Below, piece by piece: positions 1 to 52,169 of a stretch of 52,169 bases of DNA; positions within the stretch are counted from its first letter, which is position 1; the number at the start of each line of letters is the position of its first letter. Source of the stretch: an uncultured Clostridia bacterium (GTDB lineage: Bacteria > Bacillota > Clostridia > Oscillospirales > Ruminococcaceae). Location: contig CALXEL010000035.1 of assembly GCA_944387315.1 (NCBI GenBank), positions 1-52,169 of the forward strand, read 5' to 3'. Both the position numbers and the translations under genes were made by a program. The notes under the pieces were generated by a model that was not told where the DNA came from, did no database searches, and saw only the letters and a list, made by a program, of their open reading frames with translations.

Positions 1-1
1 A

Positions 2-475
2 GTGGTACTAAACCATGGCTGGCTGACTGATGAGTCGCTGACCTATCTGATCGGAGTCAGCGAAAGTACACCAGGCCCCATTATGGTAAATCTGGCTACC
101 TATATCGGCAGCTTAGAGGCTGGGCTGCCAGGAGCCCTATTGGCTACTGTAACGGTAGTCTTGCCCTCCTTTTTGGTAATCTTGGCTGTGACTGCCCTAT
201 TGGAAAACTTTTTAAAAAAAGGTTGGGTGCAGGCCCTGTTGCGTGGGCTCAAGCCTTGTCTCACTGGAATCATCCTGGCCACTGGCTGCTACATGATTTG
301 GCAATCCTGTTTTTCTCTGCAACCTGGATTTCAAATTCAGCCCCGCCCCTTGCTGCTCACCTGTATATTGGCCGGGACAATGGCTGTCTTTCCCAAACTT
401 CGCCATAAAAAGCTGTCTCCTATCTCGCTGATTCTCCTTTCCTGTGTCCTGGGAATCGTGGCATATGGCGTATGA
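2..475 (+). CDS. chromate transporter family protein, 3' part
   Basis: The visible reading frame is open to the left edge, so this is the C-terminal half of a gene that starts outside the window. It encodes an integral membrane protein of the chromate ion transporter (CHR) family. The sequence shows the family hallmark ESTPGPIMVNLATYIG near residue 21, followed by three to four hydrophobic segments (about residues 42-68, 85-100, 115-130 and 140-157). The total visible length of 157 residues fits the short, split CHR proteins of Firmicutes, which usually occur as adjacent pairs; the partner would lie upstream. Family members are proton/anion carriers and many have no proven link to chromate, so the substrate is open. 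The gene is followed by a promoter for the csoR-like gene and is not obviously part of the metal operon downstream. Confidence 0.85.
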   Translation: MVLNHGWLTDESLTYLIGVSESTPGPIMVNLATYIGSLEAGLPGALLATVTVVLPSFLVILAVTALLENFLKKGWVQALLRGLKPCLTGIILATGCYMIWQSCFSLQPGFQIQPRPLLLTCILAGTMAVFPKLRHKKLSPISLILLSCVLGIVAYGV

Positions 476-496
476 TGATTTCCTGACACCTCTGCC

Positions 497-525
497 TTGA
501 CAACCTCAGTGTATTTGCCCATAAT
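497..525 (+). promoter_or_regulatory. sigma-A type promoter for csoR-like gene
   Basis: TTGACA at 497-502 and CATAAT at 520-525 are separated by 17 bp. The csoR-like gene starts at 562 after the ribosome binding site GAGGTGA. The tandem repeat found in front of the ATPase gene is absent here, so the repressor may not regulate itself. Confidence 0.6.
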
Positions 526-561
526 AAAGATATATTTTCTATTCTTTCATGAGGTGAGACT

Positions 562-840
562 ATGAGACAGTGTATGGACGCGGAGAACCTTCACAGACGG
601 CTTAAAAAAATTATTGGCCAGGTACAGGCCATAGACCGCATGATTGACGAAGATATCCCCTGTGAGGACATTCTCTCCCAAATCAACGCTGCCAAGTCCG
701 CGTTGCACAAAGCGGGACAGGTGATCTTGGAGGGCCATATTCAGCACTGTGTCAAGGACGGTATCGAACATGGCGACGCTGACAAAACCATTGCCAGCTT
801 TACAAAAGCAGTGGAACGTTTCGCCAATATCAACGGTTAA
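562..840 (+). CDS. CsoR/RcnR-family metal-sensing repressor
   Basis: A 92-residue all-helical DNA-binding repressor of the CsoR/RcnR (DUF156) family. These proteins form tetramers, bind operator DNA without metal, and release it when Cu(I), Ni(II)/Co(II) or sulfur species occupy a site formed by residues of two helices. Here the CsoR-type ligand set is visible: Cys34 (in IPCEDIL), His59 and Cys63 (in LEGHIQHC). C-H-C is the copper-type arrangement, but sensors with other ligands of this family also exist, so the effector is not certain. The start codon has a good ribosome binding site (GAGGTGA, 6-8 nt upstream). The gene is followed by its own terminator and then by the P-type ATPase gene, whose promoter carries a tandem repeat that is the likely operator. 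Confidence 0.93.
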   Translation: MRQCMDAENLHRRLKKIIGQVQAIDRMIDEDIPCEDILSQINAAKSALHKAGQVILEGHIQHCVKDGIEHGDADKTIASFTKAVERFANING

Positions 841-847
841 TCCCCCC

Positions 848-873
848 GCCGGCTTGTGAAAGCCGGCTTTTTT
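848..873 (+). terminator. intrinsic terminator after csoR-like gene
   Basis: GCCGGCTT, a 4-nt loop, AAGCCGGC, then six T. It directly precedes the promoter of the ATPase gene, so the two genes are separate transcription units. Confidence 0.85.
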
Positions 874-881
874 ATTACCGG

Positions 882-910
882 TTGACAACCTATACCCCTA
901 TATGTATAAT
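882..910 (+). promoter_or_regulatory. promoter of the metal ATPase gene
   Basis: A consensus promoter: TTGACA at 882-887, a 17-bp spacer and TATAAT at 905-910. The first copy of the 22-bp tandem repeat (889-910) fills the spacer and the -10 box, so any protein bound there would block RNA polymerase. Confidence 0.85.
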
Positions 911-935
911 ATACCTATACCCATATATGTATAAA
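889..935 (+). repeat. tandem 22-bp direct repeat, candidate CsoR operator
   Basis: Two copies (889-910 and 914-935) match at 20 of 22 positions and are 25 bp apart. Each begins CCTATACCC and ends TATATGTATAA. The TATACCC(C) core resembles the A/T-flanked C/G-run operators of CsoR-family repressors. The copies cover the promoter spacer, the -10 box and the start of the transcript. Binding by the adjacent repressor is inferred from position. Confidence 0.6.
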
Positions 936-948
936 AGAGGCGTTTGTT

Positions 949-2817
949 ATGGAACAACTGGAAAAAATATTGGAATGGGGCGGAACCAAACGGGATATTG
1001 CATTTCTATCCCTCTCAGGGTTAGCTCTGGTGGGCAGCATTCTCCACTGGCAGCCCCTTCCCTTTGATTTAGCTTGGGTGGCAATTGTACTGTGCGGCCT
1101 GCCCATTATTTTGGAAGCTATCATCGGATTGGTTACCGCTTTTGACATCAAAGCGGACGTCCTGGTTTCTCTGGCGCTGATTGCCTCTGTTGTGATTGGA
1201 GAGGACTTCGCCGCTGGAGAAGTGTCCTTTATTATGCAGCTGGGAGCGCTGTTGGAGGACCTTACAGTTGCCAAAGCCCGGGCTGGTATCGAGCGGCTGG
1301 TACACCTGACGCCCCGCACTGCCCGCAGGCTGACCACTTCAGGGGAAGAGGTCATTCCCGCCCAGCAGGTGCAGGTGGGAGACCGGCTTCGGGTGCTGCC
1401 CGGCGAGTCCATTCCAGTGGACGGAGTCATCCTTTCGGGAGAGACCTCAGTCAACCAATCGGTGATGACTGGGGAATCCCTGCCTGTGGACAAAGGCCCT
1501 GGAGACACTGTCTCCAGTGGTACTGTCAATCAATTTGGTGCCTTTGAGATGGAAGCCACCAAGGTTGGAGAGGACAGTTCCATTCAACGGATGATCCGGC
1601 TGGTACAGTCGGCAGACGCGGGCAAGGCAAAAATTGTAGGCCTTGCCGACCGGTGGGCCACCTGGATTGTAGTCATTGCCCTGACTGCGGCGGTTCTTAC
1701 CTGGCTGTTCAGCGGCGAGGCAATCCGGGCCGTAACCATTCTGGTTGTATTTTGCCCCTGTGCCCTGGTACTGGCCACCCCCACCGCCATTATGGCCGCC
1801 ATTGGAAACGCCACCAAACATGGCTTTTTGGTTCGGGAAGGGGACGCCCTGGAAAGGCTGTCCACTGTGTCGGCCATTACCTTTGATAAAACTGGCACCC
1901 TGACCCATGGCACACCGGAAGTGGTAGCGGTACGCAGCTTTTGCCAGCTGTCAGAGCAACAGCTGCACCAGCTGGCAGCCAGCGCGGAATCCCGTTCGGA
2001 ACACCCTCTGGGCAAGGCCATTGTGCGCTGCTGGCAGCCAGAAAAAGAGGAAGCCCTTTTCCATCCCAATTCTTTTCAGATGATTCCGGGCCGGGGTGTC
2101 CAGGCGACCATTGAGGGCCATTGGGTATTGGCCGGCAACCTCCAACTGCTGGCAGACAATCAAATCTCTCTGCCCCCATCCGTCCAGGAGGCAGCCGAAG
2201 CCTATCTGCAAAAGGGTTGTACCATCACCTATCTGGCTGTAGACAGGATGGCGGCAGGTTTTATAGCCCTTTCCGATACCCTAAGGCCCACCTCCGTATC
2301 TACCATTGCACAAATCAAAAATGAGGGCATTGCCCCTATTCTTCTGACCGGTGACCACCAAAACGCTGCCGCCCATATGGCGGAGCAGCTGGGCATTACC
2401 CAGGTGTACGCCAACTGCCTGCCAGAGGATAAATTGCAGCATATCACCCAATTGCAGCAGGCCGGACAGCCAGTCTGCATGGTGGGGGACGGCATCAATG
2501 ATGCACCCGCCCTAAAAACCGCCTGTGTAGGAATTGCCATGGGCGGAATCGGCAGTGATATTGCAGTAGATGCCGCTGATATCGCCCTGGTCAGCGACCG
2601 AATTGAGGAACTGCCTCATCTGCTGGCTCTCTCCCACCGGATGATGAAAACCATCCGTCGCAATATCACTTTTTCCATGGTACTGAACTTTGTGGCAATT
2701 GGATTGGCGTTTCCCGGTATCCTCAATCCTGTGGTGGGGGCACTGGTACATAACGCAGGTTCAGTTATCGTCATTATCAACTCTGCCCTGCTCCTTCACT
2801 GGCGTCGCGACAAATAG
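949..2817 (+). CDS. P1B-type heavy-metal translocating ATPase
   Basis: A 622-residue metal-exporting P-type ATPase of the inner membrane. All catalytic parts are visible: the TGES actuator loop, the transmembrane metal motif CPC at residues 269-271, the phosphorylation site DKTGT at 313-317, the SEHPLG (HP) motif of the nucleotide-binding domain, and the hinge GDGIND near 513-518. There is no N-terminal HMA metal-binding domain, so the protein starts directly with the membrane part. The last membrane helix carries HNAGS near residues 601-605. That differs from the MxxSS of copper pumps and the DxG of Zn/Cd pumps, and is closer to the HEGGT of cobalt-type (P1B-4) pumps. The metal therefore cannot be called from sequence. 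The start has the ribosome binding site AGAGGCG. Expression is probably controlled by the CsoR-like protein next door. Confidence 0.93.
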   Translation: MEQLEKILEWGGTKRDIAFLSLSGLALVGSILHWQPLPFDLAWVAIVLCGLPIILEAIIGLVTAFDIKADVLVSLALIASVVIGEDFAAGEVSFIMQLGALLEDLTVAKARAGIERLVHLTPRTARRLTTSGEEVIPAQQVQVGDRLRVLPGESIPVDGVILSGETSVNQSVMTGESLPVDKGPGDTVSSGTVNQFGAFEMEATKVGEDSSIQRMIRLVQSADAGKAKIVGLADRWATWIVVIALTAAVLTWLFSGEAIRAVTILVVFCPCALVLATPTAIMAAIGNATKHGFLVREGDALERLSTVSAITFDKTGTLTHGTPEVVAVRSFCQLSEQQLHQLAASAESRSEHPLGKAIVRCWQPEKEEALFHPNSFQMIPGRGVQATIEGHWVLAGNLQLLADNQISLPPSVQEAAEAYLQKGCTITYLAVDRMAAGFIALSDTLRPTSVSTIAQIKNEGIAPILLTGDHQNAAAHMAEQLGITQVYANCLPEDKLQHITQLQQAGQPVCMVGDGINDAPALKTACVGIAMGGIGSDIAVDAADIALVSDRIEELPHLLALSHRMMKTIRRNITFSMVLNFVAIGLAFPGILNPVVGALVHNAGSVIVIINSALLLHWRRDK

Positions 2818-2836
2818 CTTGCTCTCGGAAAATAAA

Positions 2837-2870
2837 AAGTCCGCTGTTCCCTATCGGGAACAGCGGACTT
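2837..2870. terminator. bidirectional terminator between convergent genes
   Basis: A perfect 15-bp inverted repeat (AAGTCCGCTGTTCCC and its complement) around the loop TATC. It ends the ATPase transcript on the plus strand and the transketolase transcript on the minus strand. Confidence 0.8.
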
Positions 2871-2888
2871 ATATTTATAAAACAGGAA

Positions 2889-3860
2889 TTACGCGTCTCT
2901 TCTGGCAATGGCCTTGAGAGCCTTTTCCACAATGTGCTGGGCATTGAGACGGAAACGCTGACGCAGGTAATCCTCAGTACCTACCTCACCAAACTCATCC
3001 TCTACTCCCACCATTTCCATTACTACAGGGGTATGTTTTACCACAACCTCAGCAACTGCGGAACCTAAACCGCCAATTACATTGTGGTTTTCACAGGTCA
3101 CCAAAGCACCAGTGTCATCGGCAGCCTCCACAATAGCCTGTTCGTCAATGGGCTTAATGGTAAACATATCAATAACCCGGGCTTCAATTCCCTGCTCATG
3201 AAGCAGCTGGGCCGCCTCCAGGGCCTGGGCTACCATAATACCACAGGCGATCAGGGTGACGTCATTGCCCTCCCGGATGGTCAGGGATTTTCCAATCTGG
3301 AAGGTGGTTCCCTCATCATAGACAGTGATGGCGTTTTTCCGTTTGAGACGGATGTAGTGAACCCCTCTCATATCAGCCAGCTGCCGCACCACACTTTTCA
3401 GCATGGTGGTATCGGTGGGCTCTACCACTACCGCGGTGGGAATGCTGCGCATTAAGGCAATATCCTCAAAGGGCATATGGGTACCGCCATTGTAGGCAGC
3501 TGTAATACCAGGGTCAGAACCAATTACATTGATGGTATTTTTGGCATAGGCGCCCGACAGGAAAATCTGATCAAAGCAGCGCCGGGTAGCAAAAGGACCA
3601 AAAGAGTGAACAAAAGGAGTTTTGCCGGCCGCCGACAAACCACAAGCCACGCCAATCATGTTGGCCTCGGCAATGCCCACGTTAAACGCCCGGTCGGGGA
3701 AAGCAGCGGCAAAAGGTTTCATGCCACTGGAACCATAGAGGTCCGCATCCAAATAGACAATATCCTCCCGGCTGGAAGCCAGATCGGTCAGGGTGGCACA
3801 CAGTGCCTTTCTCATCTCGAGAGTTTCTTTTACATTTTCTGCAGCAAGTACCAATGCCAT
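2889..3860 (-). CDS. transketolase, C-terminal subunit
   Basis: The 323-residue second half of a split transketolase, which moves two-carbon ketol units between sugar phosphates in the non-oxidative pentose phosphate pathway. It carries the pyrimidine-binding domain, including the GIAEANMIGVACGLSAAGKTP stretch with the conserved catalytic glutamate, followed by the C-terminal transketolase domain (from about residue 190). A full-length transketolase has both halves in one chain of about 660 residues; here they are two genes, as in many Clostridia and archaea. The ATG overlaps the TAA of the N-terminal subunit gene (TAATG), so the two are probably translationally coupled and made in equal amounts. 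Confidence 0.93.
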   Translation of the reverse strand: MALVLAAENVKETLEMRKALCATLTDLASSREDIVYLDADLYGSSGMKPFAAAFPDRAFNVGIAEANMIGVACGLSAAGKTPFVHSFGPFATRRCFDQIFLSGAYAKNTINVIGSDPGITAAYNGGTHMPFEDIALMRSIPTAVVVEPTDTTMLKSVVRQLADMRGVHYIRLKRKNAITVYDEGTTFQIGKSLTIREGNDVTLIACGIMVAQALEAAQLLHEQGIEARVIDMFTIKPIDEQAIVEAADDTGALVTCENHNVIGGLGSAVAEVVVKHTPVVMEMVGVEDEFGEVGTEDYLRQRFRLNAQHIVEKALKAIARRDA

Positions 3861-4705
3861 TACTCTGCCACCACCTTTGCAAGATGTGCCTCGAGTTCCG
3901 CGAGGCCGGACGCCAGCTGTTCAGCGCTGATGGTAATATGATGGTTCAGCTCAATTTCAGACGCGAAAGAGCACCCATAAGCTTTAATGGTATCCAATAT
4001 AATACAGGTGGGCTGGTCAGGGTTGCTCTTAGCATGAGCAATGGCGTCGGAAATAGCTTCCACATCATGGCCATTAATCACAAAGGAATCCCAACCAAAA
4101 GCTCTAAACCGCTCATCCATATTGGAAAAATCATTGATATCTTTGATATAGCCATCCAGCTGTTTTTTATTCCAGTCTACAAAGGCAATCAGGTTGCCCA
4201 GCTTTTTCTGTGCCGCAAAAGAAGCTGCCTCCCAAACCTGTCCCTCTTCAATTTCACCATCACCCAGAATCAGGTAGGTGTAGTTGTCCTGGTGATTCAG
4301 CCGCTGACCCAGGGCCATTCCCACCGCCAGCGAAGAACCCTGTCCCAGGGAACCAGTGGTCATATCAATACCAGGAGTCAGATTCCGGTCACAGTGGCTG
4401 GGCAGATGGGTTCCACCCTGGTTGATGGTCAAAAGCTCTTCCATGGGAAAATATCCTTTCAGCGCCAAAGTGGCATAGACGCCGGGGCCCGCATGCCCCT
4501 TGGAGCAAACCAGATAATCCCGATCCTTCCAGGCAGGGTCCTGGGGATTCAGCTTCATCTCTCCTCCATAGAGAACCGAAAGCAGATCGGCAATGGACAA
4601 AGCGCCGCCCAGATGTCCGAAGCCCAGATGTCCCAGAGCTTTTAATGTCTCGATCCGAATCTGGGTCGCGAATATCTCAGCCTCTTTTTTTTGCTGTTGA
4701 TTCAT
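3860..4705 (-). CDS. transketolase, N-terminal subunit
   Basis: The 281-residue first half of the split transketolase. It binds the thiamine diphosphate diphosphate group and Mg2+: the motif GDGEIEEGQVWEA followed about 25 residues later by DWNKKQ is the standard ThDP fold signature (GDG...N), and CSKGHAGPG is the conserved loop with the substrate-contacting histidine. It forms the active site together with the C-terminal subunit encoded immediately downstream with a 1-nt overlap. The start ATG is preceded by GGAGGTG, 11 nt away. The gene stands at the head of a two-gene operon whose leader holds two strong hairpins. Confidence 0.93.
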   Translation of the reverse strand: MNQQQKKEAEIFATQIRIETLKALGHLGFGHLGGALSIADLLSVLYGGEMKLNPQDPAWKDRDYLVCSKGHAGPGVYATLALKGYFPMEELLTINQGGTHLPSHCDRNLTPGIDMTTGSLGQGSSLAVGMALGQRLNHQDNYTYLILGDGEIEEGQVWEAASFAAQKKLGNLIAFVDWNKKQLDGYIKDINDFSNMDERFRAFGWDSFVINGHDVEAISDAIAHAKSNPDQPTCIILDTIKAYGCSFASEIELNHHITISAEQLASGLAELEAHLAKVVAE

Positions 4706-4717
4706 GTGTCAGACACA
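4705..4717. repeat. palindrome at the transketolase start codon
   Basis: TGTGTC-A-GACACA is a perfect 13-bp dyad lying between the ribosome binding site and the ATG of the transketolase N-subunit gene. It could be an operator or chance; no function is assigned. Confidence 0.35.
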
Positions 4718-4733
4718 CCTCCAAAAGATTTGA

Positions 4734-4805
4734 GAACCCTCTGTTATTGGGGCACAGAAGGTTCCATTTCCTCTCACAACCACGTGGTGAAACAGCTTGT
4801 CTCAC
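4734..4805 (-). promoter_or_regulatory. structured mRNA leader of the transketolase operon
   Basis: Read on the minus strand, two strong stems lie between the promoter and the ribosome binding site. The first (4805-4787) pairs GUGAGACA with UGUUUCAC around the triloop AGC. The second (4764-4734) pairs GAACCUUCUGU with ACAGAGGGUUC around a 9-nt loop and is followed by a poor U-rich run (UCAAAUCUUUU) and then the ribosome binding site. The second stem could act as an attenuator or control translation. It matches no riboswitch class I know. Confidence 0.5.
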
Positions 4806-4817
4806 CCACCTGTTTTG

Positions 4818-4823
4818 ATTATA
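4818..4823 (-). promoter_or_regulatory. extended -10 promoter of the transketolase operon
   Basis: On the minus strand TGTTATAAT forms an extended -10 element (TGnTATAAT) without a good -35 box. Transcription would start near 4811, about 106 nt before the start codon, so both leader hairpins would be in the transcript. Confidence 0.5.
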
Positions 4824-4879
4824 ACATAAATTTAGGAAATTTCTATCCGACAAATGGATTTTGGTGTTTCTCACCTGTA

Positions 4880-4908
4880 TTGACAACCACAAAGGCCTAT
4901 GGTATAGT
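4880..4908 (+). promoter_or_regulatory. promoter of the 549-residue membrane protein gene
   Basis: TTGACA at 4880-4885, a 17-bp spacer and TATAGT at 4903-4908. The expected start of transcription is at the left edge of the inverted repeat 4917-4939. Confidence 0.7.
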
Positions 4909-4916
4909 AAAAACGC

Positions 4917-4939
4917 AATATATCGAGATTCGATATATT
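4917..4939. repeat. inverted repeat at the transcription start, candidate operator
   Basis: AATATATCG, five bases, CGATATATT: a perfect 9-bp dyad placed just downstream of the -10 box, where a bound repressor would block transcription of the gene at 5000. No regulator gene lies next to it. Confidence 0.55.
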
Positions 4940-4999
4940 TTACAAAACGGTCATAGAAAACAGTTGTAAAATTCAACTTTCAGGAAATGGGAGCTGTTT

Positions 5000-6649
5000 A
5001 TGAAAAAAGCCAAACTTCTTGTCTACGCAGGTATCACCCTGTTTGCCCTCTTTTACCTTTTCGCAGAGGCCATCACCATTAATCCCCTCTACTTTGAGGG
5101 CGCTTTCTTCTGGTGTGTCCTGATTACTGTATATCTGGGGGCTTGGGCTCTGTTCCGCTTTGGGGAATTCATTCCAGAATCCCTGCAGGGCGGCGTAAAA
5201 ACCTTTGCCTTTCAGACGACCTCCAAATTCCCCCGGTGGACTAAAATCCTTTTGGTTGCTCCCTGGGTCTTCATTTTGGTTATGTCCCTGTTTTCCTCGG
5301 TACTCTTCAGTTGGAAAGCTTATCGGGATCAGCTGGGAGATCCCCAGGTGCAAACTTTTTCCAGTGATATGCAGATGATGGACCTCTCTCAAATTCCCAT
5401 TGTGGACCAGGATCTTGCCTATAAACTGGCCGACAAAAAGCTGGGCGAACGCCCCTCATTGGGCAGCCAGGTGGTCCTGGGAGAACCGGTCATTCAGCAG
5501 GTAAACGGCCGGTTGGTTTGGGTGGTGCCTCTCCACCACTCCGGCTTGTTCAAATGGATCACCAACATGGAAGGTACTCCAGGATATGTAGTGGTATCCG
5601 CCACCAATGTCAACGATGTAGAATATGTGGACAACTTCAAAATCAAGTACCATCCCAATTCCTATTTGCTCCATGATCTGACCAGACACATTCGTCTCAG
5701 TGGGGGACTGCTCCAGGGGGTCACCGACTATTCCTTTGAGCTGGATGAGCAGGGACAGCCATACTGGATCGCCACCACCTATCGGAACACCCGAGGCTTT
5801 GCCCTGCCAGAGGCCACTGGCGTATATGCTATCAACGCCTCCACTGGCGCTATGACACAGTACACCATTGACAATCTTCCCGACTGGATCGACCGGGTAC
5901 AGCCAGAAGCCTTTATCCGGGCTCAGATCACCAATAAAGGGGAATATGTCCATGGATTCCTCAACTTCTCCGACAAGGACAAATATCGTCCCTCTGAAGG
6001 ACAGACCATTATCTATAACAACGGCCGTTGCTACCTGTTTACCGGCATCACCAGTGTAGGCAAGGACGAAAGCGCTATCGGCTTTATGATGGTGGATATG
6101 GTCACCAAGCAGCCCTATCTCTACCAGATGAACGGCGCCACCGAAAAATCGGCAGAAGCTTCCGCTGAGGGTAAGGTTCAGCATCTGGGATACGATGCCA
6201 CCTTCCCCAAAATTCTCAATGTCAATGGCCAGCCCACCTACTTTATGACCCTGAAAGACCGGGAGGGTCTGATTAAACAATATGCCTTCGTCTCGGTGAG
6301 CAACTATTCCCTGGTTGGCGTAGGGGAAACCATTCAGGAAGCTCTTCGGGATTTTGAAACAGTTCTGCAAAACAGCGGCATGGGTGGCTCCCTGGACAAC
6401 GCCACTGGTGAGTTGAAAACCGCCTCCGGTGAAGTCATCCGAATTTCCAGTGAGTTTAACGGCAACGAAACTGTTTACAAGATGATCCTTACCGGATGGG
6501 AAGATCATATTTTCATTGCTGTATCCTCCCTCAGCGATGAACTTGCCCTCACCCAGCCGGGAGACCCTGTCACCGTTTCCTACTATGAGAGCAGCAGCCC
6601 TATTGTCTCTGCTTCTCAGTTTGACAACACACTTTTTACCCAAAAGTAG
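5000..6649 (+). CDS. membrane-anchored protein of unknown function
   Basis: A 549-residue protein I cannot assign to a characterised family. It starts with three hydrophobic segments (about residues 6-26, 34-54 and 80-106) that would anchor it in the cytoplasmic membrane. They are followed by a long soluble part of about 440 residues that is probably outside the cell. That part is rich in beta-type, tyrosine-containing stretches such as GYVVVSATNVNDVEYV and YPYLYQ-like turns; it has no cysteine pairs, no clear catalytic motif and no sorting signal. The start ATG follows GGGAG at 6 nt. The gene is monocistronic, with a strong promoter and a dyad at its transcription start, and it ends at a good terminator. 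A role in envelope sensing or cell-wall assembly would be a guess. Confidence 0.85.
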   Translation: MKKAKLLVYAGITLFALFYLFAEAITINPLYFEGAFFWCVLITVYLGAWALFRFGEFIPESLQGGVKTFAFQTTSKFPRWTKILLVAPWVFILVMSLFSSVLFSWKAYRDQLGDPQVQTFSSDMQMMDLSQIPIVDQDLAYKLADKKLGERPSLGSQVVLGEPVIQQVNGRLVWVVPLHHSGLFKWITNMEGTPGYVVVSATNVNDVEYVDNFKIKYHPNSYLLHDLTRHIRLSGGLLQGVTDYSFELDEQGQPYWIATTYRNTRGFALPEATGVYAINASTGAMTQYTIDNLPDWIDRVQPEAFIRAQITNKGEYVHGFLNFSDKDKYRPSEGQTIIYNNGRCYLFTGITSVGKDESAIGFMMVDMVTKQPYLYQMNGATEKSAEASAEGKVQHLGYDATFPKILNVNGQPTYFMTLKDREGLIKQYAFVSVSNYSLVGVGETIQEALRDFETVLQNSGMGGSLDNATGELKTASGEVIRISSEFNGNETVYKMILTGWEDHIFIAVSSLSDELALTQPGDPVTVSYYESSSPIVSASQFDNTLFTQK

Positions 6650-6672
6650 TTAACCCATATACGCCTGTACAA

Positions 6673-6699
6673 AACCTCCCGGTCTCCGGGAGGTTTTTC
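6673..6699 (+). terminator. intrinsic terminator
   Basis: AACCTCCCGG, loop TCT, CCGGGAGGTT, then TTTCTTTTT. Confidence 0.85.
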
Positions 6700-6791
6700 T
6701 TTTTAAGCTCAAACGATGCTATTTTTGTGAGAAAGTCGAGTATTTAATACAGGATTATGGTATGCTTCATAACAGAAAGGAGGGAATATGA

Positions 6792-7664
6792 ATGCTGCAT
6801 AAACTAAACAAAGCTATAGAATATATCGAAGCCCATTTGGGTGAGGAAAATTTACAAAGCCACATGTTTCAGCATATAGAAACAGAGGAATATCAATTTC
6901 GCCAGGTATTTTATGCCATCACTGGCATAACCTTAACGGAATATATCAAAAACCGCCGGCTATCCGAAGCCAGCAAAAAGCTGTTGGCAGGAGCCTCGGT
7001 CACAGATATCGCGTATGAATACGGCTATCAATCTATAGATGGGTTCTCACGAGCCTTTAAAAAGTGGAGCGGCATTTTGCCATCGCAGGTAAGCAAAAAG
7101 CAGCAAGGCAAACTCTACCCTCAACTGAGTTTTGTCGTAACATGTAAAGGAGGACATTCTATGGAATATAAGATTCAGCAAATGCCGGTTTTTTTCTTTG
7201 CCGGCGTATCCAGACGAGTACCACTGCAATTTCAAGGGGTAAACAATGAAATTGTAAAACTGGCCCAAAGCATTACCCCTGACCAAAGGGAAGAAATGCA
7301 CAGGCTGCAAAATATCCAACCCCGGGAAATTGTCAATGTATCGTATCAATCAGATACCAATTTTTTAGAGGAATCGGGGGAACTGACCCATCTGATCGGC
7401 GTACTGACTACTGAACCACAGGTAGGGGCAGGGTTGGAAATACTGGCTCGAAAAGCTGGTACTTGGGCGGTATTTCCCAATGAGGGACCCTTCCCTTTTA
7501 CTTTACAGGACACAATGGCCAGGATCTATTCAGAGTGGCTGTTAACCGCAGACTATAAACTGGCAGATTCCCTCTCCTTTTCCTTTACCAAAATGGACCC
7601 CAACCGTCCTGACTATGCCTACAGTGAAATCTGGATACCTGTAACTGAAAACCGAGGCAATTAG
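6792..7664 (+). CDS. AraC-type regulator with GyrI-like effector domain
   Basis: A 290-residue transcription regulator. Residues 1-105 form the double helix-turn-helix DNA-binding domain of the AraC family (ending VTDIAYEYGYQSIDGFSRAFKKW, shown here only as the AYEYGYQSIDGFSRAFKKW core). After a short linker, residues 125-290 form a GyrI-like/SoxS-Rob-type effector-binding domain beginning MEYKIQQMPVFFFAGVSRRV. Such proteins (Rob, BmrR-like) sense small hydrophobic or cationic compounds and often activate drug-efflux genes; no target is adjacent. AAAGGAGGG lies 8 nt before this ATG. An earlier ATG at 6788 opens only a four-codon frame that overlaps the true start. Confidence 0.9.
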   Translation: MLHKLNKAIEYIEAHLGEENLQSHMFQHIETEEYQFRQVFYAITGITLTEYIKNRRLSEASKKLLAGASVTDIAYEYGYQSIDGFSRAFKKWSGILPSQVSKKQQGKLYPQLSFVVTCKGGHSMEYKIQQMPVFFFAGVSRRVPLQFQGVNNEIVKLAQSITPDQREEMHRLQNIQPREIVNVSYQSDTNFLEESGELTHLIGVLTTEPQVGAGLEILARKAGTWAVFPNEGPFPFTLQDTMARIYSEWLLTADYKLADSLSFSFTKMDPNRPDYAYSEIWIPVTENRGN

Positions 7665-7733
7665 CCAAAATCATTTAGAGATTATCAAATTTCGCGGCAA
7701 TTACAAAAAGATTCTCACAGTTTCTCCTGTAGG

Positions 7734-7763
7734 TTGCCATAAAAACCTCTTTTGTTGTACAAT
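7734..7763 (+). promoter_or_regulatory. promoter of the helicase gene
   Basis: TTGCCA at 7734-7739, an 18-bp spacer and TACAAT at 7758-7763, 31 nt before the start codon. Confidence 0.55.
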
Positions 7764-7794
7764 AGCAGCAGATACACCAAAGGAGGGCCTTGCA

Positions 7795-9879
7795 TTGGAG
7801 CTGCTGGAACGCTTACCTCTTCCCAATTCCATACTTCTGACCGATCAGCAAAAAGCCGCCGTCACCCAACTGGATGGCCCGGTTTTGCTGTTGGCAGTTC
7901 CGGGAGCAGGTAAAACTACCGTTTTGGTCACCCGAACGGCCGCTTTGCTCTGTCGTGGGGTTGCGCCCCAAAACATCCTTTCGGTCACCTTTAACCGGGA
8001 GTCCGCCCGGGATCTGACCCGGCGCTTTCAAACCCTTTTTGGGGAGTTTTATCCTCAGCTCCCCCGGTTTTCCACCATTCATAGCCTGTGCTACGAAATC
8101 CTTCGCCACTACAGCAAGGCAGAAAACCGGCAGATGCCTCTCCTGTTGGAAAGCAGCGAAACACCACAAACCAAGTCCCGGATCCTGCGGGAGCTATACC
8201 TGTCCGCAGAAGGGGAATACCCTGACGAGGAACAGGTGGACCAGCTGGAACGGCTCTGCGGATACTACATAAACCGAATGGAACGCCCCACCGCTAAAGA
8301 CAGCATACTATATCGGATTGGAAAGCTGGAAGAAATCTTTGACCGCTATCAGCAGGTGAAAAAGCAAAATGGGTGGATGGATTATGACGATCTGCTCAGC
8401 CACGCTCTCACCATCTTGAAAAAACGCCCCGCTATTTTAAACCATTACCAGGAGAAATACCAATACATCCAGGTGGATGAAGCCCAGGATACATCAGCCA
8501 TTCAGTATGAAATCCTGGGCCTGTTGGCAAAGCGCCACGAAAATATCTTTCTGGTGGGGGACGAAGATCAAAGCATCTATTCCTTTCGGGGCGCCAGTCC
8601 CCAACAGCTCCTTGCCTTTGGCCAGCGTTATCCCAAAGGTGTTGTACTCAAGTTGGAAACCAACTTTCGTTCCACCGATTCCATTATTGAAAGCGCCGGA
8701 AAAATAATCCGGCGTAATCAGCTGCGCTATGAAAAAAAGATGGTGGGAAACCGCGGGCCGGGAAACCCAGTAAAAAGCACCCCTTTGGAGGATGGGCATA
8801 CCCTGCCCGCCTACCTGGCCCGGGCTCTGCGGGAACTTTCTCCTGGGGAGACGGCGGCTGTACTCTATCGCAACAACCCCTCCGCCATCAGCGTGCTGGA
8901 TTACCTGGAACGGCAGGGAATTCCCTTTTATATGAAAGATCATCCCAGCACTCTGCGCAGTCAAAGCGTGGTACAGGATATTTTAAGCATCATTACCCTT
9001 GGCTACCACCCAGATGACCTGGCTGCTTTTTCTCTTATCTATTACAAGGTGGGTGCGTATCTCTCCCGTAAAACCTATGAATATGTAGCCGCTCACGCCC
9101 TGCCGGGAGAAAATCTCTTTGATGTGGCAGCCGCCTGTCCCGATTCTTCAGGCAATTCTGCCAGAATTCTGATGCTCCGTTACACCATTGGCAGGTTTTC
9201 GACTATGAAGCCTTCCAGAATCCTCAGCTGTATTCTCTATGATTTTGACTATTTGGGCTTTCTGGAACGGTGCTCCCCCAATGGACTATTTCTGGAACAG
9301 TGTATGCAGCGGCTGCACGCTCTGGAAGCTATTGCCGGAGCTACCAGCACTCTGGAGGAATTCCTCAACCGGATCGATGAGATTGACGTCATCATTGCCC
9401 GAGCCAGTACCAACACCCAGTGTCCGATCACCCTTTCTACCATCCACAGCGCCAAGGGACTGGAATATGACCGGGTATATCTTATCGACCTGCAGGAGGG
9501 AATTCTGCCAGCTCAGGGAGCTATTGAATCCCACCTGGCAGGAGACGATCAGCTGTTGGAGGAGGAGCGGCGCCTGTTCTATGTGGCCCTCACCCGGGCC
9601 CGAAATCAGTTGGAGGTTATTCACTGTCAAAAACTGGGTACCACCCGGCTGAGTGTTTCCCGTTTTGTAGGGGAACTGGAACAGCCGGATATTTCCCCGT
9701 CCCAGGCTGGTGAGAAACTTTATGCTGGCCGCCGGATTTTCCATCGGTATTTTGGCAGCGGCACCATTACCTCGGTGGATTTTTCCACCCAAACTTTCTC
9801 GGTACGCTTTGCCAAACAAGGCACCAAAACTCTGGTATTCGCCACTCTGGAAACACCGGATCTTCTCAAACTGCTGTAA
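7795..9879 (+). CDS. UvrD/PcrA-like superfamily 1 DNA helicase
   Basis: A 694-residue 3'-5' DNA helicase of superfamily 1A, related to UvrD, PcrA and Rep, which unwind DNA in repair and replication restart. Visible motifs, in order: the Q-motif (LTDQQKAAV), Walker A (GAGKTT, residues 37-42), FNRESARDLTRRF (Ia), VDEAQDTSAIQ (II), GDEDQSIYSFRGA (III), TNFRSTDSI (IV), TIHSAKGLEYDRVYLIDL (V) and LFYVALTRAR (VI). The last 50 residues (from GRRIFHRYFGSGTI) look like the SH3/Tudor-type C-terminal tail that in PcrA contacts RNA polymerase. The start is TTG, preceded by AGGAGGG at 7-8 nt; no in-frame ATG lies nearby. It is somewhat shorter than PcrA (about 740), so it is probably a second, accessory paralogue. 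The gene is monocistronic with its own promoter and terminator. Confidence 0.93.
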   Translation: MELLERLPLPNSILLTDQQKAAVTQLDGPVLLLAVPGAGKTTVLVTRTAALLCRGVAPQNILSVTFNRESARDLTRRFQTLFGEFYPQLPRFSTIHSLCYEILRHYSKAENRQMPLLLESSETPQTKSRILRELYLSAEGEYPDEEQVDQLERLCGYYINRMERPTAKDSILYRIGKLEEIFDRYQQVKKQNGWMDYDDLLSHALTILKKRPAILNHYQEKYQYIQVDEAQDTSAIQYEILGLLAKRHENIFLVGDEDQSIYSFRGASPQQLLAFGQRYPKGVVLKLETNFRSTDSIIESAGKIIRRNQLRYEKKMVGNRGPGNPVKSTPLEDGHTLPAYLARALRELSPGETAAVLYRNNPSAISVLDYLERQGIPFYMKDHPSTLRSQSVVQDILSIITLGYHPDDLAAFSLIYYKVGAYLSRKTYEYVAAHALPGENLFDVAAACPDSSGNSARILMLRYTIGRFSTMKPSRILSCILYDFDYLGFLERCSPNGLFLEQCMQRLHALEAIAGATSTLEEFLNRIDEIDVIIARASTNTQCPITLSTIHSAKGLEYDRVYLIDLQEGILPAQGAIESHLAGDDQLLEEERRLFYVALTRARNQLEVIHCQKLGTTRLSVSRFVGELEQPDISPSQAGEKLYAGRRIFHRYFGSGTITSVDFSTQTFSVRFAKQGTKTLVFATLETPDLLKLL

Positions 9880-9893
9880 TCACACAGTGGAGA

Positions 9894-9931
9894 AAAAAGC
9901 GTCTTTGCCCATCTGAGCAAAGACGCTTTTT
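9894..9931. terminator. bidirectional terminator between convergent genes
   Basis: AAAAAGCGTCTTTGC, an 8-nt loop, GCAAAGACGCTTTTT. It serves the helicase gene on the plus strand and the dehydrogenase gene on the minus strand. Confidence 0.85.
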
Positions 9932-9942
9932 GTATAGGTACC

Positions 9943-10701
9943 TTAGTCCACATAGATCATTTTTCTGGTCATGCCGCCATCCAGTACCAGATTTTCCCCA
10001 TTGAGAAAATCATTGTTCTCATCTGTAAAGTAAAGGCAGGCTTTTACCACATCCATGGGCTTACCCACCCGCCCGGAAGGGTGCTGTCTGTGGTCACTGT
10101 ATTTTAAATCCTCATAGCCTTCGCAACAAATCCATCCGGGGCTGATACAGTTCACTGTAACTCGATACCCGGAAAAGCTGATAGCCAAACCATGGGTCAA
10201 TGCCACCAGCCCCCCTTTGGAGGCAGTATACCCCTCCGTCCCCTCCTCGCTCATCAGATAGCGGGTAGAGGCAATGTTGATAATCCGGCCATACTGGTCC
10301 TTATATCCCTTCATCTGGCGGTTGATGGCGAAATCCCGGCAGATGATAAAGGGCGCTCTCAGATTGGTGCCCAGAATATAGTCCCACCGCTCCACTGTCA
10401 TTTCGGTCAGGTTTCCAAAATCTGTTACACTGGCGTTATTGATAATAATATCCAGATCGTCGTATCTGCCAAAAATCCACCGCATCATTTCCTCACAGCT
10501 CTTGGAACTGGACAGATCCACATGGTAAAAACAGCTTTGATCATGGAGAGGCTGTAATTCCTGGGCAACAAACTGTTCCCCTTTATAGTCCTTATCCGCT
10601 ACAATGACGATAGCTCCCAAAGCCGCATAGGAACGGGCAATTTCTCTGCCAATTCCATTGGCCCCTCCGGTAATCAATACTCTCTTGTCCTTATAAAACA
10701 T
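9943..10701 (-). CDS. short-chain dehydrogenase/reductase
   Basis: A NAD(P)-dependent oxidoreductase of the classical SDR family, 252 residues from the preferred start. The cofactor loop TGGANGIG, the NNAS motif, the catalytic Tyr-x-x-x-Lys in YTASK and the catalytic Ser in INIAST are all present. The acidic residue after the second strand (VADKD) suggests NAD rather than NADP, by analogy with the family. The substrate is unknown. The open frame extends three codons further to a GTG at 10710, but GAGGTG lies 6 nt before the ATG at 10701, which is therefore chosen. It lies just downstream of the AI-2E-type permease gene, in the same direction, with a 38-nt gap. Confidence 0.9.
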   Translation of the reverse strand: MFYKDKRVLITGGANGIGREIARSYAALGAIVIVADKDYKGEQFVAQELQPLHDQSCFYHVDLSSSKSCEEMMRWIFGRYDDLDIIINNASVTDFGNLTEMTVERWDYILGTNLRAPFIICRDFAINRQMKGYKDQYGRIINIASTRYLMSEEGTEGYTASKGGLVALTHGLAISFSGYRVTVNCISPGWICCEGYEDLKYSDHRQHPSGRVGKPMDVVKACLYFTDENNDFLNGENLVLDGGMTRKMIYVD

Positions 10702-10739
10702 GCCGCTCACCTCACTATTTGTCTTAATAAACTGTCAGG

Positions 10740-11939
10740 TTACTGGTCCAAAAGATTGTGCCGGGGTGAAGAATAAGCTGAAGTCTCGGTGGGCATCTTT
10801 TTGTTTTGTAGTTTGCTGCAAATAATAGAGCGCACCACAGAATAGATAACGGCAAAGGTCGGCACACCAATAAACATTCCCACAAAACCAAAGAGCTTGC
10901 CAAACAGCATAATGGCAAAGATAACCCAAAAAGCCGACAATCCAGTGGACTGACCCAAAATTTTGGGTCCCAGAATATTGCCGTCAAACTGCTGCAAAAC
11001 CAGAATAAACACCAGGAAAATCAGCGCCTTGGTGGGGCTGGCAGTGAGGATAATAAAGAAAGAGGGAATGGCTCCAAAAAAGGGGCCAAAGTAAGGAATG
11101 ACATTGGTCACCCCTACAATAACGCTGACCAACATGGCATAGGGCATTTTAATCAGGGTCAGCCCCCCAAAACAAAGAATTCCAATAATCAATGAATCGA
11201 TGATTTTGCCTGTGATAAATCCGCTGAAAATCCCGTTGGCCTCATGGGTCAGATCAATGGCCCGGTTCACTGTCTCTTTGGGCAAAAAAGCGTACAGAGC
11301 TTTTTTCAGCTGAGCAAAAAACAGCTCTTTGCTCATAAACATATAGACCGAAATAATAATACCAACAATGACATTCAAAACACCGGTTGTTAGATTTCTG
11401 GTAAAATTAAAAACATGAGGCAGCAGGGCCGTCACGATATTATAAACCGTATTGTACAAGCTCTCCAAGTTTTCATCCAGAGTAGTCATAAACTCCTCAG
11501 GTAAATTTTCGGTGGGAATTACCTGGATGGCCCAGTTTACAAAAGCCTCCGCCTGGAGGAGATAGTCAGGAATACTGCTGGCCAGATTGTACAAGCTGGC
11601 CATAATCTGAGGAATTACAATCCAGAAAAAGATGGTGATTACCGCTACAGCAAAAGCAAAAGTGAGCAGGATTGCCAACCCTCTTTGCAGCTTCTCACTG
11701 ACTCTATTCCCAAAAATTACTGGGAAAACCTTGTCTTCCAGATACCGAAGCACTGGGTTGAGAATATAAGCGATAACAAAACCGTAGGTAAACGGACTTA
11801 AGGTTTTGACAATATTCTTGGCATGAAACGCAATCTGTTCAAAATTCAAAACCCCATAGCAGAAGAGAATTGAAGCGGCTATCACCAGAAACGCGTAGAT
11901 AGCAATGGTGGTATAGCGTCTGTTCCATTCAATCTTCAA
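10740..11939 (-). CDS. AI-2E/PerM family transporter
   Basis: A multi-spanning membrane protein of the AI-2E transporter family (also called UPF0118, PerM or YtvI), about 399 residues. It shows the family pattern: an N-terminal pair of helices, a long soluble region, and a cluster of helices at the C-terminal side with VTNVIPYFGPFFGAIP and GNILGPKILG, both typical of the family. Members export small molecules or ions, but the substrate is usually unknown. The open frame begins at an ATG at 11990, but the only good ribosome binding site (GAGGTG, 11951-11946) lies 6 nt before the TTG at 11939, which gives the N-terminus MKIEWNRRYTT and a first helix at the expected distance. I prefer that start. 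The gene probably shares a transcript with the ABC-F gene upstream. Confidence 0.88.
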   Translation of the reverse strand: MKIEWNRRYTTIAIYAFLVIAASILFCYGVLNFEQIAFHAKNIVKTLSPFTYGFVIAYILNPVLRYLEDKVFPVIFGNRVSEKLQRGLAILLTFAFAVAVITIFFWIVIPQIMASLYNLASSIPDYLLQAEAFVNWAIQVIPTENLPEEFMTTLDENLESLYNTVYNIVTALLPHVFNFTRNLTTGVLNVIVGIIISVYMFMSKELFFAQLKKALYAFLPKETVNRAIDLTHEANGIFSGFITGKIIDSLIIGILCFGGLTLIKMPYAMLVSVIVGVTNVIPYFGPFFGAIPSFFIILTASPTKALIFLVFILVLQQFDGNILGPKILGQSTGLSAFWVIFAIMLFGKLFGFVGMFIGVPTFAVIYSVVRSIICSKLQNKKMPTETSAYSSPRHNLLDQ

Positions 11940-12001
11940 ATCAATCACCTCACTGACCCTGTGGGGAACTTCACAATTATAAAACATCACTTACTTTTTT
12001 G

Positions 12002-13930
12002 TCAGCATAGCTCCTGCAGCTGGGACCATATATCATACAGCTCTTCCAACCGCTGGTTGTTTTCTTCCAACTGGGCCAACAGCTGGGAAAGCTGCGCGTA
12101 ATCTCCCGCTACCTCTGGTTGGGACATCTCTGTTTGCAGAGTGCCATTTTCCTCTTCCAGCCGGGCAATCTCCGCCTCGGTTTCAGCCAGTTTCTTTTTC
12201 TGCTGTACCTGCATGGCCCGTTCCTTTTTGGAACGGTGATAGGCGTTGGCCGACGCTGAGGGAACAGCCTCCTTGGGTAGCTCCTCCTGTTTGGTGGCAG
12301 TGACCGAAGGCTGGGCAATCGCCCGGCGATAGGCCTCATAGTTGCCAGGATAGCTATGGATTCCCTCGCCAGTCAGCTCCACAATGCGGCTGGGCACCTT
12401 ACTGAGAAGATACCGGTCGTGGGATACCATCAGCAAGGTACCGGTAAACTCTCCCAGCGCCCTGTCCAATACCTCCTTGGTAGCAAGGTCCAGATGGTTG
12501 GTAGGCTCGTCCAAAATCAGGACATTGGCATGCTGCAGCATCAGAATGGCGAATTTCAGCTTGGCTCGCTCCCCACCGGAAAGGCTGCGCACCTGTTTAT
12601 AAACTTCTTCACCGGTAAAAAGCACGCCTCCCAGGGCGGTACGGATCTCATGCTCATAAATTCGTGGATAGCGGTCCCACAATTCATTGAGGACCGTTTT
12701 CTCCTCATGGAGCCCGGTATTCTCCTGTTCATAATAGGCCACCTGGGTATTTTTGCCCCAGGTAATTTTACCGGCGTTCCTGCCCACCAGTCCTTGAATG
12801 GCTTTGAGCAAGGTAGATTTCCCAATACCATTGGGGCCAATTAGCGCCACCTTTTCCCCCCGCATCAAATCCAGATTCAAATGAGAAAACAGCTCCTTGG
12901 CCTGTTCTCCCTCTCCCACCGAAACCGACAGATTTTCTACATGCAGTACGTCTTTTACCGGCTCCCGCTCATAGGTAAAGCTCATCTTGGCAGGTTTGAG
13001 AGGTGGATTGGGCTTTGGGACCAGCTCCATATGCTCGATGGCTTTCCGCTTGCTTTTGGCGCTTTTAGCTGTAGTGGCCCGTACAATATTGCGGTCCACA
13101 TAGTCCTGAAGCCTGGCAATTTCCTCCTGTTGGGCCTCATATAATTTCAGTTGACGGGTGTAATACTCCTCCCGCAAAGCCAGATACTTGGTGTAATTGC
13201 CTGGATAGCGAGTCAACACCGTTCGGTCCAGCTCGCAGATTGAGGTGACCAGACTGTCCAAAAAGTACCGGTCATGGGAAACAATCATCAAAGCTCCTTT
13301 GTATCCCTTCAGATATTCCTCAAGCCAAAGGAGGGTTTTAAAATCCAAATGGTTGGTGGGCTCGTCCAGAATCAGCAGATCCGGCGCTTCCAGCAGCAGT
13401 TTGCACAAAGCCAAACGGGTCTTTTCCCCACCGCTCAAAGAGGAGATAGAGGTATTCCGATCCCGGCCAGCAAACCCCATACCATTGAGCACTGTATTGA
13501 TTTTTACATCAATCATATAGCCGTCCCCCGCCTCAAAAGCGGTTTGCAACTGATGCTGGCGCTGGACCAATTCCTGGTACTGAGCATCGTTCCGGTTGGA
13601 GAGAGCTTCCATCTCTCCATGCACCTGTTCCAGTTCCTCGCCTATTTCCAGCAGGGAGGAAAAGACGCTGCGCATTTCCTCAAGTATGGTGTTTGTATGA
13701 TCCAATCCGCTGTTCTGACGCAGAAAGCCAATGGTTACCCCATTGGTGATGGAACGGATTCCCTCATCGCTTTCCAGTTCCCCATACAGAATCCGCAGCA
13801 AGGTAGATTTACCTGCTCCATTGACCCCAATCAATCCAATCCGGTCGTGGTTTTCTATTTTCAGGGTGACATCCTTTAAGATGAGATCAGCCCCATAAGA
13901 TTTTGAGATATGTTCCAGAGATACAAGCAT
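12002..13930 (-). CDS. ABC-F family ATPase
   Basis: A soluble protein of 642 residues with two ABC ATPase domains and no membrane domain, which is the ABC-F class (EttA, Uup, YdiF, and ribosome-protection resistance factors). Both halves show Walker A (GVNGAGKST; GPNGIGKST), the signature SLSGGE and Walker B with LDEPTNHLD. The linker between the domains contains the basic RATTAKSAKSKRKAIEH helix (the P-site tRNA interaction motif region). The last about 90 residues form a coiled coil (QQKKKLAETEAEIARLEEE), which puts it nearest to Uup/YdiF. It acts on the ribosome; whether it confers antibiotic tolerance cannot be read from sequence. The open frame extends to 13972, but MLVSLEHISKSYG at 13930 matches the family N-terminus and follows AAAGGGA. 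Confidence 0.92.
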   Translation of the reverse strand: MLVSLEHISKSYGADLILKDVTLKIENHDRIGLIGVNGAGKSTLLRILYGELESDEGIRSITNGVTIGFLRQNSGLDHTNTILEEMRSVFSSLLEIGEELEQVHGEMEALSNRNDAQYQELVQRQHQLQTAFEAGDGYMIDVKINTVLNGMGFAGRDRNTSISSLSGGEKTRLALCKLLLEAPDLLILDEPTNHLDFKTLLWLEEYLKGYKGALMIVSHDRYFLDSLVTSICELDRTVLTRYPGNYTKYLALREEYYTRQLKLYEAQQEEIARLQDYVDRNIVRATTAKSAKSKRKAIEHMELVPKPNPPLKPAKMSFTYEREPVKDVLHVENLSVSVGEGEQAKELFSHLNLDLMRGEKVALIGPNGIGKSTLLKAIQGLVGRNAGKITWGKNTQVAYYEQENTGLHEEKTVLNELWDRYPRIYEHEIRTALGGVLFTGEEVYKQVRSLSGGERAKLKFAILMLQHANVLILDEPTNHLDLATKEVLDRALGEFTGTLLMVSHDRYLLSKVPSRIVELTGEGIHSYPGNYEAYRRAIAQPSVTATKQEELPKEAVPSASANAYHRSKKERAMQVQQKKKLAETEAEIARLEEENGTLQTEMSQPEVAGDYAQLSQLLAQLEENNQRLEELYDIWSQLQELC

Positions 13931-14189
13931 TCCCTTTATCCTCAGATTTCCCTTTTCGGTATATTTTGTCAAACTCTTTTTTATTTTAACACAGTCTATA
14001 GGGATTTCCTACCGTTATTTTGTAAACAGTGGGAAAATCCGTCTTTTTTCGCTTCTCATTCCACCTGAAAATAGGCAAAACCCATGAAATCTCATAGAAT
14101 TTCCCTAGCATTTCCTGTCATTCTGTGATAAAATAAAAGACGTGTATGAGAGATATTTTCCCAGCACTTTTTGAGAAATGGAGTGTGTC

Positions 14190-15557
14190 ATGTTACAAAA
14201 GAACGATTGTATCACCCTGGAGATTACAGATATAAACGCTGAGGCTTTCGGTATTGGCCGCTATGAGGGAATGGCTGTGTTTGTCCCCTCTTCGGCTGTA
14301 GGAGATAAGGTACGGGTGCGAATTTTAAAAGTACTCTCCACCTACTGTTTTGGCAAAATTGAAGAAATTCTTGTTCCCTCTCCCGACCGGATTGCTGTAG
14401 ATTGCCCAGTTTACGCCCAGTGTGGTGGTTGTGGTTTACGACACATATCCTATGAAAGCGAATGCAAACTGAAAAACAATTGGGTCTATCAAAACCTAAG
14501 CCGAATTGGGGGAGTAAATCCACAAAAAAGGGAGATTATCCCCTCTCCCAGACAGCTGGAATACCGCAATAAGGCCCAATATCCTGTTCAGCTGGCAGGC
14601 GGGAAGCTGCAAATCGGGTTTTACGCCAAACATTCCCATCGGGTAGTTCCCTGTATGGACTGCCGGTTGCAGCCCTCCCTGTTCACTGACATTTTAAAAG
14701 AAATCCATCGCTTTTTATGTCAGTATCATATTCCCATTTACGACGAACAAACCCATCGGGGATTGGTCCGTCACATCTACCTGCGATATGGGGAAAAGAG
14801 TGACAAGGTAATGCTCTGTCTGGTCATCAATGGTACCCAGCTTCCTCACGCGGGACAGTTCGTGACAATTATGCGCCGTACCTTTCCCCAGGTAGTCAGC
14901 ATTGTACTCAATGTAAACCGGGGCCAAACCAATGTGATTTTAGGGCGGGATAATATCCTGCTGTTTGGGGAAGAAGCTATCACCGACCAAATCTGCGGAT
15001 TGGAAGTCTCTATATCTCCCTTAGCTTTTTACCAGGTCAACCGGGAGGCAGCGGAAATCCTGTATGGGGTCGCCAAAGAGTTTGCCCAGCTGACACCCAA
15101 CGATGTGTTGGTGGATCTCTATTGTGGCACAGGAACCATTGGGTTGAGTATGGCCCGGGAAGCCAAAGAACTGATCGGTGTGGAAATAATCCCCGCTGCC
15201 ATTGAAAACGCTAAACAAAACGCTAAACGCAACGGGATTGAAAATGCCCACTTTTTCTGCGACGACGCCGCTGGCGCTGTGCAGACGCTGGCGCAACAGA
15301 AAACCAAGGCCGATGTGGTGGTGGTCGATCCTCCCCGGAAAGGCTGCTCACCCCAGGCACTGGATGCCATATGCCAAATGTCCCCCAGCCGGATTGTCTA
15401 TGTCTCCTGTGACAGTGCCACCCTTGCCCGGGATATTAAATGGCTGTCGGAAAAGGGGTACACCCTCACCAAGGTGCAGACAGTGGATTTATTCCCACGT
15501 ACTGGGCATGTGGAAACTGTGGCCCGATTGGACTGCGTCGTTCCCCCTGCCCAATAG
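14190..15557 (+). CDS. 23S rRNA (uracil-C5) methyltransferase, RlmD/RlmCD type with TRAM domain
   Basis: An iron-sulfur, SAM-dependent RNA methyltransferase that makes 5-methyluridine in 23S rRNA, or in tRNA in some relatives. Residues 1-60 form a TRAM RNA-binding domain. The [4Fe-4S] ligands are visible as CPVYAQCGGC (C-x5-C-x2-C) and a fourth Cys in HRVVPCMDC. The SAM domain has DLYCGTGTIGL, the VVDPPRKG motif and the catalytic cysteine in VSCDSATLARD. The length fits RlmD (about 450). An ATG at 14178 opens the frame, but GGAG lies 6 nt before the ATG at 14190, so that start is preferred. Together with the paralogue at 17839 it encloses the LURP-one and creatininase genes. Confidence 0.93.
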   Translation: MLQKNDCITLEITDINAEAFGIGRYEGMAVFVPSSAVGDKVRVRILKVLSTYCFGKIEEILVPSPDRIAVDCPVYAQCGGCGLRHISYESECKLKNNWVYQNLSRIGGVNPQKREIIPSPRQLEYRNKAQYPVQLAGGKLQIGFYAKHSHRVVPCMDCRLQPSLFTDILKEIHRFLCQYHIPIYDEQTHRGLVRHIYLRYGEKSDKVMLCLVINGTQLPHAGQFVTIMRRTFPQVVSIVLNVNRGQTNVILGRDNILLFGEEAITDQICGLEVSISPLAFYQVNREAAEILYGVAKEFAQLTPNDVLVDLYCGTGTIGLSMAREAKELIGVEIIPAAIENAKQNAKRNGIENAHFFCDDAAGAVQTLAQQKTKADVVVVDPPRKGCSPQALDAICQMSPSRIVYVSCDSATLARDIKWLSEKGYTLTKVQTVDLFPRTGHVETVARLDCVVPPAQ

Positions 15558-15599
15558 TCGTTTTGATTTTATTGTGGTCAGAAGAAAGGAAATGATTCC

Positions 15600-16073
15600 A
15601 TGCAGTTGCTGTTCCGTCAGAGATTTTTTTCCTGGTTTGACAACTACGATATTTTTGACCAAGAGGGAAATACCGTCTTTACTGTACGGGGACAGCTGGA
15701 TTGGGGCCATCGCCTGGAAATATATGACAAGCTGGAAAATCACCTTGGTACCGTAAAAGAAGAGGTATTTACCTTCCTTCCCCGTTTTATCCTCTATGAA
15801 AAGGACCAGCCCATTGGGGTAATTCAAAAACACTTTTCCCTGTTCCGTCCCACCTTTTCGCTAGATGTCCGAGGCTGGAAAGTCCATGGAGACTGCTTGG
15901 CTTGGGACTATCAGGTGTGGGATCCAGCAGGAAATCTGATTATGACAGCTTCTAAACAGCTTTTTCAGTGGACTGACACCTATGTCTTGGACATTTCCAA
16001 TCCTCAGGACGCTCTTCTTTGTCTTATGATTGTTTTGGCCATTGACGCCGCCAAGTGCTCCTCTGGTTCCTGA
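15600..16073 (+). CDS. LURP-one-related (tubby-like fold) protein
   Basis: A 157-residue protein of the LURP-one-related family (DUF567, YxjI-like), which folds like the C-terminal domain of Tubby and the phospholipid scramblases. The pattern is clear: YDIFDQEGNTVFTVRGQL, then short beta strands alternating with G and D turns (VRGWKVHGD), then YVLDI and the C-terminal helix DALLCLMIVLAIDAA, which is buried in the barrel. The biochemical role of bacterial members is not known; lipid binding has been proposed from the fold. The ribosome binding site AAAGGAA precedes the ATG. It lies 42 nt after the methyltransferase gene and 49 nt before the first creatininase gene, so the three could be co-transcribed. 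Confidence 0.88.
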   Translation: MQLLFRQRFFSWFDNYDIFDQEGNTVFTVRGQLDWGHRLEIYDKLENHLGTVKEEVFTFLPRFILYEKDQPIGVIQKHFSLFRPTFSLDVRGWKVHGDCLAWDYQVWDPAGNLIMTASKQLFQWTDTYVLDISNPQDALLCLMIVLAIDAAKCSSGS

Positions 16074-16122
16074 TTGCTATTTATATTGTTCCAATATATT
16101 CCATTATAAAGGAGTCTTTGTC

Positions 16123-16896
16123 ATGAAAAACATGGTCCGGTGGGATAATTTGACCTCCCCCCAAATCAAGCGTCTGGCCCAAGAGGAAGCTATCGTTCTC
16201 ATTCCCCTGGGGTCTACCGAACAACATGGTCCCCATCTTCCGGTGGGCTGTGACAATCTGATGGCCACATGGATGGCCGAACAGGTTGCCGCCTCCCTGT
16301 CCCAGAAAGGGATTCCCTGTGTGGTAACCCCCTCCATCGCGGTAGCCAACTCCCGCCACCACATGAGCTTTGCAGGAACTATCTCCCTGTCTGTGGAACA
16401 CTATATGGCGGTATTGGCTGATTACTGCCGCTGTGTTGCCGCTCATGGATTCCATAAAATCGCCATTATCAATGGCCATGGCGGAAATGACGCGCCTACC
16501 CAGGCTGCCCTGGTTGGTATCAATGAGGAATTGGGCTTCCCAGTGTATTACGCGCCTTACTACAAAGGCGATCTCACGGTACAGCCGGAAACTTTGGAAA
16601 CCCAAACCGGTATGAACCATGCCTGTGAAGGGGAAACCTCTCTGGCGCTGGCTTTGGATGAGTCTTTAGTTGATCCTATGTATAAAACCCTCAAAGGCAA
16701 CCCCGGATATCCGCTGGAAGCAGAAAACAAGCACATTTTAACTACATTCCACCGGATGGAAAGCCATACCGAAAATGGCATAATGGGCAATTCCTATGCC
16801 GCAACCAAGGAAAAAGGTGAAATTATGGTTCGCCGCTTTGTGGATGGCCTGGTGGATGTCTTCAGCAACCCACAGGTTTGGCAGCAAAAAGTTTAA
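16123..16896 (+). CDS. creatininase-family amidohydrolase, copy 1
   Basis: A 257-residue metal-dependent amidohydrolase of the creatininase family, whose members open cyclic amides (creatinine, a dipeptide-like FAPy intermediate in cofactor synthesis, and others). The binuclear metal ligands are recognisable: Glu33 and His35 in STEQHGPH, Asp44 in GCD, a histidine in NGHGGN, and the glutamate in ACEGETS. The frame runs back to 16030, but AAAGGAG lies 8 nt before the ATG at 16123 and the paralogue starts at the same residue, so the longer frame is rejected. It is followed after 61 nt by a second gene of identical length, about 70 percent identical by eye and without gaps. The substrate is unknown. 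Confidence 0.92.
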   Translation: MKNMVRWDNLTSPQIKRLAQEEAIVLIPLGSTEQHGPHLPVGCDNLMATWMAEQVAASLSQKGIPCVVTPSIAVANSRHHMSFAGTISLSVEHYMAVLADYCRCVAAHGFHKIAIINGHGGNDAPTQAALVGINEELGFPVYYAPYYKGDLTVQPETLETQTGMNHACEGETSLALALDESLVDPMYKTLKGNPGYPLEAENKHILTTFHRMESHTENGIMGNSYAATKEKGEIMVRRFVDGLVDVFSNPQVWQQKV

Positions 16897-16916
16897 GGTA
16901 AAGTACGCTATCCTTT

Positions 16917-16931
16917 TTGGATTGTATCCAA
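16917..16931 (+). terminator. small hairpin between the creatininase genes
   Basis: TTGGAT, loop TGT, ATCCAA, then GATTTTATT. It is too weak for a full terminator, but could reduce read-through from copy 1 to copy 2. Confidence 0.3.
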
Positions 16932-16957
16932 GATTTTATTAAAAAGGAGTCCTCAGT

Positions 16958-17731
16958 ATGAAAAATCCAGTCAGATGGGACAATCTTACCTCCCCCGAGA
17001 TCAAACGTCTCGCCGAGAAGGAGGCAATTGTTCTGATTCCCGTTGGTTCCACCGAACAGCATGGACCTCATCTTCCAGTAGGCTGTGACAGCCTGATGGC
17101 CACATGGATGGCAGAGCAGGTTGCCACCGAGTTGTGCAACAGAGGCTGTCCCTGTGTGGTAACCCCCACCATTGCGGTAGCTAACTCCCGCCATCACATG
17201 AACTTTGCTGGTTCCATGTCTCTGTCGGTAGAAAACTACATGCATGTATTGGCAGATTATTGCCGCTGTGTAGCTGCCCATGGATTCCGTAAAATCCTGG
17301 TGTTCAATGGCCATGGCGGAAACAACGCCCCCACCCAGGCAGCTCTGGTTGGCATCAATGAGGAACTGGGCTTCCCTGTTTACTTCGCCCATTACACCAA
17401 TGGTGACCTGAGTGTTCAGGGTGAAGTTCTGGAAAGCCAGAAGAAGATGGTTCACGCCTGCGAAAGCGAAACTTCTCTGCTGATGGCTCTGGATGAGGAT
17501 CTGATCGATCCTATCTACAAGGAAACCAAAGGCCCGCTGGAATATGTTCTGGACGCTGAAAACAAGGGTATTCTTTCCACCTTCCACAAGATGGAACAGC
17601 ACACTCCCAATGGCGTAAAGGGCAATTCTTATCTGGCTACTCCTGAAAAGGGTAAAAAGATGGTGGAGCGCTTTGTCAAAGGTATGGCGGACACCCTCAG
17701 CAACCCCGAAGTATGGAAACAAACTGTATAA
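16958..17731 (+). CDS. creatininase-family amidohydrolase, copy 2
   Basis: The second of two tandem creatininase-family genes, again 257 residues, with the same metal ligands (STEQHGPH, GCD, NGHGGN, ACESETS). The two copies differ mainly at residues 55-65, at 145-165 (AHYTNGDLSVQGEVLESQ here, APYYKGDLTVQPETLETQ in copy 1) and in the C-terminal third, while the metal core is unchanged. This points to gene duplication followed by a change of substrate or regulation rather than decay. AAAAGGAG lies 8-9 nt before the ATG. A strong terminator follows. Confidence 0.92.
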   Translation: MKNPVRWDNLTSPEIKRLAEKEAIVLIPVGSTEQHGPHLPVGCDSLMATWMAEQVATELCNRGCPCVVTPTIAVANSRHHMNFAGSMSLSVENYMHVLADYCRCVAAHGFRKILVFNGHGGNNAPTQAALVGINEELGFPVYFAHYTNGDLSVQGEVLESQKKMVHACESETSLLMALDEDLIDPIYKETKGPLEYVLDAENKGILSTFHKMEQHTPNGVKGNSYLATPEKGKKMVERFVKGMADTLSNPEVWKQTV

Positions 17732-17748
17732 TTTACCTGTACATTCCG

Positions 17749-17781
17749 AGACAGAACCCCTGCTTGGGGTTCTGTCTTTTC
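17749..17781 (+). terminator. intrinsic terminator after creatininase copy 2
   Basis: AGACAGAACCCC, loop TGCTT, GGGGTTCTGTCT, then TTTCTTT. Confidence 0.9.
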
Positions 17782-17838
17782 TTTCCTGTCAACTTGTCCT
17801 ATTAAATTCAACTACCAGCCTAATGACCAAACAGGAGA

Positions 17839-19116
17839 ATGCATACCACTATGAAACAGAATCCCTCGTATCTTAAAAAAAGAAAAAACTTTTCTGCCCC
17901 ATCCTCTCGAAAAGCTTCGGCTTCAGCTGTATCTGCTGCCCAAACAAATCCAGAAACTGTATCAGAGTTTACACCCCCCTGCCCCCTGTATCGCCGCTGT
18001 GGAGGCTGCCAGCTGCAACATATGCCCTACAGCCAACAGCTAAAATACAAACAAAATAAGGTGGAGCGTCTATTAAAGTCCTTTCATGGGGTTTCCCCTA
18101 TCATTGGCATGGAGAATCCTTTCCACTACCGCAATAAGGTACAGGCAGCTTTTCGAATGGATCAAAAGAAAAAAATCATCTCAGGGGTGTACCAATCTAG
18201 CAGTCACCGGATTGTACCGGTAGACAACTGCCTGATTGAGGACAAAATCGCCGATTCCATTATTGTAACCATCCGCCAGTTGCTTAAAAGTTTTAAACTG
18301 GTTCCTTTTGATGAGGACACCGGTCGGGGATTTTTGCGTCATGTTTTGGTAAAGCGGGGATTTTCCAGCGGCCAAATTATGGTAGTTTTGGTGTCGGGCA
18401 GCCCCATTTTCCCCGCTAAACGCCGCTTTGTTGAGGCACTGCTGAAAATTCATCCAGACATTACCACTGTACTGATGAATATTAATCCTCACCACACCAG
18501 CCTGGTACTGGGAGACCGGGAAGAAATCCTGTATGGGCCCGGTTTTATTGAGGACACCCTCTGCGGCTGTACCTTTCGTATTTCAGCCAAATCTTTTTAT
18601 CAGATCAATCTAGTACAGACCGAAATTTTATACACAAAAGCCATGGAATTTGCCGGCTTGACTGGCAGCGAAACAGTAATCGACGCCTACTGCGGCATTG
18701 GTACGATTGGGCTGATCGCCAGCAGAAAAGCCAAATATGTTATCGGTATTGAATCCAACCGGGAAGCGGTTCGGGATGCTATTGCCAACGCCAAACGCAA
18801 CGCAATTGACAATGCCCGCTTTTATGTAGGAGACGCGGGAGAATGTATGGTTCAGATGGCTGAGGAAAAAATGAAGGTGGATCTGGTATTTATGGACCCT
18901 CCCAGAGCAGGCAGTGATCTTCCCTTCCTGTCCTCAGTTGTTACGCTGGCTCCCAAAAAGATCGTCTATATTTCCTGTAATCCCGAAACTCAACAGCGGG
19001 ATCTCACCTACCTGACCCAGCATGGCTATCAGGTCACCGCCATTCAGCCGGTGGATATGTTTCCCCACACTGACCATGTGGAGACGGTAGTACAGATACA
19101 AAAAACAGGGAAATAA
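17839..19116 (+). CDS. RNA (uracil-C5) methyltransferase, RlmD/TrmA family, without TRAM domain
   Basis: A second SAM-dependent 5-methyluridine methyltransferase, 425 residues. It has the Fe-S ligands (CPLYRRCGGC, plus a Cys in VPVDNC), the SAM motif DAYCGIGTIGL, the VFMDPPRAG motif and the catalytic Cys in ISCNPETQQRD. In place of the N-terminal TRAM domain there is a basic, Ser/Ala-rich tail of about 45 residues (KKRKNFSAPSSRKASASA). It may methylate a different uridine than the protein encoded at 14190; which one cannot be decided from sequence. The start is uncertain: AGGAG is only 1 nt from the ATG at 17839 and 13 nt from the next in-frame ATG at 17851. Confidence 0.9.
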   Translation: MHTTMKQNPSYLKKRKNFSAPSSRKASASAVSAAQTNPETVSEFTPPCPLYRRCGGCQLQHMPYSQQLKYKQNKVERLLKSFHGVSPIIGMENPFHYRNKVQAAFRMDQKKKIISGVYQSSSHRIVPVDNCLIEDKIADSIIVTIRQLLKSFKLVPFDEDTGRGFLRHVLVKRGFSSGQIMVVLVSGSPIFPAKRRFVEALLKIHPDITTVLMNINPHHTSLVLGDREEILYGPGFIEDTLCGCTFRISAKSFYQINLVQTEILYTKAMEFAGLTGSETVIDAYCGIGTIGLIASRKAKYVIGIESNREAVRDAIANAKRNAIDNARFYVGDAGECMVQMAEEKMKVDLVFMDPPRAGSDLPFLSSVVTLAPKKIVYISCNPETQQRDLTYLTQHGYQVTAIQPVDMFPHTDHVETVVQIQKTGK

Positions 19117-19134
19117 AATAGGTTTATTTTTTGC
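19110..19134 (+). terminator. weak AT-rich terminator
   Basis: AAATAAA, loop ATAGG, TTTATTT followed by TTT. The stem is A/T only, so termination may be partial. Confidence 0.35.
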
Positions 19135-19160
19135 CCAGCTCATCACTGTTCCAACCACAT

Positions 19161-19198
19161 TTTAAGCTTTATTTAAAGTTGGTGGGATATAGTATAAT
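19161..19198 (+). promoter_or_regulatory. promoter of the two-component operon with two TTTAAG boxes
   Basis: TATAAT at 19193-19198 has no good -35 box. In the -35 region TTTAAG (19161-19166) and TTTAAAG (19172-19178) are spaced one helical turn (11 bp) apart, as expected for an OmpR-type regulator. The same boxes recur four times in front of the gene at 21325. Self-activation is inferred. Confidence 0.45.
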
Positions 19199-19241
19199 AA
19201 GATTGGTTTATAGAGTGCTTAAAACAGGTGGTGAAACAATT

Positions 19242-19916
19242 ATGCGGCTGCTGCTGGCAGAGGATGAAAGAGCCCTTTCCAAAGCTCTGACTACCATTCT
19301 GGAACGAAACCATTACTCGGTAGATGCTGTGTATGATGGCCAGGAGGCGCTGGACTATTTGGAATGTGGACAATATGACGGTGTGATTTTAGACATTATG
19401 ATGCCCAAACTGGATGGCATCTCGGTGCTAAAAACCATCCGGGCCAAGGGAAATTTAGTCCCTGTGATTTTGCTGACCGCCAAGTCAGAGGTAGATGACA
19501 AGGTGGAGGGATTGGACAGCGGCGCCAATGACTATCTGACCAAGCCCTTTCAAACCAAGGAACTGCTGGCCAGAATCCGAGCCATGACTCGTGTAGGTAC
19601 AACCCAGGCCACCGCTCGTCTCCAAATGGGCAATATCACATTGGACCAAACTACTTTTGAACTCTCTTCTCCCAACGGAAGCATGAGCCTGACCAACAAG
19701 GAATTCCAAATGCTGGAACTCTTAATGAGCAACCCACATCAATATATTACAACCGAGCGCTTTATGGAAAAAATTTGGGGGTATGACAGCCAGGCGGAAC
19801 TCAATGTAGTATGGGTATATATTTCTTATCTGCGAAAAAAACTTACCGCTCTAGGAGCCAATATTCAAATCAAGGCCAAGCGCAACGCCGGCTACGCTTT
19901 GGAGGAACTGACATGA
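19242..19916 (+). CDS. OmpR/PhoB-family response regulator
   Basis: A 224-residue DNA-binding response regulator. The receiver domain (1-120) has the acidic pair in LAEDE, the phosphoacceptor Asp in VILDIMMP, the Thr in LLTAKSE and the Lys in YLTKPF. The winged-helix output domain (125-224) has the recognition helix region SQAELNVVWVYISYLRKKL. The frame runs back to 19131, but MRLLLAEDE at 19242 is the family N-terminus. The stop overlaps the start of the kinase gene (ATGA), so the two are translated together. The most likely target is the three-gene operon at 21325-24655, which begins right after the kinase gene. Confidence 0.93.
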   Translation: MRLLLAEDERALSKALTTILERNHYSVDAVYDGQEALDYLECGQYDGVILDIMMPKLDGISVLKTIRAKGNLVPVILLTAKSEVDDKVEGLDSGANDYLTKPFQTKELLARIRAMTRVGTTQATARLQMGNITLDQTTFELSSPNGSMSLTNKEFQMLELLMSNPHQYITTERFMEKIWGYDSQAELNVVWVYISYLRKKLTALGANIQIKAKRNAGYALEELT

Positions 19917-21166
19917 TTGCCAAACTGCGCATTAAACTGATTGCCGCCGCTATGATCTCCCTGTCAGCGGTTCTCATTGTAATTTTGGGTACCATCAGCT
20001 GTCTGAACTACCAAAAAATTGTATCTGACGCAGATTCTACCCTCTCAATCTTAGCGGAAAATGGCGGTTTTTTTCCACAGCAAATGGGACAAGCCATTCC
20101 TTACAAAGAAATGCCTCCTCAAAAGAAAAACGGCTTTTCACCTGAACTTCCCTTTGAAACCAGATATTTTTTCGTAACCCTCAATATGGATGGGGATGTA
20201 TTTGCTGTCAATACCGGCAAAATTGCCGCTGTTGACACCTCCACTGCAATAGAATACGCCCAGCATGTCCAAAACGAGGGCACAACCCATGGATTTTTAG
20301 GCAACTATCGGTATCTTGTCTCTCCCCAAAGCGCTGGATCTCTCATACTGTTTTTAGATTGTGGGCGCAGCCTGGACAATTTCCGGACACTATTGATGAA
20401 CAGTGTCCTTGTTTCTCTTACCGGTTCCCTGTTTGTGCTGCTGCTGTTAATCCTGCTGTCCAGAAGGATTGTCAAGCCATTTTCAGAAAACTATGAAAAA
20501 CAAAAGCGGTTTATCACCGATGCGGGACATGAACTAAAAACGCCCCTTACTATTATCGATGCCAACACCGAAATTCTCACCATGGACCTGGGAGAAAATG
20601 AATGGGTTCACAATATACAAACCCAGACAAAACGTCTGTCTGATCTGACCAATGATCTGATTCTGCTCTCCCGCATGGAAGAGACTGGACACACAGGCCA
20701 GCAGCTGGAATTTCCCTTGTCTGATGTAGTGGAAGAAACCATACAAAGTTTTCTCACTGTTGCCCAGACACAGGAAAAGACCGTTTGTCTGGATATAGAA
20801 CCAATGCTTTCTTTTAATGGGGACGAAAAATCCATCCGCAAATTGATTTCAATTTTGTTGGACAACGCCATCAAATATACTCCATCCCAAGGAACAATCA
20901 TCTGTACATTGGCACGTCAAAAAAAACAGATCTGCTTTTCTATTTCCAACACAGTGGAATCTATATCCAAAGAGCAGATCGGGCATCTTTTTGACCGTTT
21001 TTATCGCACAGACAGTTCCCGCAATTCCCAAACGGGTGGTTATGGATTGGGGCTTTCCATCGCCCAGGCAATTGTAACAGCCCACAAAGGGAAAATTACT
21101 GCTTTTACCAAGGATGGGCACTCTCTGACCTTCACCGTCACACTTCCCGTTTCATTTTACAGCTAA
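19913..21166 (+). CDS. sensor histidine kinase
   Basis: A 417-residue membrane histidine kinase. A first membrane helix (about residues 8-30) and a second (about 160-184) flank an extracytoplasmic sensor loop of about 130 residues, with no HAMP domain obvious after the second helix. The dimerisation box contains the phosphorylated His in DAGHELKTPLTII. The ATPase domain shows the N-box LLDNAIKYTP, then DRFYRTDSSRN and GGYGLGLSIAQAIV. It pairs with the response regulator that overlaps it by 4 nt. The open frame runs back to 19811, but the overlapping ATG at 19913 is the evident start. The signal is unknown; the context suggests an envelope or surface signal. Confidence 0.92.
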   Translation: MIAKLRIKLIAAAMISLSAVLIVILGTISCLNYQKIVSDADSTLSILAENGGFFPQQMGQAIPYKEMPPQKKNGFSPELPFETRYFFVTLNMDGDVFAVNTGKIAAVDTSTAIEYAQHVQNEGTTHGFLGNYRYLVSPQSAGSLILFLDCGRSLDNFRTLLMNSVLVSLTGSLFVLLLLILLSRRIVKPFSENYEKQKRFITDAGHELKTPLTIIDANTEILTMDLGENEWVHNIQTQTKRLSDLTNDLILLSRMEETGHTGQQLEFPLSDVVEETIQSFLTVAQTQEKTVCLDIEPMLSFNGDEKSIRKLISILLDNAIKYTPSQGTIICTLARQKKQICFSISNTVESISKEQIGHLFDRFYRTDSSRNSQTGGYGLGLSIAQAIVTAHKGKITAFTKDGHSLTFTVTLPVSFYS

Positions 21167-21180
21167 TCATATACTGCTCC

Positions 21181-21228
21181 ACTTCCATCTGAGAAAGGAA
21201 ATTCCTTTCTCAGATGGAAGTTTTTGTT
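21181..21228 (+). terminator. long intrinsic terminator after the kinase gene
   Basis: A perfect 20-bp inverted repeat (21181-21200 with 21202-21221) followed by TTTTGTTT. The two-component genes and the VTC operon are therefore separate transcripts. Confidence 0.9.
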
Positions 21229-21229
21229 T

Positions 21230-21281
21230 GTAAAGTTTTCGTAAGATTTTTTAAGTACCGTTAAGGTAAATCCATTATCAT
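21230..21281 (+). promoter_or_regulatory. four phased TAAG boxes and -10 element of the VTC operon
   Basis: TAA(A)G occurs at 21231, 21242, 21252 and 21262, i.e. with spacings of 11, 10 and 10 bp, all on one face of the helix. The array runs into the -35 region of a -10 box TATCAT at 21276-21281 that has no usable -35 sequence. This is the layout of a promoter activated by an OmpR/PhoB-type regulator. The adjacent response regulator is the natural candidate. Confidence 0.55.
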
Positions 21282-21324
21282 GAGAACCGTAATACAGAAA
21301 TCCTATAAACGGAGGTAGTGATAT

Positions 21325-22044
21325 ATGTGTGCTCAAATGACCTTTCAGCGTTATGAGTTAAAATATTTGCTGACGCCAGCACAAAAAGAATCTGTATTTC
21401 GCGCTATGCAGGATAGAATGCAATTGGATCAATATGGACGTGCCACAATACGCAATATCTATCTGGATACAGCCAATTTCCGGCTTGTTCGCCGCTCTTT
21501 GGAGCGGCCCGCTTACAAAGAAAAAATTCGGATCAGAAGTTATAAACAGGCCGGTTACCAAGATCCAGTATTTGTGGAACTGAAAAAGAAATACCAATCT
21601 GTGGTATATAAACGGCGCGTTTCCCTGCCTCAACATCTGGTAATGGAAAGCCTGGAAACAGGGGCTCCCTTTCCTATATCTTCTCAAATCGGGGATGAAA
21701 TTCAGTATTTCCGTCAGTACTACCAACCACTCTATCCCGCAGCTTTTTTAAGTTATGAGCGGGAAGCTTATTACCCTTTAGACAACAGTGATTTTCGAAT
21801 CACCTTTGATGAAAATATCCTATACCGCCAAACAGAAATGTCATTGGACAGTGAAATTTACGGCACGCCTATTCTAGGCAAAGGGCAAACCCTAATGGAA
21901 ATTAAAACTTCCGGTGGAATTCCTCTGTGGATGACCCATGTACTGACCCAGTGCGGCATCCACAAAAGCTCTTTTTCCAAATATGGCACTGCCTATCAGC
22001 ACATCTTAATCAATAAAATGCAAGGAGAACTTCGTTATGCCTGA
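21325..22044 (+). CDS. VTC domain-containing protein
   Basis: A 239-residue protein made of a single VTC domain, the tunnel-fold triphosphate-handling domain first known from the yeast vacuolar polyphosphate polymerase. The basic and acidic residues that line the tunnel are visible: RYELKYLL, RNIYLDT, KIRIRSYK, FVELKKKY, SYEREAYY, RITFDENI and LMEIKTSGGIP. Bacterial stand-alone VTC proteins are proposed polyphosphate polymerases and commonly sit beside DUF4956 membrane proteins, as here. The ATG follows GGAGGT at 8 nt. The gene overlaps the DUF4956 gene by 8 nt, so the products probably work together at the membrane. Confidence 0.92.
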   Translation: MCAQMTFQRYELKYLLTPAQKESVFRAMQDRMQLDQYGRATIRNIYLDTANFRLVRRSLERPAYKEKIRIRSYKQAGYQDPVFVELKKKYQSVVYKRRVSLPQHLVMESLETGAPFPISSQIGDEIQYFRQYYQPLYPAAFLSYEREAYYPLDNSDFRITFDENILYRQTEMSLDSEIYGTPILGKGQTLMEIKTSGGIPLWMTHVLTQCGIHKSSFSKYGTAYQHILINKMQGELRYA

Positions 22045-22732
22045 AAATTTGTTTCGTGGATTATTTGATACCGATATGACACAAGTCATTGGGGTTTCTG
22101 AATTTTTACTCTGTATCGGCAGCGCCTTGTTGATCGGATTAATTCTGGCGGCCTGCTATACCTATCGCGCCCGATACACCAGAAGTTTTGTAGCTACCAT
22201 GGCACTGCTGCCCGCTATTGTCTGTGTAGTCATTATGATGGTCAACGGCAATGTAGGAACCGGCGTAGCAGTGGCCAGCGCGTTCAGCCTGGTGCGTTTC
22301 CGCTCGGTACCTGGTTCCGCCAAAGAGATAGGCGCCATCTTTCTGGCTATGGGCACCGGTCTCATTCTGGGAATGGGATATATCGGCTACGCCTTTCTTA
22401 TCGCTATCCTGTTGGGAGGCATCAGTGCCCTGTACAACTACATGGATTTTGGCGCTGGCAAACGGTTCGCTCTTTACAAAACACTGCACATCACCATCCC
22501 GGAAGACTTGGATTACCCCGGTGTATTTGAAGCACTGCTCAAAGATTATGCGTCTAATTACCAGCTAACACAGGTAAAAACCACAAATATGGGCAGCTTG
22601 TTCCGCCTGACCTATAACCTGACTTTACGAAAGGACGCCAACGAAAAAGAATTGATTGATAAATTGCGCTGCCGTAATGGGAACCTGGAAATCACCATCT
22701 CCAACCAGGAAAGCGCCATTGGAGAACTATAG
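22037..22732 (+). CDS. DUF4956 membrane protein
   Basis: A 231-residue membrane protein of the DUF4956 family. Four hydrophobic helices fill residues 18-140, with the family signature VASAFSLVRFRSVPGSAKEIG between the second and third (key residues AFSLVRFRS and AKEIG). The last 80 residues are soluble with an alternating strand/helix pattern. The family has no established biochemical function, but it is strongly associated with VTC-domain proteins and may form the channel or anchor for the polymer they make; that is inference. It is coupled to the VTC gene by an 8-nt overlap and lies 12 nt before the lipoprotein gene. Confidence 0.9.
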   Translation: MPENLFRGLFDTDMTQVIGVSEFLLCIGSALLIGLILAACYTYRARYTRSFVATMALLPAIVCVVIMMVNGNVGTGVAVASAFSLVRFRSVPGSAKEIGAIFLAMGTGLILGMGYIGYAFLIAILLGGISALYNYMDFGAGKRFALYKTLHITIPEDLDYPGVFEALLKDYASNYQLTQVKTTNMGSLFRLTYNLTLRKDANEKELIDKLRCRNGNLEITISNQESAIGEL

Positions 22733-22744
22733 GAGGTAAACACC

Positions 22745-24655
22745 ATGCGTTCAAAAATGATTTTAACCTTTTTACTGACCGGCAGCCTTTTGCTATCGGC
22801 ATGCAGCAACACACCGTCCCAGAGTCTGGACAATAGTTCCTCATCCTCCAGCCTGTCTGACAACGCCCAATTCGCCTCGCTATTCAGCGACCGGGACATG
22901 GAAATCGGATATGACACTTCTTCGGCTGCTCAAATTTCTCTGACTGGCAGCGGAGCCAGCTGTGACAGTGACGCGGTAACCATAGATGGCAGCACTGTGA
23001 CCATCACCGATGAGGGAACCTACATTCTCTCCGGTCAATTGGACAATGGAATGGTTATAGTCAATGCCGAGGAAACCGATAAAGTGCAGTTGGTATTGGA
23101 TAATGTAGAAATTGCCAACGCCACTTCGGCAGCCATTTACATTCCCTCTGCTGACAAGGTTTTTATTACAATGGCAGACGGCTCGGACAACACGCTAAAA
23201 AATGGCGGTACCTACACAGCCATTGACGACAACAATATTGACAGTGTCATTTTTTCGAAATCCGATTTGACCCTGAACGGCACTGGCAGCCTGACAATTG
23301 AGGCAACAGCCGGCCATGGAGTGGTAAGCAAAGACGATCTGGTAGTGACCAGCGGTACCTATACCATTACCGCTGCCAGCCATGGCCTGTGCGGCAAAGA
23401 TTCCGTTGCCATTGCTGATGGCGTATTTATACTCAACACCGGCAAGGACGGAGTACAAAGCGACAACACAGAGGACAGTGAGAAAGGCTATGTCTATCTG
23501 GCAGGAGGCGATTATACCATTACCGCCCAGGGAGATGGATTCAGCGCCAGCAGCTGGATGCAGGTGGACGGCGGCAGCTACACCATAACCACTGGCGGCG
23601 GCAGCGCCAATGGAGAAACCCATACAGACACTATGATGCCCGGCGGCATGGGCAAAGGCCAGTGGAACCGGGACAGCGCAACGGGAGAGCGTCCTCAGCC
23701 TCCAGAGGGGACTGAATTCCCAGGTAACAATGCAGCCCCGGATGGTACCCAACCGATGGAACGCCCGGAGGGAGAGAACTTCTCAGCGGATACACAGTCA
23801 GAAAATTCGTCAGAAGAATCCCAGACAGCGGATGACACTCCCAGCACAAAGGGGTTTAAAGCCGGTACGACTCTTACCATCGGAGATGGCAGCTTTACCA
23901 TGGACTGTGCTGATGATGGGTTCCATTCCAATGGAGATCTGGTCTATTTAAACGGCACTGCCCAAATCAGCACTGGGGATGACGCCCTCCATGCGGATGG
24001 GGCCCTCACTGTAGAAAATGGCACCATCGATATCGTTACCTGCTATGAAGGATTGGAAGGCACCACTGTCACCATTTTAGACGGGAATATCCAAATGGTA
24101 GCCAGTGACGATGGTATCAATGCCGCCGGAGATGCGGTTTCTGGTTCCCAGTCGATGTATATTTCCATTGAGGGCGGAACCATCACCATCGACGCGGGCG
24201 GAGATGGCCTGGACTCCAATGGTGACCTGATCATGAGCGGTGGAACCGTCTTTGTATCCGGTTCCCAACAGGGTGCGGACTCCCCCTTGGACTATGACGG
24301 CAGCGCCACCATCACTGGCGGCACTCTAATCGGAACAGGTATGTCCGCTATGATGCAGAACTTTGGAGATGCTTCTACACAGGGCTCCATTCTTCTGACT
24401 GTCAATAACCAGGAAGCCGGCAGTACCATATCTGTCAGCGATAGCTCTGGCAATACCATCGCCTCCTGGACAGCGCCCAAAAGCTATAACTCAGTGATAA
24501 TCAGCAGCCCCCAATTGACAGCCGGCAATACCTATACAATTACTACCGGATCTGACACCGCCCAGATTACGCTGGATTCTCTGATTTATGGAAACAGCAA
24601 TGGACGGCCCGGCGGCGGTATGGGCGGCAGAGGGCAACATACCCCAGCCCAGTAG
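22745..24655 (+). CDS. Cthe_2159-like carbohydrate-binding lipoprotein
   Basis: A 636-residue surface lipoprotein. The signal peptide ends in the lipobox LLSAC (Cys at about residue 20), followed by a Ser/Asn-rich linker. Residues 60-285 and 375-560 form two blocks of right-handed beta-helix repeats of the Cthe_2159 type (DUF4353), with repeated calcium-type turns such as DGVQSDN, DDGFHSNGD, GDDALHADG and DDGINAAGD. Between them lies a low-complexity linker rich in Gly, Met, Pro and Glu (about 295-375); the C-terminus is a Gly-rich tail (GRPGGGMGGRGQ). The founding member binds acidic plant polysaccharides such as pectate. The protein is in the same operon as the VTC and DUF4956 genes and has a strong ribosome binding site (AGGAGGT). 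Confidence 0.9.
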   Translation: MRSKMILTFLLTGSLLLSACSNTPSQSLDNSSSSSSLSDNAQFASLFSDRDMEIGYDTSSAAQISLTGSGASCDSDAVTIDGSTVTITDEGTYILSGQLDNGMVIVNAEETDKVQLVLDNVEIANATSAAIYIPSADKVFITMADGSDNTLKNGGTYTAIDDNNIDSVIFSKSDLTLNGTGSLTIEATAGHGVVSKDDLVVTSGTYTITAASHGLCGKDSVAIADGVFILNTGKDGVQSDNTEDSEKGYVYLAGGDYTITAQGDGFSASSWMQVDGGSYTITTGGGSANGETHTDTMMPGGMGKGQWNRDSATGERPQPPEGTEFPGNNAAPDGTQPMERPEGENFSADTQSENSSEESQTADDTPSTKGFKAGTTLTIGDGSFTMDCADDGFHSNGDLVYLNGTAQISTGDDALHADGALTVENGTIDIVTCYEGLEGTTVTILDGNIQMVASDDGINAAGDAVSGSQSMYISIEGGTITIDAGGDGLDSNGDLIMSGGTVFVSGSQQGADSPLDYDGSATITGGTLIGTGMSAMMQNFGDASTQGSILLTVNNQEAGSTISVSDSSGNTIASWTAPKSYNSVIISSPQLTAGNTYTITTGSDTAQITLDSLIYGNSNGRPGGGMGGRGQHTPAQ

Positions 24656-24670
24656 CATACAACTCAAACA

Positions 24671-24706
24671 ACAAAGGCCCTGTTTTAAAATGAAACAGGG
24701 CCTTTG
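24671..24706. terminator. bidirectional terminator between convergent operons
   Basis: ACAAAGGCCCTGTTT and AAACAGGGCCTTTGT around a 7-8 nt loop, placed between the lipoprotein gene (plus) and the anti-sigma gene (minus). Confidence 0.8.
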
Positions 24707-24727
24707 TGTTACGTTCTGTAACCTACA

Positions 24728-26188
24728 TTAATCCCAATCTTTTTCATGGGACAGGATAGCACCGCTTTCCGCATCAATTTTATACTCGTATTCCATGCCA
24801 TTCCATTTAAAGCTCACTTCGTAATGGGGAGTCCGATCATCCAGCTCGGTGCTGACCTCCAGCTCCCTCACCTGGGAAGCGGTTGCCCCCGCTTGGGTCA
24901 AAGCAATGGATTTGGCCTTCTCAACCCCAATGGTGTTGGTTGCAGCTGAGGCATGGGTTTCTTTTTCACTTTTCAGCACAGCCCCGGTGGAACCATCAAT
25001 TTCATAATCATATTCCACATTGCCTACCCAAAAGTCAACAGAGTACTCCAAACGTCCATCGTCCCAATCTTTTTCCACCACAATATTGGTAGCCTGGGAC
25101 TGGGAAACTCCTGCGTGCTTTAATGCAGCCTCACGAGCTTTATCCTCACCAATGTCGTTTCCGCTCTGTCCTGCTGTGGAAGAGGAGGACATACCCTTGT
25201 TTTCCTGGCTATATTTAATTACCTGACCATTGGAGGCGTCAATATCATATTCATACTCAATGCCATTGGCATAGAATTCCAGTTCGTAGGCCATCCGGCC
25301 ATCCTCATAATCAAAATCCACTTCCCCCATTGTCACACTGCTGGCAGAAAGTCCAGCGTGAGCAAAGGCAGCTTCTTTAGCTTTCTCCACCCCAATATAG
25401 GCACTATCGCTGGCAGAACCTGTAGAGGAAAGGTTTGCCGGATCATTTTTGGGATTGGACGCCAAAAGATTCAGCTCATTGACAGACAAACCTGCCAGCT
25501 GGTCAAAACTCAATTGACTGTTCTGATTGACCATGGACTGGATCAAAGTAGCTTTTCCTACAGTAATACCATATTGATTTGCTTTTTCTTCCAAAGCTGG
25601 ATCATCGGAAGCTACTGTCTGAGAAAGAATGGCGCCATGAACCGAAGCGGATTCCAAAATAGCGTTGACCTCCCCAGCCAAGGACTGCTCCAAAGCATTG
25701 CCCCGGGCGGTATTGTCATCTTCCACCGTGATCAAAATAGAATTGGCCAACTCATCTACATAGCCATGTTTTAAAAGGGAACCAACAATGGCATTGACAG
25801 CCACATTCAGTTGGGTTCCTTTCAAATCCATGCCATCCAAAATCTGTTGTCCATCTCCATTGGCGGCATGAGCCTCCAACACCTTTTCATTTTTATTGAC
25901 AGACAGCACCACACTGGGGTTCACATCCAGGGATATTACCGAGGCAATGGCGTTCAGCTGCCGGTAGTAAAAACCAATACCAACTGCCAGCATCAGGCAA
26001 GCCGCGGCAATCCAGGGGGTATAGCGCCGGAAATTGGGGCGAACCACTCTATTGTCACTTCTGTTTTCACTCATCTGTATCACATTTCCTTTCTGATCCT
26101 TACAGCGGGAGAGGACCCCGTCCAGATCGTCAGGCGCCACATGATGGATGGCTTGGCGAAGTTTTGTTTCTAAATCACGATTGCTCAC
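24728..26188 (-). CDS. RsgI-like anti-sigma protein with three PepSY domains
   Basis: A 486-residue single-pass membrane protein. Residues 1-55 are cytoplasmic and would bind the sigma factor. A membrane helix spans about 58-76 (WIAAACLMLAVGIGFYY). Directly outside is the RsgI-type segment ASVISLDVNPSVVLSVNKN (about 82-100) with the DVNPS core, followed by a helical region to about 250. Three PepSY repeats follow (about 260-325, 345-410 and 420-486), each beginning KAxxxAxxxAG and ending in Y-D/K-I-D-G/A-x-x-G. PepSY domains are linked to peptidase inhibition or ligand sensing. The start is a GTG at 26188 that overlaps the sigma gene stop (GTGA), so the pair is co-translated. RsgI proteins usually partner SigI; here the partner looks ECF-like. 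Confidence 0.9.
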   Translation of the reverse strand: MSNRDLETKLRQAIHHVAPDDLDGVLSRCKDQKGNVIQMSENRSDNRVVRPNFRRYTPWIAAACLMLAVGIGFYYRQLNAIASVISLDVNPSVVLSVNKNEKVLEAHAANGDGQQILDGMDLKGTQLNVAVNAIVGSLLKHGYVDELANSILITVEDDNTARGNALEQSLAGEVNAILESASVHGAILSQTVASDDPALEEKANQYGITVGKATLIQSMVNQNSQLSFDQLAGLSVNELNLLASNPKNDPANLSSTGSASDSAYIGVEKAKEAAFAHAGLSASSVTMGEVDFDYEDGRMAYELEFYANGIEYEYDIDASNGQVIKYSQENKGMSSSSTAGQSGNDIGEDKAREAALKHAGVSQSQATNIVVEKDWDDGRLEYSVDFWVGNVEYDYEIDGSTGAVLKSEKETHASAATNTIGVEKAKSIALTQAGATASQVRELEVSTELDDRTPHYEVSFKWNGMEYEYKIDAESGAILSHEKDWD

Positions 26189-26766
26189 AGGGTTTCATCT
26201 CCTTTCAGGGCGGTTTTCATTTTTTTCAGGGCGCGATGGTATTTGGAGAGGGCAGTGGACAGAGGGATCTCCAACAGAGAAGCTATTTCCCGATGGCGCA
26301 TACCCGCCACCGCGTGAAGCATAACAATCTGACGCTCCTGGTCAGACAGCTGACCCATTACAGCCAAAAGGATTTGACGGTCCTCCTGGGTGGCTTCTGA
26401 GGATTCAATCGCCAGGTTTTCCCACTGGTCCTCGGACAGATCATGGATTTTTCCCCGTTCCCTCAGTTTCATGAGGGACAGATTGCGGGCTATGGCCAAC
26501 AGCCATCCCAACGGTTTACCCTGTGCCCGGTATTGTCCCGCTTTTTCCCAAGCCCGGACAAAGGTCTCCTGGGTCACATCCTGAGCGTCATGCCCATTTT
26601 TCAGGTAGGAAAGTGCCAGTCCATATACCGCCGCCCGGGTGCGGTGGTAAAGTGCCGCCAAAGAATCCCGGTCTCCGGCAGCCAGACCAACCATCAATTT
26701 TTCCAACTCCTGGGGATTGAGCAATACCTGGGAGTTTTCCGCCATAGTGGCCAAAATGGGTAACAT
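26185..26766 (-). CDS. ECF-type RNA polymerase sigma factor
   Basis: A sigma-70 family factor of about 193 residues with only regions 2 and 4. Region 2 includes DAQDVTQETFVRAWEKAGQY and GWLLAIARNLSLMKLR. Region 4 includes LSDQERQIVMLHAVAGMRHREIA and the recognition helix IPLSTALSKYHRAL. It would direct RNA polymerase to a small regulon in response to a signal sensed by the co-encoded membrane protein. The open frame starts at 26799, but AGGAG is 10 nt before the ATG at 26766, which yields MLPILATMAENSQ and is preferred. The promoter in front is an ordinary sigma-A type, so self-activation by this factor is not evident. Confidence 0.92.
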   Translation of the reverse strand: MLPILATMAENSQVLLNPQELEKLMVGLAAGDRDSLAALYHRTRAAVYGLALSYLKNGHDAQDVTQETFVRAWEKAGQYRAQGKPLGWLLAIARNLSLMKLRERGKIHDLSEDQWENLAIESSEATQEDRQILLAVMGQLSDQERQIVMLHAVAGMRHREIASLLEIPLSTALSKYHRALKKMKTALKGDETL

Positions 26767-26839
26767 AAACCATTCGCTCCTGTCAACTGTATAATGCATA
26801 AACCTGTGGTTTTATTGCAAAGAAAAAAATTTTATTTTT

Positions 26840-26868
26840 ATTATAAAACGCCTCTTCACATATAACAA
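26840..26868 (-). promoter_or_regulatory. promoter of the ECF sigma/anti-sigma operon
   Basis: On the minus strand TTGTTA (26868-26863), a 17-bp spacer and TATAAT (26845-26840). Confidence 0.6.
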
Positions 26869-26913
26869 GAGGGACTCCCGGCAAAATACATAATGTCGGT
26901 TGTCCCTCTGTTT
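26865..26913. repeat. inverted repeat between arsR and the sigma operon
   Basis: AACAAGAGGGAC and GTCCCTCTGTT face each other across about 26 bp. The element lies after the arsR-type gene and over the -35 box of the sigma operon. It could be a poor terminator (the T-run is weak) or an operator. Confidence 0.35.
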
Positions 26914-26919
26914 GATAAA

Positions 26920-27204
26920 TCAATCGCTGCAATAGTGCTCCTGCAGTGCGCCAATCAGCGCAGCCACCCTGGGGTCCTGGAGATGGTACCATACACACAT
27001 CCCCTGCTTCTCACTGGCGAGAATACCCGCTATGCGCAGCTGGCTCAGATGCTGAGACAGGGCCGACAAGGTAATATTGGGAACATGCTGATGAATTTCT
27101 CCTACAGTCATCCTTTTTTCCATCAGTGCACATAAAATCAGCAGTCGATGCTCATTTGCAAGCAGTTTCAGAAGTTCCGCTACCTGTTTTGCACGTTCCT
27201 CCAT
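26920..27204 (-). CDS. ArsR-family winged-helix repressor
   Basis: A small regulator of about 94 residues with the ArsR-type winged helix: LLKLLANEHRLLILCAL, the recognition helix LSALSQHLSQLRIAGIL and the wing EKQGMCVWYHL. The classical arsenic site (CVCxLC) is absent; only Cys residues in LILCAL, QGMCVWY and HYCSD are available, so it may sense redox state, sulfur or another metal. The frame opens at 27225, but AGGAG lies 10 nt before the ATG at 27204. The gene overlaps the end of the membrane Fe-S gene by 53 nt, which ties it to the same transcript. Confidence 0.9.
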   Translation of the reverse strand: MEERAKQVAELLKLLANEHRLLILCALMEKRMTVGEIHQHVPNITLSALSQHLSQLRIAGILASEKQGMCVWYHLQDPRVAALIGALQEHYCSD

Positions 27205-27784
27205 GCTGCGACATCTCCTTTCCATTCCGCAACTGACAAATCCCCTGGGTCATTGTACCCATAGGACAGTATACACACCATGTCCTGGGACGAAACAACA
27301 GCATAGTGACCAGTCCCAACATGGTGGATGTCAGCATTACACTGAAAAAGCCAAAGGCAAACTGTGCTGCCCATGGCGCTACAAGATCTACCTGAGCCCA
27401 CTGCCAGGGGAGCTTGAATACCCATAAAAGGGTGATGACCTTTTTCAGGGGAGCACCTGCAAAAACCAAATAGGTATTACGCAGCATCAGGCCAAACATA
27501 GTCATAAAAAATAACAAAAAGCCATACCGAAACCACTTTGACCGCAAAAAAGCAGGAGGGACTCTGTGCCTGGACAGATGCAACTTTTCCCCCAACAGAT
27601 CCAGCAGCTGTCCTCTGCCGCAATAACGGTTACAATAGGCCTTTCCTCCGCCAAAAACAGCAATTGCCAAAGGGAGTGTAAAGAAAATCATTCCCAGCCA
27701 GGCGAAAAGGATATTAAACATTCCCAGACATAAATACGTCAGCTCTACCAGCCAAAGATAATCCGACCACTTTTTTCTCTTCAT
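27152..27784 (-). CDS. membrane protein with 4Fe-4S type cysteine motifs (NapH/CcoG-like)
   Basis: A 210-residue membrane protein with five or so hydrophobic segments and two cysteine motifs: CNRYCGRGQLLDLLG near residue 51 and CVYCPMGTMTQ near 170. This pattern is that of the polyferredoxin-like membrane proteins (NapH, NosR, CcoG), where CxxxCP-type motifs face the cytoplasm and pass electrons. It lacks the usual ferredoxin domain, which is supplied by the separate ferredoxin gene just upstream (4-nt overlap). An electron-transfer pair controlled by the ArsR-type protein is the simplest reading; the electron acceptor is unknown. Confidence 0.85.
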   Translation of the reverse strand: MKRKKWSDYLWLVELTYLCLGMFNILFAWLGMIFFTLPLAIAVFGGGKAYCNRYCGRGQLLDLLGEKLHLSRHRVPPAFLRSKWFRYGFLLFFMTMFGLMLRNTYLVFAGAPLKKVITLLWVFKLPWQWAQVDLVAPWAAQFAFGFFSVMLTSTMLGLVTMLLFRPRTWCVYCPMGTMTQGICQLRNGKEMSQHGGTCKTGSGTSETACK

Positions 27785-27987
27785 TTCTCATTGCTCCATT
27801 CTATCATTTCAATTACGCCGGCAGGGCAGGTTTTGGCACACCGGCCACAGCCTACACACCGAGACGCATCCACCTGTGCGGCAATGCCATAAAGTATCTG
27901 TATCGCATCCCGGGGACAAACCGAGGCGCAGCACCCACAAGCTACACATTCTCTTCCCACCCGGGCCATCTTTTTGATCAATTTCAT
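27781..27987 (-). CDS. 2[4Fe-4S] ferredoxin-like protein
   Basis: A 68-residue protein with two complete cluster motifs, CVACGCCASVCP and CVGCGRCAKTCP, i.e. a bacterial-type ferredoxin. The N-terminus (MKLIKKMARVG) is basic rather than a signal peptide, so it is cytoplasmic. It is the first gene of a three-gene operon, and its stop overlaps the start of the membrane protein by 4 nt. The ATG follows GGAGGC. The likely role is to hand electrons to, or take them from, the membrane protein. Confidence 0.92.
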   Translation of the reverse strand: MKLIKKMARVGRECVACGCCASVCPRDAIQILYGIAAQVDASRCVGCGRCAKTCPAGVIEMIEWSNEK

Positions 27988-28020
27988 ATATGCCTCCAGA
28001 TAAGTATTTAAGATATTTCT

Positions 28021-28050
28021 AATATACTATATTACTATTCCAGCTGTCAA
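28021..28050 (-). promoter_or_regulatory. promoter of the ferredoxin operon
   Basis: On the minus strand TTGACA (28050-28045), an 18-bp spacer and TATATT (28026-28021). Just downstream, AAGTATTT and AAGATATTT (plus-strand reading) form an imperfect repeat in the early transcript, where an ArsR-type protein could bind. Confidence 0.6.
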
Positions 28051-28140
28051 TATGCATTTTCTGGGGCCTCAACGAAAAATAGAATTCCTGCGTCATCATT
28101 CGGGCCAATCTCCCAAGGTAGGGGCAACCCAGTCAAAACC

Positions 28141-28194
28141 CTATAAAAAGCAAAAGGAGTTTTGCTTTTCTCAAAACTCCTTTTGCTTTTATAG
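28141..28194. terminator. bidirectional terminator after the SGNH hydrolase gene
   Basis: GCAAAAGGAGTTTTG, a short loop, CAAAACTCCTTTTGC, flanked by CTATAAAA and TTTTATAG, so the dyad extends to over 20 bp with A/T tails on both sides. Confidence 0.85.
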
Positions 28195-28208
28195 AATTCC
28201 TTTACTTT

Positions 28209-28826
28209 TTATTCTGGTAAACTATCATCCAATACTTTCCGGATGGCATCAATAACCTTATCCGCCAGAATGGCTGAACCTTCCGCATTGTAGTGGACCC
28301 AGTCCAAATAATATTGCCCCCGAATTTGACTGGCCAGGGTATACAGGTCATTGACTGGTACACCCAATGTGTCCATAACCTCAATGGCCGCCTGGTTGTA
28401 CTGTTCTATTTCACTATTTTTTCTGGTAAAGTCAGGTCGAGCCATCTCTTCAGAAACAGGGGTGGAAAGGGCAAAAATAATCTTGGCATTGGGGAAAAGC
28501 AGCCGGATTCTCTTGTAAACCCGCACCAGATACTCCTTGTACATGGGCAAAGGCGTAAAAGGTTCCTCTCCAAACTGACGCAGGGCATCCCAGAGCCCGT
28601 TGTTCCAGTGAACCACATCAATGGCGCTGCAATCTTCTATTTTAGCTGCCCACTCATGGAGATACCGCAAGGTATACTGCAAAAAACGGCAATTCTCATC
28701 AGGAGCATATACCTCCATCTCGCCTTTCAGTTTTTCCTTTACAAAATAGCCATACCCATACAGATAGCCATTTTCCCCATCTATACCATATCGGATGGAA
28801 TCCCCAATTAAAAAAACTTTTTTCAC
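28209..28826 (-). CDS. SGNH/GDSL-type hydrolase
   Basis: A 205-residue esterase/lipase-like enzyme of the SGNH superfamily. The nucleophile block is FLIGDSIRYG (Ser in GDS), the oxyanion Asn lies in HWNNGLWD and the catalytic Asp/His pair is DWVHYN near the end. The length is typical for the family, which cleaves acyl or acetyl esters of lipids, polysaccharides or peptidoglycan. No signal peptide is present, so the enzyme should be cytoplasmic. It stands alone, and the substrate is unknown. Confidence 0.9.
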   Translation of the reverse strand: MKKVFLIGDSIRYGIDGENGYLYGYGYFVKEKLKGEMEVYAPDENCRFLQYTLRYLHEWAAKIEDCSAIDVVHWNNGLWDALRQFGEEPFTPLPMYKEYLVRVYKRIRLLFPNAKIIFALSTPVSEEMARPDFTRKNSEIEQYNQAAIEVMDTLGVPVNDLYTLASQIRGQYYLDWVHYNAEGSAILADKVIDAIRKVLDDSLPE

Positions 28827-28934
28827 AGTATCGCCTCCTGCTTTTCCGCTACAAACAATTGTATTTTATTGGTAATATTTTATCACAATATTTCAGCCAA
28901 AACAATTCTATTTCAGGTATACTGCTGATAAGGG

Positions 28935-29699
28935 TTAATTTGTTCGGTCTTCCGCCCGCTTCCAATCATATTCCAGGGAGAGGCGATGGATCCACCAACG
29001 CCATACCAGATAAAGCACCAGTACCAGTAAAAAATATAAGGGAATAGCATAAGGCAGGTTAAAGCCCACCATTCTGCCCTCTGACCAATAGCCCTCTGTC
29101 TTGATGCCAAAAACAAAAATGACCCAGGCTACCAGAACAAACCCAATGGAGATCCACCGGCCTCCCCGCCAACGCATCAGCCGTGGGGCAATCAAAAGCT
29201 GCCACAGCTCCAAAATCAAAAAGAATACAGCTAAAAGCACCAGTAGCCGTACTGGCAACAGCATCACTGTCTGTCCCTGCAGCCCCATGGATTCCCCTGT
29301 CAGCTGTTCCCGCAGGAGAAAATAGTCATAAGAGGACATCCAAAACAGTCCGCTTACCACAAAAATAATAAAACCAGGTGCGATCAGCCGCATGAAAAAA
29401 CCAAGAATCCGTTCCGCCCAGCCGGTGTGCCGGCAGTTGGCATATACCCCCTGGCAGAACTCCTCCGGTGACACACCCAGAGCTTCTTTCAGGGATTCTT
29501 TCCGTCCTCTCGCGTCCTGGGCCATATCGATTAGATCCTGTATCACAACTTCCAGCTCAAACTCGCTGATCTGAGGTACTGCCAGCTCTCCCCGTATCTT
29601 TCGGATCAGAGAGGCATCCTCCCAGCTGCACTGCTCCAGCCTCCGGTTGTTTCTGTTTTGCAGCTGCGTCAGCTCGCTGGTCCACTTTTCCCAAAACAT
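28935..29699 (-). CDS. PadR-linked membrane protein of unknown function
   Basis: A 254-residue protein with a soluble helical N-terminal part (about residues 1-95, containing VIQDLIDMAQDARGRKESLKEAL) and four membrane helices (about 100-120, 145-167, 180-198 and 212-232). The N-terminal part resembles the cytoplasmic domains of the DUF1700/DUF1048-type proteins that are regularly encoded next to PadR regulators, but I cannot name the family with certainty. The start codon directly follows the stop of the padR gene (TAGATG), with the GGAGGGG ribosome binding site inside padR. It is thus made together with, and probably controlled by, PadR. Confidence 0.8.
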   Translation of the reverse strand: MFWEKWTSELTQLQNRNNRRLEQCSWEDASLIRKIRGELAVPQISEFELEVVIQDLIDMAQDARGRKESLKEALGVSPEEFCQGVYANCRHTGWAERILGFFMRLIAPGFIIFVVSGLFWMSSYDYFLLREQLTGESMGLQGQTVMLLPVRLLVLLAVFFLILELWQLLIAPRLMRWRGGRWISIGFVLVAWVIFVFGIKTEGYWSEGRMVGFNLPYAIPLYFLLVLVLYLVWRWWIHRLSLEYDWKRAEDRTN

Positions 29700-30026
29700 C
29701 TAACCCCTCCATTCCAAGGTGTTGTTTACCGATCGCTCATGGTCCCGCCAACAGGCAATAAAGTCGCCCAACAGGGCCTGCCCCTGTGGTGTAAGTGAGT
29801 AGTACTTCCGCTGGGGCCCCAAAGGTGAGGCCTGATATCTTCCCACAATCAGCTTTTTCTTTTCCAACCGGACCAGCAAAGGATAGATGGTTCCTTCCCG
29901 AACCTCGGTAAAGCCAAACTGTTGGAGCCGGGTGACAATGTTGTAGCCATAGGTGGTTTCAGTACCAATAATGTGGAGAATACATCCTTCCAATGTGCCT
30001 CTCATCAACTGGGAACGATCATACAC
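29700..30026 (-). CDS. PadR-family transcription regulator
   Basis: A 108-residue winged-helix repressor of the PadR family (short, subfamily 2 type). The family N-terminus YDRSQLMRGTLEGCILHII, the recognition helix in REGTIYPLLVRLEKK and the wing GPQRKYYSLTPQG are clear. The open frame extends to 30053, but the best start is a GTG at 30026: AGGAGG lies 7 nt before it and the resulting protein begins exactly where relatives begin. Its promoter region carries a large nested dyad, the likely autoregulatory operator. PadR proteins of this kind respond to antibiotics, phenolic acids or envelope stress. Confidence 0.9.
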   Translation of the reverse strand: MYDRSQLMRGTLEGCILHIIGTETTYGYNIVTRLQQFGFTEVREGTIYPLLVRLEKKKLIVGRYQASPLGPQRKYYSLTPQGQALLGDFIACWRDHERSVNNTLEWRG

Positions 30027-30039
30027 CGGCATTCCTCCT

Positions 30040-30086
30040 CTACCTTGTGTCACATAGTAGCTTAGCTACATTGTACCACAAGGTAG
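30040..30086. repeat. nested dyad in the padR promoter, candidate operator
   Basis: CTACCTTGTG (30040-30049) and CACAAGGTAG (30077-30086) are perfect inverted copies. Centred on the same axis (30063) lies GTAGCT-T-AGCTAC (30057-30069). The element spans the -10 box and the transcription start of padR. Confidence 0.65.
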
Positions 30087-30098
30087 TTATCTGGTCAA
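30070..30098 (-). promoter_or_regulatory. promoter of the padR operon
   Basis: On the minus strand TTGACC (30098-30093), a 17-bp spacer and TACAAT (30075-30070). The right arm of the nested dyad lies inside the spacer. Confidence 0.7.
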
Positions 30099-30216
30099 CT
30101 GTCCCTATTTGAAAAACAGGGTAAAAACAAAATTCATCAATATTTTACCAGGACATTGGTTTGCTTTCTTTATTTAAGCCGCCAAAATATGGTATACTAT
30201 CATTTGAGGTGATTAC

Positions 30217-32190
30217 ATGACAGCAATGGATCAAGAATTACAGCGGGAAATGAACTATCTCCGTCTGCTTTCCACAAAGTTTCCTACCATACAGAGTGTC
30301 TGCACCGAAATCATTAATCTCAAAGCCATTATGGATCTGCCCAAGGGAACCGAACATTTTATGAGTGACCTTCATGGGGAAAATGAGGCTTTTTATCACA
30401 TTTTAAATAACGCCTCCGGCGTGGTACGGGAAAAGGTGGACAAGGTATTTGGCAACAGTATGAGTGCCGCCGAACGCGCAGAACTGGCTACCTTAATCTA
30501 CTACCCCGAAAGCAAATTGGAAATCGCCAAACGCCAGCAGTCTGACCTGCATGAGTGGTACCGGTTGACCTTACACCGTCTCATTGATGTCTGCCGCTGG
30601 ACTTCTTCCAAATATACCCGCTCCAAAGTGAGAAAAGCCCTGCCTGCCGATTTTTCTTATATCATTGATGAGCTGCTCCACACCAACTATGAAGCCAAAG
30701 ACAAGGAGCAGTACTATAACCGAATCATTTCCACTATCATCGACATTGACCGGGCGGATGCCTTTATTATAGCTTTGGCCAAGGTAATCAAACGGCTGGC
30801 AGTGGACCGGCTTCACATTGTGGGAGATATTTTTGACCGGGGACCCCGAGCAGATAAAATTATGGACCTGCTGGAACAACACCACAGTGTGGATATCCAG
30901 TGGGGCAACCACGATATTCTCTGGATGGGTGCGGCGGCAGGCAGCGAAGCCTGTATGGCCAATGTGCTTACCATCAGTGTACGGTACTCCAATATGGATA
31001 TGCTGGAACGGGGATATGGCATCAGCCTGCGGCATCTTATCTCCTTTGCCCAGGAGACCTACAAAGACCCAGGCTGTTTTAAACCCAAAGTGGTGGCTGC
31101 CCAAGACAGCAGTCCCTACAACCTGGATCTGGTCTCCCGCTTACTGAAAGCGGTAGCTGTCCTTCAGTTCAAGCTGGAGGGACAAACCATTCTGCGCAAT
31201 CCAGAATTCGCTATGGAAGACCGGCTGCTGCTGGATAAAATCGACTATACCACTGGGACCGTAACAGTTGGGGGAACGGTATATCCCATGAAGGACTGTG
31301 ACTTTCCCACAGTGGACCCCCAAAACCCATACGCTCTCACCGCTGAGGAGGAGGAAGTGGTCCGGGAACTGCGGGATGCCTTTCGCAATTCCGATAAGCT
31401 TCAGGAGCATGTGCGGTTTCTCTACTCCTCCGGTGGACTGTACACCTGCTTTAACGGGAATCTTCTCTATCATGGTTGTATTCCCCTGGAGCCAGATGGC
31501 AGCTTCAGCGCCCTTCGCTGGCAGGGGGAGGACTACCGGGGAAAGGCCCTGTTGGATCTGCTGGAAAAGCTGGTCCGCCAGGCTTATTTCGCCCCCTGGG
31601 GCAGCCCACAAAAGCGCAGCTGTGAGGATATGATGTGGTATCTGTGGTGCGGTCCCAAATCTCCCTTTTTCGGACGGGACCGGATGACTACATTTGAGCG
31701 GTATTTTATCGCTGACAAATCCACCTGGACCGAACCCAAGAATCCCTATTACCACCACACCGAGGACGAAGAGGTCTGCCGGGAAATTCTGCGGGAATTT
31801 GGCCTGGATGAGGAAAACTCTCACATTATCAACGGCCACGTACCCGTTAAAACCAAAGATGGAGAAAGCCCCATCAAGGCGTCCGGCAAACTGATTGTCA
31901 TTGACGGGGGATTCTGCAAGGCCTATCAGCCCACTACCGGTATTGCCGGCTACACCTTGGTGGCCAATTCCTATGGACTGCGGCTCATCTCCCACGAGCC
32001 TTTCCTCTCCATGCAGGAAGCTTTGGAACACAACACCGACATTCTCTCCACATCCACTATTTTCGAGGTCTCCAAAGATCGGATTCGTGTAGCCGACACC
32101 GATATTGGCCGGGATATTCAGGAGCAAATCGACAGCTTAACCAATCTGTTGGAAGCCTATCGCAGCGGCCTGTTAAAAGAAAATGTTTAG
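30217..32190 (+). CDS. fbp: fructose-1,6-bisphosphatase, class III
   Basis: The 657-residue class III fructose-1,6-bisphosphatase of Firmicutes, which removes the 1-phosphate from fructose-1,6-bisphosphate in gluconeogenesis. The calcineurin-like metal core is visible: MSDLHGENEAF near residue 49, HIVGDIFDRGPRAD near 196, WGNHDILWMG near 223 and NGHVPVK near 545. The length equals that of the Bacillus subtilis enzyme (about 670). The N-terminus (YLRLLSTKFPTIQSVCTEIINL) is the family signature. The ATG follows TGAGGTGA. A TATACT box at 30193-30198 is the probable -10. The gene stands alone, with a strong terminator behind it. Confidence 0.95.
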   Translation: MTAMDQELQREMNYLRLLSTKFPTIQSVCTEIINLKAIMDLPKGTEHFMSDLHGENEAFYHILNNASGVVREKVDKVFGNSMSAAERAELATLIYYPESKLEIAKRQQSDLHEWYRLTLHRLIDVCRWTSSKYTRSKVRKALPADFSYIIDELLHTNYEAKDKEQYYNRIISTIIDIDRADAFIIALAKVIKRLAVDRLHIVGDIFDRGPRADKIMDLLEQHHSVDIQWGNHDILWMGAAAGSEACMANVLTISVRYSNMDMLERGYGISLRHLISFAQETYKDPGCFKPKVVAAQDSSPYNLDLVSRLLKAVAVLQFKLEGQTILRNPEFAMEDRLLLDKIDYTTGTVTVGGTVYPMKDCDFPTVDPQNPYALTAEEEEVVRELRDAFRNSDKLQEHVRFLYSSGGLYTCFNGNLLYHGCIPLEPDGSFSALRWQGEDYRGKALLDLLEKLVRQAYFAPWGSPQKRSCEDMMWYLWCGPKSPFFGRDRMTTFERYFIADKSTWTEPKNPYYHHTEDEEVCREILREFGLDEENSHIINGHVPVKTKDGESPIKASGKLIVIDGGFCKAYQPTTGIAGYTLVANSYGLRLISHEPFLSMQEALEHNTDILSTSTIFEVSKDRIRVADTDIGRDIQEQIDSLTNLLEAYRSGLLKENV

Positions 32191-32199
32191 TTTTACCAG

Positions 32200-32236
32200 A
32201 AGAAACGGCAGCAATGCTGCCGTTTCTTGTTGTTTT
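32200..32236 (+). terminator. intrinsic terminator after fbp
   Basis: AAGAAACGGCAGC, loop AAT, GCTGCCGTTTCTT, then GTTGTTTT. Confidence 0.85.
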
Positions 32237-32242
32237 ATCCCC

Positions 32243-32272
32243 TTGATTTGTATAGCTTTAAAGGTGTAAAAT
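32243..32272 (+). promoter_or_regulatory. promoter of the amidohydrolase gene
   Basis: TTGATT at 32243-32248, an 18-bp spacer and TAAAAT at 32267-32272. Confidence 0.5.
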
Positions 32273-32348
32273 ATTAAATTATTAATTCTTTTTGTTAGGA
32301 GCTTCTCATCAGAAGCAGAAATGATGCCACTATTTCTGGAACCAATCT

Positions 32349-33158
32349 ATGATTATTGATTTTCACATGCACGCTTTCCCCGATCCTCTGGCTCCCAGAG
32401 CCCTTCATAAGCTCACCAACAACTCGGGGATGTTCCCCTCCACCGACGGCACCCTTTCGGGCACCTTAGCTAAAATGAATGAGTGGGGCATAGACATGGG
32501 AGTGATTTTAAATATTGCCACCCGTCCAGGACAGGAACATACCATCAACCAGTGGGCGGCTCAGGTCAACAGCCATCCCCGCTTTGTGGGATTTGGCTCG
32601 GTACATCCTGACTCCCCCGACGCTCTGGAGGAGCTGGACCGGATCAAAGGGCTGGGACTGAAAGGGGTAAAGCTTCATCCCGATTTCCAGGAATTTTATA
32701 TTGATGACCCCAAAATGGATGGAATTTACCAAAAAATCTCCGACCTGGGGCTGATTGTTTCTTTCCATGCAGGATTTGACCACTGCTCGGTACTCAACCG
32801 CCATGCGGACCCTCTGCGGTTTTCCCGGATTATGAAGCGATTCCCTAAAATGAAGATCGTAGCCGCTCACCTGGGCAGTTTTTTGTGTTTTGACGATACA
32901 GAGCGGCTGCTGGTAGGAGAGGACATCTATATTGATATCTCTATGACTGCCCGGGAGATGGATTTCAAACAATTTGAGCGGATTGTTCAAAACCACCGTC
33001 CTGACCGGCTGCTCTTTGGCAGTGACTGCCCCTGGCATCCCGCCAGCTGGGAAAAGGCCTGGCTGGAACAGTGCGATATCCCTCAAACCACCAGAGAACT
33101 CATCTTCAGTGGAAATGCTTTGAAACTGCTGGGAATGGAGCCCACACCAAAAGTGTAA
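32349..33158 (+). CDS. amidohydrolase-family metal-dependent hydrolase
   Basis: A 269-residue enzyme of the amidohydrolase superfamily (amidohydrolase_2 type). The metal ligands are FHMHAF at the N-terminus (H-x-H), His in KGVKLHPDFQ, His in SFHAGFDH, His in AAHLGS and the catalytic Asp in FGSDCPWHP. Members are hydrolases or decarboxylases acting on small ring or amide compounds; the substrate is not evident. The start ATG lacks a convincing ribosome binding site, although MIIDFHMH is the normal N-terminus of the family, so the start is likely right and translation may be weak. Confidence 0.9.
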   Translation: MIIDFHMHAFPDPLAPRALHKLTNNSGMFPSTDGTLSGTLAKMNEWGIDMGVILNIATRPGQEHTINQWAAQVNSHPRFVGFGSVHPDSPDALEELDRIKGLGLKGVKLHPDFQEFYIDDPKMDGIYQKISDLGLIVSFHAGFDHCSVLNRHADPLRFSRIMKRFPKMKIVAAHLGSFLCFDDTERLLVGEDIYIDISMTAREMDFKQFERIVQNHRPDRLLFGSDCPWHPASWEKAWLEQCDIPQTTRELIFSGNALKLLGMEPTPKV

Positions 33159-33170
33159 AATGATTTCTAT

Positions 33171-33207
33171 AAAAAAAGCGTTGGAAAGAAATTTTCCAAC
33201 GCTTTTT
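33171..33207. terminator. bidirectional terminator between convergent genes
   Basis: AAAAAAGCGTTGGAAA, loop GAAA/TT, TTTCCAACGCTTTTTT, serving the amidohydrolase gene and the BusR-like gene. Confidence 0.88.
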
Positions 33208-33218
33208 TTACTTAACTT

Positions 33219-33857
33219 TTACTGCTCCAATTTGCCCTGAATAAACAGCTTAGCCCGATAGAAAGACTCCTCGTCCCCTACTACAACTACAATGTCTCCT
33301 TCCTGGAATGACTGATGGGGGCCAGGGGACAAAATGGTTTCTTTGCCCCGTTTAATCCCCACAATAGTCATTCGGGTATTGTGCCAGAAATTCACCTGTG
33401 AGATGGTTTTACCTACCACTACATCTCCTGTATGGATTTCCAGTTCAAAAGGCATAAATGGGTTAAATACCTTATATCGCTCAATCTGCTCTAACAGCGT
33501 ATGAATCCGGTCCATCAGCTCCTGGTTTTGAGACGCTATATTTTCCATCAAAGAATTAATATCATTTTTTACAGTAGTAATAGCCTGTATATCCCGGAAC
33601 TTGGCCACAAATTCCGCCGCTTTTTCCATAGAGTGCACTTCAATACCAATATTGGGCAGGCTTCGTACAATACCCATGTCCTGCAAAATAAAGATGGCCC
33701 GTCGGATGGTCTCAGGGGAAACATTGTACTGGCTGGCCAGCATGGAACGGCCCCGAATTCTCTCCCCAACCTTATATTTTCCATTGGCAATCTTGGTGGC
33801 AAGATCTACCGCAATTTGATGATATATAGGCGCCACGACCTGTTCTTGTGATTTCAA
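33219..33857 (-). CDS. BusR-like GntR/RCK_C transcription regulator
   Basis: A 212-residue protein with a GntR-type winged helix at the N-terminus (IYHQIAVDLATKIANGKY, then YNVSPETIRRAIFILQDMG), a coiled-coil linker (about 90-125) and a C-terminal RCK_C (TrkA-C) domain (about 130-212, with ISQVNFWHNTRMTIVGIKRG and FQEGDIVVVVGDEE). This order is that of BusR, the cyclic-di-AMP-dependent repressor of the betaine transporter operon busAB in lactic acid bacteria. No transporter gene is adjacent, so it regulates distant targets or has another role. Cyclic-di-AMP binding is inferred from the domain order. A GTAAC-N10-GTTAC dyad lies just upstream of the gene. Confidence 0.88.
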   Translation of the reverse strand: MKSQEQVVAPIYHQIAVDLATKIANGKYKVGERIRGRSMLASQYNVSPETIRRAIFILQDMGIVRSLPNIGIEVHSMEKAAEFVAKFRDIQAITTVKNDINSLMENIASQNQELMDRIHTLLEQIERYKVFNPFMPFELEIHTGDVVVGKTISQVNFWHNTRMTIVGIKRGKETILSPGPHQSFQEGDIVVVVGDEESFYRAKLFIQGKLEQ

Positions 33858-33877
33858 CGATTTGCGCCTCCTTCTTT

Positions 33878-33897
33878 GTAACTGCGCTTTTTGTTAC
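33878..33897. repeat. inverted repeat GTAAC-N10-GTTAC, candidate operator
   Basis: The dyad lies between the promoter and the start codon of the BusR-like gene. BusR-type proteins bind widely spaced inverted half-sites, so this may be its own operator. Confidence 0.4.
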
Positions 33898-33911
33898 GCT
33901 TTTCTGGTTCT

Positions 33912-33940
33912 ATATTACCCCATACAATTGGAAAAAACAA
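33912..33940 (-). promoter_or_regulatory. promoter of the BusR-like gene
   Basis: On the minus strand TTGTTT (33940-33935), a 17-bp spacer and TAATAT (33917-33912). Confidence 0.5.
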
Positions 33941-33943
33941 GAG

Positions 33944-33980
33944 AAAAGCCTGCCCAAACAAGTGGTTTGAGCAGGCTTTT
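33944..33980. terminator. terminator after the unknown membrane protein gene
   Basis: AAAAGCCTGCCCAAA and TTTGAGCAGGCTTTT pair around a short loop with one mismatch. On the minus strand the T-run follows the stem. Confidence 0.75.
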
Positions 33981-33985
33981 GTTTT

Positions 33986-34705
33986 TTACTCATGGTCATG
34001 AAGAGCCCCGGAACTTGTACTATCCCCTGGGTCTTTAATAGCAACAATATAGTAGCCATCCTTGGTTTTTTTGACCTGATAAATCATATATTTATCCGGT
34101 GTAGGCTCATATTTATTGCCCTGAGAGTCAGTGGACCAAGCCAAGCCTGGGGCCACATAACCTACTTTTACATCCAGGTATTCCCCATTTTTAACAATGT
34201 CTTTTCCATCAATAGAAGGGGTATAATATCCCGCCTGAGCCATTAAAGGAACCCGATACACCTTATTTTCCTCATCATAGGTGAAAGTGTTCTCAAAATC
34301 GCCGAAAGTTGTGTGGGTCAAGGTTACCGTTGGACCAAACAGTTTGGTGGCAGCTACCTCCACATCGGATGCGGGAACAACCATATACCCATTGTCATCA
34401 TAGGTATAGCTGGATCTTTTTTCGCTGTACAATGTAGACCACAAGGAGGACTGCAAAATCATAATGGGGTCCGCATCCTCAATGGTATCAAAAGGAACCG
34501 GATCAAACATTAATACAGGCATTAACATAGCTTCCAGCTGCTCCACCTCTTTGGAGTTATCCAAAAAGCGGGAGGTAAGCTTAAAACTTCCATAAATAAC
34601 TGTAATGGCCCCAATAATGACTAAAATAAAATAGATTGCTCCCACCGGTGCCGCATATTTGTTGCGGGATGCCTTACGGGAATTTTTTGTGTTTTTTTGC
34701 TCCAT
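33986..34705 (-). CDS. single-pass membrane protein of unknown function
   Basis: A 239-residue protein that I do not recognise. The N-terminus is basic and Asn/Lys-rich (residues 1-17), followed by one membrane helix (about 20-45, VGAIYFILVIIGAITVIYG). The remaining 190 residues are acidic and probably outside the cell. They are mainly beta-structure, with many Tyr and Asp residues (SYTYDDNGYMVVP, FTYDEENKVYRVP) and the end DPGDSTSSGALHDHE. No catalytic motif is visible. The gene is 83 nt downstream of proA on the same strand and might be co-transcribed, although no functional link to proline synthesis is apparent. The ribosome binding site is poor. Confidence 0.8.
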   Translation of the reverse strand: MEQKNTKNSRKASRNKYAAPVGAIYFILVIIGAITVIYGSFKLTSRFLDNSKEVEQLEAMLMPVLMFDPVPFDTIEDADPIMILQSSLWSTLYSEKRSSYTYDDNGYMVVPASDVEVAATKLFGPTVTLTHTTFGDFENTFTYDEENKVYRVPLMAQAGYYTPSIDGKDIVKNGEYLDVKVGYVAPGLAWSTDSQGNKYEPTPDKYMIYQVKKTKDGYYIVAIKDPGDSTSSGALHDHE

Positions 34706-34788
34706 AGTTATCCTATTCTGCCGCTGTGCGCCGGCGGTTCAATTTTAGGGAACCTAAGCCCCACTCTGCACAGATTGTTGCAAAATAT

Positions 34789-36039
34789 TTAACCGCGGAT
34801 CTGTCCATCTCCCAAAATCACATATTTGGTAGTGGTCAACTCGGCCAATCCCATAGGTCCTCGGGCATGCAACTTTTGTGTGGATATGCCGATCTCAGCG
34901 CCAAATCCAAATTCACCGCCGTCAGTAAATCGGGTAGAAGCGTTGACATATACCGCGGCCGCATCCACCTGAGCCAAAAACTTCTGGCTGTTGCCATAGT
35001 CATTGGTCAGAATCGCCTCAGAATGGCCACTGGAATAGGTTCCAATATGGTCAATGGCCTCCTGCAAATTTTCCACTACCTTAACCGCCAAAATATAATC
35101 ATTAAATTCGGTACGGTAATCTTCCTCAGTGGCGGGGATAACCCCATCCCCTAAAATTTTACAGGTCGCAGGACACCCCCGCAGCTGGGTATGGTGTTCC
35201 GCCAACTTCTCAGCCACCATAGGCAGGAATTTCCCCGCGATATTCTTATGAACCAGAAGGGTTTCCACCGCGTTGCAAACACTGGGACGCTGGGTTTTGG
35301 CATTGTCCACAATGGCTACGCTCTGCTGCAAATCAGCGGTTTCATCTACAAAGATATGGCAGTTTCCAACCCCGGTCTCAATACAGGGCACAGTGGCGTT
35401 TTTTACTACCGATTGAATCAAACCAGACCCACCTCTGGGAATCAGTACGTCCACATAGCCATTGAGGGTCATCAGCTGGGTCGCGGATTCTCTGCTGGTA
35501 TCCTCCACCAGGCAGACAATGTCCGCCGGCATATCACAGCCTTCTATGGCTTGCCGGATCAGCGCAACCAATGTCCGGTTGGTTTCAATGGCCTCTTTGC
35601 CACCCCGCAGGATGCAGGCATTGCCCGACTTGATACAGAGAGCCGCGGCGTCCACAGTGACATTGGGTCTGGCCTCATAAATCATGGCCACCACTCCCAT
35701 AGGCACCCTGGTCTTGTAAATACGCAGCCCATTGGGACGGGTCACACCACTTTCCACAACACCCGCAGGGTCCGCCAGCTGTACCACCTGTTCTACCGCC
35801 TGGGCAATGGCCTCTATACGGACAGGAGTAAGGGTCAAACGATCTATCATAGACTGGCGCATACCACTGGTTTTGGCGTTTTGCAAATCCGCTGCATTGG
35901 CTTTTACAATTGTCTCAATGTTATCACGCAATTTTTGCGAAACAGCAAGTAATATCTGATTTTTAATTCCAGTGGAAGCGGTATTTATTTTTTTAGCCGC
36001 CAGTTTCGCATCCTTTCCAAGCTGGAGCACTGTTTTCAT
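34789..36039 (-). CDS. proA: glutamate-5-semialdehyde dehydrogenase
   Basis: The 416-residue gamma-glutamyl phosphate reductase, second enzyme of proline synthesis; it reduces glutamyl 5-phosphate to the semialdehyde with NADPH. It shows IYEARPNVTVDAAALCIKSG near residue 122, the GGKEAIETN substrate loop and the catalytic cysteine in TQRPSVCNAVETLLVH. The length equals the family norm (about 415). It overlaps proB by 4 nt (ATGA), and the two enzymes pass a labile intermediate between them, so coupled translation makes sense. proC is not in the window. Confidence 0.96.
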   Translation of the reverse strand: MKTVLQLGKDAKLAAKKINTASTGIKNQILLAVSQKLRDNIETIVKANAADLQNAKTSGMRQSMIDRLTLTPVRIEAIAQAVEQVVQLADPAGVVESGVTRPNGLRIYKTRVPMGVVAMIYEARPNVTVDAAALCIKSGNACILRGGKEAIETNRTLVALIRQAIEGCDMPADIVCLVEDTSRESATQLMTLNGYVDVLIPRGGSGLIQSVVKNATVPCIETGVGNCHIFVDETADLQQSVAIVDNAKTQRPSVCNAVETLLVHKNIAGKFLPMVAEKLAEHHTQLRGCPATCKILGDGVIPATEEDYRTEFNDYILAVKVVENLQEAIDHIGTYSSGHSEAILTNDYGNSQKFLAQVDAAAVYVNASTRFTDGGEFGFGAEIGISTQKLHARGPMGLAELTTTKYVILGDGQIRG

Positions 36040-36833
36040 TCAGCTTTTTCCTCCCTCACAAAATGGGTTCCAACTTCTTTGCCTTCAAAAACATCATACA
36101 AAATTTCCGGGTTAGAGCCATTGACAATCAACATATCAATCCCCGACTGGGTGGCAATTTCCGCCGCGTGAATCTTGGTAATCATGCCGCCGGTGCCACG
36201 ATTGGTACCGCTGCCTCCCGCGATGGAGCGGATATAGTCATCGATTTTATCCACCCGCGGAATGAGGCGGGCATTGGGATTGTTTTTGGGGTTCTGGTTA
36301 TAAAGGCCCTCAATATCACTCATCAATATGAGCAGATCGGCCCCGGCCAGCTCCGCTACTGTAGCCGATAGGGAATCGTTGTCTCCAAAGACAATTTCAT
36401 CCACCGCCACAGTATCATTCTCATTGACAATGGGCACTACGCCAAATTCCAACAGACGATCAAAGGTATTGACAATGTATTCCCGGCGATCTTCCATTTC
36501 CACATTGTCTCTGGTCAATAGAATCTGCGCTACATTGTGATTAAAACCAGAAAACAACTTGTCATATAAATACATCAGTTCACATTGACCGATTGCCGCG
36601 CAGGCCTGTTTAGATGGAATGTCGGAAGGTCGCTCCTTTAAGCCCAATTTGCCTACTCCCACCGCGATGGCACCAGAACTGACCAGTACAATTTCCTTGC
36701 CAGAATTTTTAAGGTCAGCCAAAACCTTTACCAACTGCTCGATCCGACGAATATTAATGAGGCCGGACTCATGGGTCAGTGTGGAAGTTCCCACTTTTAC
36801 AACCACACGTTTTGCTTTTTGAATGTTATGCAT
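36036..36833 (-). CDS. proB: glutamate 5-kinase, short form without PUA domain
   Basis: The 265-residue first enzyme of proline synthesis, which phosphorylates glutamate. It is an amino-acid kinase fold protein with VVVKVGTSTLT at the N-terminus, VSSGAIAVG, NENDTVAVDEI, the aspartate pair in FGDNDSLSA and GTGGMITKIHAA. The C-terminal PUA domain of the long forms is absent; short forms like this one are known in Firmicutes. The open frame begins at 36872, but the ATG at 36833 (MHNIQKAKRVVVK) follows AGGAAG and matches relatives. Confidence 0.95.
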   Translation of the reverse strand: MHNIQKAKRVVVKVGTSTLTHESGLINIRRIEQLVKVLADLKNSGKEIVLVSSGAIAVGVGKLGLKERPSDIPSKQACAAIGQCELMYLYDKLFSGFNHNVAQILLTRDNVEMEDRREYIVNTFDRLLEFGVVPIVNENDTVAVDEIVFGDNDSLSATVAELAGADLLILMSDIEGLYNQNPKNNPNARLIPRVDKIDDYIRSIAGGSGTNRGTGGMITKIHAAEIATQSGIDMLIVNGSNPEILYDVFEGKEVGTHFVREEKAE

Positions 36834-37003
36834 AGCAACACTTCCTTTTTCATTCCTTTGGCTTTGGGCCATACAAAGGGATTACATATCAGTATACCAT
36901 AAAAACATTGGAAATGCACTACTTTACCGCCCGCTATCTTTTCTTCCCATAGAATAATAGAAACTTTTAAAACACCTGTGTAGGTCCTGTGAATCTTTCG
37001 CGA

Positions 37004-37019
37004 ATATATATATATATAT
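37004..37019. repeat. (AT)8 dinucleotide tract
   Basis: Eight AT units next to the palindrome TTCGCGAA (36998-37005), in the intergenic region between proB and the CNNM gene. It could affect a promoter if its length varies, but no promoter is clearly built around it. Confidence 0.7.
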
Positions 37020-37044
37020 GATTGGGGCAAAACCCATAAAACCA

Positions 37045-37072
37045 AAAAACGGCATCTTCCGATGCCGTTTTT
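37045..37072. terminator. terminator after the CNNM/CorC gene
   Basis: AAAAACGGCATC, loop TTCC, GATGCCGTTTTT. Both strands have the T-run. Confidence 0.85.
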
Positions 37073-37091
37073 GACGCCAATAAACACAACA

Positions 37092-38369
37092 TTATTCTTC
37101 CTCATCCTGCTCCGGTTGCTCCGGCTCAAAATGAACCCGCAGCTTCTTTACCCGCTGCTCTTCCAATTCCAAAACGGTAATGGTAAACCCATGATAGGTG
37201 AAGCTGTCCCCTACCGCCGGCAGACGTTCCAGCTGTTCCATGGCCCAACCACTCATGGTGTTGTACTCACTGTCAAAGTTACGATCATCATAGTGGAATA
37301 GCTCAAACATGTCCTCAATGTCCATATCCCCGCTGACTTCGTAGGTTTCATCATCCAGACGGGTGTACTCCTGCTCCACTTCCTCGTCCTCGTCCCAAAT
37401 ATCGCCAACCAACTGTTCCAATACATCTTCCATGGTGACAATACCCATAGTTCCGCCGTAGTCATCGGTTACAATGGCAATATGGGAGCGCATCCGCTTA
37501 AAATCAGCCAAAAGGGTGGAGATTTTTTTGGTCTTATGGACAAAGTGGGGTTCGCTGAGCATTCCTCGCAGATCAATGGTCTCGCCCCGCACAACCGCTT
37601 CCAACAGATCCCGGCTTTGGAGAATACCGATAATGTTATCCACCGATTTTTCATACACCGGCAGTCGGGTAAAACGTTCTTCCATAACAGTGGCAATAAT
37701 CTCCGACATATCATCGGTAATGTCCAACGCCACCATGTCTACCCGGTGGGTCAGAATTTCCTGAACGGTGATGTCATTAAAGTCCAGAGCCGACTGTACC
37801 AGATCCGCTTCTTCCCCTTTGAGGACACCCTCTTCCTCAATGGTTTCAATGATGTACTTAAGTTCCTCTTCTGTCACCGATGGGTTTTTCTCATCAGAGG
37901 AATAAAAACGAGCCATTAAACCTTGCAGCATCGTAAAAAATTTCGCTACCGGCGACAGGATCAACATAACAAAGTTTAAGATATTCGCTGTTTTTAAAGC
38001 AAATTTCTCACTGTTCTCTTTGGCGTAACTTTTAGGCAAAATCTCGCCAAATATCAATACCAACACTGTTGTAACGGCGGTGGAAATCGCCGCGCCGCTG
38101 GCGCCAAACAGATCGGTAAACAGGATGGTCACAATGGATGCACTGGCAATGTTTACGACGTTGTTACCCACCAGAATGGTTGAAAGTGTCCTGTCATAGT
38201 TTTCCGCAATTTCCAAAGCGGCTTTCGCCTTGGTACTTCCGCTGTCCGCATAATTCTTTAACCGAATTTTGTTCACCGATGAAAACGCTGTTTCTGATGC
38301 GGAAAAGTAGGCGGAAAATCCGATGAGAATCAACACCGAAACATACATTATCCAACTGCCATCTTCCAA
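37092..38369 (-). CDS. CNNM/CorC-family (hemolysin C-like) transporter
   Basis: A 425-residue membrane protein. Residues 1-175 form the DUF21 (CNNM) membrane domain with YFSASETAFSSVNKIRLKN and VGNNVVNIASAS. Residues about 195-320 hold a pair of CBS domains (VDMVALDITDD; VTDDYGGTMGIVTMEDVLEQLVGDI), and residues about 330-415 the CorC_HlyC domain. Relatives export or take up Mg2+ and Co2+ and bind ATP-Mg through the CBS pair. The C-terminus is strongly acidic (EPEQPEQDEEE). The start is TTG at 38369 with GGAG 9 nt upstream; the next ATG, seven codons later, has no ribosome binding site. Confidence 0.9.
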   Translation of the reverse strand: MEDGSWIMYVSVLILIGFSAYFSASETAFSSVNKIRLKNYADSGSTKAKAALEIAENYDRTLSTILVGNNVVNIASASIVTILFTDLFGASGAAISTAVTTVLVLIFGEILPKSYAKENSEKFALKTANILNFVMLILSPVAKFFTMLQGLMARFYSSDEKNPSVTEEELKYIIETIEEEGVLKGEEADLVQSALDFNDITVQEILTHRVDMVALDITDDMSEIIATVMEERFTRLPVYEKSVDNIIGILQSRDLLEAVVRGETIDLRGMLSEPHFVHKTKKISTLLADFKRMRSHIAIVTDDYGGTMGIVTMEDVLEQLVGDIWDEDEEVEQEYTRLDDETYEVSGDMDIEDMFELFHYDDRNFDSEYNTMSGWAMEQLERLPAVGDSFTYHGFTITVLELEEQRVKKLRVHFEPEQPEQDEEE

Positions 38370-38432
38370 AATTGTTCACTCCATTTAATTATTTTGTCAA
38401 TATGTATGAAATTTCAGCTACATATGTTTTTA

Positions 38433-38461
38433 ATTATAGCAAAAAGGGGTTCAACCCTCAA
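38433..38461 (-). promoter_or_regulatory. promoter of the CNNM gene with overlapping palindromes
   Basis: On the minus strand TTGAGG (38461-38456), a 17-bp spacer and TATAAT (38438-38433). The spacer and -35 box contain GGGTT-C-AACCC (38447-38457) and ACCCT-CA-AGGGT (38454-38465), which share a half-site: a candidate operator. Confidence 0.55.
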
Positions 38462-38513
38462 GGGTGTAAAAAAGCTGAATTTGTCGGTTTTAGACCTGTT
38501 TAGGGCAAAATAA

Positions 38514-38545
38514 GAAAGGACAGCCGTTTTTCAGGCTGTCCTTTC
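38514..38545. terminator. terminator after pnp
   Basis: GAAAGGACAGCC and GGCTGTCCTTTC around an 8-nt loop. On the minus strand it is followed by TTATTTT. Confidence 0.8.
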
Positions 38546-38559
38546 CTCAGGCAATGCCG

Positions 38560-40668
38560 TTATTGTTTTTTCGCTTCCATGGCCAGCAGAGCGTCCTTCC
38601 GAGAGAGGTTGATTCTGCCCTGGGAATCGATTTCTGTCACCTTGACAATAATCTCATCTCCCACATTGACTACATCCTCTACCTTTTCAACCCGCTTGGT
38701 GTCCAATTTAGAGATGTGTACCAATCCCTCTTTGCCGGGAGCGATCTCCACAAAAGCTCCAAAGGCCATGAGACGGGTCACTTTGCCCTTATAGAAAGCT
38801 CCAACCTCTGGATCCTTGGCAATGGTTTCAATCATCTGAATGGCCCGGCGAGCGCTTTCAATATCAATGGCAGATACAAAGACCTTGCCATCGTCCTCAA
38901 TGTCAATCTTAGCGTCACACTCAGCACTGATCTTCTGGATTACCTTACCACCGGAACCAATAACCTCACGAATCTTTTCAGGGTCAATGGTTATGGTCAG
39001 CATCTTGGGTGCGAACTCAGACAGCTCAGCCCGAGGCTCAGGAATAGCCTTAAGCATAATCTCATCCAGAATATAGCATCTGGCCTTATAGGTTTTCTCC
39101 AGAGCGTCCTCAATGACCTCCATAGCCAGACCATCCGACTTAATATCTACCTGGATGGCAGTAATACCTTTATGGGTACCACCTACCTTAAAGTCCATAT
39201 CGCCGAAGAAATCTTCCAGTCCCTGGATATCGATCATGGTATCCCACCGGTCTCCCTCGGTGATGAGGCCGCAGGAAATACCGGCAACAGGTGCTTTGAT
39301 GGGCACACCGGCATCCATCAGAGCCAGGGTGGAACCACAAATGGAGGCCTGGGAGGTGGAACCATTGGAGGAGAGCACCTCAGAAACCAAACGCAAAGCA
39401 TAGGGGAATTCCTCTACCGAGGGGATTACAGGCAGCAGGGCCTTCTCAGCCAAAGCGCCATGGCCAATCTCACGACGGCCAGGGCCACGAGAGGGACGGG
39501 TCTCACCCACCGAGTAGGAGGGGAAGTTGTACTGGTGCATATACCGCTTGGTTTCCTCATTGTCAATGCCATCCAGCAGCTGGGCTTCCCGCATGGCGCC
39601 CAAAGTGGCAATGGTAAGCACCTGAGTCTGGCCTCTGGTAAACATACCAGAGCCATGCACCCGGGGAATCAGACCTACTTCCGCATTGAGTGGACGCATC
39701 TCATCCATTCTACGGCCATCTACCCGCTTTTTATCATCCAGCAGCCATCTTCTGACTACAAATTTTTGCAGTTTGTAGATACACTCATCAATTTTAGCGG
39801 TTTCTTCTGGATATACCTCATCAAATTTGGCGTGAATTCCGTCAATTACAGGAGCCAGGCGGGCATCCCGGACATTTTTGTCATCGGTATCCAAAGCGGC
39901 CCGTACATCCTCAATGGCAAACTCCTTGATGGCCTCGAACATCTCCGGGTCAATTTCCATCCGCTCATAGGTGAATTTGGGCTTGCCAATCTCAGCCTGT
40001 ACCTCAGAAATAAAGTGACAGATTTTCTGGACTTCCTCATGGCCGGCCTTGATGGCACGCATCATAGTGGCGTTGTCCACCTCTTTAGCGCCGCACTCCA
40101 ACATACACACCTTGGCGGCGGTACCAGCTACAGTCAGGTTCAGGTCGGAACGCTCCCGCTGCTGGGCGTTGGGGTTGATGACAATTTCTCCATCTACCAG
40201 ACCCACGCTGACACCACCAATGGGTCCATTCCATGGAATATCAGAAATAGACAGAGCGAAAGAAGTACCGATCAGGCCGCACACCTCGGGAGAAAAGTCG
40301 GGATCTACCGAGAGAACGGTCATAATGACAGTACAGTCATTGCGCATATCGTGAGGGAAGAGAGGACGGATGGAGCGGTCCACTACCCGGGAAGAAAGAA
40401 TGGCTTTCTCACTGGGACGGCCCTCACGCTTGAGGAAGGAGCCGGGGATTTTACCAACCGCGTAAAGTTTTTCCTCAAAATCTACAGACAGAGGGAAGAA
40501 GTCAATACCCTCTCTGGGCTGCCGGGACGCGGTAACATTGACCAGAACCGTTGTCTGGCCATAACGTACTAAACAGGAACCATTGGAAAGCCCGCACATC
40601 TTGCCTACTTCAAAGGACATCTCATGGCCAGCTACCATGGTTTTAAACACGCGAAACTGTTCAAACAT
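38560..40668 (-). CDS. pnp: polyribonucleotide nucleotidyltransferase (PNPase)
   Basis: The 702-residue phosphorolytic 3'-5' exoribonuclease that degrades mRNA with inorganic phosphate. Two RNase PH domains (about 1-140 and 310-450, the second with GSTSQASICGSTLALMDAG), an alpha-helical linker, a KH domain (about 550-610, GSGGKVIQKISAE) and an S1 domain (about 620-695, FVEIAPGKEGLVHISKL) appear in the standard order. GGAGGC precedes the ATG. It follows rpsO, as in most bacteria. The leader forms a long nested hairpin. Confidence 0.97.
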   Translation of the reverse strand: MFEQFRVFKTMVAGHEMSFEVGKMCGLSNGSCLVRYGQTTVLVNVTASRQPREGIDFFPLSVDFEEKLYAVGKIPGSFLKREGRPSEKAILSSRVVDRSIRPLFPHDMRNDCTVIMTVLSVDPDFSPEVCGLIGTSFALSISDIPWNGPIGGVSVGLVDGEIVINPNAQQRERSDLNLTVAGTAAKVCMLECGAKEVDNATMMRAIKAGHEEVQKICHFISEVQAEIGKPKFTYERMEIDPEMFEAIKEFAIEDVRAALDTDDKNVRDARLAPVIDGIHAKFDEVYPEETAKIDECIYKLQKFVVRRWLLDDKKRVDGRRMDEMRPLNAEVGLIPRVHGSGMFTRGQTQVLTIATLGAMREAQLLDGIDNEETKRYMHQYNFPSYSVGETRPSRGPGRREIGHGALAEKALLPVIPSVEEFPYALRLVSEVLSSNGSTSQASICGSTLALMDAGVPIKAPVAGISCGLITEGDRWDTMIDIQGLEDFFGDMDFKVGGTHKGITAIQVDIKSDGLAMEVIEDALEKTYKARCYILDEIMLKAIPEPRAELSEFAPKMLTITIDPEKIREVIGSGGKVIQKISAECDAKIDIEDDGKVFVSAIDIESARRAIQMIETIAKDPEVGAFYKGKVTRLMAFGAFVEIAPGKEGLVHISKLDTKRVEKVEDVVNVGDEIIVKVTEIDSQGRINLSRKDALLAMEAKKQ

Positions 40669-40691
40669 AAATAAACTGCCTCCTTTTTTGT

Positions 40692-40782
40692 GGGGGCAAA
40701 ACGCCTGCTTTTAGCAATTAATCCGCTGCCCGAATCTTCACTCGGACATCCGATTCACTGCTAAAGCTGTCTGTTTGCCCCC
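40692..40782 (-). promoter_or_regulatory. long nested hairpin in the pnp leader
   Basis: GGGGGCAAA(A)C at 40692-40702 pairs with GTTTGCCCCC at 40773-40782. Just inside, GCTTTTAGCA (40707-40716) pairs with TGCTAAAGC (about 40759-40767). A small stem TCGG-ACAT-CCGA sits in the loop (about 40743-40754). The ribosome binding site follows directly on the minus strand. The layout resembles the RNase III-cleaved leader through which E. coli PNPase controls its own synthesis. Confidence 0.55.
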
Positions 40783-40802
40783 GGTTTTAACCTAATGCAT
40801 TT

Positions 40803-40831
40803 GAAGGCAGGTGAACCCGTCACCTGCCTTC
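40803..40831 (-). terminator. hairpin between rpsO and pnp
   Basis: GAAGGCAGGTG and CACCTGCCTTC around a 7-nt loop. On the minus strand it is followed by AAATGC, not by a T-run, so it is more likely an mRNA-stabilising or processing hairpin than a full terminator. Confidence 0.5.
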
Positions 40832-40842
40832 TTGTTTCAACA

Positions 40843-41109
40843 TTACTTACGCAGACCCAGCTTGGCAACAATGGCGCGGTAACGCTCAATATCTTTCTTC
40901 TGAAGGTAGTTGAGCAGATTTCTTCTGTGACCAACCATCTTCAGCAGGCCGCGACGGGAATGATGATCTTTCTTGTGCTCTTTCAGATGCTCAGTCAGAT
41001 CATTGATTCTCTTGGTGAGAACAGCGATCTGAACTTCGGGAGAACCAGTATCGGTCTCATGGACTCTGTTGGCTTCAATAATTGCGCTTTTTTCTTCTTT
41101 TAACAGCAT
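40843..41109 (-). CDS. rpsO: 30S ribosomal protein S15
   Basis: The 88-residue primary 16S rRNA-binding protein S15, of normal length and sequence ([36 protein letters not shown] at its centre, with the rRNA-contacting DHHSRRGL). GAGGTGA precedes the ATG. The gene has its own promoter inside the ribF end region and a structured leader, which suggests feedback control by S15. Confidence 0.97.
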
Positions 41110-41147
41110 ACTATCACCTCATAAAATTTATCACAACCAGAATCTTA

Positions 41148-41192
41148 GCCTGAGGTGGGTGACACTCCCCACAGGGGCCTATCTCCTCAAGC
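41148..41192 (-). promoter_or_regulatory. structured rpsO leader, candidate S15 autoregulatory element
   Basis: On the minus strand GCUUGAGG (41192-41185) pairs with CCUCAGGC (41155-41148), one G-U pair included. This stem encloses a CCCC-UGU-GGGG hairpin (41177-41167) and a competing GGG...CCC pairing. Such junctions are typical of S15 leader RNAs, several unrelated forms of which are known. The ribosome binding site lies about 30 nt downstream. Confidence 0.5.
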
Positions 41193-41218
41193 CAGGAAAA
41201 AGGTCATATCAAGAATTA

Positions 41219-41247
41219 ATTATAGCACATGGCATTTGTGATGTAAA
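41219..41247 (-). promoter_or_regulatory. promoter of rpsO-pnp
   Basis: On the minus strand TTTACA (41247-41242), a 17-bp spacer and TATAAT (41224-41219), giving a leader of about 100 nt. Confidence 0.75.
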
Positions 41248-41263
41248 GTAAAAATCCTGTTGG

Positions 41264-42187
41264 TTAAAGATATTTTTGACAGAGGGCTCGGACATCATCA
41301 ATATTGCTCCGGATGGCTTTAAAAAGCTCTTCCAGCGACCCGAATTTTTGCTCTCCCCGCAAATAGTGATAAAACTCCACCTGAATATCCAAGCCGTAAA
41401 TGTTTCCATCAAAATCCAGTATGTGGGTTTCAGCCAATACCTCTTCACTGCCTACGGTGGGTTTGCGTCCTACATTGGTAGCCCCTACATACCGGCGGCC
41501 ATCCACTTCCACAACAGTGGCATAGACCCCGTTGCGAGGAACCAACTGACCCGGGGCAAATCGTTGGTTGGCAGTGGGATACAACCTGGTACTTCCCAAT
41601 CCCTTGCCGTGAATAACCGGGCCGGTGAGAGTATAGGGATGTCCAAGCATCCGATTGGCCGCCAGAAAGTCTCCCTGGGCAATACAGCGGCGTATCCGGG
41701 TGGAACTAATAGGCTCCCCCTCATCCAGAACAACCGGCACCGGGGTAACTGTAATTCCACGCACTTGGCACAGCTGAGTCAAACGTTCCACATTGCCGGA
41801 GGCACCTTTTCCAAAGTGGAAGTTGTCTCCGCAAAAAATCATTTTTGCCTGAAATTTTTTTACCAGAAGCTGGTCCACAAACTCCTCCGGCGTCAGATGG
41901 CGGAACTGGGAAAAATCAGGGCAGAATACATACTCCACCCCCATCCGGGCCAAAATCCGTTCCTTCTCTTTTTCGGTCTGCAGAAACCCCTGGCCCTGCT
42001 TGGCAGCCGGTGTCTCCTGCCCCACCGTAAAGGTAAATACACAGGGAATGAGTCCTTTTTTCCGCTGGGCCACCGCTTGGGAAATCACCGCCTGATGCCC
42101 CAGATGAATCCCGTCAAAAAAGCCGAGAGCAACAGAAGTCTTTTGATCCGGCAGGTTATTCTTGCCAAAATCGGTTATGGTAAACAG
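41264..42187 (-). CDS. ribF: bifunctional riboflavin kinase/FAD synthetase, probable CTG start
   Basis: The enzyme that makes FMN and then FAD from riboflavin, about 307 residues. The N-terminal nucleotidyltransferase domain contains ALGFFDGIHLGHQAVI (residues 20-35 of the extended protein), FGKGASG and ISSTRIR; the C-terminal kinase domain contains GPVIHGKGLGSTRLYPTAN and GVYATVVEVDG. The first ordinary start codon, a GTG at 42088, would remove the essential GFFDGIHLGH motif. Between the truB stop and that motif there is no in-frame ATG, GTG or TTG. GAGGGG (42200-42195) lies 7 nt before a CTG at 42187, which gives the N-terminus MFTITDFGKNN and a normal family length. I therefore place the start there. 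Confidence 0.85.
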   Translation of the reverse strand: MFTITDFGKNNLPDQKTSVALGFFDGIHLGHQAVISQAVAQRKKGLIPCVFTFTVGQETPAAKQGQGFLQTEKEKERILARMGVEYVFCPDFSQFRHLTPEEFVDQLLVKKFQAKMIFCGDNFHFGKGASGNVERLTQLCQVRGITVTPVPVVLDEGEPISSTRIRRCIAQGDFLAANRMLGHPYTLTGPVIHGKGLGSTRLYPTANQRFAPGQLVPRNGVYATVVEVDGRRYVGATNVGRKPTVGSEEVLAETHILDFDGNIYGLDIQVEFYHYLRGEQKFGSLEELFKAIRSNIDDVRALCQKYL

Positions 42188-42229
42188 CGTATTTCCCCTC
42201 TTTTCCTGAAAATAGCCGGTTTGATAAAG

Positions 42230-43147
42230 TCAAAACCTGTTGGGTTCTTTGTCCTGAATAATGGAAAACAGCTTACGCAGCCGCAGTTCCCCACTCTCCT
42301 GATCCAGATAGGAAATCCCCAGGAAACTGCCGTCACTGCCATAGACCCGAATATCTTGGGGGGTGTATTCCAGACGGAGCCTTCTCCAGTCCAGCTTTAC
42401 CCCATTTTGATACATCCGGGAGGTCTTTTCCGACAGGGTAAGCGATGGCAGTACCCCAAAAATTTTATCCACCGGCTGGATATAGTCGTCCACCTTGCCA
42501 GCCGCCACAATGTCGGTAAGCTGTTCCAAAGTTACCGCGTCCGCCAGGGTATATCCCGCCGCCATGGTGCGGCGCAGACTGGTCAATGCCGCTCCACAGC
42601 CCAACCGCTGCCCAATATCGTGACAGAGGGTACGGACATAGCTGCCCTTTGAGCAGCGCAAAGCGATGGTGACATCAGGCAGTTGCATATCCAGCAGCTG
42701 GATGGAATAAACGGTGATCTCCCGGACTGGACGGTCCACTTCCCGGCCCTCTCTGGCCAGGTCATAGAGCCGCATGCCATCCACACGCACCGCTGAATAC
42801 ATGGGCGGAACCTGCTGTTGGGTGCCTACAAAGGAGGCAATTACCTGCCTCACTTCCTCTTCTCCAACCAGAACCGGCCTGGTTTCCAGCACCGTTCCTC
42901 CCATATCCTGGGTGTCAGTGGTAATTCCCAGACGAAAAGTGGCCTCATAGGCCTTGTCCTGATTGGGTAAAATGTCACAGGCCTTGGTGGCCCGCCCAAT
43001 GAGAACCGGCAGTACACCAGTGGCCATTGGGTCCAGGGTGCCGGTATGTCCCAGCTTCCGAGTCTTTAAAATGCCCCGCATTCTGGCGATCACATCAAAC
43101 GAAGTGTGCTCCGCCGGTTTGTCTATACACAGTACGCCGTCTTTCAT
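42230..43147 (-). CDS. truB: tRNA pseudouridine(55) synthase
   Basis: A 305-residue enzyme that converts U55 in the T-loop of tRNA to pseudouridine. The catalytic Asp is in GHTGTLDPMATGVL (about residue 40), followed by KAYEATFRLG, SAVRVDGMRLYDLAR and the GSYVRTLCHDIG motif. A short C-terminal PUA-like region follows. It overlaps the nrnA gene by 4 nt and is the penultimate gene of the rimP-nusA operon. Confidence 0.96.
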   Translation of the reverse strand: MKDGVLCIDKPAEHTSFDVIARMRGILKTRKLGHTGTLDPMATGVLPVLIGRATKACDILPNQDKAYEATFRLGITTDTQDMGGTVLETRPVLVGEEEVRQVIASFVGTQQQVPPMYSAVRVDGMRLYDLAREGREVDRPVREITVYSIQLLDMQLPDVTIALRCSKGSYVRTLCHDIGQRLGCGAALTSLRRTMAAGYTLADAVTLEQLTDIVAAGKVDDYIQPVDKIFGVLPSLTLSEKTSRMYQNGVKLDWRRLRLEYTPQDIRVYGSDGSFLGISYLDQESGELRLRKLFSIIQDKEPNRF

Positions 43148-44097
43148 TGTTCCCCCAACTGGGCTCCAATGGCCTCATACAGTTTTCTCCTGGCCTCATC
43201 CAGGGTGCCGGAGATCACACAGCCGGCGGCGGCCTTGTGTCCACCGCCTCCCAGCCGCTTGCAAATTTCCGAAGCGTCCACCGACCGGGCAGTCCGTACC
43301 GAAACCTTGTAGCCGCCCTCCTTGCGTTCCCGCAGGGTGGCGCCTACCTCCACACCCTCAATCTGCCGGGGCATGGAAGAAATGCCGTCAATGTCCTCAT
43401 CCTCGGCCCCTGACTGGGCTACCATCTCCCTGGAAAGGACAATGGTGGCGCAGCGCTGATGGAAGGCGTACTCCAAGGTGGACATAGCCAGCCGTTCCAA
43501 AGCGATTCGCCCCTTGGACTTTGTCTCGAAAAGCAGCTGGTTCATATAGGTGATATCGATTCCAGCCTCAATAAGCTTGGCGGCTCGGAAATGGGTTTGC
43601 GCTGTGGTGTTGGAATACCGAAAACAACCGGTATCGGTGGCAATACCCGTATACAAAGCGGTAGCCATCGGCTGGGTCAAGGATACCCCCATGGCGGTGA
43701 CTATCTCATAGACGATCTCGGCGGTGGCAGCCGCGTGAGAATCCAGCAGCAGATGCTCCGCATAACCAGTGTTGGAAATATGGTGGTCGATACAAAGATC
43801 GATTTTATGGGCATAGGGTTCCAAAGCGGGACCCAGCAACTGGATATCCGCCACATCCACCGCCACAATATACTGGGGTTCAAAATCTGGCATGGGCCCC
43901 TGGGGATAAAAGTATCCAAACTTTTTGGGCATGGAATCGGAACAGAGAACCGCTGCCCGTTTGCCAATGGCAGTCAAGCCATAGTAGAGGCCATAGGCGG
44001 ACCCCAAAGTGTCCCCATCGGGGTTTTTATGGGTAAAAATCCAAATGTCCTCCGCTGTGGCCAACAGCATGCAGCACTGTTTTAAGTCAATCTGCAT
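43144..44097 (-). CDS. nrnA: DHH-family oligoribonuclease/pAp phosphatase (NrnA)
   Basis: A 317-residue DHH phosphoesterase that degrades very short RNAs and 3'-phosphoadenosine 5'-phosphate. The metal motifs are THKNPDGDTLGSA, AVDVAD, DHHISNTG and a further Asp in GIATDTGCF. The C-terminal DHHA1 domain has the substrate loop GGGGHKAAAG. The gene lies between rbfA (16-nt gap) and truB (4-nt overlap), its usual place in Firmicutes. Confidence 0.94.
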   Translation of the reverse strand: MQIDLKQCCMLLATAEDIWIFTHKNPDGDTLGSAYGLYYGLTAIGKRAAVLCSDSMPKKFGYFYPQGPMPDFEPQYIVAVDVADIQLLGPALEPYAHKIDLCIDHHISNTGYAEHLLLDSHAAATAEIVYEIVTAMGVSLTQPMATALYTGIATDTGCFRYSNTTAQTHFRAAKLIEAGIDITYMNQLLFETKSKGRIALERLAMSTLEYAFHQRCATIVLSREMVAQSGAEDEDIDGISSMPRQIEGVEVGATLRERKEGGYKVSVRTARSVDASEICKRLGGGGHKAAAGCVISGTLDEARRKLYEAIGAQLGEQ

Positions 44098-44113
44098 TTG
44101 TGCCCCGCTCCTT

Positions 44114-44452
44114 TTACTTTAAGTCGTTTAAAATTCTCGCAATGTCCGCGCTGTGGGCGATAGAGTCATCCGCCACAAAGTGGAAAGCCGGGGAGCGGCG
44201 CATGTCAATCCGCTGATTGATCTCATGGCGGATAAAGCCAGCAGCGTTATTGAGTCCCGCTACAGCCTCTTTGGCACCCTCCATACCATCCAGGGAGCTG
44301 ATATATACCTTGCAATGGGACATATCTCCCGACAAATCCACCTTTACAATGCTCAGCATCCCGGTAATCCGGGGGTCTTTAAGGGAACGCATAATATCGG
44401 TGAGTTCCCGTTTAATATCCTCACTGAGGCGAGAAATCTTATAGGAAGGCAT
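44114..44452 (-). CDS. rbfA: ribosome-binding factor A
   Basis: A 112-residue KH-type protein needed for late maturation of the 30S subunit. The family pattern RLSEDIKRELTDIMRSLKDPRI, then VDLSGDMSHCKVYISSL and RHEINQRIDMRRSPAFHFVADDS is complete. The ATG follows AGGAGGA. A 76-nt spacer with a G/C hairpin (44485-44510, no T-run) separates it from infB. Confidence 0.96.
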   Translation of the reverse strand: MPSYKISRLSEDIKRELTDIMRSLKDPRITGMLSIVKVDLSGDMSHCKVYISSLDGMEGAKEAVAGLNNAAGFIRHEINQRIDMRRSPAFHFVADDSIAHSADIARILNDLK

Positions 44453-44484
44453 TGATCCATTCCTCCTTTTCTCTTTTTGGTTCC

Positions 44485-44510
44485 CCGGGCAGCCAGTACC
44501 AACCGCCCGG
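44485..44510 (-). repeat. intercistronic hairpin between infB and rbfA
   Basis: CCGGGC and GCCCGG around a 14-nt loop. There is no T-run on either side, so this is probably an mRNA-stability or processing element. Confidence 0.45.
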
Positions 44511-44528
44511 AGGAAAACCAGTTTCTTT

Positions 44529-47000
44529 TTAGTCTCTGTACTCTTCTACCATATATGCCTCAAATACGTCGCCTTCCTTAATGTCGTTGAATTTAGAAAG
44601 GCTCATACCACACTCATAGCCGGAAGCCACTTCTTTCACATCGTCCTTAAACCGTTTGAGGCTTTCCAGCTTGTCGTCGGCGATGATGATGCCATCCCGT
44701 ACAATGCGGATATTGGCGGTACGGGTAATTTTACCTTCCAGTACATAACAACCCGCTACAGCACCCACACCGGAAATCTTGTATACAGCACGAACCTCAG
44801 CCCGGCCCAGATCCACATCCCGGTATTTGGGAGCCAGCATACCTTTCATAGCAGTTTCCACATCATTGATGGCGTCATAAATAATCCGGTACAGACGGAT
44901 CTCTACCCCGTCTCTCTCGGCGTTTTCCTTGGCCACTGGGTCAGGACGGACGTTGAAGCCTACAATGATAGCGTTGGAAGCGTTGGCCAGCATGACATCC
45001 GACTCGCTGACAGCACCTACCGCCCCATGGATTACCCGCACCCGTACCTCGTCGTTGGACAGTTTCTCCAAAGACTGTTTTACAGCCTCCACAGAACCCT
45101 GTACATCGGCTTTGATAATAATGGGCAGTTCCTTCATCTCACCCTCAGAAATCTGAGAGAAGAGGTTATCCAAGGTGACCTTTTGGTAGGACTTGAACTG
45201 CTCCTCCTTGGCCTCGTTGCGGCGTTTGTCCACCAGCTCTCTGGCCAGCTTCTCGTCCTCTACCACATTGAACAGGTCGCCAGCCGCGGGTACTTCCGCC
45301 AGACCGGTAACCTCTACAGGGGTGGAGGGTCCCGCCGCCTCAATTTTCTCGCCCCGGTCATTGAGCATAACCCGTACCCGGCCCAAAGCGGTGCCGGCGA
45401 TCAGCACATCCCCACTGTGGAGGGTACCATTCTGTACCAGCAGAGTAGCCACAGGGCCCCGGCCTTTGTCCAGCTTGGCTTCGATCACAGTACCGCTGGC
45501 CATCCGGTTGGGATTGGCTTTCAGTTCCTGCATCTCGGCTACCAGCAGGATCATCTCCAGCAGGGTGTCAATATTCTCACCGGTTTTGGCCGAAACCGGT
45601 ACGCAGATCACGTCGCCGCCCCACTCCTCGGGAACCAGTTCATATTCGGTCAGCTCCTGCTTTACCTTCTCAGGATCAGCAGTAGGTTTATCCATTTTGT
45701 TAATGGCCACAATGATGGAAACGCCCGCCGCTTTGGCATGGTTGATAGCCTCTACGGTCTGGGGCATAATGCCGTCATCTGCTGCCACAACCAGAACAGC
45801 AATATCGGTCACCTGAGCACCTCTGGCACGCATAGAGGTAAAGGCGGCGTGTCCGGGGGTATCCAGGAAGGTAATGGGCTTATCGTTGATTTGAACCTGA
45901 TAGGCACCGATATGCTGGGTAATACCTCCTGCCTCGCCGGTGGTCACATTGGTTTTACGGATAGCGTCCAAAAGGGAGGTCTTACCATGGTCAACATGGC
46001 CCATAACCACAACGATGGGACACCGCTCCTGGAGATTGGCCTCATCGTCCTGCTCCGGCTCAAAGAGACGCTCCTCAATGGTTACCACTACCTCATGCTC
46101 GACCTTGGCGCCAATTTCCATGGCCACCAAAGCGGCTGTATCGTAGTCAATGGTCTCATTGACACTGGCCATGACCCCAATGGTCATCAGTCTCTTGATA
46201 ATTTCAGCCGACTGAATCTTGAGCTTGGCAGCCAGCTCACCTACTGTGATCTCATCTGGCAGGGTGATTTCCAGTTTCTGGCGGCGCTGACGCTCCATCT
46301 CCAGCCGTTTCAGCTTGTCGTTTTCCTTGTCCTTCCGGGACTTGATGGGCTTGCCCTTCTGGGCGGAACGCTGGTTGAGCTTCTGTTTCTTGACATCGCT
46401 CATGGGGCGGTTCAGGTTACTCATCTGCTCATAGCGCTCGTTGTACTTATCCAGGTTGACATTGGCCGCCCGCATATCCACATGCCGGGATTCCCGAGTG
46501 GTAATGGTGTTGGAAACAGGGGCCTGGTTTTGGCTCTGAGCCGCTGGGGCACTAGATTGAGGAGCCCGGGGCGCATTGCCAGCAGGACGCTGGGGAGCGC
46601 TGGCACCCTTTTGAGCCGGGCGCTGGCCATTCTGCTGAGCAGGCCGCTGCTGTTCCTGAGCAGGTTTTCCATTCTGCTGTCTCTGGGGCTGTCTGTTGTT
46701 TGGCTGAGAAGCGGGACGGGCATTCTCCCGGGGAGGCTGCCCCGCAGGTTTGGTCTCCTGGGGCTCCTGCTTGGGGGGATTCTTTTCCCCACTCTCCTGG
46801 GCCATTTTAAAATACTCGTCAAAGTTTTCAACCTGTTTTTGCTGTGTATAATGTTCCAAAACAACATCCAGCTCTTTTTCGGTGAGAGCAGTCATGTGTT
46901 TCTTGGGGGTATCAAAGTTTTTTCCCAGCAGGTCAATGACCTCTTTACTGGGAACATTGAGGTCCTTGGCCACCTCATGCACACGGTATTTCTCCATCAT
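44529..47000 (-). CDS. infB: translation initiation factor IF-2
   Basis: The 823-residue GTPase that brings initiator tRNA to the 30S subunit. Residues 1-50 form an IF2_N subdomain ([21 protein letters not shown]). Residues about 70-210 are a low-complexity linker rich in Gln, Pro, Asn and Ala. A second IF2_N subdomain (about 245-300) precedes the G domain with [12 protein letters not shown] (G1), DTPGHAAF (G3) and INKMD (G4). Domains II-IV follow with [12 protein letters not shown]. It overlaps the ylxQ gene by 4 nt. Confidence 0.97.
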
Positions 47001-47320
47001 AGTATCCAGTCCTCCTTTTCATTGCTGAGCATGTGATACAGTTTTTGCGCAAGTCCCTGTTCGGTTATGGCAAGCACACCTGCCCGTTTGTTGACGCTCT
47101 GCCAAACCTCATCCATACTGTGAGGCATCTTGGCAACCGGAATTTGGTTTTTCTGAGCGATAAAATGTATTTCTTTTTCTGTTTTAGGGGAGATGTCAGC
47201 TGCCAGCAGAATCAGCCTGGCTGTCTGTTTTTGGGCTGATTCCTTTACCGGATCAAAGCCCAGCACCAATTTTCCTGCCCGTTTGCTCAGAGACACCAGA
47301 GAAAGAATCCTACTGTTCAC
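46997..47320 (-). CDS. ylxQ: L7Ae-family ribosome-associated protein YlxQ
   Basis: A 107-residue RNA-binding protein of the L7Ae/L30e family, encoded between rnpM (ylxR) and infB in Firmicutes. It shows [21 protein letters not shown] and [18 protein letters not shown], typical of kink-turn binding proteins. The exact RNA partner is not established. It overlaps its neighbours by 11 nt (upstream) and 4 nt (downstream). Confidence 0.93.
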
Positions 47321-47585
47321 CCTTGGTCAGTTCCTCCTCCATACGGTCATAAACTTCATCGGGAATCTGACAGGAAAAAGCCCGTTCGAACCGCTTGGAT
47401 TTTCTGGCTTTTCTCAGGCATTCAATATCTCTGCAGACATAGGCACCCCGACCAGATTTTTTGCCGGTCAGATCCAATGAAATCTCCCCCTCAGGGCTTT
47501 TCACCACACGAACCAGCTCTTTTTTTGGTTTTTGCTCTCCACAACCGGTACACATCCGAAGGGGGATTTTTTTCTTTTGCACCAT
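47310..47585 (-). CDS. rnpM: RNase P modulator RnpM (YlxR)
   Basis: A 91-residue protein of the YlxR family, shown in Bacillus subtilis to bind the RNase P RNA and modulate its activity. The family signature is RMCTGCGEQKPKKELVRVV and GRGAYVCRDIECLRKA. It is coupled to ylxQ by an 11-nt overlap and lies 80 nt downstream of nusA. Confidence 0.94.
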   Translation of the reverse strand: MVQKKKIPLRMCTGCGEQKPKKELVRVVKSPEGEISLDLTGKKSGRGAYVCRDIECLRKARKSKRFERAFSCQIPDEVYDRMEEELTKGEQ

Positions 47586-47665
47586 GTCATAAGCCTCCCA
47601 GAGCCTGTGTAAAATTGCAGGCCAGTCTTTATGATATGCTCCGGACAGGGCCGGAGTAAAACATC

Positions 47666-48727
47666 TTACGCCTCATCCTCACCATAGAATCCGCTTTCGG
47701 GACGGATATCTATCTTCCAACCGGTCAAGCGGGCTGCCAGTCTGGCGTTTTGTCCTTTATTGCCAATGGCCAGGGACAACTGGTGATCCGGTACGGTAAC
47801 CCGACAACTCTTGGGCACTTCCGGGTCGATGTCCACTTTTAAAACCTCAGCGGGAGAAAGGGCGGCACTGATAAATTCTGTGGGATCTTCGGAATATTTG
47901 ACCACATCAATTTTTTCTCCACCCAGTTCCTCTACAATGCCGGAAACTCTGGCTCCCTTGGGACCAATACAGGCGCCTACCGCATCCACATTGGCATCTT
48001 TGGAATATACGGCGATTTTGGTACGGGAACCAGCTTCCCGGGAAATGGCTTTGATCTCTACAGTGCCATCATAAATTTCAGGCACCTGCATCTCAAACAG
48101 CCGTTTTACCAAACCTGGATGGGTACGGGAAATCATCATTCTGGGGCCTTTTTCCCCGTTGGCTACATCTACCACATAGACCTTGATTTTATCGCCCTCG
48201 TGATACTCTTCGCCGGCAACCTGCTCCGCTTTGGGCAAAATCGCCTCATTGCGTCCAATCTCCAAAGTGACATTACCCTTCTTGGGATCCACTTTCAATA
48301 CAGTGGCGGTGACAATATCATACTGGCGGTTCTGGTACTCCTGTAAAAGCTGTCCACGTTCCGCCTCCCGGATCCCCTGCCGAATCACATGCTTGGCAGC
48401 TTGGGCGGCAATTCGTCCGAACTCCTTGGTTTCCAGAGGGATTTGTACCATCTCGCCAACTGCGGCGTTTTTGGTATACTTGGCGGCGTCATTGACCGTA
48501 ATTTCAGTGGCGGGATCTTCTACATCCTCTACAACCATTTTACGGATGGCTACAAAGAAACGGCCGGTAACAGGATCGATTTCCACAATGTTGTCCTCAG
48601 AACCGCCCGCGTCCCGTTTTACAGCGATAGAGATGGCATTTTGAATTTTTTCCACCAGATACTGCATGGGAATACCTTTTTCCTTTTCCAGCAGCGCCAA
48701 CGCCTCAAAAAACTCCTTGTTATTCAT
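47666..48727 (-). CDS. nusA: transcription termination/antitermination factor NusA
   Basis: The 353-residue RNA polymerase-binding factor that promotes pausing, hairpin folding and termination. The N-terminal polymerase-binding domain (1-125), S1 domain (about 130-200, GNVTLEIGRNEAILP), KH1 (about 225-280, GACIGPKGARVSGI) and KH2 (about 300-345, LAIGNKGQNARLAARLTGWKIDI) are in order. The C-terminal acidic repeats of proteobacterial NusA are absent, as usual in Firmicutes; only a short GEDEA tail follows. It is the second gene of the operon. Confidence 0.96.
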   Translation of the reverse strand: MNNKEFFEALALLEKEKGIPMQYLVEKIQNAISIAVKRDAGGSEDNIVEIDPVTGRFFVAIRKMVVEDVEDPATEITVNDAAKYTKNAAVGEMVQIPLETKEFGRIAAQAAKHVIRQGIREAERGQLLQEYQNRQYDIVTATVLKVDPKKGNVTLEIGRNEAILPKAEQVAGEEYHEGDKIKVYVVDVANGEKGPRMMISRTHPGLVKRLFEMQVPEIYDGTVEIKAISREAGSRTKIAVYSKDANVDAVGACIGPKGARVSGIVEELGGEKIDVVKYSEDPTEFISAALSPAEVLKVDIDPEVPKSCRVTVPDHQLSLAIGNKGQNARLAARLTGWKIDIRPESGFYGEDEA

Positions 48728-48777
48728 TTTGCTAGTTCCTCCCTTATTGATGGCCCCTATCTTGCTGCGGCCTTCTG

Positions 48778-49293
48778 TTATTCTTCCTCAGGCAATTGTG
48801 CCGAACTGTAATCAAAATGATCTACCAAACGGACATAAGCCGCTTCGCTGCGGGTAAAGGACATTTCCAAATCCTCCTCTTCCCCCTCCAGCAGAATGGT
48901 GATGACATCCCCCTCCAACGAGAGAAGTCGTCCGGTAAAATCTCGGATTCCTTCCACTGGGCGAATCAAGCGAACATTGACATCCTGGCCAATATACTCC
49001 TGAAAATGCCAATCTTTCACCAGTTCCCGTTCCACGCCTGGCGAGGAAACCTCAAGGTAATAGCTCTGATCAATGGGATCGGCCTCATCCAGCAGCTTGC
49101 TGATCCGGCGGCTGAAATTCTCACAATCCTCAATGGTAATGCCGCCATCCTTTTCCAGAAAGTAACGCAAAAACCAAATGCTGCCCTCTTTTTCAAAGCG
49201 AATATCCCACAGCTTCAGGCCCAGTTCCTGTAATACGGGTTCAGCCAACTGGGACGCAATACTCACTGTATTGGTTTTTTTGCCACCTGCCAT
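48778..49293 (-). CDS. rimP: ribosome maturation factor RimP
   Basis: A protein of about 171 residues that helps early assembly of the 30S head. The N-terminal domain has LGLKLWDIRFEKEGS and the signature YLEVSSPGVERELVK; the C-terminal SH3-like domain has GRLLSLEGDVITILL. The start is not certain. The ATG at 49293 is 13 nt from AAAGGA, while a TTG at 49305 is too close to it. It is the first gene of the nusA operon. Confidence 0.94.
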   Translation of the reverse strand: MAGGKKTNTVSIASQLAEPVLQELGLKLWDIRFEKEGSIWFLRYFLEKDGGITIEDCENFSRRISKLLDEADPIDQSYYLEVSSPGVERELVKDWHFQEYIGQDVNVRLIRPVEGIRDFTGRLLSLEGDVITILLEGEEEDLEMSFTRSEAAYVRLVDHFDYSSAQLPEEE

Positions 49294-49341
49294 TTTCCAA
49301 ATCAAATCCTTTCTATGGAATAAAATGGTCCGTACATAAAC

Positions 49342-49370
49342 AAAAGAGCGGGTTTTGGTCCCACTCTTTT
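49342..49370 (-). terminator. weak hairpin in the rimP-nusA leader, candidate attenuator
   Basis: On the minus strand AAAAGAGUGGG pairs with CCCGCUCUUUU (one U-G pair) around ACCAAAA, and the U-run is interrupted (UUUUGUUU). The hairpin lies between the promoter at 49396-49424 and rimP, so it would be in the leader of the nusA operon as well as downstream of spoVT. Confidence 0.6.
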
Positions 49371-49395
49371 AACTACAGTCTATTAACTATAAATT

Positions 49396-49424
49396 AATAT
49401 AGCACATTTCGTCCGATAATTCAA
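49396..49424 (-). promoter_or_regulatory. promoter of the rimP-nusA-infB operon
   Basis: On the minus strand TTGAAT (49424-49419), a 17-bp spacer and TATATT (49401-49396), located between the spoVT stop codon and the hairpin at 49342-49370. Confidence 0.65.
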
Positions 49425-49458
49425 GTCCTATTTTCAGAGAAAGCCAAAAACTTCCCCG

Positions 49459-50001
49459 TTATTCCTCCATCTGCTTGCCTAAAAAAGCTGCCGCTGTGGC
49501 AATGAGTTTCACCTCGGTATCGGTGCTCATAGCGCCGTTATCACCAGCAAGAAACAAAATAGAACCACATACATCTCCGGCGGCGATGATGGGAGCGGCC
49601 ACAATAGCATAGCGATCCACACCTTCTACAGGATGGAGCCGGCGCACATCCTCAGAGGAAAGGCTATAGAGTTTGCGTTGCTCCATAATTTCCTCCAAAC
49701 CAGGGGACACCCGACGTTCCAACACCTCTTTTTTAGGAATACCGGAAACAGCGATTACATGATCCCGATCGCAAACTACCACAGGATAGCCCCCAGTTTT
49801 ATACAGCACCTCCGCATATTGTGCCGCGAAAGCGCCCAGCTCTCCAATGGGGGAATATTTTTTAAAAATAACCTCACCGTCATTATCGGTATAGATCTCC
49901 AGAGGGTCTCCCTCCCGGATCCGCATGGTTCTGCGAATTTCTTTGGGAATAACCACCCTGCCCAGATCATCAATTCTTCTTACAATGCCGGTTGCTTTCA
50001 T
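49459..50001 (-). CDS. spoVT: SpoVT-type sporulation regulator (AbrB/GAF)
   Basis: A 180-residue DNA-binding regulator. The N-terminal AbrB-type swapped-hairpin domain (MKATGIVRRIDDLGRVVIPK, residues 1-50) is joined to a GAF-like domain (about 55-178). Length and order match SpoVT of Bacillus subtilis (178), which adjusts gene expression in the forespore. The open frame starts at 50037, but AGGAGG lies 8 nt before the ATG at 50001. A possible sigma-G/F type promoter precedes it. Its presence supports a spore-forming ancestry. Confidence 0.93.
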   Translation of the reverse strand: MKATGIVRRIDDLGRVVIPKEIRRTMRIREGDPLEIYTDNDGEVIFKKYSPIGELGAFAAQYAEVLYKTGGYPVVVCDRDHVIAVSGIPKKEVLERRVSPGLEEIMEQRKLYSLSSEDVRRLHPVEGVDRYAIVAAPIIAAGDVCGSILFLAGDNGAMSTDTEVKLIATAAAFLGKQMEE

Positions 50002-50055
50002 TGATTTATCCTCCTGTATCTTTTGCATAAAATGCATACTCTCATTTGGTAATGA

Positions 50056-50085
50056 TAGTATTTCTCGCCCTGCTATTTTTATACA
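50056..50085 (-). promoter_or_regulatory. possible sigma-G/sigma-F type promoter of spoVT
   Basis: On the minus strand TGTATA (50085-50080), a 17-bp spacer and AATACTA (50062-50056). This is close to the forespore consensus TGAATA-N17/18-CATACTA. The family precedent is that spoVT is made under sigma-G. Confidence 0.4.
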
Positions 50086-50151
50086 GCCTTTACGGATTTT
50101 TCAAAACGCAACCGATAGGTTCTTAAATCCATTTTATTTTAAAAAAATAAA

Positions 50152-50181
50152 GGGGCCCGCCAAAACAGAATGGCCGGCCCC
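50152..50181 (-). terminator. terminator after the M20 peptidase gene
   Basis: On the minus strand GGGGCCGGCC and GGCGGGCCCC pair with one mismatch around a 10-nt loop, followed by TTTATTTTTTT. Confidence 0.8.
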
Positions 50182-50192
50182 AAACAAAACAT

Positions 50193-51383
50193 TTATAACT
50201 GGAAATCATCAATATTGGCAACTACGGACGCCCACATCTTGGTGCGGGTAAACAGGGATTCTACAATAGCATATTCGTTCATGGTGTGGTTCCACTGGCC
50301 CTGTACGCCACAGCTGTCCAAAGTGGGGATTCCCTCATACTGAGCTCTGGGGGAATCGGAACCGCCGCCCAGAGGTTTGCCTCCCACTTCTGGCAGATCA
50401 TACTCAGCCGCTACACCTTTTACAAAGTCCAGCAATTTCATTACATCCTCAGTGGCCTCATAGACATCCAGCTTGTTTAAGAAGGTGAGGGTTGTGGTAG
50501 TTCCCTCAATAAAGGTCTCTTTGCTGATTTCCTCCACGCCTTTCAGGATAACCTCTCCACCTTCCCGGCTGCTGTACCGGATATCCAGCACCGCTTCGCA
50601 GTGTTTGGGCACCGCGTTGGGTACTGTACCGCCGGAAATAGTACCAATATTGATGGTATTGCCATAGGGGTTTTCATTGAGAGCATGCAGCTTCATAATT
50701 TTACTGGCCATCTCTACAATAGAGGAGCGGCCGCCATAAAAATCATTGCCGGAATGGGTTTCCACACCCTCAACCTGCAGCAAAAATCTCTGGCAGGCCT
50801 TACGGCTGATACAAAGTTTGTTGTCAATCAGGCCGGTTTCCATGTTAAAGCACACCAAGCTGCCTTTGCACTCAGCCTGCATAACTTCCGCTGTTTGGGC
50901 ACCCTCATGGTTAATTTCCTCATCGCCGGCAAAAACAAATTTGATGGGACGCTCAGCCCAGCCCATGGCGTTGAGCGCTTTGACAGTATTGAGAGCAATG
51001 AGAATACCGCCCTTCATATCCAGGGCACCTGGTCCATGAGCCATTCCTTTTTCATCAATATAGAATGGGTTTTCCTCATGCATTTCAGGAGGAAATACTG
51101 TATCCATATGGCCAATAAAAAGGACTGGCTTACCGGGACGGTCAGCGCCCAGGGTACCAACCAGCAGATCGGCACGAGGTTCATTGGCAGGCCCTCCTAC
51201 CGGCAGATATTTGCATACAAAGCCCTCCTTTTCCATCTCCGCTTTCAGAAGATCAGAAAAGGCTTTTACCGCGTCCTTTTGACGGCTCCAACTTTTTTGG
51301 TTGACAAATTTCCGATACAGGTCGATGGTTTGATCCCGAGTGGCATCTACATAGGCAAATGCTTTACACATGTCTTTTGGCAT
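50193..51383 (-). CDS. M20-family metallopeptidase
   Basis: A 396-residue zinc-dependent exopeptidase of the M20 family, nearest in layout to glutamate carboxypeptidase and related deacylases. The metal and catalytic motifs are GHMDTVFP (His, Asp), GPGALDMKGG (bridging Asp), AGDEEINHEG (catalytic Glu pair), FNMETG and a C-terminal His in QWNHTMNEY. A dimerisation domain is inserted at about 200-310 (VEGVETHSG). There is no signal peptide, so it acts in the cytoplasm. The frame opens at 51440, but AAAGGAG lies before the ATG at 51383. The substrate, probably a dipeptide or N-acyl amino acid, is unknown. Confidence 0.92.
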   Translation of the reverse strand: MPKDMCKAFAYVDATRDQTIDLYRKFVNQKSWSRQKDAVKAFSDLLKAEMEKEGFVCKYLPVGGPANEPRADLLVGTLGADRPGKPVLFIGHMDTVFPPEMHEENPFYIDEKGMAHGPGALDMKGGILIALNTVKALNAMGWAERPIKFVFAGDEEINHEGAQTAEVMQAECKGSLVCFNMETGLIDNKLCISRKACQRFLLQVEGVETHSGNDFYGGRSSIVEMASKIMKLHALNENPYGNTINIGTISGGTVPNAVPKHCEAVLDIRYSSREGGEVILKGVEEISKETFIEGTTTTLTFLNKLDVYEATEDVMKLLDFVKGVAAEYDLPEVGGKPLGGGSDSPRAQYEGIPTLDSCGVQGQWNHTMNEYAIVESLFTRTKMWASVVANIDDFQL

Positions 51384-51444
51384 GGTACACAACTCCTTTT
51401 TCTTCGGTATCAACAGCCGGCTCACAGGCCGGTGCTTCATCCTC

Positions 51445-51473
51445 AGTATAGCAAAGGCGCCATCCTTTTACAA
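51445..51473 (-). promoter_or_regulatory. promoter of the M20 peptidase gene
   Basis: On the minus strand TTGTAA (51473-51468), a 17-bp spacer and TATACT (51450-51445). Confidence 0.65.
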
Positions 51474-51496
51474 TAGATTGCAGTGACAATCAAAAA

Positions 51497-51524
51497 CCCC
51501 GCACATTCCAAAGAATGTGCGGGG
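51497..51524. terminator. terminator after the right-edge gene
   Basis: CCCCGCACATTC and GAATGTGCGGGG around CAAA. On the minus strand it is followed by TTTTTGATT. Confidence 0.88.
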
Positions 51525-51600
51525 CTTTGTTTTACAGGAGAACCCTCAGTGCGCGGTATTTCGGAAGAAGAAACCGCTGCACTGCTGTGAAACCGTACTC

Positions 51601-52169
51601 TTATCTACCAGTGTTGGGGTTGGGCTTACCAGTTGTGCTGCCGCCGCCGCTGGGGGTGGAGGTAGAAGAACTGGAGGAGCTGGTAGTAGTAGTTTTCAGC
51701 TTCATGTCGGAGATGGCGTAGGATTTCAGAGTTCTGGTTCTGATATGCCATGCGCCGTAATCGTCGTCGTACTCAGCGTTGGCAACCTCTTTGGCGCCGT
51801 CAGCAGTTACCTCATAGATGTAGCTGTCCTCGTCGGCGAAGATATACAGGTCACCAATTCTGTTGAAGGAAGGAGTAGCGCCCCAGGAGATAAAGTCGAT
51901 GTTGGCCTCGTCATACTTGGAAGCGAACTCAGAGTTAAACTTGGTGCTGTAGCCCAGGTTCAGCTCGGACTGGCCGTTTACGTTGACGGTGAACAGAGCG
52001 TCCTCGCCAAACTCGATATCGATTACATCGGCGTCGTCAGCCAACTTTACAACCTCGCCGCTGTCCTTGTCGATATAAACGCTGTCAACAGGTCTACCAT
52101 CGTCATATTTGGGGTTTTTGATCTCTATACCCAGCTTGCAGGTGGGAACGTCTTTGGACTTGGTGGTAG
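51601..52169 (-). CDS. C-terminal part of an uncharacterised, probably extracellular protein
   Basis: The frame is open to the right edge, so only the last 189 residues are visible. Most of it is beta-rich and acidic (DDADVIDIEFGEDALFTVNV, FADEDSYIYEVTADG), which suggests a secreted or surface protein. It ends in a Thr/Ser-rich stretch (about 16 residues of mostly T and S), a Gly-rich SGGGST segment and the terminal sequence GKPNPNTGR. NPNTG resembles an NPxTG sorting-type motif, but there is no hydrophobic helix or basic tail after it, so classical sortase anchoring is not supported. No known family is recognised from this fragment. Confidence 0.8.
   Translation of the reverse strand, partial: TTKSKDVPTCKLGIEIKNPKYDDGRPVDSVYIDKDSGEVVKLADDADVIDIEFGEDALFTVNVNGQSELNLGYSTKFNSEFASKYDEANIDFISWGATPSFNRIGDLYIFADEDSYIYEVTADGAKEVANAEYDDDYGAWHIRTRTLKSYAISDMKLKTTTTSSSSSSTSTPSGGGSTTGKPNPNTGR

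Follow-up and report, generated by a model that had tools for sequence, protein, structure and literature searches.

The window analysed is a 52,169-nucleotide contig (CALXEL010000035.1) of an uncultured Clostridia bacterium of the family Ruminococcaceae (assembly GCA_944387315.1; hereafter the query genome). Its minus strand carries truB (positions 42230–43147), which encodes tRNA pseudouridine(55) synthase, starts at ATG and ends at a TGA at 42232–42230; ribF (41264–42187; assigned by Pfam and NCBIfam), which encodes a bifunctional riboflavin kinase/FAD synthetase of 307 aa if started at the CTG proposed below; and, downstream of ribF, rpsO (40843–41109), which was identified from its sequence, starts at ATG and serves as a same-locus control. 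The open ribF frame extends from the truB TGA to a stop near 41264, and the 42 nt that separate the two genes (42188–42229) are in frame with truB. Codon-by-codon reading of the minus strand reveals no in-frame ATG, GTG or TTG between the truB stop and GFFDGIHLGHQ (42092–42124), the nucleotidyltransferase motif N1 of FAD synthetases. From the truB stop, the codons read CTT TAT CAA ACC GGC TAT TTT CAG GAA AAG AGG GGA AAT ACG CTG TTT ACC ATA ACC GAT. The first canonical start codon is a GTG (42086–42088) that lies 3' of the motif; an ORF finder limited to ATG, GTG and TTG begins here, and returns a 274-aa ORF lacking GFFDGIHLGHQ. Hence, no canonical in-frame start would yield a functional product. 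Sequence, frame and coordinates are as claimed in the original prediction, as is the loss of an essential motif upon automatic annotation. There is a ~7% chance that 35 codons carry no canonical start codon by themselves, and so the case for a CTG start rests on homology and on the Shine-Dalgarno (SD) sequence, rather than on missing codons. A 458-aa open frame antisense to both ribF and truB (41276–42652, plus strand) probably arises mechanically from codon usage.

The ribF product is a predicted bifunctional RibF. Translation from the CTG includes both RibF domains (Pfam FAD_syn PF06574, 5.9e-39; Flavokinase PF01687, 3.8e-39), and the protein scores 227 bits against the NCBIfam model TIGR00083 ribF (cut-off 184). 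Motif N1 (GxFDGxHxGH) belongs to the N-terminal domain, and is present only if translation starts upstream of the GTG at 42088. N1 is a conserved feature of FAD synthetases, with a proposed role in stabilising the NTP in the active site (PMC2573891). The family survey in the same paper contains one FAD synthetase group in which the first motif of the N-terminal domain is absent; certain members may owe this to a wrongly annotated start, as in the query ribF. The gene is single-copy, with no second ribF in the query genome. No lumazine synthase was detected in the query genome, and the one FMN riboswitch found there lies before a gene for a RibU-like ECF transporter (L297, G000:C69). Based on these two features of its sequence, the organism is probably a riboflavin auxotroph that imports riboflavin, with RibF as its sole route to FMN and FAD.

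Two properties single out the CTG at 42185–42187 as the start of ribF. Firstly, it is preceded at functional spacing by an SD sequence, GAGGGG (42195–42200), which lies 7 nt upstream as originally described. The predicted duplex with the anti-SD has an energy of -10.2 kcal/mol, compared with a median of -2.9 over the CTG triplets of the window; a duplex this strong is found at only 2.5% of these 2,325 triplets. If the distance is counted from GAGG, it is 9 nt, equal to that between GGAGG and the ATT start of infC in the query genome. Secondly, the CTG occupies the homologous start position: it aligns with TTG, ATG, CTG, ACG and ATT starts in relatives. The RNA fold around the start is unremarkable (z -0.76), and an Rfam scan of window positions 38000–48000 gave no match; no regulatory RNA structure was found in either.

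Across 298 same-family genomes searched, ribF was found in 286. A single-protein scan of genome and viral contigs returned no relatives, and RibF matches in phage records were distant only (<60% identity). In the nearest relatives (51–54% identity over the alignment), the aligned codon is TTG in three (L003, L004, L006) and ATG in one (L005), with a strong SD before the aligned start in each. The check proposed in the original prediction, whether relatives carry ATG at this codon, thus finds ATG in L005 and TTG in the other three.

Near-cognate codons occupy the aligned position in further genera. In Fournierella (genus g26), ribF carries CTG in six of seven species and TTG in the seventh; the start region of the CTG species reads GAAAGGACG TGA ... 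CTG AAR RTY TAY, and is the same in L191 as in L098. In genus g3, ACG is invariant in all six species (L039, L055, L069, L100, L102, L104), none of which has a usable ATG, GTG or TTG. This ACG sits 7–9 nt past a GGGTGA-type SD, and the codon that follows it is variable (ATA, ATT, GTT). Because of this variability, the ACG is the more likely ribF start in genus g3, though less certain than the CTG cases. Three species of genus g110 (L110, L133, L145) have ATT at the aligned start, which we rejected as a firm start: three codons before it, a GTG in the same frame overlaps the truB stop (GTGA) and may be used instead. The ribF match of another relative (L076; G037:C5) contains one in-frame TAA.

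The start codons of 153 same-family ribF loci from 82 genera are distributed as ATG 77, TTG 51, GTG 9, CTG 7, ACG 6 and ATT 3 (ambiguous), where near-cognate starts were assigned by hand after inspection and the remainder by best SD. The seven CTG loci are those of the query and six Fournierella-group species, and the six ACG loci are those of all six species of one genus. For relatives, starts were called from SD strength and alignment. Ranking by SD first may inflate the TTG count, although truB and rpsO were treated by the identical rule. At the same loci, truB starts (n=96) are ATG in 81 cases (84%), GTG in 8 and TTG in 7, with no near-cognates, while rpsO starts are ATG in 62 of 62. Both the deficit of ATG at ribF (77/153 versus 81/96 at truB; Fisher p=4e-8) and the excess of TTG (51/153 versus 7/96; Fisher p=1e-6) have p values that are optimistic, as related species are non-independent. 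Weak starts are strongly enriched at ribF compared with truB and rpsO of the same loci. On the RibF tree, near-cognate starts require 6 changes, compared with 15.4 when labels are shuffled (minimum 14), indicating that they are inherited within lineages and have arisen more than once.

The CTG at 42187 is thus very probably the ribF start, as first predicted: its position, its SD, the homologous start positions and the independent near-cognates in other genera all support it. Our preferred explanation, to which we assign a probability of about 0.65, is that ribF has come to start at CTG from a clade-wide weak (TTG) start, that a strong SD rescues it, and that the resulting low rate of translation suffices. 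The CTG would most likely have arisen by a single T-to-C change from the TTG, the simplest origin given that several of the nearest relatives have TTG at the aligned codon. The strong, well-spaced SD would recruit the 30S subunit, and fMet-tRNA would pair with CUG at low efficiency, in an otherwise ordinary initiation. Since CTG is a poor start, RibF output would be low from an mRNA shared with truB and probably rpsO, with the strong SD partly compensating; translation should, like that of infC, be sensitive to IF3. The low rate would be sufficient, as demand for RibF is low and the organism appears to import riboflavin. As to scale, the part of PMC11983097 that cites Hecht et al. places CTG ~ten times below TTG in E. 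coli with a good RBS.

The occurrence of rare ribF starts arising independently in related genera suggests that RibF production is kept, or tolerated, low. A reasonable purpose would be to hold RibF below TruB and RpsO in dosage, but tolerance of a weak start is almost equally likely; a dosage-setting role for the CTG is an evenly balanced proposition. The proposal that the codon is a built-in means of keeping FMN/FAD synthesis low is accordingly plausible, and gains from weak starts being so much commoner at ribF than at truB and rpsO, but is weakened by the strong SD, by the lack of a regulatory RNA structure, and by the fact that tolerance explains the same observations. A more ambitious version seems unlikely: that ribF is a recurrent near-cognate target in the family (CTG, ACG, perhaps ATT), with ACG the conserved start of one genus, and that selection keeps these codons as an IF3-sensitive throttle tying flavin cofactor synthesis to initiation capacity.

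It is possible, though less likely than not, that the CTG is a real start without regulatory meaning, and that a small need for RibF makes drift to weak starts (TTG, then CTG) harmless. On the RibF tree, ribF does switch often between AUG and non-AUG starts (34 changes), the start has neither a fold nor an RNA element nearby, and the weak codon comes with a strong SD. However, drift does not readily account for weak starts at ribF being well above those at truB in the same operon, nor for the persistence of near-cognates in 6/6 species of one genus and 6/7 of another. Furthermore, purifying selection generally acts on AUG starts, and CUG very rarely replaces an ancestral start among closely related genomes (2 of 61,358 ancestral AUG and 1 of 2,468 ancestral UUG codons; PMC5622118).

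Initiation at a neighbouring near-cognate codon, either the ACG at 42190 or the ATA at 42178, is improbable. The ACG lies immediately 5' of the CTG, and is the very codon that is invariant at the ribF start of genus g3, but the infC-like 9 nt spacing from GAGG belongs to the CTG; the ACG is 6 nt away and the ATA 18 nt. ACG is also a weaker start codon than CTG.

A lineage-wide relaxation of start selection, with CTG used at many genes, is likewise improbable. We scanned 795 kb of the query genome (~650 genes, ~40%) for genes that lack a good canonical start but have a near-cognate one behind a strong SD. Three credible cases emerged: (i) ribF (CTG), (ii) a DUF1576-like gene (CTG), and (iii) infC (ATT). 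Most of the remaining candidates were rejected, having been judged by eye to lie inside genes or on antisense frames. The second plausible CTG start (AGGGAGGAAACGGTA CTG AAT; L176:8548, minus strand, G000:C12) is at the start position of its homologues, in a membrane protein gene that we take to be of the DUF1576-like family. It is the kind of case that relaxed selection would produce, yet ~3 credible near-cognate starts in ~650 genes, infC among them, are few. The infC gene is autoregulated by its own product IF3. Across the loci L285–L296 it begins with ATT in the query genome and its nearest relatives, with ATC in Fournierella and with ATA in genus g3: a conserved near-cognate start whose third base differs between genera. 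Given these infC starts, translation from near-cognate codons probably occurs in all of these genomes, as IF3 autoregulation of infC would lead one to expect. We also considered an abnormal initiator tRNA and rejected it: the three G-C pairs of the anticodon stem (GGG/CCC) are intact in the query, Fournierella and g3. The IF3 gene is present and above the family cut-off. Swapping one initiator-tRNA G-C pair lowers discrimination against CUG in vitro (PMC11497404), and retention of these pairs makes a general loosening of start selection unlikely.

A base-calling or assembly error that hides TTG, GTG or ATG at 42187 would need only a single substitution, and the C at this position comes from one genome of its genus, assembled in 121 contigs. 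Such an error is nevertheless very unlikely to be the explanation, as the same situation is seen in at least two other genera, each with several separately assembled species; near-cognate ribF starts in the family are thus very likely real. Least credible is readthrough of the truB TGA into a TruB-RibF fusion: truB and ribF share a frame in the query and in Fournierella species, and one relative (L113) has an in-frame fusion, but the two frames differ in genus g3, the phase of the ribF start relative to the truB stop is, taken overall, close to random (23/32/30), and an SD before the CTG would be pointless. With the phase varying in this way, readthrough was rejected as a general explanation. 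In L113 (genome G194; one species) the truB stop is missing and the two genes form one frame, an apparent natural fusion.

Near-cognate starts are known but rare, and what makes the present case interesting is that they recur at a single metabolic gene and that one genus may use ACG throughout. Our literature search, with most subscription journals outside its scope, returned no description of near-cognate starts, or of their recurrence, at ribF. The practical consequence is that gene finders skip such codons, and that annotations of RibF, which is required for all FMN and FAD, would miss its ATP-binding motif in several genera of gut Clostridia. Persistent near-cognates at one metabolic gene, beside neighbours that mostly start at ATG, also offer a natural test of whether start strength sets dosage within an operon.

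Three known systems invite comparison with the CTG-started ribF. The first is the rep gene of RepFIB (F-like plasmids), which has a CTG start and a good RBS, is expressed at a low level, loses function when CTG is changed to CTC, and is commonly annotated, wrongly, as starting at a GTG 14 codons further on; its CTG is selected for just enough product (PMC11983097). The query ribF likewise combines a CTG start and a good SD with misannotation at a downstream GTG, and low expression is proposed for it. It differs in that RepFIB rep encodes a plasmid replication initiator and its start is experimentally proven, while ribF is a chromosomal enzyme gene with a predicted start. The second is infC, which in the same genomes shares with ribF a conserved near-cognate start and a strong SD. 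Membership of the infC-type, IF3-autoregulated class is defined by IF3 as the product, whereas the product of ribF is RibF and no initiation factor; any effect of IF3 on ribF would be cross-regulation. Finally, RibF/FAD synthetase genes that start at GTG or TTG, such as that of C. ammoniagenes (GTG; PMC2573891), resemble the query ribF in the weakness of their starts, but the query codon lies outside the ATG/GTG/TTG set.
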